This document shows positions 1 through 38,664 of a DNA stretch of 38,664 nucleotides, piece after piece. Source of the stretch: Nitrospirota bacterium (GTDB taxonomy: Bacteria > Nitrospirota > Nitrospiria > SBBL01 > JAADHI01); assembly GCA_029261195.1 (NCBI GenBank), contig JAJDBU010000069.1, forward strand, positions 1-38,664. Direction: 5' to 3'. Position 1 is the stretch's first letter; each line of letters begins with the position of its first letter. Position numbers and translations under genes: made by a program. A model generated the notes under the pieces. The model was not told the origin of the DNA and ran no database searches. It saw nothing but the letters and a program-made list of their open reading frames with translations.

Positions 1-117
1 TTCCGAACGGAGATTTATGCACAGGCCTATTGTCGAATATCAAGCTACCTCCAAACGATGGCGAACAAAGGATATAATCCGCTTATTGCCATTCAAATCG
101 CTCTCGCTGCTGAATGA
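1..117 (+). CDS. Transposase C-terminus (partial, IS66-like)
   Basis: An open frame enters from the left edge and stops at TGA 115-117, giving 38 residues. It reads FRTEIYAQAYCRISSYLQTM and continues to an ending in IALAAE. The 'FRT...A...CRI..YL.T....G.....AI..AL' pattern is what I recall for the C-terminal tail of IS66-family transposases, just after the catalytic core. The catalytic residues lie outside the window, so family assignment rests on this tail only. A short sequence ending in TTAC lies 23 bases downstream, consistent with the end of the element. The gene is cut by the window border, not necessarily broken. Confidence 0.55.
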   Translation, partial: FRTEIYAQAYCRISSYLQTMANKGYNPLIAIQIALAAE

Positions 118-123
118 GACTTG

Positions 124-140
124 CAGGGGTGAGTAGTTAC
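124..140 (+). repeat. Candidate right terminal inverted repeat of the IS66-like element
   Basis: The 17 bases at this position end in GTGAGTAGTTAC, so the complementary strand begins GTAACTACTCAC. IS66-family ends typically start with GTAA or GTAAC. It sits immediately after the transposase stop codon, where the right end is expected. The matching left end is outside the window, so the repeat and any target duplication cannot be confirmed here. Confidence 0.35.
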
Positions 141-510
141 ATTTGTTCAAATAATATTGTCATGAGGGAAAAAATGCGTCATTTTTTCATCTACTGCTGA
201 AAAAATAGATCCATACCGATACATCTACGTAAATCTATCATCGTCCACATTGAATAGGGGCTTATTTGTTCATTGCCAATGTAAAAGTGGAAAGAACGGG
301 GCCTCTATAGAGACAGTCCAAGCGGTATCGGTATTGGTGAACAGAAGACTGAGCGCACACGAAGCGATCAAACAATTGTGATGTCTAATTTACAGGTATT
401 GCCAGTATGCCTCGGCTATGGCAAAGGAAAAGAATGCGGGATTGATCTAGAATTGGATGATGAAATGGAGATTCAGGTTTCAGATACTACTCTTTAAGGA
501 GTTTAAAAGA
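141..510. other. Unassigned stretch between IS end and inverted repeat
   Basis: I see no gene I can support. Two overlapping open frames exist on the + strand: one from about 166 to 381, ending SAHEAIKQL-stop, and one from 285 to 497, ending QVSDTTL-stop. Neither has a convincing start with a ribosome binding site and I recognise neither. They may be remnants of a gene interrupted by the IS66-like element whose end lies at 140, or chance open frames. Confidence 0.3.
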
Positions 511-565
511 GGTCAAGTCCCGAATAGACAATAAATTTACTCATTCTGAGATTCGAGACTTGACC
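511..565. repeat. Imperfect 15-bp inverted repeat (REP-like hairpin)
   Basis: The left arm at 511-525 (GGTCAAGTCCCGAAT) and right arm at 551-565 (ATTCGAGACTTGACC) are reverse complements at 14 of 15 positions, separated by 25 A/T-rich bases. Similar GGTCAAGTC/GACTTGACC ends often occur around IS200-like or REP-associated tyrosine transposase genes; that comparison is from memory. No such transposase is visible here, so this would be a solo or remnant element. A terminator role is unlikely: no T-run follows. Confidence 0.5.
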
Positions 566-588
566 CCCACGAACAGATCCCTTATTTT
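560..588 (+). promoter_or_regulatory. Candidate sigma70-type promoter for the lysine-rich protein gene
   Basis: TTGACC at 560-565, a 17-base spacer, then TATTTT at 583-588. The -35 matches 5 of 6 consensus bases and the -10 matches 4 of 6. Transcription would start near 595, about 25 bases before the ATG at 619. The -35 box lies in the right arm of the inverted repeat, so the repeat may have supplied it. No experimental support. Confidence 0.35.
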
Positions 589-618
589 TAACATAGACAT
601 CATAAGAAGGAGGAAGAT

Positions 619-777
619 ATGGGGAGACCTAATTTCCAGTATGAAAAACGACAGAAAGAATTGGCAAAAAAGAAGAAAAAAGAAGAAAAAAAACAACGTA
701 AGTTAGAAGAAAAAAAACTGCAATCTAAAGAGACCGCTGATCAAGCCCTTCCAGAGTCAGATCCTGGAGAAAATTAA
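619..777 (+). CDS. Lysine-rich 52-aa conserved small protein
   Basis: ATG at 619 follows a good ribosome binding site, AAGGAGG at 607-613, and TAA is at 775-777. The protein starts MGRPNFQYEKRQKELAKKKK, has a very charged K/E/Q middle (about residues 9-37) that should form a single long helix or coiled coil, and an acidic tail ending SDPGEN. Small proteins with the same MGRPNFQYEKRQKEL opening recur in several Gram-negative phyla as far as I recall, with no established function. The next gene begins 26 bases downstream on the same strand, so the two may be co-transcribed. Function unknown. Confidence 0.7.
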   Translation: MGRPNFQYEKRQKELAKKKKKEEKKQRKLEEKKLQSKETADQALPESDPGEN

Positions 778-803
778 GGCACTGATCACTAGAATCAGTC
801 TCC

Positions 804-1490
804 TTGACAAGCTCACCCCCGCGATTTTATTCTGATTTTTATAGCATGGAGCGTGAGATCATTGATTTACCAAAAATAGAAGGTGAGACTAAGGCGGAGT
901 CGGAAGAAGAAATAAGCCCCCGTCTCCTGAGGAAAAAACGGCAGCTCAAGCAACACCTTCTCAAACTGAAGGCCAGCCTTTCTCTCGCCCTTAATGATGC
1001 CTTTGACCGGTATTTTGAAAGCCGCCCCCTAGCCTATCTCAGAATAGAAGACAAGCTGGATCACTTGGCCTCTCTTTTTGAAGTACTCGGAAAGCAGATC
1101 AATTCTGCAGACTGTAGGGGCGATTTAGGGCGGGTCGGCGGCCGAATCAGTTTTGTTGAAGACCGTTTAGATGAAATTGAAGCGGATCTCTATCAACGGC
1201 CTCGTAGACGGCGTCAGCGTGCGTTTAACCTTTTTGATTTTTTCAATAACTTCGTAAAACAAGGTAAAAACGGAACATCCATTGGAAACCAGGAAATTAC
1301 GACGCTATCAGAAGCTTATGCGGTTTTAGGTCTGGAAGAAAGCTGTAGTCTCTCCGAATTATTGCTGGCTTTTCGGAGGCTGGCAAAAAAACATCATCCC
1401 GATGCCAGAGGCGGAGACCGCAGTAAGGAACAAGAATTTCGCCGTGTTCTGGAAGCCTATCAAATCATCAAAGAATTCCGTAGTCGCTAA
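804..1490 (+). CDS. J-domain (DnaJ-like) protein
   Basis: 228 aa from TTG at 804; an alternative ATG start at 846 would give 214 aa, and neither has a clear ribosome binding site. Residues 1-165 are charged and mostly helical, with no domain I recognise. Residues 168-226 form a C-terminal J domain: AYAVLGLEESCSLSELLLAF, then the HPD tripeptide at 198-200, the loop that stimulates DnaK ATPase. There is no G/F linker, zinc-finger or substrate-binding domain, so this is a class III-like co-chaperone; its client is unknown. It follows the lysine-rich small protein gene and may share its transcript. The 167 bases downstream to 1657 contain no feature I can name. Confidence 0.75.
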   Translation: MTSSPPRFYSDFYSMEREIIDLPKIEGETKAESEEEISPRLLRKKRQLKQHLLKLKASLSLALNDAFDRYFESRPLAYLRIEDKLDHLASLFEVLGKQINSADCRGDLGRVGGRISFVEDRLDEIEADLYQRPRRRRQRAFNLFDFFNNFVKQGKNGTSIGNQEITTLSEAYAVLGLEESCSLSELLLAFRRLAKKHHPDARGGDRSKEQEFRRVLEAYQIIKEFRSR

Positions 1491-1657
1491 ATTTCACGCC
1501 TTTCTCTTTTTCACTTCTTGAAGCACTTGCCTGCAATCCTACTCTCCAAAAAACATCAAACAATAACAATGTCATAAATGAAGTGCATAATAATGCTTTG
1601 TGAGCCTTGAATGCGCCACTTGTGTCTGATCAATACTAGTGTTCTTAGCTGGATAGG

Positions 1658-2380
1658 TTAGCTCAATTTAGATCGAAAACCTGTGTGGATTGCGACTATG
1701 CCTCCTGCCAGATTTTGATAGGCAGTTTTTTGAAATCCGATGTCTTCGATACGTTTTTGAAAACTTGTCTGATCCGGGAATTTTCGGATCGAGTCGGGGA
1801 GGTATTGATAAATGCCTGTTTGATCTTTTGAGACCCATGTTCCGATTTTTGGAAGGAGCTTGAAGGAGTAAAGATCGTAAAACATGCGAAATGGAGGGAA
1901 GGAGGGTTTTGAAAAATCGAGGCAGGCCATTCTTCCACCGGGCTTGAGGATGCGATAGATTTCTTTCAGGGCCTGGTCGAGATCTGAAACATTACGGAGG
2001 CAAAACCCGGTGAGGATCGCATCAAATGACCGGTCCGGAAATGGTAGTTGCTCGGCATTGGCGCGGACGCAAGCGACTTGGCTTTTTTTTCTACGGTTTA
2101 GTTTGTCCTTTCCGATGAGGAGCATCGGTTCATTCAGGTCGGTGGCAGTGACGCTTCCTTCGGCACCGACCCGGGCGGATGCCAGTATTGAAAGGTCGGC
2201 AGTGCCTGCGCCGATATCAAGCACCTTTTCCCCCGGACGGAGGCCGATTGCCTGCACTGTTTTTTCTTTCCATTGGTGGTGGAGTCCGAAGGAGAGCAGG
2301 GTGTTGTTCAAATCGTAATGTCGGGCGATTGACGAGAACATCTGCTGCACTGCTTTTTCTTTTTTTTGACCTGTCAACAT
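1658..2380 (-). CDS. ubiE: Ubiquinone/menaquinone biosynthesis C-methyltransferase UbiE/MenG
   Basis: 240 aa. It transfers a methyl group from S-adenosylmethionine to the ring of demethylmenaquinone (or the ubiquinone precursor), a late step in respiratory quinone synthesis. The N-terminal VQQMFSSIARHYDLNN is the family signature, the SAM motif I is VLDIGAGTADL (53-63), and a NAEQLPFPDRSFDAI segment follows around residue 108. Length is typical (about 230-250). Which quinone is made cannot be told from this gene; menG would be the name in a menaquinone-only organism. It lies downstream of the exported protein gene on the same strand, with a 124-base gap, and convergent to the J-domain gene. 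Confidence 0.92.
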   Translation of the reverse strand: MLTGQKKEKAVQQMFSSIARHYDLNNTLLSFGLHHQWKEKTVQAIGLRPGEKVLDIGAGTADLSILASARVGAEGSVTATDLNEPMLLIGKDKLNRRKKSQVACVRANAEQLPFPDRSFDAILTGFCLRNVSDLDQALKEIYRILKPGGRMACLDFSKPSFPPFRMFYDLYSFKLLPKIGTWVSKDQTGIYQYLPDSIRKFPDQTSFQKRIEDIGFQKTAYQNLAGGIVAIHTGFRSKLS

Positions 2381-2504
2381 TCAAGCACTTTCTGAAGAAT
2401 TCGCTACATGAGGGCACAACTATGGTGGTGCATTCTCTTGTGAGCCAAGGTTTGTGATTTTACTTGTCGGGCCCATTGAACGCAAGAATCTGGGGGGAGG
2501 AGAC

Positions 2505-3242
2505 TTAAAATCCGATATTGATTCGACCGGTATACAGGGGTGTCTCAGCAAAATCGGCCTCTACAACGATGTTGATGAGGACAATTGAGATTTTGATGCC
2601 GACAAAGGGTTTTACGAGACTTACGTTTGCTTTCCGTTTTTCGGCCGTCACATTTTCTTTACTTCGGACCCACACCTGTCCGTAACCGGCATAGGGGGTG
2701 AGGAATGCAAAGCCTTTGCTGATTGAAATGTCGGCGCCGAATGTTTCGAGATCTAGAACGTCGACACCCAATAATTTTGTATAGGAAGCTCTGATTGCGA
2801 CAGCGGGCAGGGCGACATTGCCAGAGATAAAGGCCCATTTCAATTCACCTCCCGCAAGGGCAATATTAGACTCGGGCACTTTGGCATAGATTGCGCCGAT
2901 ATCAATGCCGAAGGGGAGACCTTTTTGGGCGTGGACCTTGGGGATGATGACTGAACCGGGTGGGGTAGCTTTTGTAACATTTTCCCAAAGGCTCCGGTCG
3001 ATGTCAGTCGTCGTCACTTCAATACCCACGTCAAAGCCCAATATTCCGAGTGGCTCGGCGGGGGCCATTGGCAGGTAGGCGATTGCAAGTCCGATCTCCT
3101 CGGTGAAATCCTCAAATGCGCTTTGAATAACTGGGTTAATGGTGTCAATGTCGATATTTGCAGCCGATGCGCTTTGAAGTGGAAGAGTCAATGCGAGACT
3201 GGAAAGTACAAGTAAAAAGAAAGGCTTAAATTGAATGGACAT
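2505..3242 (-). CDS. Exported beta-barrel-like outer membrane protein, unknown function
   Basis: 245 aa from ATG at 3242, chosen over an upstream in-frame start at 3344 because AGGAGG lies 9 bases before it and a signal peptide begins there: MSIQFK, a hydrophobic core LVLSSLALTLPL, and a probable signal peptidase I site after SASA (about residue 27). The mature part alternates short polar/hydrophobic stretches (for example EPLGILGFDVGIEV, PFGIDIGAIYAKV, FLTPYAGYGQVWV) and ends in INIGF with a terminal phenylalanine, as in proteins inserted by the BAM complex. This suggests a small outer membrane beta-barrel of about 10-12 strands. I do not recognise a functional family. Confidence 0.7.
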   Translation of the reverse strand: MSIQFKPFFLLVLSSLALTLPLQSASAANIDIDTINPVIQSAFEDFTEEIGLAIAYLPMAPAEPLGILGFDVGIEVTTTDIDRSLWENVTKATPPGSVIIPKVHAQKGLPFGIDIGAIYAKVPESNIALAGGELKWAFISGNVALPAVAIRASYTKLLGVDVLDLETFGADISISKGFAFLTPYAGYGQVWVRSKENVTAEKRKANVSLVKPFVGIKISIVLINIVVEADFAETPLYTGRINIGF

Positions 3243-3321
3243 TATTGCATTCCTCCTGGGATTGTCATTTCGGGGGGCAGATTGCCCTATTGAATATTTG
3301 ATGAGTTGCTCAGCTTTTTTC

Positions 3322-3350
3322 TTGACAAACGCTGGACTCAACACTAATAT
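3322..3350 (+). promoter_or_regulatory. Candidate sigma70-type promoter of the tRNA cluster
   Basis: TTGACA (6/6) at 3322-3327, a 17-base spacer, then TAATAT at 3345-3350 (4/6). It points toward the tRNA genes, with a predicted start near 3357 and about 130 bases of leader before tRNA-Thr at 3489. It overlaps the 5' upstream region of the divergent exported-protein gene. Confidence 0.5.
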
Positions 3351-3488
3351 TAGCCGTTTGTTTGGTTAGGTGACTCCATTTTATCCTCATTACGGGGATA
3401 CGGATTTAAATAGCACCTTTCAAGCAAGGCGTAGGCTTATATAGCATAGCGCCTTTTTGAATGTAAAGAAGCTCAAAGTGGAAGAAAT

Positions 3489-3564
3489 GCTGGCGTAGCT
3501 CAGTTGGTAGAGCAGCTGATTTGTAATCAGCAGGTCGGGGGTTCAAATCCCTTCGCCAGCTCCA
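3489..3564 (+). tRNA. tRNA-Thr (anticodon TGT)
   Basis: A full cloverleaf is visible: acceptor GCTGGCG/CGCCAGC, D-arm GCTCAGTTGGTAGAGC, anticodon stem GCTGA/TCAGC with loop TTTGTAA, T-arm with GTTCAAATC, discriminator T and encoded CCA at 3562-3564. The anticodon reads ACA and related threonine codons. First of four clustered tRNAs. Confidence 0.97.
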
Positions 3565-3655
3565 AAATTGCCGCTTTGCCCGTTTTTGTTGTGCTGATTA
3601 GTCGATAGAAAGACCTGACTGGATGTTTGTTCGAGAAATGGATTTTTTTTTAAGT

Positions 3656-3741
3656 GGGGAGGTACCCGAGTGGACAAAGGGAACAGACTGTAAATCTGTC
3701 GCTTCCGAGCTACGGAGGTTCGAATCCTCCCCTCCCCACCA
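3656..3741 (+). tRNA. tRNA-Tyr (anticodon GTA)
   Basis: Class II tRNA of 86 nt with a long variable arm. Acceptor GGGGAGG/CCTCCCC, anticodon stem CAGA/TCTG with loop CTGTAAA, T-arm GGTTCGAATCC, and encoded CCA at 3739-3741. Confidence 0.97.
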
Positions 3742-3752
3742 TTATGATACAT

Positions 3753-3828
3753 GCGGGAATAGCTCAGTTGGTAGAGCGCTAGCCTTCCAAGCTGGATGTC
3801 GCGGGTTCGAATCCCGTTTCCCGCTCCA
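3753..3828 (+). tRNA. tRNA-Gly (anticodon TCC)
   Basis: 76 nt including encoded CCA. Acceptor GCGGGAA/TTCCCGC, anticodon loop CTTCCAA, T-loop GGGTTCGAATCCC. It lies only 11 bases after tRNA-Tyr, so the two are cleaved from one precursor. Confidence 0.97.
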
Positions 3829-3919
3829 AAATCTGAATAGGAGTCATGCTGATTTCGGTAAATCGATAAGATCATTCTGTCATTCTGTTTGGTCTTTCTC
3901 GAAACCTAAGGGAACTGCC

Positions 3920-3992
3920 GCCCTTGTAGCTCAGTCGGTAGAGCACATCCTTGGTAAGGATGAGGTCACCGGTTCAATCCCGGTCAAGGGCT
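3920..3992 (+). tRNA. tRNA-Thr (anticodon GGT)
   Basis: 73 nt. Acceptor GCCCTTG/CAAGGGC, anticodon stem CATCC/GGATG with loop TTGGTAA, T-arm CCGGTTCAATCCCGG. CCA is not encoded: the discriminator T is followed by GTT. This tRNA usually sits directly before a tuf gene; here rpmG comes next. Confidence 0.96.
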
Positions 3993-4083
3993 GTTGTCAC
4001 TAGCTCTTTGGTTATGTTAAGCATTGCGCTGATTTTAAGTATTTGCTTTAAGTGTTTGTAATAATGAAAGAAGGGTAGCTTGT

Positions 4084-4233
4084 ATGCGTGAGATTATTAT
4101 ATTGGGGTGTTTGGAATGCAAAAATCGAAACTATTCAACGAAAAAAAATAAGCGAAATACCCCTGATCGTCTGGAACGGAAGAAATACTGTAAGACCTGT
4201 CGAAGTCATACTCCCCATAAAGAAGTGAAATAG
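4084..4233 (+). CDS. rpmG: 50S ribosomal protein bL33
   Basis: 49 aa; ATG at 4084 preceded by GAAGGG, TAG at 4231-4233. It binds 23S rRNA near the E site. The sequence starts [17 protein letters not shown] and contains RKKYCKTCR, so it has two CxxC pairs (C9, C12, C36, C39) and is the zinc-binding (C+) form. Length is normal. The gene sits between tRNA-Thr(GGT) and tRNA-Trp. In many bacteria that position holds tuf followed by rpmG; here the tuf copy is absent. Confidence 0.95.
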
Positions 4234-4273
4234 GGATTTCGAGCGATATTGATTACTTTGCATGGCATCGTAC

Positions 4274-4348
4274 AGGCCAGTAGCTCCAATTGGTTAGAGC
4301 GGCGGTCTCCAAAACCGCATGTTGGGGGTTCGAGTCCCTCCTGGCCTG
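4274..4348 (+). tRNA. tRNA-Trp (anticodon CCA)
   Basis: 75 nt. Acceptor AGGCCAG/CTGGCCT, anticodon stem GCGGT/ACCGC with loop CTCCAAA, T-arm GGGGGTTCGAGTCCCTC, discriminator G. CCA is not encoded (CAA follows). It precedes secE, the common bacterial arrangement. Confidence 0.96.
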
Positions 4349-4430
4349 CAAAGCGCTTATGTGGCAGAGACGACTGATGCTTTGCGGTGAAGGTTGAGTT
4401 GAACCTCTGCTGGATGGAAATATAAGGAGT

Positions 4431-4634
4431 ATGTTTAGGATGATTAAGAAGGGGTTTCAATCCCTGAGTGACTTTGTAAAGGGTGTGAAGGCTGAATTGG
4501 TGAAAGTGACCTACCCTTCCAAAAACGAAACAATTGGGTCGACAACTGTTGTTATTGTTTTTACGATTATTGTAGCGATGTTTTTGGCAGTTATTGATGT
4601 TGCTCTTGTTCGTTTGCTTCGTTTAGCTGTGTAA
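4431..4634 (+). CDS. secE: Preprotein translocase subunit SecE
   Basis: 67 aa. SecE clamps SecY in the inner membrane as part of the SecYEG channel. The protein is the short single-spanning form: an amphipathic N-terminal part with the conserved GVKAELVKVTYPSKNE (about 19-34), then one hydrophobic segment, TTVVIVFTIIVAMFLAVIDV. ATG 4431 follows AAGGAG very closely; an in-frame ATG at 4440 has better spacing and would give 64 aa. It is followed by nusG after 19 bases. Confidence 0.95.
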   Translation: MFRMIKKGFQSLSDFVKGVKAELVKVTYPSKNETIGSTTVVIVFTIIVAMFLAVIDVALVRLLRLAV

Positions 4635-4653
4635 GTCCGCCTAGGGAGGGTTC

Positions 4654-5184
4654 ATGGAAAAAGAATGGTATGTTATCCATACCTATTCCGGTTTTGAAGG
4701 TCGAGTGAAGGCAAGTCTTGAAGAACGGGTAGTCTCGCTTGGCCTGGAAGAAAAAATCGGGAAAATCCTTATTCCAACGGAGGATGTCGTTGAAATAAGG
4801 GACGGGAAGAAGAGAATGGCAACAAAAAAATTCTTCCCGGGTTATGTACTTATTGAGACCACCCTTGATAATGAGGTTCAGCAGCTTATCAAGGGGACGG
4901 CGAAAGTGACTGGCTTCTTAGGAGGGGGGGAAGTTCCTGCTCCCTTGCCGGAGCAGGAGGTTAGGCATCTTCTGAAGCAAGTTGATGAGGGGGCCACGCC
5001 TTCGTCGGAAAAAAGCCTGTATGACGAAGGAGACTCTGTACGAATTGTCGATGGGCCATTTCTGGGCTTTAATGGCGTTGTGGATGAGGTGCATGCCGAT
5101 CACGAAAAGTTAAAGGTCTTGGTGAGTATCTTTGGGAGGTCGACGCCGGTTGAATTGAGCTTTTTTCAGGTTGAAAAAGCGTAA
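4654..5184 (+). CDS. nusG: Transcription elongation/antitermination factor NusG
   Basis: 176 aa, close to the usual 175-180. NusG binds the beta' clamp helices of RNA polymerase, suppresses pausing and couples it to Rho or the ribosome. The NGN domain starts EKEWYVIHTYSGFE and includes FFPGYVLIE. The C-terminal KOW domain is EGDSVRIVDGPFLGFNGVVD (about 126-145). GGGAGG lies just before the ATG. Cotranscribed with secE. Confidence 0.97.
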   Translation: MEKEWYVIHTYSGFEGRVKASLEERVVSLGLEEKIGKILIPTEDVVEIRDGKKRMATKKFFPGYVLIETTLDNEVQQLIKGTAKVTGFLGGGEVPAPLPEQEVRHLLKQVDEGATPSSEKSLYDEGDSVRIVDGPFLGFNGVVDEVHADHEKLKVLVSIFGRSTPVELSFFQVEKA

Positions 5185-5253
5185 CCCTGTTTAGTCTGTC
5201 CTGGTTGCTGAAACCGTTATGATGAATTCTAGATAAGAGGGGTTGTAAGTAAA

Positions 5254-5676
5254 ATGGCAAAAGAGGTTAAGGCTCTGGTGAAACTTCAAATTCCAGCAGG
5301 GAAAGCAAACCCCGCTCCACCGGTCGGTCCGGCTTTAGGGCAGCACGGTGTCAACATTATGGAGTTTTGTAAGGCGTTTAATTCGCAAACAAAAGGAAAA
5401 GAGGGGTCCATTATCCCCGCTGTTATCACAATCTATGTTGATCGAACCTTTACTTTTGAACTGAAAAGTCCCCCTGCGTCTGATCTCTTAAAGAAGGCAG
5501 CCGGGGTAATTAAGGGTTCTGCTGTCCCTCAAAAGGACAAGGTGGGGTCGGTGACACGGGCACAGATTGAAGAAATTGCACAGCTCAAAATGTCGGATCT
5601 TAATGCGGTTGATCTTGAAGGTGCGAGCCGAATTATCGAAGGCGCAGCCCGTAGTATGGGAATAGTGGTGAAGTAA
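5254..5676 (+). CDS. rplK: 50S ribosomal protein uL11
   Basis: 140 aa, full length. It binds the GTPase-associated centre of 23S rRNA. The N-terminal domain carries [20 protein letters not shown], the proline-rich switch that contacts release and elongation factors; the C-terminal rRNA-binding domain ends [11 protein letters not shown]. The 69-base gap after nusG contains a small hairpin, GGTT/AACC at 5203-5215, followed by GATGA. L1 represses this operon in other bacteria through a leader site of this kind, but the match here is weak. Confidence 0.97.
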
Positions 5677-5740
5677 TACGCTTTATGAGTTAAGGATGGA
5701 TGGGATGACCGTGCCTAAAGGGCTGGGCTAAGGAGTAAAA

Positions 5741-6436
5741 ATGGGGAAAAAGTATGATGCTGCACTAAAACAGGTGCAGGAAGAGCCTTATGAATTAAAA
5801 GAGGCTTGTGAGTTACTAAAAAAGGTCCATTATGTGGGCTTTGATGCCAGTGTAGATCTTGCAATTTGCTTGGGCGTGAACCCAAAGCATTCTGATCAGA
5901 TGGTCCGCGGTTCAGTCGTCTTGCCACATGGCACGGGTAAAAAAGTTCGCATTCTTGTTTTTGCAAAAGGCGAAAAAGAGAAAGAGGCAACTGAAGCCGG
6001 TGCAGATCATGTTGGCCTTGATGATTTGGTCGAAAAAATCAAGGGCGGGTGGACGGACTTTGACCGCGTTGTCGCGACGCCCGACTTAATGGGTGTTGTT
6101 GGTCGTTTAGGTAAGGTCTTGGGTCCGAGAGGCCTGATGCCAAACCCGAAGACGGGCACCGTTACCTTTGAGCTTGCAAGGGCGATCAGGGAAATACGGA
6201 AGGGTAAAGTCGAATACCGGGTTGAAAAGGCTGGCATCATTCATGTTTCTATAGGCCGTGTTTCGTTCTCAGGAGAGCAACTCGTTGAAAATTCTATGGC
6301 GGTGGTGGACTCAGTGATCAGGCAAAAACCGGCTGCGGCCAAGGGAAAATATATTAAAGGTGTGACCATTTCCTCGACGATGGGTCCTGGTATTCCGGTG
6401 GATGAGGGCGGTCTTCGTTCCGAAAAGGCTGCTTGA
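5741..6436 (+). CDS. rplA: 50S ribosomal protein uL1
   Basis: 231 aa, typical. It forms the mobile L1 stalk that helps release deacylated tRNA, and usually represses its own rplK-rplA mRNA. Visible signatures are [16 protein letters not shown] (about 56-71), [14 protein letters not shown] (about 128-141) and the C-terminal [17 protein letters not shown]-like segment. The start follows GGCTAAGGAGT with good spacing. 64 bases separate it from rplK. Confidence 0.97.
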
Positions 6437-6506
6437 TCCATCCTGTTCTGTTGTGGAATATTGGTTTTTTCGAGCTGTGCTGCATACATAAAAAGAGGGT
6501 AGAGGT

Positions 6507-7028
6507 ATGAACGTAGAAGAGAAAAAGGCAGGTGTTTCTCTGCTAAACGAAAAGTTTTCTCAATCTAAAATGGCTATTTTAGTCGATTTTACCGGTATGG
6601 GCGTCGAGGAGCTTCGTGCGGTCAGGGGGCAACTTCGTGCTGCCGGAGGTGAACTCAAGGTCGTCAAAAATACTATTGCGATTCGAGCCGCAAATGGAAC
6701 GTCTCTTGAGGGGCTGCAAGCCGACTTTAAGGGTGCGACCTTGGTTGCCTTGGGTTATGCCGATCCTGTTGCTCCGGCGAAGGCCTTAAAAGCTGCAACA
6801 GATAAGCAAAAAAAATTGAAGATCAAATCAGGGGTTTTTGAGGGGACTGTAGTTGATTTTGATTGCTTCAGGAAGATTGCAAAACTTCCCGCAAAGCCCG
6901 TTTTGATTGCTCAGTTAGTCGGTTGTTTGCAAGGGCCCATTTCCGGTTTTGCCGGGTGCCTTGATGGGGTATTGAGCAAATTTGTCCGTACTTTGCAGGC
7001 AGTGCATGACGACCGTGAAAAATCGTAA
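6507..7028 (+). CDS. rplJ: 50S ribosomal protein uL10
   Basis: 173 aa. L10 anchors the L7/L12 dimers on the ribosomal stalk base. The N-terminal rRNA-binding part has AILVDFTGMGVEELRAVRGQ and LKVVKNTIAIRA; the C-terminal helix that binds L12 dimers ends FVRTLQAVHDDREKS. GAGGGTAGAGG lies upstream of the ATG. In many bacteria L10-L12 represses this mRNA through the leader; I could not identify the target structure in the 70 bases before the gene. Confidence 0.96.
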   Translation: MNVEEKKAGVSLLNEKFSQSKMAILVDFTGMGVEELRAVRGQLRAAGGELKVVKNTIAIRAANGTSLEGLQADFKGATLVALGYADPVAPAKALKAATDKQKKLKIKSGVFEGTVVDFDCFRKIAKLPAKPVLIAQLVGCLQGPISGFAGCLDGVLSKFVRTLQAVHDDREKS

Positions 7029-7072
7029 GGAACAGATTTTTAGAAGCCGGGACGTGAATTATGAGTCCCTTG

Positions 7073-7098
7073 CATAACAAATCAACATAACAAATCAA
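7073..7098 (+). repeat. Two tandem copies of a 13-bp repeat before rplL
   Basis: CATAACAAATCAA is present twice in tandem at 7073-7085 and 7086-7098, followed by the start of a third copy (CAT). It lies in the 93-base rplJ-rplL gap, directly before the AAAGGAGG ribosome binding site at 7105-7112. The sequence is A-rich and cannot fold, so it would keep the rplL ribosome binding site open. Confidence 0.75.
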
Positions 7099-7121
7099 CA
7101 TTTCAAAGGAGGAACCAACAA

Positions 7122-7520
7122 GTGGCGAGTGCAGGAGCAACATTGTCAAATGAGGAAATTTTAAAAGCAGTTGAGGAAATGCCGGTCTTACAGCTTTCAG
7201 AGTTGATCAAGTTGGTTGAAGATCGCTTTGGTGTAACAGCGGCGGCACCGGCAGCAGTCGCAGCGGCACCGACAGATGGTGGCGAGGCAGCGGCCGAAGT
7301 TGAAGAAAAGACAGCCTTCGACGTTGTTTTAACCGATATCGGAGCAAAAAAGATCCAAGTGATCAAGGCTGTGCGAGAGGTGACGAGTCTGGGCCTGAAA
7401 GAGGCGAAGGAGTTGGTGGAAGCTGCGCCAAAGGCCGTGAAGAGCGCTGTGCCGAAAGAGGAAGCCGAAACAGTAAAAAAACGCCTTGAAGAGGCGGGTG
7501 CGACGGCTGAGATTAAGTAG
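7122..7520 (+). CDS. rplL: 50S ribosomal protein bL12 (L7/L12)
   Basis: 132 aa from GTG at 7122, behind the strongest ribosome binding site in this region. It forms the stalk that recruits translational GTPases, in several copies per ribosome. N-terminal dimerisation segment [20 protein letters not shown]; an Ala/Pro/Gly-rich hinge about residues 45-62; C-terminal factor-binding domain with [20 protein letters not shown] and [14 protein letters not shown]. The high copy need fits the strong initiation site and the unstructured repeat upstream. Confidence 0.97.
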
Positions 7521-7608
7521 TAGTGCAGGAGTTAAGCCGCTTTTCGGGCGTCTTGATGCTGATTTATTGAGTTCTGTTTTTATTTGATTGAAAAAGTGCG
7601 GAGGGTTT

Positions 7609-10600
7609 ATGGCTCAGCGGCCTAGTGTCGAAGTCAGGGAACGGAAAGATTTTTCAAAAATTCCGGTGAAGGTCGGGATTCCGAACCTGATTGAAATCCA
7701 GAAAGCGTCGTATGAGCGTTTTCAGCAGCGGGATGTGCTGCCGGAAAAGCGGGCGGATATAGGACTGCAATCGGCCTTTACGAGTGTTTTCCCAATCTCG
7801 GATTATAATGATACGGCCATGATCGAGTTTATTGATTACTCAATCTCAGACTCGAAGTACGATGTCCAGGAATGTCTGGAGCGAGGCATGACCTATGCCG
7901 CTCTTTTGAAGATCCGTGTCCGTTTGGCGATTTGGGAAAAGGGAGAAAAGGGAGAGCCGAAACGGCTTCGGGATGTTCGTGAACAGGAAGTGTATATCGG
8001 AGAGATTCCTCTGATGACGCGAAACGGCACTTTCCTGGTCAATGGAACGGAGCGGGTCGTGGTGAGTCAGTTGCAACGATCTCCCGGTGCTGCGTTTATT
8101 CACGACAAAGGAAAAACCCACCCCAGTGGAAAAATTCTCTACTCCGGTCGGATTATCCCTTATCGTGGTTCCTGGCTCGATTTTGATCTGGACGTCAAAG
8201 ATATCCTCTATGTACGAATTGATCGGCGTCGGAAGTTGCCGGCAACAGTCCTCCTGAAAGCCTTTATTCAAAAAGAAAAAAAGGGTTCTGAAACGATCTA
8301 TTTCATGCCGGATCGGGACTCTAGGATCGAAGGGCGCAGTGTCAATGAGGTGATTCTCAAAACATTCTACCCGATTGAAGACGTACTCCTGAAAGAGGGC
8401 CATTTCTACAGGCGTTTGGATTCGCTCATTCATGCCGGCATGCGGGCCCCTTCCAATATTACGGATAAAACCGGGAAGGAGATTCTGGTTAAAGAGGGTA
8501 ATAAATTGACAAAAGGGGCGCTACGGAAAATTGCCGCTGCCGGAGTCGAAGAAATCCCTTACCCGAGAGAAGAATTGATCGATAAGGCCGTATTGAACGA
8601 TATTGTCGATGTCGAAACCGGAGAAATCCTGCTCGAAGAAAATCAGCCTTTGACTGCCGAGGTGATTGAAAAAATCGCCGAAGCGGGTATTCAGGAGATG
8701 AAGGTTGTTTTCATTGATAATATCCAGGAGCTTCCGATTATCCGGGACACGATGGCTCTGGAAAAGGTCTCTTCCCCGGAAGAAGCCATGGTGGAAATTT
8801 ATCGACGTATACGTCCCGGTGAAACCCCGACGATGGACACGGCGAAGCTCCTTTTTGATAATCTCTTTTCAAACGAAAAACGCTACGACCTTTCTCCTGT
8901 CGGGCGTTTGAAAATGAACAAAAAACTCGGACTGAAATTACCACTGACTCATCGGACACTGACGAATGGGGACGTGGTCGAGGTGGTCCGCTATCTGATT
9001 GAATTAAGAGCAGGGCGAGGCGAAATTGAAGATATTGACCATCTTGGTAACCGTCGGGTCCGCTCAGTCGGGGAGCTACTTGAAAATCAGTTCCGGATTG
9101 GCCTGGTTCGAATGGAACGGACGATCAAGGAACGGATGAACCTGCTGGATCTCGACACCGTCCTGCCTCACGATCTGATCAATGCTAAGCCCGTTATTGC
9201 TGTTGTTAAGGAGTTTTTCGGTAGCTCTCAGCTTTCTCAGTTTATGGATCAAACCAATCCCCTTGCCGAAATTACACACAAAAGACGTCTCTCCGCCTTA
9301 GGCCCTGGTGGCTTGACTCGGGACCGGGCGGGTTTTGAAGTTCGGGATGTACACCCAAGTCACTATGGTCGGATTTGTCCGATTGAAACACCGGAAGGCC
9401 CGAATATTGGGTTGATCACTTCATTGGCGACCTTTGCCCGAGTGAATGAGTTTGGGTTTATTGAGTCGCCCTATCACAAGGTGCTCAATGGTCGAGTGAC
9501 GGATAAGACTGAATTTCTTTCGGCGATTGACCGTGACCGTCCTGTCATCGCCCAGGCTAATACACCCTTGTCTACGGATGGACAGATTACTACTGAAACC
9601 GTTTCGGCTCGGGCTATGGGAGACTTTGTTGTTGTGCCGCCTGAGAAGGTCGAATACATGGATGTGTCTCCAAAGCAAATTGTGAGTGTGGCGACAGCTC
9701 TTGTTCCCTTTTTAGAAAATGATGATGCCAACCGGGCTCTCATGGGTTCAAACATGCAGCGCCAGGCCGTGCCGCTTCTCTCTGCTGAAGCCCCCTTTGT
9801 CGGTACCGGGATGGAGTCGGTTGTAGCTCGCAATTCGGGGTACATTGTCCTGGCAAAGCGCGGTGGCGTCGTGGAGAGTTTGGATGGATCTCGAATCGTG
9901 GTGAAAGCGGAGTTGTCTCGTAAGGAGAAGGAAGATGTCTCAGCCCACCCTGATGTCGCGATTGATGTTTACAAATTAATTAAATACCAGCGTTCTAATC
10001 AGAATACCTGTATTAATCAGCGTCCGATTGTTTCAGTGGGTATGCGTGTTAAAGAGGGTGATGTGCTTGCTGACGGCCCTGCAATTGATCGGGGCGAGTT
10101 GGCGCTTGGCCGAAATATCCTCGTCGCTTTTATGCCATGGGGTGGATACAACTTTGAGGATGCTATCCTCATTTCAGAAAAAGTCGTTAAAGAAGATATC
10201 TTTACTTCGATCAATATTGAAGAATTTGAATTGGAATCTCGCGATACAAAATTGGGGAAAGAAGACATCACACGTGATATTCCAAACGTAAGCGAAGAAG
10301 CCCTCATGGACCTTGATGAGTCGGGGATCATTCGTGTCGGAGCGGAAGTCAAGCCGGGTGATATTCTCGTCGGAAAGGTGACCCCGAAAGGCGAAACACA
10401 GCTAACGCCGGAAGAGAAATTACTCCGGGCTATTTTTGGTGAAAAGGCGGGTGATGTGAAAGACGCCTCACTCTATGTGTCGCCGGGAATTGAGGGGACG
10501 ATCGTTGATGTTAAGATTTTTTCTCGCCGAAGCGTTGAAAAGGATGAGCGTTCCAAGACCATTGAAAAAGCGGACTTGGGCCGGATTCAGCGGGATCATC

Positions 10601-11667
10601 GTGATGAACTTCGTATCTTGGAAGAAGAAAAATACAAGAAGGTTCGAAAATTCCTCGCTGAAAAATTGGTCGGTGTGGATATAGTTGATCCTGAAACGGG
10701 CGAAATCGTCTTAAAGAAAAAGCGGAAAATCACGACAGAGATACTCGATAAGATCCAGGATGAAAGTTTGAAAAATGTGCTTCTGAGTGACAAAAAGGCC
10801 CAGGAAAAAATCGATTACATGGATGCCTTTACGAAGGAGCAGGTTGATATCCTGCAAACCATCTTTGACGAAAAGGTTGGTCGCTTGAAGCGTGGCGATG
10901 AACTGCCACCGGGTGTCATTAAGTTGGTGAAAGTCCTTGTTGCGATGAAACGGAAATTACAGGTTGGGGATAAGATGGCGGGGCGGCACGGAAACAAAGG
11001 TGTCATTTCGAGAATTTTACCCGAAGAGGACATGCCCTACTTGCCGGATGGCACGCCTGTAGAGATTGTTTTGAATCCTCTTGGTGTCCCTTCAAGGATG
11101 AATGTGGGCCAGATTCTGGAAACCCATCTGGGTATGGCGGCACGAGCCTTAGGTCTTCACTTTGCGACGCCGGTCTTTGACGGTGCGAATGAAAAAGAGA
11201 TCAAATCCATGCTCCGTGAGGCGAATCTTCCGGAGAGTGGTCAGACGGTCTTGTATGATGGTTTAACAGGGGAAGCCTTTAAGCGGCCCGTGACGGTGGG
11301 TGTGATGTATATCTTGAAGCTCCATCATCTGGTTGACGACAAAATTCACGCGAGATCCATCGGGCCCTACTCTCTTGTGACGCAGCAACCTCTAGGAGGG
11401 AAAGCCCAGTTTGGTGGACAGCGTTTGGGTGAGATGGAGGTCTGGGCCCTTCAAGCCTACGGTGCGGCATCCATTCTCCAGGAGTTCTTAACCGTTAAAT
11501 CGGACGACGTTCCAGGTCGTTCCCGCATTTATGAGGCGATTGTCAAGGGCGAGCACTTTCTGGAATCGGGTCTACCTGAATCGTTTAATGTTTTGATTAA
11601 AGAGCTTCAGAGTCTCGGACTTGATGTTGAATTGATCCCCGCCGGGGCTCTGGTCAACCCGTCTTGA
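7609..11667 (+). CDS. rpoB: DNA-directed RNA polymerase subunit beta
   Basis: 1352 aa from ATG at 7609, chosen because GGAGG is at 7600-7604 and the N-terminus [19 protein letters not shown] is typical; an in-frame TTG 21 bases upstream is not needed. Forms the catalytic core with beta'. The rifampicin pocket starts [17 protein letters not shown] at residue 536; Q544, D547, H557 and S562 match the E. coli 513, 516, 526 and 531 wild-type residues, so no resistance substitution is visible at these sites. Other landmarks are [35 protein letters not shown] and the C-terminal [13 protein letters not shown]. Size resembles proteobacterial-type beta with lineage insertions. Confidence 0.99.
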
Positions 11668-11719
11668 TTTTACTTATTCCTTTAGGTAAGCACTCCTTAT
11701 TTAAAGGTTCGGAGGTTCA

Positions 11720-14700
11720 ATGGAAACACTGAGTAAGCTTGAAACAGTCAAGACTTTTTTTGACAAGTCAAAGAGCGCCGTCTCATTCGATGCCATTCGT
11801 ATTCGGATTGCATCCAGTGAAAAAATTCGTTCGTGGTCTTATGGTGAAGTCAAAAAACCGGAGACAATTAATTATCGTTCCTTTAAGCCGGAACGGGACG
11901 GCCTTTTTTGTGCCCGTATTTTCGGACCGGTAAAAGACTGGGAATGTAATTGCGGTAAATACAAGCGTATGAAGCACCGCGGCATTGTCTGTGACAAGTG
12001 CGGTGTAGAGGTGATTCAGTCAAAGGTTCGGCGTGAACGCATGGGGCATATCGAACTGGCCTCTCCCGTTGCGCATATCTGGTTTTTAAAGGGCATTCCG
12101 AGTCGACTGGCTATTCTGCTTGATGTCACCCTAAAACATCTTGAGCGTGTGCTCTATTTCGAGAACTACATAGTCGTCGACCCGAAAGAGAGCGGCTTAA
12201 AAGAAAAAGAAATTATCACGGAAGATCAGTATCGCGAAGTCATTGACGAACACGGTCCCTCTGGTTTTGTTGCCGAAATGGGTGCCGAGGCCATCCGGGA
12301 ACTTTTAAAACGCATCGACCCGGAGGAACTCTGGGAAGAGCTTCGGGAAAAGCTCGCCGTAGCGACTTCTGTCGCCGCTACGAAAAAGTTGACAAAGCGC
12401 CTCAAGGTGGTTGAGTCCTTTCGGTCTTCAGGGAATAAGCCTGAGTGGATGATTATGGATGTGATTCCAATTCTTCCCCCGGAACTTAGGCCGCTTGTCC
12501 CGCTCGATGGCGGACGTTTTGCGACATCCGATCTGAATGATCTCTACCGGCGAGTCATTAACCGTAATAATCGCCTGAAGCGGCTCCTGGAATTGAAGGC
12601 CCCCTCAATCATTATTCGTAATGAAAAAAGGATGCTTCAGGAATCTGTTGATGCCCTTTTTGATAATGGACGACGGGGTCGAGCCATTCGAGGGTCCAAT
12701 AAACGGCCGCTTAAGTCGCTCTCCGATATGCTCAAAGGAAAGCAGGGACGCTTTCGTCAGAACCTGCTTGGAAAACGTGTCGACTACTCCGGGCGATCAG
12801 TCATTGTCGTCGGCCCGAATTTAAAATTGCACCAGTGTGGTCTTCCTAAAAAGATGGCCCTGGAATTGTTTAAGCCCTTTATTTATCACAAATTAGAAGC
12901 ACGTGGCGCAGTCACGACCATTAAAAGCGCAAAAAAAATGGTCGAAAAGGAAGCCCCGGAAGTCTGGGATATTCTGGATGAGGTGATCCGGGAGCATCCG
13001 GTTCTTTTAAACCGTGCGCCCACTCTTCACCGTCTGGGCATCCAGGCTTTTGATCCTGTGTTGGTGGAAGGGAAAGCGATTCGTCTCCATCCCCTGGTTT
13101 GTGCCGCTTTTAATGCCGATTTTGACGGGGATCAGATGGCGGTTCATCTGCCTCTCTCGGTTGAGGCGCAGATTGAAGCGCGCGTTTTGATGTTGTCCGT
13201 TAATAATGTACTCTCACCGGCAAGCGGTCAGCCCATTATGGTCCCTTCCCAGGACATGGTTTTGGGTTGTTATTGGTTGACGAAGGAGCGTGCCGGTGCG
13301 AAGGGTGAAGGGAAAACCTTTTCCGGTCCGGAAGAGGTTCGTATCGCGTATGACCACGATGCAGTAGAAGAGCATGCCCTGATTAAGGTGAAGCTTGATG
13401 GGACGCTTGTTGAGACGACTGTGGGTCGGGTTCTTTTTGGTGAGTTACTTCCTCCCAAGATTCCCTTTTCTTCAATCAATAAACCACTAAACAAAAAGGC
13501 GCTCGTCGCCTTGATTTACAAGACCTACCGAGAGGCGAGCCACCAGGAGACCGTTGTCTTTTTAGATCGTGTTAAGGAACTCGGATTTTACTATGCCACA
13601 CGAGCTGGAATCTCGATTTGTATTGATGATATGCATATTCCGACAAAAAAAGGCGATCTTCTTGATAAGGCTCTCAAGGAAGTGAATGAGATTGAAAGTC
13701 AATATGTTGAAGGTTTGATTACAAACGGGGAACGCTATAACAAGGTCGTCGATATTTGGGCGCATGTAACTGATGTGATTGCAACAGAAATGATGCAGGA
13801 GCTGGAACAGGTCGAGGTGAGTTCTGGAGACGGGAAGGCGACGCAGCTCGGGCAGACAAAGTTTAATTCCATTTATATGATGGCTGACTCCGGTGCGCGT
13901 GGAAGCGCACAGCAGATTAGACAGTTGGGCGGAATGAGAGGCCTCATGGCTAAACCCTCCGGAGAGATCATTGAGACTCCGATTAAGGCCAATTTCAGAG
14001 AAGGCCTGACGGTTCTTGAGTATTTTATTTCTACGCATGGGGCCAGAAAAGGTTTGGCGGATACGGCGCTAAAAACTGCAAACTCTGGATATTTGACCCG
14101 AAGGCTGGTCGATATTGCACAGGATGTCATTGTTAAACTCATAGATTGTGAGTCCACTGATTCGATCACCGTCTCAGCACTTGTTGAAGGGGGTGAGGTC
14201 ATTGAGCCTCTGGAAGAGCGGATCTTGGGACGAGTTGCTGCAGAGGATATTCTGGATCCGATTACAGAGGATCTTATCTGTGCTGCAAATGCGGACCTCA
14301 ACGAAGTGCGCACTCAGGCTGTCATTGATTCCGGAATAGATCAAGTGAAGATTCGTTCTGTTTTGACCTGCCAGGCACGTAGAGGCATCTGTGCGAAGTG
14401 TTACGGTCGAGATTTAGCACGTGCTGAGGAAATCGAAATGGGTGAAGCCGCCGGGGTGATCGCTGCACAGTCCATTGGAGAGCCTGGAACACAGTTGACG
14501 ATGCGAACATTTCATATTGGTGGAACAGCAAGTAAAGTCATTGAGCAAACTGTTCTGGAATCGAAGAACAAAGGGGTTGTCAAATACATCAATTTAAATA
14601 CGGTACTCGATAAAGTGGGCGACATGGTCGTCATGAACCGGAACGGTAAAATTGCTATTTTTGATGAAACCGGTAGAGAAAAAGAGAAGTACTCCGTGGT

Positions 14701-15877
14701 CTATGGTGCCAAGATCAAAGTGAAGGATGGTTCCAAGGTGACAGCAAAGCAAAAAATGGTCGAATGGGATCCTTATTCACTTTCGATTCTGACGGAAGTC
14801 GGTGGAAAAATTGCCTTAGGAGATGTGGTTGAAGGACTGACCATGCGAGAAGAGGTAGATGAGGTCACCGGACTGGCGCGTCGGGTGATTGTGGACTATC
14901 CCGGATCAAATCTGCGTCCCCGTATTTCGATTAAGGATAAGTCGGGTCGGACGGCAAAACTGACCTCTTCGGGAGCGGTTGCGCGTTATCTGCTTCCTGC
15001 TGGTGCGCATATCTTCGTGGAAAAAGGACAGGAAGTTTTTCCGGGTGATGTTCTGGCGAGAATTCCAAGAGAGACCACTAAGACAAAGGATATTACGGGT
15101 GGCCTGCCTCGTGTTGCGGAACTATTCGAGGCAAGAAAACCGAAGGAACAGGCTGTGATTTCTGAAATTGACGGCAAGGTCGAATTTGGCGGCTTCGTTA
15201 AAGGGATGCGGAAGGTCATGGTGACGAATGATGTCGGCGACACGCGGGAATATTCAATCCCTAAAGGAAAGCATATTAATGTGCATGAAGGCGACTGGGT
15301 GCAGGCCGGAGAGCCTCTCATGGACGGATCTCCGAATCCTCACGATATTCTGGATGTACTCGGGCCGAGAGCGCTCCAGCAGTACCTGGTTGATGAAGTG
15401 CAGGAGGTTTATCGCTTGCAGGGCGTCTCCATTAACGACAAGCATATTGAGGTGATTGTTCGTCAGATGCTCCGGAGGGTTAAGATTGAGGAGTCAGGCG
15501 ATACCACTTTTCTGATCGGGGCTCAGGTTGATAAATTTGTCTTCGCCGACGAAAACGAGAAAGTAATGGCCGATGGAGGGCAGCCGGCAGCAGGGAAACC
15601 GATTCTTCTTGGCATTACTAAGGCCGCGCTTTCAACGGACAGCTTTATCTCTGCGGCGTCCTTTCAGGAAACGACGCGAGTATTGACTGAGGCGGCCATT
15701 AGTGGAAAAGTGGATGAGCTGATGGGATTGAAGGAGAACGTCATTGTCGGTCGATTGATCCCTGCTGGAACAGGGCCCTCAAAATATCGTGAGGTTTATG
15801 CGCGTGTACCAAAAGGGGATGAAATACATGCTTCTTCAGGCGATAAGACTTCCAATTCTACGGTAGACAATAATTAG
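11720..15877 (+). CDS. rpoC: DNA-directed RNA polymerase subunit beta'
   Basis: 1385 aa; GGAGG 4 bases before ATG. It carries the active-site magnesium triad [12 protein letters not shown] with D467, D469 and D471. Zinc site 1 is C76, C78, C91, C94 ([20 protein letters not shown]); zinc site 2 is C810, C884, C891, C894. The bridge-helix/trigger-loop region includes [19 protein letters not shown], with a lineage-specific stretch after it and a C-terminal [20 protein letters not shown]. The acidic/Ser-Thr tail ends [14 protein letters not shown]. It follows rpoB after 52 bases with no terminator. Confidence 0.99.
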
Positions 15878-15897
15878 AATGAATGAAATTAAACTTG

Positions 15898-15926
15898 TTG
15901 ACTTACTAGGTATTGTTCAATATAAT
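15898..15926 (+). promoter_or_regulatory. Consensus sigma70-type promoter upstream of rpsL (str operon)
   Basis: TTGACT at 15898-15903 (5/6), an exact 17-base spacer, and a perfect TATAAT at 15921-15926. It lies in the 81-base rpoC-rpsL gap. Transcription would begin near 15933, leaving about 26 bases of leader before rpsL. No terminator is visible before it, so read-through from rpoBC is also likely. Confidence 0.75.
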
Positions 15927-15958
15927 GCGTGGGTTTTGGGTTCTTAAAAGAGGAAGAA

Positions 15959-16330
15959 ATGCCGACAATTAATCAATTGATCAAGAACGGGAGGGTGAAA
16001 GCCCACTCAAAGACCAAAAGTCCTGCCTTGAAATGTTCTCCTCAAAGGCGGGGTGTTTGTGTGCGTGTTTACACGACGACGCCCAAAAAGCCGAACTCTG
16101 CCTTGCGGAAAGTTGCTCGTGTGCGTTTGACAAATGGTATCGAAGTGACGTCGTATATTCCTGGTGTGGGGCATAATCTTCAGGAGCATTCGATTGTGTT
16201 GGTTCGGGGAGGAAAAGTGAAGGATCTTCCAGGAGTGCGCTATCATATTGTCCGAGGAGCGCTTGATACGGTGGGTGTGTCGGATCGTAAGCAGGGTCGC
16301 TCTAAGTACGGGGCAAAAACACCGAAATAA
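15959..16330 (+). CDS. rpsL: 30S ribosomal protein uS12
   Basis: 123 aa from ATG at 15959, after AGAGGAAG; the N-terminus [20 protein letters not shown] is typical, so the upstream in-frame ATG at 15929, which lies before the predicted transcription start, is rejected. S12 lines the decoding centre. K43 in [10 protein letters not shown] and K88 in GGKVKDLPG are the streptomycin-sensitive wild-type residues, and D89, the methylthiolation site in many bacteria, is present. First gene after the consensus promoter. Confidence 0.98.
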
Positions 16331-16337
16331 GGGTTAG

Positions 16338-16814
<477 letters not shown>

Positions 16815-16897
16815 GAGTCACCCTGTTTTGTTGTTTTTTTTTGGTGAAGGGGTTTGCCTTCACCTTTTTTAATGCTGTATCGCTGAGGATTTCTTGG

Positions 16898-18985
16898 GTG
16901 GCTAAGGAAAGTTCTTTAAAAGATGCTCGCAATATCGGGATTATGGCTCACATTGATGCCGGTAAGACCACGACCACGGAGCGTATCTTGTTTTATACGG
17001 GAGTGACCCATCGCATTGGGGAGGTTCATGATGGGAATGCGGCTATGGACTGGATGGCTCAGGAGCGGGAGCGAGGTATTACAATTACTTCAGCGGCGAC
17101 CACCTGTTACTGGCATGATAAGCGAATTAATATTATTGATACGCCGGGGCATGTTGATTTTACGATTGAGGTGGAGCGTTCTTTGCGGGTTCTTGATGGT
17201 GCTGTCGCAGTTTTTGACTCTGTGCAGGGTGTTGAGCCGCAGTCTGAGACTGTTTGGCGGCAGGCAGATCGTTATGGCGTGCCGAGAATTGCCTTTATGA
17301 ATAAGCTTGATCGGATCGGCGCTGATTTTTTTGCCAGTGTTAAGACGATGGTCGATCGACTGGGTGCTAATCCTGTCTGCATTCAAATTCCTATTGGGAT
17401 AGAGGCTGGCTTGAGAGGCTGTGTTGATCTCATTGAGATGAAGGGTGTTTTCTTTGATGATGAGACGCTTGGGGCGAAATATGTCGTCGGGGAGATTCCT
17501 GATGAACTCACGGTTCAGGCGCGAATCTATCGTAATAAAATGATTGAGGCGATCGCTGACTTTGATGATGTTTTGATGGAGAAATTTCTTGAGGAGGCTG
17601 AAATTGCGTCTGATGAGATCCACTCCGCCTTGCGCAAAGGGACTCTGGCGATGAAGATCGTTCCAGTTGTCTGTGGGTCAGCCTTTAAAAACAAAGGCGT
17701 TCAGCTTCTGATTGACGCAATTGTAGACTTTTTGCCTTCGCCTCTTGATGTCCCCCCTGTTGTCGGCGTTGATTTGAAGACGGGTGGAGATATATATCGG
17801 GAGGCTAAGGATAGTGAGCCTTTTTCGGCGCTTGCTTTTAAGATTATGTCTGATCCTTTCGTCGGCCAATTGACTTATTTTCGGGTCTATTCCGGCACGC
17901 TTACTGCTGGTTCGTATATCTATAACTCGACGAAGGGGAGTCGAGATCGAATCGGTCGGATTTTAAAGATGCATGCTGATAAGCGCGAGGATATTCAGAG
18001 AGTTAGTGCTGGCGATATTGCCGCAGCTGTTGGGCTTAAAGGGGCCAAGACGGGTGATACTTTATGTGATGAGAGTAATAAAATATTACTCGAGGTGATG
18101 AAGTTTCCAGAGCCTGTGATCTCTCTTGCAATTGAACCGAAGACGCAGGTAGATCAAGAAAAGCTAGGGCTGTCACTTGGTAAACTTTGTCACGAAGACC
18201 CTTCACTGCACGTCTCAACAAACGAGGAGACATTGCAGACGATTATCTCTGGGATGGGGGAGTTGCATCTGGAGATCATTGTGGATCGCTTGCGGCGGGA
18301 GTTTAAGGTTGAAGCTAATGTCGGGAAGCCTCAGGTGGCCTATCGAGAGACTATTAAGGGAAGCGCGGCGGCCGAAGGGAAGTACGTACGGCAAACGGGT
18401 GGTCGTGGGCAGTATGGGCATGTCTGGTTGAAGGTGGAATCTTCTGAGCCTGGTACAGGCTTTGAGTTTATTAACAAGGTTGTCGGAGGGGTTGTTCCGA
18501 AAGAGTATATTCCCGCGGTTGAGAAGGGTGTTCGTGAAACCATTACTTCCGGGGTTGTCGCGGGCTATCCAATGATAGACTTGAAGGTGAGTATTTATGA
18601 TGGCTCATACCATGACGTTGATTCCTCGGAGGGTGCGTTTAAGATCGCCGGGTCGATGGCCTTTAAGTCCGGAGCCAAAAAAGCTGATCCCGTTATTTTA
18701 GAGCCAATTATGGATCTTGAGGTGATTGTCCCAGAGGAGTATATGGGGGATGTAATCGGGCGCTTAAGTTCAAAACGCGGGAAGATCCTCGGTATGAATA
18801 TGCGCGGTGGGGCTCAAGTGATTTCAGCGCTTGTTCCACTTGCGGAGATGTTTGGTTATGCGACGGATCTGCGTTCAATGACTCAAGGGCGTGGGGTTTT
18901 TACGATGCAATTTTCTTGTTACGAAGTTGTGCCTAGCAATATTTCGGAAGAAATTGTTGCCAAAAATCAGGGGACATTCTCTTGA
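16898..18985 (+). CDS. fusA: Elongation factor G
   Basis: 695 aa from GTG at 16898; the protein then begins [20 protein letters not shown], and TGAGGAT lies 7 bases upstream. A longer in-frame start at 16841 adds a non-homologous N-terminus and is rejected. EF-G drives translocation by GTP hydrolysis. G1 [10 protein letters not shown]2 [12 protein letters not shown]3 DTPGHVDF and G4 NKLD are intact. Domain III holds [11 protein letters not shown] and domain [13 protein letters not shown]. Single-copy within the window. Confidence 0.98.
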
Positions 18986-19094
18986 TGAGAAAACCCGAGT
19001 TAGTTGATGTTTTGTAGTCTCACGTGTCTTTTCTTGTGTGTGGAAGCAATGAAGAAGATGGGTGAGGAAGAAATTTGATTGGAGGAGTAGTGTA

Positions 19095-20291
19095 ATGGCA
19101 AAGGCAAAGTTTGAGCGGACGAAACCGCATCTGAATATCGGGACAATCGGTCATGTCGATCATGGGAAGACGACTTTGACGTCAGCGATCACTAAAGTTC
19201 TGGCCGATAAGGATAAGTCGTATGCGGAATATCTGGCCTACGATTCAATTGATCGTGCGCCGGAAGAGCGAGATCGTGGAATTACCATCGCAATCGCTCA
19301 TGTCGAATATCAGACGGATAACCGCCATTACGCTCATGTCGACTGCCCTGGGCATGCCGATTATGTCAAGAATATGATCACGGGTGCGGCGCAGATGGAT
19401 GGCGCAATTCTAGTCTGCTCTGCTGCGGATGGACCAATGCCTCAGACCCGAGAACATATTCTTCTCGCACGTCAGGTGGGTGTCCCTTATATTGTGGTCT
19501 ACCTGAATAAGGCAGACATGGTTGACGATGAGGAGCTTTTGGAGTTGGTCGAAATGGAGGTTAGGGAGCTGTTGTCATCCTATGATTTTCCTGGAGACGA
19601 TATTCCTGTCATTACAGGCTCTGCTCTAAAGGCTTTAGAGGGTGATACGAGTGCCGTTGGTGTCGAGTCGGTCCTGAAGTTGATGGATGCGGTGGATAGT
19701 TATATTCCGGTCCCGACACGAGAAATCGACAAGCCCTTTATTATGCCGATTGAAGATGTCTTTTCAATTTCGGGCCGTGGCACGGTTGTGACCGGACGAA
19801 TTGAAAAAGGAGTGGTCAAGGTGGGTGAAGAGATCGAAATTGTCGGTATTAAAGACACTCGAAAGACAATCGTCACCGGTGTTGAAATGTTTAGGAAGCT
19901 TTTAGATCGCGGTGAGGCGGGGGATAACGTTGGAATATTGCTTCGCGGAACAAAGCGAGAGGAAGTTGAGCGAGGTATGGTGCTAGCTAAGCCTGCGAGT
20001 ATTACCCCTCATACCGTGTTCAAGGCGGAAGCTTATATCCTGACGAAAGATGAAGGCGGACGGCACACGCCTTTCTTTAACGGTTATCGTCCTCAGTTTT
20101 ACCTGCGTACGACCGATGTGACCGGGGTTGCGAAGTTAGCCGAGGGGGTTGAAATGGTGATGCCGGGAGATAACGCAGAAATGGAAGTTGAGTTGATCAT
20201 GCCGATCGCGATGGCAGAAGGTTTGCGTTTTGCGATTAGAGAGGGTGGTCGTACTGTCGGTGCCGGTGTGATTACGAAAGTTATTAAGTAG
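19095..20291 (+). CDS. tuf: Elongation factor Tu
   Basis: 398 aa from ATG at 19095, with GGAGGAG 9 bases upstream; the in-frame upstream start at 19062 is not needed. EF-Tu delivers aminoacyl-tRNA. GHVDHGKT (19-26), [26 protein letters not shown] and NKAD are intact; domains 2 and 3 include [14 protein letters not shown] and [13 protein letters not shown]. This is the str-operon (tufA) position, between fusA and rpsJ, and is the only tuf in the window; the usual second site in the tRNA cluster lacks one. Confidence 0.98.
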
Positions 20292-20323
20292 GCGAATAGA
20301 TTTAAGGAACGGAGCAAGGGATC

Positions 20324-20629
20324 ATGGATCAAAAAATTAGAATTCGCCTGAAGGGTTATGATTATCGCCAGCTAGATCAATCTGCTAATGAGATTGTCGA
20401 TACTGTTATCCGTACAGGTGCAAGGGTGTCTGGACCGATTCCGCTTCCGACGAAAATAAGTAAATATACGGTCTTAAGGTCTCCTCATGTCGATAAGAAA
20501 TCGCGGGAGCAGTTTGAGATTCGAACTCACAAGCGCTTGATTGATATATTGGAACCGACACCTGATACAGTTGATGCTCTAATGAAGCTCAATCTTTCAG
20601 CAGGCGTGAATGTCGAGATTAAATTATAG
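20324..20629 (+). CDS. rpsJ: 30S ribosomal protein uS10 (NusE)
   Basis: 101 aa. Besides its place in the 30S head, S10 binds NusB and NusG in antitermination complexes. The sequence starts [20 protein letters not shown] and has the loop [29 protein letters not shown]-like core (split here: [27 protein letters not shown]). GAACGGAG lies upstream. It begins 32 bases after tuf, so the S10 cluster seems fused to the str operon without its own long leader. Confidence 0.97.
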
Positions 20630-20642
20630 GGGCCGCGTTGAA

Positions 20643-21287
20643 ATGCTTAATGGTTTGATCGGTTATAAATTAGGAATGACACAGGTCTTTTCAGATGAGG
20701 GAAAGCTTGTTCCTGTGACTTTGTTGGAGCTTGGGCCCTGCAAGGTCGTTCAGGTGAAGACCCTCGAAAAAGATGGCTATCAGTCTGTACAGCTTTCTTT
20801 TGATGAAGAGAAGGAGCATCGCGTAACGAAGCCCCTTCTAGGTCACTATAAAAAGGCGTCTCTATCACCGGCTAGATTTCTCCGAGAAATTAAAACTGAA
20901 GATTCGGGTTTTTCTGTCGGGCAAGTCATCAACTCTGAGATATTTAAAAAAGGCGAGTTTGTTGATGTCACCGGTGTTTCAAAGGGAAAGGGCTTTCAGG
21001 GGGTAATGAAGCGTCACAATTTCTCCGGTGGTCCTAAGTCCCATGGGTCGCATTTTCATCGTGCTCCTGGTTCTATCGGTAATAGTGCCACGCCTTCGCG
21101 TGTTTGGAAGAATAAAGCAATGCCCGGGCAAATGGGGAATAAACCGGTTACTACTCAGAGTCTTGAAGTGATCGAAGTACGTCCGGAACAGAATATTGTC
21201 ATGATAAAAGGGGCCATTCCCGGAGGAACAAAGGGTTTGGTTATTGTTAGGAAGTCTGTGAAGAAGCAAGTGAATGCTGGGGTTTGA
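20643..21287 (+). CDS. rplC: 50S ribosomal protein uL3
   Basis: 214 aa from ATG at 20643 (MLNGLIGYKLGMTQVFSDEG); an upstream in-frame start inside rpsJ is rejected. L3 contacts the peptidyl transferase region. The central extension carries GVSKGKGFQGVMKRHNFSGG and SHFHRAPGSIG, which reaches into the ribosome core. Ends in TGA at 21285-21287, next to the rplD start. Confidence 0.97.
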   Translation: MLNGLIGYKLGMTQVFSDEGKLVPVTLLELGPCKVVQVKTLEKDGYQSVQLSFDEEKEHRVTKPLLGHYKKASLSPARFLREIKTEDSGFSVGQVINSEIFKKGEFVDVTGVSKGKGFQGVMKRHNFSGGPKSHGSHFHRAPGSIGNSATPSRVWKNKAMPGQMGNKPVTTQSLEVIEVRPEQNIVMIKGAIPGGTKGLVIVRKSVKKQVNAGV

Positions 21288-21295
21288 GTGAGCTA

Positions 21296-21925
21296 ATGCC
21301 TGAGATTGATGTAGTCAACCAACATAACGAAAAAACAGGGTCAATTGTCTTGGATGAGCAGATTTTTGGTGCGCCTGTTTCGCCTGAACTGATGCACGAA
21401 GTTGTTCGTATGCAATTAGCGTCTATGCGTCAGGGAACGGCAGCAACGAAGACAAAGGGTTTTGTTCGCGGTGGTGGAAAGAAGCCATGGCGCCAAAAAG
21501 GAACTGGTCGAGCCCGAGCCGGGTCAAGTCGTTCGCCCCTTTGGAAAGGTGGTGGCACTACTTTTGGGCCGACACCGCGTTCTTACGCTTATTCAATTCC
21601 GAAGAAGAAAGCAAGAAAAGCCTTGTATTCGGCGCTTTCTTCAGTCGTAAGTGGGGGCCAACTTGTTGTTTTAGAGGAATGGGCCCTCTCCGAGACGAAG
21701 ACTCGCTCAATGGCACACTTGCTTCAAAAACTACAACTGCAAAAAAAAGTCTTGATCGCGGTGAGTCAAGTGGAAGATGACTTTGCTCGAGTGACGAGAA
21801 ATCTTCCTTATGTGACGGTCGTTGAGTTGCGGCATCTAAATGTCTACGGATTAATTCGGGCTGAAAACTTGCTGATTTCTCAGAGAGATGTAGCCAGACT
21901 CTCTGAAGTTTGGGGGAAATCTTGA
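21296..21925 (+). CDS. rplD: 50S ribosomal protein uL4
   Basis: 209 aa from ATG at 21296 (MPEIDVVNQHNEKTGSIVLD); a TTG at 21284 overlapping the rplC stop would add four residues. The basic exit-tunnel loop is GGGKKPWRQKGTGRARAGSS (about 64-83) followed by PLWKGGGTTFGPTPR. In E. coli L4 represses the S10 operon; no leader of that type is seen before rpsJ. It overlaps the rplW start. Confidence 0.95.
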   Translation: MPEIDVVNQHNEKTGSIVLDEQIFGAPVSPELMHEVVRMQLASMRQGTAATKTKGFVRGGGKKPWRQKGTGRARAGSSRSPLWKGGGTTFGPTPRSYAYSIPKKKARKALYSALSSVVSGGQLVVLEEWALSETKTRSMAHLLQKLQLQKKVLIAVSQVEDDFARVTRNLPYVTVVELRHLNVYGLIRAENLLISQRDVARLSEVWGKS

Positions 21926-22206
21926 ATTCACACGATGTTATTATTCGCCCTTTGATGACGGAAAAAAGTACTTTTTTACGGGAAGAGGAAAACAAGGTTT
22001 GTTTTGTTGTGCGGCGGGACGCAAATCGAAAAACAATTCACCAAGCTGTGGAAGAGACCTTAAAAGTGAAAGTCAAGAGCGTTAATGTGCTAAATATGAT
22101 CGGCAAGACAAAGCGATTAAATCGGTTTACGGGGAAGCGAGCTGACTGGAAGAAGGCGATTGTCACTCTTGAAAAAGGTGAAAAAATTGATTTTTTTGAA
22201 GCTTAA
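21922..22206 (+). CDS. rplW: 50S ribosomal protein uL23
   Basis: 94 aa. I choose TTG at 21922, which overlaps the rplD stop (TTGA) and has GGGGGAA a few bases upstream, giving NSHDVIIRPLMTEKSTFLRE after the start. A TTG at 21910 would add four residues and has no ribosome binding site. L23 sits at the tunnel exit and is the docking site for trigger factor and SRP. Conserved KSVNVLNMIGKTKRLNRFTG loop is present. Confidence 0.93.
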   Translation: MNSHDVIIRPLMTEKSTFLREEENKVCFVVRRDANRKTIHQAVEETLKVKVKSVNVLNMIGKTKRLNRFTGKRADWKKAIVTLEKGEKIDFFEA

Positions 22207-22273
22207 TTCTTTTTTTCTTTGATTTAAGTTGAAGATCTAATGGATTTATTTGGATTGGAAGTGAGTTTTAACA

Positions 22274-23101
22274 ATGGGTATTAAGAATCATAAGCCAACT
22301 TCTCCGGGTCGCCGGGCCTCTACGGGCATGACCTTTGACGAGATAACGAAATCGAAACCTGAAAAAAAACTTGTTCGTGCCCTCCATTCTTCTGGTGGTC
22401 GAAATAATCGGGGCAGAATGACCAGTCGCCATCGTGGAGGCGGACACAAACGGGCTTATCGGATTATTGATTTCAGACGTGAAAAAGTAGATATTCCAGC
22501 GACCGTTTCGGCGATTGAGTATGATCCCAATCGATCTGCACGCATTGCGCTTCTTTTTTATGCTGATGGAGAAAAAAGGTATATTATCGCTCCGGAAGGC
22601 CAGAAGGTTGGTGATAAGGTGATGTCCGGCCCTCACTCAGAGATTAAAGTGGGTTGTGCGCTGCCGCTGCTCAATATCCCTCTTGGAAGCACGATTCATA
22701 ATATTGAATTGAAAAAAGGAAAGGGCGGGCAACTCGCACGAAGTGCTGGTGCCTCCGCTCAGCTTATGGCGAAAGAGGGGGATTGGGCTCATGTGCGGCT
22801 AACCTCCGGTGAAGTACGGTTGATTCGCTCAGAGTGTATGGCGACACTTGGGCAGGTTGGGAATGTCGACCACGAAAATGTCTCATATGGGAAGGCAGGG
22901 AGACGGCGCTGGTTGGGACGTCGACCGCATGTTCGAGGCACTGTAATGAATCCGGTTGATCATCCCCACGGGGGTGGTGAAGGGAAGTCCGGGCAGGGGA
23001 ATCCCCATCCTGTTTCGCCTTGGGGACAGCTTGCTAAGGGTTTTAAGACCCGCCGCAGAACCGAGAGCGATAAGTATATCGTGCGAAAACGAAAGAAGTA
23101 A
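22274..23101 (+). CDS. rplB: 50S ribosomal protein uL2
   Basis: 275 aa, full length. Needed for subunit joining and peptidyl transferase activity. Begins [20 protein letters not shown]; middle [17 protein letters not shown]; the conserved [14 protein letters not shown] segment with the key histidine is at about 227-240. The 67-base gap before it is A/T-rich with a T-run but no GC-rich stem, so I do not call a terminator there. Confidence 0.98.
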
Positions 23102-23147
23102 GTCGCACGACACAAAGCAGAGAGTAGCGATTAGTTAAGGGAGTGAA

Positions 23148-23435
23148 ATGCCTAGATCGATAAAAAAAGGACCTTTTGTGGATGACCATCTCTCAGAGAA
23201 GGTTGCCAAAATGAATTCTACAAATGATATGCGGATTATTAAGACTTGGTCGCGTCGATCAACAATTATCCCGGATATGATCGGGCATACCTTGGCAATC
23301 CATAATGGGAGGAAATTTATTCCCGTTTATATTACGGAAAATATGGTCGGTCACAAAACAGGTGAATTTTCTCCGACACGCACATTTAAAGGGCATGTCG
23401 GCGGAAAAACAGAAAAAGGCGCGAAATTCAGGTAA
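23148..23435 (+). CDS. rpsS: 30S ribosomal protein uS19
   Basis: 95 aa. Binds 16S rRNA in the head with S13. Starts [19 protein letters not shown]; conserved [20 protein letters not shown] and [15 protein letters not shown] are present. TTAAGGGAG precedes the ATG. Normal gene order and spacing after rplB. Confidence 0.98.
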
Positions 23436-23467
23436 GTAAAAACGGCCTTAATTTAAGAGACTTTGAT

Positions 23468-23803
23468 ATGGAAGCTAAAGCAAAATTACGATATGTGCGT
23501 GTGACACCTAGGAAGGCACGCTTGGTGGTGGATCTGATCCGAGGCAAAAATGCTGAGGAGGCGATGACGGTTTTAAAGTTTACGCCTAGGGCGGCGGCAG
23601 AGGTTATTCAGAAAGTTCTGAAGTCAGCTGTGGCAAATGCTGCACAAAAAGAAATGGGTGATGTCGATACGCTTCACATATCACGAGCATTTGTAGATGA
23701 AGGCCCAACGATGAAGCGAGTTAGGCCTCGAGCCATGGGCAGGGCCAATACCATTCTAAAACGGACAAGTCACATCACGCTTATATTGTCTGCGAAAAAA
23801 TAG
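23468..23803 (+). CDS. rplV: 50S ribosomal protein uL22
   Basis: 111 aa. Lines the exit tunnel opposite L4. Starts [20 protein letters not shown] and has the beta-hairpin [19 protein letters not shown] (about 83-101), with no insertion or deletion of the type linked to macrolide resistance. It is followed by an unusual 89-base gap before rpsC. Confidence 0.97.
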
Positions 23804-23806
23804 GAA

Positions 23807-23893
23807 ATGAATAGAACGATGATCTGGACAATGACTTTACCCCGACTTGATTCCGGTTTATACCGTTTCATCGGGATAGGCGGGGGGCAATAG
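23807..23893 (+). CDS. Possible 28-aa leader ORF before rpsC
   Basis: ATG at 23807 opens a frame of 28 residues ([20 protein letters not shown], then FIGIGGGQ) whose TAG at 23891-23893 overlaps the GTG start of rpsC by one base. AGGA lies just before the ATG at short spacing. It fills the whole rplV-rpsC gap. It may couple translation to rpsC, or it may be chance; there is no homolog I recognise. Confidence 0.25.
23841..23875 (+). promoter_or_regulatory. Nested hairpin in the rplV-rpsC gap
   Basis: An outer stem CCCGA (23841-23845)/TCGGG (23871-23875) encloses an inner stem CGGT (23854-23857)/ACCG (23862-23865) with loop TTAT. CCCC at 23840-23843 could alternatively pair with the G-run at 23882-23887, which is the rpsC ribosome binding site. 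This suggests possible control of rpsC initiation; it is inference from pairing only. Confidence 0.35.
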
Positions 23894-24567
23894 TGGGGCA
23901 AAAAGTTCATCCATTCGGTTTTCGACTGGGGTATATCAAAACCTGGAATTCAAGGTGGTATGCCGAAAAAGATTTTGCAAAACAACTTCTTGAAGATTTG
24001 AAAATCCGAGAAGCGGTTAAGAAAAGGCTTTATCATGCGGGGGTTTCTCAAATCGAAATAGAACGCTCGGGAAGCCAGCTTACTGTTGCACTTCATACGG
24101 CGCGTCCCGGTATTATTATCGGTCGGAAGGGAACAGAAGTCGATAAATTAAAGGTTGATTTGGCGAAAATGACCGACAGTCAAATCTATATCAATATTCG
24201 GGAAATCAAGAAGCCGGAGTTGGTTTCACAGTTGGTTGCCGAGAATATCGCTTCGCAACTTGAAAGACGTGTTGCCTATCGTCGAGCCATGAAAAAAGCA
24301 GTCGCATCAACTATGCGCTTGGGGGGACTCGGAATTAAAGTGCACTGTTCAGGTCGACTTGGAGGTGCGGAAATTGCCCGGGCCGAATGGTATCGTGAAG
24401 GACGTGTACCCCTTCATACACTCCGGGCTGATATTGATTATGGCTTTGCCGAATCGATGACGACGATGGGACGGATTGGTGTGAAGGTCTGGATTTATAA
24501 GGGTGAAGTGCTTCCTGGGGCAGATCCTGAAAAAGGCCGAAGTGATTCCGCCGGCTGGAGGAAATAA
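23893..24567 (+). CDS. rpsC: 30S ribosomal protein uS3
   Basis: 224 aa from GTG at 23893 with GGGGGG 5 bases upstream. S3 guards the mRNA entry tunnel and has helicase activity. Starts [22 protein letters not shown] domain with [18 protein letters not shown] (GxxG = GRKG); C-terminal domain [20 protein letters not shown]. Overlaps the rplP ATG by one base. Confidence 0.97.
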
Positions 24568-24980
24568 TGCTCTTACCTAAAAAAGTGAAATATAGAAAAA
24601 TGATGAAAGGGCGAATGACCGGAAAAGCCTATCGAGGTTCTTCTCTGAGTTTTGGGGAATATGGTTTGAAAGCAATGGAGCCCTGTTGGGTCAGTGCGCG
24701 TCAAATTGAAGCTGCCAGAATCGCCATGACCCGCTATATTAAGCGAGGTGGAAAAATTTGGATTCGGATTTTTCCTGACAAACCGATTACGAAAAAGCCT
24801 GCAGAAACGAGAATGGGTAAGGGAAAGGGTGCTCCTGAGTATTGGGTCGCAGTTGTTAAGCCCGGTCGTATTTTATATGAAATGGATGGGGTTGAACCTG
24901 AAGTGGCAAAAGAGGCCTTTAGGCTTGCTGCACATAAATTACCCTTGTCGACAAAATTTGTTTCAAGGAGTGATTTGTAA
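24567..24980 (+). CDS. rplP: 50S ribosomal protein uL16
   Basis: 137 aa. Helps place tRNA in the A and P sites. Starts [20 protein letters not shown]; conserved [20 protein letters not shown] and [19 protein letters not shown] present. Its ATG overlaps the rpsC stop codon (TAATG), so the two are translationally coupled. Confidence 0.98.
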
Positions 24981-25181
24981 ATGAAATCATCTGTTTTAAA
25001 AGACGAAGCGCTAAGTGAGTTGCTCGAAAAAGAAAAGGACCTGCGGAAGGAGTTGTTTAACCTCCGTTTTCAGGCTGCTACCGGGCACATCGAAAACCCG
25101 AATCGATTTAAAGAAGTCCGACACGAAATAGGAAGAGTCCTCACTTTTGTGAGGATGAAGAAGGGTGAATCCGGTGCTTAA
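24981..25181 (+). CDS. rpmC: 50S ribosomal protein uL29
   Basis: 66 aa, two-helix protein near the tunnel exit beside L23. It contains [20 protein letters not shown] (about 13-32) and [16 protein letters not shown]. The ATG directly abuts the rplP stop, and AAGGAG is in the end of rplP. Its own end overlaps the rpsQ start. Confidence 0.96.
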
Positions 25182-25446
25182 AAAAAGAAAAGAATTTGTA
25201 GGGCGTGTTGTGAGTGACAAGATGGAAAAAACGGTTGTTGTCGCGATTGATCGTACAGTAATGCATCCGAGATACAAAAAATATCTTAAAAAAACTCATA
25301 AATTGAAGGCACATGACGAAAAAAATGCCTGCACTCTTGGGGATAAGGTGAAGCTGATTGAGTCCCGACCCCTTAGTGCAGAGAAGCACTGGGTTGTCTT
25401 GGAAGTATTAAATGGTGCGGGTGAAACAGTCGTAGCGGAGCAGTAG
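25165..25446 (+). CDS. rpsQ: 30S ribosomal protein uS17
   Basis: 93 aa from GTG at 25165 or 90 aa from GTG at 25174; the latter has AAGGG at 25161-25165 with ideal spacing, so the start is uncertain by three codons. Both overlap the rpmC end. Primary 16S rRNA binder, OB fold, with [20 protein letters not shown] and [19 protein letters not shown]. The C-terminus ENGAGETVV-like tail ([11 protein letters not shown]) is slightly long but ordinary. Confidence 0.95.
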
Positions 25447-25454
25447 GGGTTTTT

Positions 25455-25823
25455 ATGGTACAAATGCAGACAATGCTGGATGTGGCAGATAATTCCGGCG
25501 CAAAAAAAGTAATGTGTTTTCATGTGGTTGGTGGCACAGGGCGACGATATGCCAGTCTTGGGGATATTGTAACAGCGACAGTAAAAGTAGCGATTCCTCA
25601 GGGAAACGTAAAAAAGGGTTCAATCGTCAAGGCCGTCATTGTCAGGACAACTAAAGAAGTTCGCAGGGCTGACGGCTCTTATATTAAATTTGACCGGAAC
25701 GCTGCTGTCTTAATAAATGCGCAAGGAGAACCGATTGGTACGCGGATATTTGGGCCAGTAGCGAGAGAACTTCGTTGGAAGAAATTCACTAAAATTATTT
25801 CTTTAGCACCTGAAGTGATATAG
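25455..25823 (+). CDS. rplN: 50S ribosomal protein uL14
   Basis: 122 aa, full length. Sits at the subunit interface and forms a bridge to 16S rRNA. Starts [20 protein letters not shown]; conserved [20 protein letters not shown] and [17 protein letters not shown] present. It begins 8 bases after rpsQ. Confidence 0.98.
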
Positions 25824-25834
25824 AGGGTACAGTC

Positions 25835-26176
25835 GTGAAGCAACAGCAATCAAGGACAAGGGTTCGCAAAGGGGATCTTGTTCGAGTCGTCACCGGAAAA
25901 GAAAAAGGTAAACAAGGCGAAATTTTAAGTGTTGTTCTTGGTAAGCAAGGTGCTTTTGTCGAGAGTCTGAATATGGTCAAAAGAGCGACTAAACCCAGTC
26001 AAGGTCAAGAAAAAGGTGGCATCGTTGAACGTGAAGGCCGCATTCACCTCTCGAATCTCATGCTTGTTTGCCGAAGCTGCAACAAAACGACCCGGGTAGG
26101 AAAGAAAATACTGGCAGATGGAAAGAAGCTAAGAATATGCAAGCATTGTGGGGATGCCCTTGATAAAGAAGCATAA
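25835..26176 (+). CDS. rplX: 50S ribosomal protein uL24 (zinc-ribbon form)
   Basis: 113 aa from GTG at 25835. Assembly initiator protein near the tunnel exit. KOW motif RKGDLVRVVTGKEKGKQGEI (11-30). The C-terminal half has two CxxC pairs, C79/C82 (CRSC) and C102/C105 (CKHC), around TTRVGKKILADGKKLR. Many L24 proteins lack these cysteines; here a small zinc ribbon is likely. Alternative start codons nearby are unlikely. Confidence 0.96.
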   Translation: MKQQQSRTRVRKGDLVRVVTGKEKGKQGEILSVVLGKQGAFVESLNMVKRATKPSQGQEKGGIVEREGRIHLSNLMLVCRSCNKTTRVGKKILADGKKLRICKHCGDALDKEA

Positions 26177-26224
26177 GCAAAAGACTTCTTATTAAATTGG
26201 CTTAAAAGCAGGGAAATTGTTGTA

Positions 26225-26788
26225 ATGGCAAAGCAAAAAACGATCTCAACACTAAAAGAGCAATATGGCTCTAAAGCAATACCCGAAATGTTAAAATCTT
26301 TTGGGTATAAAAATAAGATGCAGGTCCCCAAACTTGAGAAGGTTATACTTAATGTCGGTATGGGTGAAGCTATCTCAAACTCTAAGTTGCTCGACGCCGC
26401 CGTAAACGAACTCGCCTTAATTAGTGGCCAAAAACCGGTTATTAGAAAAGCGAAAAAATCGATTGCCGGTTTCAAACTGAGGCAAGGAGTTGCAGTCGGA
26501 TGTTCTGTGACCCTCCGAAGAAAACGAATGTTCGAGTTTTTGGATCGGCTGTTTCATGCTTCCTTGCCAAGAATCAGAGATTTTAGAGGCTTTTCTCCGA
26601 AATCATTTGATGGTCATGGTAATTATGCGCTGGGGATCAAGGAGCAGCTTATTTTTCCAGAGATTAACTATGACGAAGTGGCTGCGATTCACGGGATGGA
26701 TATTGTCATCGTGACATCTGCAAATACTGACGAAGAAGGGCGAGCACTTTTGAAGTGTCTTGGTTTTCCGTTCAGAGGGGATAAGTAG
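26225..26788 (+). CDS. rplE: 50S ribosomal protein uL5
   Basis: 187 aa. Binds 5S rRNA and contacts P-site tRNA. Has [20 protein letters not shown] (about 39-58), [20 protein letters not shown] and the C-terminal [21 protein letters not shown] short tail ends [12 protein letters not shown]. Start ATG at 26225 follows a weak ribosome binding site. Confidence 0.97.
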
Positions 26789-26799
26789 AGGGAAGCATT

Positions 26800-26985
26800 T
26801 TGGCGAGGAAAGCACTTATAGCAAAAGCAAATCGTGAACCAAAGTTTGGAGTCCGGAAATACAATAGATGCCAAGTCTGTGGCAGAGTACGTGGATTTAT
26901 TCGAAAATTTACTCTGTGCCGTATCTGTTTCCGTTTGCTTGGCCTTCGTGGGGACATTCCCGGCGTTACAAAATCAAGCTGGTAG
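26800..26985 (+). CDS. rpsN: 30S ribosomal protein uS14, zinc-binding (type Z)
   Basis: 61 aa from TTG at 26800, with GAGGGAAG upstream. Starts [20 protein letters not shown] after the initiator. Four cysteines C24, C27, C40 and C43 (CQVC...CRIC) make it the short zinc type rather than the about 100-aa zinc-free type. Type Z is usual in Gram-positives and in many deep Gram-negative phyla, and less so in gammaproteobacteria. Confidence 0.97.
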
Positions 26986-27069
26986 GTCTTATGCTGGGTT
27001 TTGATAAAAAAGGTATAGCAGTAAATCATTCTTCTTCTTTTGTCAATATTGAGGGTACTGGAGTTTAGT

Positions 27070-27462
27070 ATGACAGATCCAATTTCAGATATGTTAACGC
27101 GAATACGCAACGCAAAGATGCGAAAATATGCTAGTGTCTATATTCCCTTCTCCAAAATAAAGTGTGAGATCGCACGGATATTGAGAGAGGAAGGTTTTAT
27201 CCGCTCCTACAAAGAGCTGGGTGATACCGGCTTGGGTGAAATCAAGGTTACACTAAAATACACTCGAGAAGAAGAGCCTGTGATTACTGAATTAAAGCGC
27301 GTAAGTAAGCCCGGGCGGCGGGTTTACGTCGGCTCTACTGATATTCCTTATGTGAAGCGCGGACTAGGTGTTGCGATTCTCTCCACCTCCAAAGGAATTA
27401 TGACGGATCGTAAATCGCGTAGAGAAAATTTAGGAGGAGAAGTCCTCTGTTATATTTGGTGA
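27070..27462 (+). CDS. rpsH: 30S ribosomal protein uS8
   Basis: 130 aa from ATG at 27070 ([20 protein letters not shown]); an in-frame start 30 bases upstream is rejected. Central-domain 16S rRNA binder and the spc-operon repressor in E. coli. The C-terminal core has [20 protein letters not shown] and [20 protein letters not shown]. An 84-base gap separates it from rpsN; I see no clear regulatory fold there. Confidence 0.97.
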
Positions 27463-27475
27463 GGGTTGCAAATTC

Positions 27476-28012
27476 ATGTCTCGCGTAGGCTTAAAAAAGA
27501 TTAAAATTCCAGATGGCGTCAAAGTAATGATTGACTCCGACACAGTTCACGTTAAGGGGCCAAAGGGTGCGCTTTCTCAGCAACTTAGGCCTGAAATTTC
27601 TGTGTCGATAGAGGGAGATGAAATGCTTGTGTCACGTACATCGGATCGCCCTTTTGTTCGATCCCTTCATGGCCTGATTCGTGCTGAGCTAAATAATACG
27701 ATTCTGGGTGTTACGAAAGGATTTGAAAAGATTCTAGACATTAATGGTGTGGGCTATCGTGCCGCACTTGAAGCCAAAGTTTTGGTTTTAAGTCTTGGGC
27801 ACTCTCATCCAATTCGTTATGATCTGCCTTCCGGAATTGATGTGGTCGTTGAAAAGCAGACCACCGTCATTGTCAAAGGGATGAACAAGTATATGGTCGG
27901 AGAAACGGCTGCGACCATTCGCTCTTTTCGGCCTCCGGAACCCTACAAGGGAAAAGGTGTGAAGTATCGGGATGAACGTATTATTAGAAAAGAAGGCAAG
28001 AAAGGGAAATAG
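27476..28012 (+). CDS. rplF: 50S ribosomal protein uL6
   Basis: 178 aa. Near the sarcin-ricin loop, where translational GTPases bind. Two repeats of the same fold; the C-terminal part holds GPKGALSQ-type N-domain loop (KGPKGALSQQLRP, about 27-39) and FRPPEPYKGKGVKYRDERII (about 151-170). The internal FEKILDINGVGYRAALE is conserved. Confidence 0.97.
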   Translation: MSRVGLKKIKIPDGVKVMIDSDTVHVKGPKGALSQQLRPEISVSIEGDEMLVSRTSDRPFVRSLHGLIRAELNNTILGVTKGFEKILDINGVGYRAALEAKVLVLSLGHSHPIRYDLPSGIDVVVEKQTTVIVKGMNKYMVGETAATIRSFRPPEPYKGKGVKYRDERIIRKEGKKGK

Positions 28013-28021
28013 GGATTTAAG

Positions 28022-28375
28022 GTGAAAAGTGCGTCTAGGGAAAAACAGAAAGCAAGAATCCGACGGCATCAACGTGTTCGACGTAAAATAAGTGGCGATG
28101 CAGGGCGACCGCGCTTGTCCGTATTCAGAAGCCTAAACCATATTTACGGGCAGATCATTGATGACAGCTCTGGTAAAACTTTATTTTCTGTCTCAAGTCT
28201 TGGCCAGGGTCTAAAAGGAAATATTGAGGGCGCAAAGGCGATTGGGGCGAGCTTGGCCAAACGTGCATTGGCGGTGAGTATTGAGACCGTTGTTTTTGAC
28301 CGGGGAGGCTATCTCTATCATGGAAGAGTTAAGGCCTTTGCTGATGCCGCAAGAGAAGGTGGACTTAAATTTTGA
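28022..28375 (+). CDS. rplR: 50S ribosomal protein uL18
   Basis: 117 aa from GTG at 28022. Binds 5S rRNA with L5. Has [20 protein letters not shown] (about 12-31), [17 protein letters not shown], and C-terminal [20 protein letters not shown]. Ends normally in EGGLKF. Nine bases after rplF, with TTTAAGGTG upstream. Confidence 0.97.
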
Positions 28376-28422
28376 TTGTTGGTGTGACGTCCTGAATATA
28401 ATTTTAAAGAAGGAGAGCTTGC

Positions 28423-28902
28423 TTGGAAAGAATTGATCCAAATACCCTTACCCTGAACGACAAAGTCGTTTTTATTAATCGATGCGCAAAAGTTGTAAAG
28501 GGTGGAAAGCGCTTCTCCTTCTCTGCGATTGTTGTTGTAGGAGATGGGAACGGAGTGGTTGGTGCAGGCACGGGAAAAGCTGCTGAGGTTCCTGAAGCGA
28601 TCAGGAAGGCGATTGAAGATGCAAAAAAAAATCTGATGCGTGTGCCCTTGATTGGATCGACCATCCCTTTTGAAATTATCGGACGCTTTGGTGCTGAACG
28701 GGTTTTACTTAAACCGGCCTCTGAAGGGACGGGTATTATTGCGGGTGGTGCAGTTCGAGCTGTGATGGAAATGGCTGGTGTTTCCAACATCTTAAGTAAA
28801 TGTCTAGGTGGTGGAAATCCAATTAATGTTGTAGGTGCAACTTTAAATGGATTTTCTCGATTAAAACTGCCGGAAGAAGTCATGAGGATGAGAAGGGCTT
28901 AG
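28423..28902 (+). CDS. rpsE: 30S ribosomal protein uS5
   Basis: 159 aa from TTG at 28423, preceded by AAGGAGAG. Important for decoding fidelity and mRNA unwinding. N-domain [20 protein letters not shown] (about 23-42) and C-domain [20 protein letters not shown]. No spectinomycin-type change is evident in the GGRRF/GGKRF loop region. Confidence 0.97.
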
Positions 28903-28925
28903 CTTCAAGGCTTGGAGAAGATCAA

Positions 28926-29111
28926 ATGAACAACAAGTTATCGATTAAATTAGTTAAAAGCTGCATCGGGCGTCCGGAAAAACAACGACGTGTTGTAGCG
29001 GGTTTGGGACTGCGTAAAATAAACCAAGTCGTTGAGCGCGTAGATACTCCAGAAACGAGAGGGATGATTCGGAAGGTTTCCCATATGCTGTACGTGGAGG
29101 AAGCTAAATGA
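28926..29111 (+). CDS. rpmD: 50S ribosomal protein uL30
   Basis: 61 aa. Short L30 with [20 protein letters not shown] and [20 protein letters not shown], ending [18 protein letters not shown] lies before the ATG. Its TGA overlaps the rplO ATG (ATGA), so translation is coupled. L30 is missing in some lineages but present here. Confidence 0.96.
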
Positions 29112-29551
29112 AACTGACAGATCTTAAACCTGCACAGGGTTCCACAAAGGCACGAAAACGTCTTGGACGGGGTCCGGGTTCGGGGCATGGAAAAACGGCG
29201 GCAAAGGGTCATAAAGGACAGGCATCACGGTCCGGAGGAACAAAGGCCCCTTGGTTCGAAGGAGGTCAGCAGCCTTTAACCCGTCGGGTCCCGAAACGGG
29301 GTTTTACGAATATCTTCAGGCAAGAATATAGCATTGTCAGCCTTGAACGTTTAGAAAAGTTTGATGCTGATGCAGTCGTTACACCTCAAATTCTGTATGA
29401 AGCGGGTGTGATAAACAAGAAACATCAAGGGGTCAAAATATTAAGCGATGGTACTTTGACTAAAGCACTTGTCGTTTCCGCTCACAAATTTAGTAAGAAA
29501 TCGATCGAAAAAATCGAAGCCGCCGGTGGGCGCGTAGAGATTCTTTCGTAG
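29108..29551 (+). CDS. rplO: 50S ribosomal protein uL15
   Basis: 147 aa. Late assembly protein with a long basic N-terminal tail: [20 protein letters not shown], then [20 protein letters not shown] and [11 protein letters not shown]-terminal [19 protein letters not shown] is the conserved domain. The ATG overlaps the rpmD stop. Confidence 0.97.
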
Positions 29552-29562
29552 GAGTACAGGTT

Positions 29563-30876
29563 TTGTTCGAAAGATTTTTCAATAGCGTAAAAAATATCGC
29601 AAAGATCGAAGAATTGCGCCAGCGCATCGCATTTACTGCTATGATGCTCTTTGTCTATCGCTTGGGTGCACATATTCCCACTCCGGGTATTAACAACGAA
29701 CAGCTACGGGAGTTCTTGACCTCAAAGGGTGGCGCCCTGATGGGCTTCCTCGATATGTTTTCCGGCGGTGGACTTTCGAGGTTAACAATCTTTGCCCTGG
29801 GTATCATGCCCTATATCTCTGCCTCAATCATCATTCAACTTTTGACCGTGGTGATCCCAACATTGACCAAACTCTCGAAGGAAGGGGAGTCCGGCCGAAA
29901 GAAAATTGTTCAATATACGCGGTTTGCGACAATTGGTATTGGTCTTGTACAAGCCTTTGGGATTGCTGTTGGCCTGGAGGGTATGGAGGGCGGTGCCTTT
30001 GTTCAAAATCCGGGCTGGCCATTCCGTCTTATGGTGATTATCACCATAACTGCGGGTACGGCATTTCTGATGTGGTTAGGCGAACAGATCACTGAACGAG
30101 GGATAGGAAACGGGATCTCACTGATTATTTTTGCAGGAATTGTTGTCAACATGCCTTCTGCGGTCTTTAACACGATTCAACAGGTTCAGGCAGACCAGAT
30201 TAGTTTTATCTTCGTTGTCGCCTTGGTGATCATGATGATCGCCGTGGTCATTGCAATTGTCTTTTTGGAGAGTGGTCGGCGAAAAATTCCTGTGCAATAC
30301 GCTAAACGGGTTGTCGGACGTAAGATCTATGGTGGACAAAATACACATATCCCTTTGAAAATAAACACCGCCGGGGTGATCCCCCCGATTTTTGCCTCCT
30401 CTATTATTGCCTTTCCTGCAACGATCGCCGGTTTTATTACAGTCCCGTGGGTCCAGGCCTTGGGTAGAAATCTGGCGCCCGGTACGGCATTCTATACAAT
30501 TCTCTATGCTGTGCTAATCATATTCTTCGCCTTCTTTTATACCGCAGTGGTTCTTAATCCGGTGGACATGGCCGACAACATGAAAAAGTACGGCGGTTTC
30601 ATCCCGGGAATTCGTCCGGGGCAAAGAACCTCCGATTATATTTACAAAGTCTTAACCCGAATCACTTTCGCCGGTGCTTCATATCTGGCATTGGTCGCCA
30701 TTATTCCAGAGATTTTGATCTATCGATTTAATGTGCCCTTTGCATTCGGCGGGACCTCGCTTCTCATTGTCATTGGTGTTGGGATGGATACGGCGCAGCA
30801 GATTGAAACCCACATGCTGACTCGAAATTACGAAGGTTTCATGAAAAAAGGCAAGCTGAAAGGCAAAGGGTTTTAA
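29563..30876 (+). CDS. secY: Preprotein translocase channel subunit SecY
   Basis: 437 aa from TTG at 29563, with AGGAG upstream; the N-terminus FERFFNSVKNIAKIEELRQR is typical. The ten-span inner-membrane channel for protein export with SecE and SecG. Signatures: RLGAHIPTPGIN (about 32-43), the plug/TM2 region with SGGGLSRLTIFALGIMPYIS, and the cytoplasmic loop with GERGIGNG-like TERGIGNGISLIIFAGIV. The C-terminal tail ends YEGFMKKGKLKGKGF. Followed by adk after 4 bases. Confidence 0.98.
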   Translation: MFERFFNSVKNIAKIEELRQRIAFTAMMLFVYRLGAHIPTPGINNEQLREFLTSKGGALMGFLDMFSGGGLSRLTIFALGIMPYISASIIIQLLTVVIPTLTKLSKEGESGRKKIVQYTRFATIGIGLVQAFGIAVGLEGMEGGAFVQNPGWPFRLMVIITITAGTAFLMWLGEQITERGIGNGISLIIFAGIVVNMPSAVFNTIQQVQADQISFIFVVALVIMMIAVVIAIVFLESGRRKIPVQYAKRVVGRKIYGGQNTHIPLKINTAGVIPPIFASSIIAFPATIAGFITVPWVQALGRNLAPGTAFYTILYAVLIIFFAFFYTAVVLNPVDMADNMKKYGGFIPGIRPGQRTSDYIYKVLTRITFAGASYLALVAIIPEILIYRFNVPFAFGGTSLLIVIGVGMDTAQQIETHMLTRNYEGFMKKGKLKGKGF

Positions 30877-30880
30877 TAAA

Positions 30881-31531
30881 GTGCGTTTCGTTTTTTTAGG
30901 CCCTCCCGGCGTAGGCAAGGGAACACAGTCCTCAATCATTGCAAAAAAATTGGGTATCCCACATATTGCCACAGGTGATATTTTAAGAAAAGCGATCTTA
31001 GATAAAACCGATATTGGTCTAAAGGCAAAGGCATATATAAATGCCGGGAAGTTGGTTCCGGACGAAGTGATCATTCAGGTGATGAATGATCGTCTAAAGG
31101 AGCCGGATGCAAAATCCGGTTATATCCTTGATGGTTACCCGCGAACAATTGCTCAGGGAGATGCCCTTGCTATCCAGCTTCTTGCGTCTGGAAAGAAGCT
31201 GGATCAAGTTGTTTATTTAGTTTTGAGTGATGAGGTCTTGGTCGAACGTATTTCCGGCCGACGTGTCTGTCCGTCCTGTAAAACTGTGTATCATCTCATT
31301 TACAGCAAACCTGAAAAAGAAGGAGAGTGTAAATGTGGTGTCCCGCTTGTTCAACGAAAAGACGATCATGAAAACACCGTAAGGAATCGTCTCTCCGTGT
31401 ATAAGAGGGAAACGGCCCCCTTAATCGAATATTACAAAAAACTAAAGCTGTTACTTGAAATCAATGCAGAGGGTTCATTGGGTTTGGTCAACGAAAAGAT
31501 CGAAGGACTTTTAAAGGTGTGTCCGTCCTAG
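30881..31531 (+). CDS. adk: Adenylate kinase (long form with zinc LID)
   Basis: 216 aa from GTG at 30881. Interconverts ATP + AMP and 2 ADP in the cytoplasm. P-loop GPPGVGKGTQ (7-16); AMP-binding ATGDILR (30-36); DGYPRT (84-89), where tyrosine replaces the usual phenylalanine. The LID holds C130, C133, C150 and C152: the second pair is CxC rather than CxxC because one residue is missing before KCG. C-terminal VQRKDDHENTVRNRL is conserved. It sits between secY and map, as in many bacteria. Confidence 0.97.
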   Translation: MRFVFLGPPGVGKGTQSSIIAKKLGIPHIATGDILRKAILDKTDIGLKAKAYINAGKLVPDEVIIQVMNDRLKEPDAKSGYILDGYPRTIAQGDALAIQLLASGKKLDQVVYLVLSDEVLVERISGRRVCPSCKTVYHLIYSKPEKEGECKCGVPLVQRKDDHENTVRNRLSVYKRETAPLIEYYKKLKLLLEINAEGSLGLVNEKIEGLLKVCPS

Positions 31532-31564
31532 TGCCCTTAAGCTTGGTTGATAGGCTTGGACGAT

Positions 31565-32329
31565 ATGAATCTGAGAACAAAAGTGATTATTTTAAAGTCG
31601 GATAAGGAAATTGAAAAAATTAGAATCGCCTGCCAAATCGTGGCGATTTCTTTAAAGGCCTTACGTTCCTTTGTTAAGCCCGGAATGACGACTCGTATGC
31701 TTGATGCTTTTGTTGAAAAAAAAATATATGAACAAGGTGCGAAACCCGCATTTAAAGGCTACCATAATTATCCGGCAACACTTTGTGTCTCCGTTAACGA
31801 TGAAGTCGTCCACGGGATTCCTTCAGAAAAAATATTAAAAGAAGGCGATATTGTAGGCTTGGACTTGGGTGCAATCTATGATGGTTTTTATGGAGATTCA
31901 GCCGTTACCATTCCTGTTGGAAGCATCAGTGAAGATGTAGCGAAGCTTCTTGAAGTTACGGAGGCCTCATTATTTGCCGGTATTGAGCAGGGTAGGAAGG
32001 ACGGACGGTTATCTGATATTTCCCATGCCATTCAAAGCTGTGTTGAAAAGGAAGGCTATTCAGTTGTCACTGATTTCGTTGGACATGGCATCGGTCGGTC
32101 TTTACATGAGGATCCTCAAATTCCGAATTTTGGACCTAAGGGACAGGGGCCCCGTTTACGGGAAGGCATGGTGTTGGCGATTGAGCCGATGGTAAATATG
32201 GGCAAACATCAGGTCAAAGTCTTAAGCGATGGTTGGACCGCAGTCTCCACTGACGGAAGCCTGTCTGCACACTTTGAACACACGATTGCTATTACAAAAA
32301 ATGGCCCCAAAATATTAAGTCAGGTTTAA
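31565..32329 (+). CDS. map: Type I methionine aminopeptidase
   Basis: 254 aa from ATG at 31565; an in-frame TTG at 31547 would add six residues. Removes initiator methionine from new proteins, two-metal active site. Metal ligands D100, D111, H174, E207 and E238 are visible in VGLDLG, GFYGDSAV, GHGIGRSLHE, AIEPMV and FEHTIAI; H83 (VHGIP) is the substrate-site histidine. No N-terminal zinc extension. Follows adk after 33 bases. Confidence 0.97.
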   Translation: MNLRTKVIILKSDKEIEKIRIACQIVAISLKALRSFVKPGMTTRMLDAFVEKKIYEQGAKPAFKGYHNYPATLCVSVNDEVVHGIPSEKILKEGDIVGLDLGAIYDGFYGDSAVTIPVGSISEDVAKLLEVTEASLFAGIEQGRKDGRLSDISHAIQSCVEKEGYSVVTDFVGHGIGRSLHEDPQIPNFGPKGQGPRLREGMVLAIEPMVNMGKHQVKVLSDGWTAVSTDGSLSAHFEHTIAITKNGPKILSQV

Positions 32330-32359
32330 TGCGATTATTTGAATTGAGGCGATTTTTTC

Positions 32360-32578
32360 GTGGCTAAAGAAGAAGAAATAGAAGCGCAAGGGACGATAAT
32401 CGAGACCCTGCCGAATGCGACATTTAAGGTGGAACTTGATAATGGATATCGTGTTCTGGCCCATATTTCCGGCAAAATGCGAATGCATTATATTAAAATA
32501 TTGCCGGGGGATAAGGTCACTATTAAACTCTCACCCTATGATTTAACAAGAGGGCGCATTACTTATCGATTCAGGTAA
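32360..32578 (+). CDS. infA: Translation initiation factor IF-1
   Basis: 72 aa from GTG at 32360. OB-fold factor blocking the A site during initiation. Sequence [20 protein letters not shown], then [20 protein letters not shown] and the conserved [20 protein letters not shown] with IRYRFR-like end (ITYRFR). Length is exactly typical. Followed by rpmJ, the usual pairing. Confidence 0.98.
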
Positions 32579-32601
32579 TTTTTAGAGAATGGTGGGATAT
32601 T

Positions 32602-32715
32602 ATGAAAGTTAGAGCTTCTGTAAAAGCAATTTGTGTTAAGTGTCGTGTTATCCGCAGAAAAGGGATTGTGCGTGTGATCTGCATGAACCCGCGCCATAAA
32701 CAACGGCAAGGCTAG
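32602..32715 (+). CDS. rpmJ: 50S ribosomal protein bL36
   Basis: 37 aa; ATG at 32602, TAG at 32713-32715. Sequence [20 protein letters not shown], then [17 protein letters not shown]. Zinc ligands C11, C14, C27 and H32 are all present, so this is the zinc-binding C+ type. Spacing on both sides is normal for the infA-rpmJ-rpsM order. Confidence 0.98.
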
Positions 32716-32730
32716 TCAAAAGGAGAAATG

Positions 32731-33102
32731 ATGGCAAGGATATCAGGTGTTGACCTTCCTAAAAACAAGAGAGCTGAAATCGGTTTGACCTATATATTAG
32801 GCATCGGTCGATCTTCATCATTAAAAATATTAAAAATGACTTCGATTGATCCCAATACCCGAATTAAGGATCTCGGCGAAGACGAAGTCGTCAGGCTACG
32901 TGAGGTCATTAACCGGGATTATAAGGTTGAAGGCGATCTTCGGCGAGAAGTGTCAATGAATATCAAACGTCTGATGGACATCGGGTGTTACCGGGGCTTA
33001 CGTCATCGTCGAGGTTTGCCGGTTAGAGGACAACAGACCCAAACCAATGCGCGCACAAGGAAGGGCCCCAAAAAGCACGCTGTTGGTGGCAAGAAAAAAT
33101 AA
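32731..33102 (+). CDS. rpsM: 30S ribosomal protein uS13
   Basis: 123 aa. Of two adjacent ATG codons (32728 and 32731) I choose the second, which gives the usual [20 protein letters not shown] and better spacing from AAGGAG. It contacts P-site tRNA and L5 across the subunit bridge. Conserved [14 protein letters not shown] and the C-terminal [20 protein letters not shown] are present. Confidence 0.97.
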
Positions 33103-33144
33103 GGGTTCTTCTAAAGTTTTTTTTGAAAACGAAAGGTAGTTATT

Positions 33145-33528
33145 GTGGCCAATAAGGGAACGAAAAAAAAAGAAAAACGTAATATACCCACAGGTATCGC
33201 ACATATCCAGGCCTCCTTCAACAATACTCTTGTGACGATTACGGATATGAATGGAAACGCAGTCGTTTGGGGTAGTGCCGGAGGTATGGGTTTTAAGGGT
33301 TCGCGTAAGAGTACCCCTTTTGCAGCGCAGCGCGCAGCAGAAGGGGTCGCAAAGAAGGCCCTGGACTGTGGGATGAAGCAGGTTGATGTTTATGTAAAGG
33401 GCCCTGGCTCGGGTCGGGAGTCTGCAATTCGTGCCTTACAGGCCGCTGGATTAAAAGTGAATCTGATTAAAGATGTCACGCCTGTTCCGCATAATGGATG
33501 TCGACCTCCAAAAAGAAGGCGTGTCTAA
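33145..33528 (+). CDS. rpsK: 30S ribosomal protein uS11
   Basis: 127 aa from GTG at 33145, with AAAGG upstream. Platform protein near the mRNA exit. Conserved [20 protein letters not shown] (about 20-39), [19 protein letters not shown] and the C-terminal [16 protein letters not shown]. It is followed by an 80-base gap with a perfect hairpin before rpsD. Confidence 0.98.
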
Positions 33529-33546
33529 TCATCTTGATTAAATGAA

Positions 33547-33565
33547 GACTGCTCAGGGAGCAGTC
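33547..33565 (+). promoter_or_regulatory. Perfect 8-bp hairpin in the rpsK-rpsD gap
   Basis: GACTGCTC (33547-33554) and GAGCAGTC (33558-33565) pair perfectly around the loop AGG. No U-run follows directly (GCTATGTTTTA), so it is not a standard terminator. It could be an attenuator, a processing site, or part of a site where S4 controls its own message; the sequence alone cannot decide. Confidence 0.5.
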
Positions 33566-33608
33566 GCTATGTTTTAGAATGAATCGTTACCAGTAAGCGG
33601 AGGTTGTA

Positions 33609-34232
33609 TTGGCAAGATATATCGGTCCGGCATGTCGACTCTGTCGTCGTGAAGGGACAAAGCTTTTTTTAAAAGGGACACGTTGTTTTACAGACAAGTG
33701 TGCTGTGGATAGGCGAAATACACCTCCGGGGCAGCATGGACAAGTCAGGGCTCGTGTCTCTGAGTACCGTACTCAGTTACGAGAGAAGCAGAAATTAAAG
33801 CGGATCTATGGATTACTGGAGAGACAGTTCAGACAATACTTTTTTAAAGCCGATCGAAAAAAAGGCGTGACAGGTGACAACTTACTCACTTTCCTGGAAT
33901 CTCGTCTTGATAACGTGGTCTACCGACTGGGTTTTGCCGCATCTCGGAGGCAGAGCCGGATGCTTGTTCGTCAAAATCACTTCGCCGTTAACGGCAAGCC
34001 CGTAAATATCCCCTCTTACTTGGTCGAGTTGGGTACCGTTATTGAGGTGAGGGAAAAAAGTAAATCACTTCTGCCTATCCAAGAATCGCTTGAGAACTCC
34101 GGTGGAAGGACGCCATCTTGGCTGGATCTGGATAAGACCCAACTCAAAGGTGAAGTGAAGGCTTTTCCAGACAAAGAAGAGTTGGCGCTTCCAGTGAATG
34201 AGCAACTGGTTGTCGAGCTTTATTCACGATAG
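33609..34232 (+). CDS. rpsD: 30S ribosomal protein uS4 (zinc-binding form)
   Basis: 207 aa from TTG at 33609, with GCGGAGG upstream. Initiates 16S 5'-domain assembly. N-terminal zinc knuckle C9, C12, C26, C31 (ACRLCRREG...CFTDKC), then [11 protein letters not shown]. The S4 RNA-binding domain is [20 protein letters not shown] (about 98-117) and [14 protein letters not shown]. The C-terminus reaches [12 protein letters not shown], typical. In E. coli S4 represses the alpha operon. Confidence 0.97.
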
Positions 34233-34252
34233 AGTTGGCAATTAAAAACTTT

Positions 34253-34267
34253 AGGATCGAAGATCCT
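34253..34267 (+). promoter_or_regulatory. Small hairpin in the rpsD-rpoA gap
   Basis: AGGATC (34253-34258) and GATCCT (34262-34267) pair perfectly around GAA, in the 76 bases before rpoA. It is followed by TCTCCAG, not by a U-run. It may adjust rpsD/rpoA expression ratio by pausing or RNA processing; this is inference. Confidence 0.35.
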
Positions 34268-34308
34268 TCTCCAGTGTTTGACTGTTTACTGTCATAAATG
34301 AGGGTTCC

Positions 34309-35310
34309 ATGATAATTCGTACAAGAGATTTTCAGATACCAAAAAAACTAGAAGTCGAGAAAGAGTCGCTCACGACTACCTATGGAAAATTTTCGGTCGA
34401 GCCTTTTGAACGGGGCTTTGGGACGACAATCGGTAGCTCCTTAAGACGGGTACTCCTTTCCTCCATTGCCGGTGCAGCGGTTACTTCAATCAAAATTGAA
34501 GGGGTGCTCCACGAGTTTTCGACTGTTCCAGGCGTAAAGGAAGATGTCACAGACATTATCCTAAATATTAAGAACCTTCGTCTTAAACTCCACACGGATG
34601 GCCCAAAAACCATTCATCTCAAAAAAAAAGGCGCAGGAAAGCTGCTTGCAAAACATATCGTTGCGGATGCTGATCTCGAAGTCCTTGATCCGGATATGTA
34701 TATCGCTACTCTCGATAAAGACGGCAAGATCGATATCGAAATGGTCGTAGAGATCGGTCGTGGATACGTTCCTGCTGAAAGGAATAAAGATGAGGAAATG
34801 ACCATTGGCTCCATTCCGATTGACGCAATTTTTTCTCCTATCCGAAAGATAAATTTTTCTGTTGAAGATGCTCGGATCGGGCGTGTCACCGACTACGATA
34901 AATTAATTATGGAAGTGTGGACTGATGGTAGTGTCCGCCCGGACGATGTTCTGGGTTTTGCCGCCAAAATTTTAAAAGACCATCTGAATCTCTTTATTAA
35001 TTTTGAAGAAGCAGAGCAGGTGACGGAACAGAATCCGGACAGTGTTGAGGCATTTAATAAAAATCTACTCAAAAATGTGCATGAATTGGAACTTTCAGTT
35101 CGCGCTGCAAATTGTCTGAAAAATGCGAGTATTCGTACAATTGGCGACCTTGTCCAACGGAGTGAATCCGAGATGCTACGGACGAAGAACTTCGGGCGTA
35201 AATCACTCAATGAAATCAAGGAAATCCTTGTCGATATGGGTTTATCTCTTGGCATGAATGTCGAGAATACGCCCATCGCGGAACTTGTCGAACAAGAACA
35301 GACTACATAA
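34309..35310 (+). CDS. rpoA: DNA-directed RNA polymerase subunit alpha
   Basis: 333 aa; ATG at 34309 after GAGGG. Assembles the polymerase core and contacts activators and UP elements. The N-terminal domain has FERGFGTTIGSSLRRVLLSS (about 34-53) for dimerisation. The linker is near residue 240. The C-terminal domain has ELSVRAANCLKNASIRTIGD and KNFGRKSLNEIKEILVDMGL, the helix-hairpin-helix DNA-binding part. Full length. Confidence 0.99.
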   Translation: MIIRTRDFQIPKKLEVEKESLTTTYGKFSVEPFERGFGTTIGSSLRRVLLSSIAGAAVTSIKIEGVLHEFSTVPGVKEDVTDIILNIKNLRLKLHTDGPKTIHLKKKGAGKLLAKHIVADADLEVLDPDMYIATLDKDGKIDIEMVVEIGRGYVPAERNKDEEMTIGSIPIDAIFSPIRKINFSVEDARIGRVTDYDKLIMEVWTDGSVRPDDVLGFAAKILKDHLNLFINFEEAEQVTEQNPDSVEAFNKNLLKNVHELELSVRAANCLKNASIRTIGDLVQRSESEMLRTKNFGRKSLNEIKEILVDMGLSLGMNVENTPIAELVEQEQTT

Positions 35311-35327
35311 ATAAGGGAAACTAGCTT

Positions 35328-35723
35328 ATGCGGCACGGTAAATCAGGACGAGCTCTCGGACGAAACGGCTCACATCGAAGGGCGCTTTTTAGAAACCTTG
35401 TGACCTCCTTTCTGCGATATGAACGAATTGAGACGACGGATGCAAAGGCAAAGGAAATCCGCCCGATTGTAGAACGAATGATCACCTTAGGTAAACGGGG
35501 GGATCTGCACGCAATACGACAAGCGAACGCTTTTCTCTTTGATCGCTCTGTTGTGATCCATCTCTTCAATGAAATTGCGCCTCGCTTCTCTGATCAGAAT
35601 GGTGGCTATCTCCGCTTAACAAAAACCCGCATTCGAAAAGGGGATGCGGCACAGATGACGGTGATTGAATTAACAAAAAAAGAAGCGGTTTCAGAAGAGA
35701 CTAAAGAAGTCGAAAAGGCTTAA
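35328..35723 (+). CDS. rplQ: 50S ribosomal protein bL17
   Basis: 131 aa. Starts [20 protein letters not shown] and has [20 protein letters not shown] (about 22-41) and the C-terminal [20 protein letters not shown]. The acidic tail ends ETKEVEKA. It is the last gene of the block: a strong terminator follows 45 bases later. Confidence 0.98.
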
Positions 35724-35768
35724 GATCCTTCACTAAACCTCTGAGAACAGAATAAAAATATTCACGTT

Positions 35769-35802
35769 AACAAAGGCGAATCCGAAGGGGTTCGCCTTTG
35801 TT
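35769..35802. terminator. Rho-independent terminator between rplQ and anmK (bidirectional)
   Basis: A 15-bp stem, 35769-35783 with 35788-35802, with one G-T pair and loop GAAG. The core is AAAGGCGAA/TTCGCCTTT. Flanking A-rich sequence on the left and TTGTTTCT on the right suit termination of rplQ on + and anmK on -, which converge here. Confidence 0.9.
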
Positions 35803-35806
35803 GTTT

Positions 35807-36976
35807 CTACCCCCTGTTTCCGCCGGGAATTAACTTCCCCAGCACAACCGGCTGTCTGGCCCCGGTCACAGAGGGGATATTACCTGGACGCTGATGCCAT
35901 GTTTGATGGGCAAGGACTGCAAAGCACATTGCTTCAATCGCTCTGGAATTATGGCCGATGTCTTCGTAGCTGAGGACAGGTATCGGGGCAAGGGCCTCAG
36001 CGAGCCGAGCCATGAGTACCGGATTGCAGACCCCTCCCCCCCCGACAATCACCTCGTCTATATTTCCGGTTTTTAAGATAAAACCTTTAAAATTCAATAG
36101 GATGGATTCTGGGGTGTATGCTGTCACCGTAGCAATTACATCGTTCCGAGAAAGCCCGAGTGTCTCCGATTTTTTGAGTATCTTGTCCACGATGACTTGC
36201 CCGAACATTTCCCTGCCGGTACTTTTGGGTGGTTTACGTTTCAAATAGGGGTGGCGCAACAAATCACTAAGCAGCTCAGGGCAAACCTTTCCTTTTATTG
36301 CCATTGTAGCATTTTGATCAAATGTCTTTCGGTTGTTAGTGAATCTACTGACGAGCGCATCAATCAGCATATTTCCCGGACCCGTATCAAAAGCAAGGGT
36401 CTGATCAATTGACGCTCCGGCTCTTAGGACGGTCACATTGCTGATGCCACCGATATTGATTACGGCACGCGATTTTTTCTTGCCTTTAAAAAGGTGGTAA
36501 TGAAGGTAGGGGGTCAGTGGAGCCCCTTCTCCTCCCGCTGCGATATCGCGTGTTCGGAAATCAGCAATGGTCGTAATGCCCGTTCGTTCTGCAATGAGGG
36601 CGGACTCTCCGATTTGAAGGGTGGAAGCGCGGGTACTTTTTCCTCTACGACGAGTCGGCGGCAGGTGATGTACGGTTTGCCCATGTGAACCGATCAAGTG
36701 AATCCCGGAGAGCGGCACACCCGCTTGCTCGGCAAGCCGAGTTGTCGCATCGACAAAATATTCGGCAATTTCAAAGTTGAGCTGACAAAGTACGGAGACC
36801 GGCAGGGCCTGGTTTGATGCAAGCGTGATCAATCGCCTTTGCAGGGATCGGGGATAGGCATAGGTCTCGAAAGCGATCAGCCTGATCTGTAAACGGGATG
36901 AGCCACCACGGACATCAATCAGGGCGGCATCGACACCGTCTGCTGAAGTGCCCGACATTAACCCGACGACTTTCAT
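35807..36976 (-). CDS. anmK: Anhydro-N-acetylmuramic acid kinase
   Basis: 389 aa, typical (360-390). Phosphorylates 1,6-anhydro-MurNAc, released when peptidoglycan is recycled, to MurNAc-6-phosphate. The sugar-kinase ATPase fold has MKVVGLMSGTSADGVDAALI at the N-terminus, HLIGSHGQTVHHLP (about 108-121), INIGGISNVTVL and AFDTGPGNMLIDALVSR, and a late VGGGGVCNPVLMARL. Peptidoglycan recycling of anhydro-muropeptides fits a Gram-negative-type wall. It lies 45 bases downstream of tRNA-Phe on the same strand, so it may be read from the tRNA promoter. Confidence 0.96.
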   Translation of the reverse strand: MKVVGLMSGTSADGVDAALIDVRGGSSRLQIRLIAFETYAYPRSLQRRLITLASNQALPVSVLCQLNFEIAEYFVDATTRLAEQAGVPLSGIHLIGSHGQTVHHLPPTRRRGKSTRASTLQIGESALIAERTGITTIADFRTRDIAAGGEGAPLTPYLHYHLFKGKKKSRAVINIGGISNVTVLRAGASIDQTLAFDTGPGNMLIDALVSRFTNNRKTFDQNATMAIKGKVCPELLSDLLRHPYLKRKPPKSTGREMFGQVIVDKILKKSETLGLSRNDVIATVTAYTPESILLNFKGFILKTGNIDEVIVGGGGVCNPVLMARLAEALAPIPVLSYEDIGHNSRAIEAMCFAVLAHQTWHQRPGNIPSVTGARQPVVLGKLIPGGNRG

Positions 36977-37021
36977 GTTTGTTTATTCTTGTGAGCGATG
37001 AGGTTCACCGGCAGGCGTGGG

Positions 37022-37097
37022 TGGTGCCGAGAGGCGGAATCGAACCGCCGACACAAGGCTTTTCAGGCCTCTGCTCTGCCGACTGAGCTATCTCGGC
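37022..37097 (-). tRNA. tRNA-Phe (anticodon GAA)
   Basis: On the - strand: acceptor GCCGAGA/TCTCGGC, D-arm GCTCAGTCGGCAGAGC, anticodon loop CTGAAAA, T-arm GGCGGTTCGATTCCGCC, discriminator A and encoded CCA (37022-37024). 76 nt. It lies upstream of anmK on the same strand. Confidence 0.97.
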
Positions 37098-37107
37098 AAC
37101 GGCGCAG

Positions 37108-37136
37108 AAGGTAGCAAACAAGGGGGGGGATGTCAA
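37108..37136 (-). promoter_or_regulatory. Candidate promoter of tRNA-Phe
   Basis: On the - strand, a perfect TTGACA (37136-37131), a 17-base spacer with a run of eight C, then TACCTT (37113-37108) preceded by TGC, an extended -10. The start would fall within a few bases of the tRNA 5' end. The -10 itself is weak (3/6). Confidence 0.5.
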
Positions 37137-37290
37137 GATATTTTCGATCCGGGCGCTATTCGATTGTTGTAATGTCAACCTTTTGCGGATAGGGTGTTGT
37201 GCAATAAAACGAAGTAGTCCAAGGCCTAATGGCAAGGTAGAGACAAGTCAACACTGGAATTTTAAATAGATCGTAAAGAAGAAGCAATCC

Positions 37291-38540
37291 ATGAAACAAG
37301 CAGAACTCCACTGGCAACAAAATCAAGCGCTTAATACCCAACACCGTTGTCGGTCGCATACAGCGAACTTTGAGTGCCCTGGGTTTTGATGTGGAAAAAG
37401 TTTTAGGGTTTGCCAAAAAACGAGAGATGTGTCGTGGCAAACTGTCTCAAGGGAGTGAGTGTTATATCGGCCTACCTTGGTTTGAAGTCAACAAGTGTCG
37501 CTACAACAAGAAACACGCCATTGTCGTGGGTGCAGGCATTGCCGGTGTCACTACGGCATGGGCCTTAGCCCAAGGAGGCTGGCTAATCGACTTGATTGAA
37601 CAACACGGGGCCATCGCCCAAGAAGGCTCTGGAAATCCACTGAGCATACTCATGCCACGTATCAGTTTAAATGAGAGTAGGGAGAGCGCGTTTTATAGCG
37701 TGGCTTATTTAAAGGCGATTCGAGAACTCACAAAGTTAAAAAAAGAAGCGCCCGATTTTTCCTGGCAGCAGGGCGGTGTGCTGCAATTGGCCGCAAGTCA
37801 GCGCATCCTCAAACAGATCGACAAATTGAATTGTGCAGATGACTTTGTTCAAGGGCTGTCCGCACAAGAGGCCAGTGAGATCGCCGGTGTGCCGATCAAT
37901 GATAAGGCCCTATTTTTCCCCATGGCAGGCTGGCTAAACCCGAGGGACCTGTGTGAACGTTTGATTAAAGATTCGGAAGGACGGATTAATCTGCACTTCA
38001 ACACGACGATCACTCGTCTTTGTTCTCAAAACGGACACTGGCAGTTATTTAATCAAGAGGGTCAAGTGAAACTTGAATCAGAGGTGGTCGTGCTTGCGAA
38101 TGCCACCCATGCAAACAAATTTCAACAGACGGATTGGCTGCCACTTCAGCCTGCAAGAGGTCAGCTTAGCTTCAGAACTGCGACAACAAAGAGTAAAGGC
38201 ATTCGCTGTGCGATTTGTTATGAGGCCTATGTCTTACCTGAACTTGCTGGAAGGCATGTGATCGGGGCAACATTCAAAAGGGGAGATAGCGGTACTGAAC
38301 TCAGAGCCTGCGATGACAGCGAAAATATGAGAAAATTAGAACGAGGGCTTCCGGGGATTTTTGATGCCAATGATGCTAATGAGATTAGGAACAAAGGTCG
38401 TGCCGCACTCAGAGCCATCACGCCGGACAGAATGCCAATGGTGGGGCCGGTGGCGGATGTCGATTATTTTAAGATCCATTACCACGATTTATATAAAGGC
38501 AAGTCAGCGTCCACTTACCCGAAAGGAGTCAATCCCAAGG
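37291..38540 (+). pseudogene. mnmC: Broken mnmC (tRNA U34 mnm5s2U synthesis protein)
   Basis: MnmC normally joins an N-terminal methyltransferase to a C-terminal FAD oxidase acting on tRNA wobble uridine. Here ATG 37291 opens MKQAELHWQQNQALNTQ, which resembles the family N-terminus, but the frame stops at 37389. The +1-shifted frame carries VVGRIQRTLSALGFDVEKVL and FAKKREM, the end of the methyltransferase domain, near 37346-37428. Roughly 190-200 codons between them are missing. The FAD domain follows: VVGAGIAG, then SGNPLSILMPRI and GAAL-type ALRAITPDRMPMVG. The frame ends at 38548 after NPKVS; the usual last 50 or so residues, with the GSRGL motif, are absent. The MnmC FAD-domain match is strong. 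Confidence 0.75.
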
Positions 38541-38563
38541 TTAGTTGAAAATTGATAGATGAC

Positions 38564-38664
38564 CTATGCTGCTTTTGATTGATTTTGATCTTGAGCGAAT
38601 TTCTCCATATTACTTTTTAGCAGTGGAAGAAACCTATATCCTTTTATCTTTCTGAGCGAAGGTT
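38564..38664 (-). CDS. Transposase-like C-terminus (partial)
   Basis: On the - strand a frame enters from the right edge and stops at TAG (38566-38564), giving 32 residues: PSLRKIKGYRFLPLLKSNME then KFAQDQNQSKAA. The 'LRKIKGYR.LP.L...' pattern resembles C-terminal tails of several transposase families, which I cannot resolve further. It lies where the mnmC sequence stops matching its family, consistent with an insertion sequence inside mnmC. The tail differs from that at the left border, so these are two different elements. Confidence 0.45.
   Translation of the reverse strand, partial: PSLRKIKGYRFLPLLKSNMEKFAQDQNQSKAA

Follow-up and report, generated by a model that had tools for sequence, protein, structure and literature searches.

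The mnmC gene in the analyzed stretch of DNA (the window, namely all 38,664 nucleotides of contig C66 of a Nitrospiria genome, G000) is very probably a recent pseudogene of a bifunctional mnmC, produced by a deletion and by an insertion sequence (IS). The gene has no uninterrupted single reading frame: the frame shifts at 37341/37343, and an IS begins at 38526.

The first 17 codons of mnmC, which form the start of the methyltransferase domain, remain at 37291-37341 on the plus strand. They belong to an ORF of 32 codons (37291-37389) with its ATG at 37291 and its stop codon at 37387-37389. The peptide encoded from 37291, MKQAELHWQQNQALNTQ, shares 11 of 17 residues with the MnmC N-terminus of a same-family relative (locus L010 of genome G002). 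None of 200,000 shuffles equalled the score of this match. This word was also the best of the 39,776 17-residue words in the six frames of the window, with a score of 58 against 27 for the next. The sequence-only reading had taken the segment for an MnmC-like N-terminus and had placed the junction of an out-of-frame internal deletion near 37335-37346, and both proposals are borne out.

To locate the junction, we aligned the two frames of the window copy with three intact relatives (L010, L011 and L012) and the oxidase-only copy L013. Alignment columns 18-193 are absent from the window copy, and the gap amounts to 176 codons less one nucleotide (527 nt), with a one-base frame shift at 37341-37343 on the plus strand; the earlier estimate of 190-200 missing codons was too high. 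The tblastn breakpoints fall at the same place: residues 10-33 of L010 (counted from its open frame, where Met is residue 17) lie at 37270-37341, and residues 210-600 lie from 37343 onward in a different frame. The downstream frame restarts at 37343 with TVVGRIQ, the counterpart of TAVGRVR in L010. The absent segment is the site of ETGFGxGLNF and DAWYLDGF, which are common to all three intact relatives and which take part in SAM binding and catalysis in the MnmC methyltransferase. The alignment thus confirms that an out-of-frame internal deletion removed nearly all of the methyltransferase domain of mnmC.

What is left beyond the junction is the end of that domain and most of the oxidase. The last part of the methyltransferase domain lies at 37343-37441 on the plus strand (PF05430 profile positions 90-122 of 124), where the incomplete domain scores 20.3 bits (E 9.3e-4), below the cut-off of 22. 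The domain linker and the FAD-dependent oxidase domain occupy 37343-38525 on the same strand, and this region matches NF002480 profile positions 194-583 with 336 bits, under the equivalog cut-off of 540 bits; PF01266 also matches in this frame. The frame stays open from 37295 to 38548, and its candidate internal starts are TTG 37370, GTG 37391 and ATG 37427. The 392-aa stretch from TTG 37370 scores 329 bits with NF002480 and 310.6 bits with TIGR03197. It covers positions 1-336 of 400 of the latter, and the rest of the domain is found beyond the IS on another contig, C7.

The oxidase frame is interrupted at 38525 by one end of an IS, which extends from 38526 to 38664, where it runs off the contig. 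The MnmC profile match in the window stops at 583 of 645, and the tail of the gene (NF002480 positions 582-644, 59.7 bits) is found on C7 (16984-17172), a contig of 17,305 bases whose end is 133 bp away. An 8-bp target-site duplication, CCCGAAAG, lies at 38518-38525 on the plus strand, and its second copy stands beside the mnmC tail on C7. A multicopy IS has split mnmC, as shown by this target duplication. The last ~62 residues of the oxidase are lost to the IS, including a GHGxRG-like stretch that contributes to FAD binding in this oxidase fold.

We defined the borders of the IS by lining up contig ends. One end is present in four genome copies (C66, C32, C22 and C71), the terminal 139 bases of C66 recurring on the other three contigs. 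The opposite end, which holds a frame that begins with ATG, occurs in four identical copies (C7, C75, C6 and C5), and a more distant copy of it (78%) is found on C51. The four copies of each end are 99-100% identical over the element. Exact 8-bp duplications were found in three of the four possible end pairs (C66-C7, C32-C5 and C22-C75) and no matching one in the C71-C6 pair; the three pairs permit the linking of their contigs. Because the element is multicopy, contig C66 presumably ends here at a normal repeat break. The minus-strand frame in the IS, antisense to mnmC and with its stop at 38564, looks like the 3' end of a putative transposase gene. Its 32-aa stub gave no Pfam match (the ends of the element alone are read, at contig ends), and the 139-base IS end gave no plasmid match.

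From the deletion of ETGFGxGLNF and DAWYLDGF and the severed oxidase tail, we infer that neither MnmC activity is made and that both have most likely been lost. Methyltransferase loss had been proposed earlier and is supported by the alignment to the three intact relatives. The loss of the oxidase had been put forward as a possibility, and it is strengthened by the IS, a lesion absent from that account.

We also searched 58 genomes for MnmC. Full-length MnmC over the cut-off was found in G002, G004 and G006, G005 carries the oxidase part alone (NF002480 positions 234-644), and G000 carries the broken copy; all five carriers fall within one family of eight genomes. Three of the other seven same-family genomes (G001, G003 and G007) gave no MnmC-level match (best E 1.4e-5 to 1.3e-7). 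In the other 53 of the 58 genomes, the matches reach at most 63 bits and lie all or nearly all in the region that binds FAD/NAD, a pattern that other FAD-dependent oxidoreductases would give; the raw tally of 58 of 58 genomes with a match takes in these weak matches. The copy in G005 (L013/L049; contig C141, minus strand, ~10784-12046) is an MnmC oxidase alone, with its C-terminus intact and no methyltransferase part, and gave no match to PF05430. Here the methyltransferase domain was lost independently of the event in G000, within one family. The G005 oxidase frame starts just past the stop of a gene that, by sequence reading, resembles a calcium-binding-repeat gene. A location of anmK beside mnmC was not found in G002, G004, G005 or G006, the relatives in which both places were located, with gene order viewed in part.

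In a FastTree analysis of 24 oxidase-domain sequences, the window copy groups with L010-L013 (support 0.997), which points to common descent with the MnmC of its family. The MnmC of this family in turn nests among proteobacterial, mostly gammaproteobacterial, sequences, with moderate deeper supports in a small sampling. This suggests that the MnmC of this Nitrospiria family may derive from an old horizontal transfer.

The state of the remaining oxidase bears on the age of the damage. There are no stops in its 392 codons, and it breaks none of 16 columns that are invariant elsewhere. Of the 123 columns that the other four members of the family conserve, it differs at 10, and those members themselves differ at 9-16 of 122-129. 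Long decay, as accelerated evolution of the oxidase would have shown it, was rejected, since no acceleration was found. Because the remaining oxidase frame is undecayed, the loss of mnmC looks recent; the lack of excess decay also fits an interval when selection acted on just the oxidase, so that either a recent loss or retention of the oxidase for some time after the deletion is compatible with the data. If the latter were true, the deletion would have come first, and the oxidase half would have survived as a stand-alone MnmC(o), translated from an internal start, until the IS hit. The oxidase-only copy in G005 speaks for such a course, as do frames of 415-436 aa that encode the oxidase alone, found in Leucothrix, a Thiotrichaceae MAG and others (L086-L088 and L090), and the absence of acceleration in the window oxidase fits a retained MnmC(o). 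Furthermore, the separate MnmC(o) domain of E. coli is described as folded and active (PMC3936742). However, the oxidase frame has no ATG before 37427, no clear ribosome-binding site was seen by eye at the candidate starts, and the last ~62 residues are now severed. A recent loss of both halves accounts for the same data, and we consider this course unlikely.

The sequence-only reading had made the loss of activity depend on there being no second route, and we looked at the rest of the pathway in G000 (3.04 Mb, 77 contigs, estimated to be 99.07% complete). No other convincing PF05430 match was found in this genome. A weak match at C64:54633-54875 was rejected as lying inside a 318-aa frame that, by sequence reading, resembles spermidine synthase and is flanked by frames that read as SpeD-like and decarboxylase-like, and a match at C55:163661-163858 scores 14 bits. 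At this estimated completeness, a second mnmC copy might still sit in an assembly gap. MnmM (PF06962) was absent from all 21 genomes searched, in a search whose controls were positive in 2 of 14. The profile scores of MnmG (C30:123190-125043), MnmE (C30:125114-126454) and MnmA (C18:101432-102487) are above the cut-off. Since these three are intact and neither an MnmC nor an MnmM methyltransferase was found, the wobble uridines of G000 probably end at cmnm5(s2)U34 or nm5(s2)U34. In a genome of the same order (G017:C1:2282787-2284620), MnmG lies in three successive frame pieces, which probably reflect sequencing frameshifts.

A broader history can be imagined, in which MnmC came from Gammaproteobacteria, its methyltransferase half was dropped on two or more occasions (here and in G005) with the oxidase kept for a while, and the lineage thereby adopted nm5(s2)U as its end product at the wobble position instead of a random loss of the pathway; we regard this as quite improbable. 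Still less credible is a collapse or chimeric join in the assembly at 37341/37343 that hides an intact gene: the assembly is indeed fragmented, but the methyltransferase part was not found a second time anywhere in it, MnmC sequence adjoins the plain junction on either side, and mnmC has a further, independent lesion bounded by a clean target duplication.

To return to the recent pseudogene, the internal deletion took nearly all of the methyltransferase domain and shifted the frame, the IS parted the last ~62 oxidase codons from the rest of mnmC, and we propose that MnmE, MnmG and MnmA would leave cmnm5(s2)U34 or nm5(s2)U34 as final product. The loss would have been tolerated, the gene being dispensable, and whichever lesion came first may have relaxed selection on the remainder. 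The case shows how a dispensable tRNA-modification gene was lost through two lesions, and it predicts a measurable tRNA change in this environmental bacterium, where mnm5U should be missing. MnmC has received little notice in Nitrospiria: Cho et al. (PMC9976899) list it in Proteobacteria, Bacteroidetes, Cyanobacteria, Spirochaetia and Archaea, and our full-text literature search found no paper joining 'MnmC' with 'Nitrospir'. Nor did we find, judging by titles, a paper on such decay of mnmC.

The window copy has the same domain order and sequence as bifunctional MnmC, the tRNA (5-methylaminomethyl-2-thiouridine) biosynthesis protein that completes this tRNA modification (NF002480/TIGR03197/PF05430), but it lacks 176 methyltransferase codons, is frameshifted and has an IS inside the oxidase. 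It shares with the stand-alone MnmC(o)-like frames (L013 of G005, L087 of Leucothrix and L090 of the Thiotrichaceae MAG) an oxidase without a methyltransferase in the same gene, whereas those frames keep the C-terminal part (the GHGxRG region in L013) and the window copy is cut before it. Other IS-inactivated bacterial pseudogenes likewise show an IS end in the frame, an 8-bp target duplication and a contig break at a multicopy element. Compared with them, the window mnmC shows nothing unusual: it is an ordinary pseudogene, a dispensable gene inactivated by two lesions that are independent of each other.
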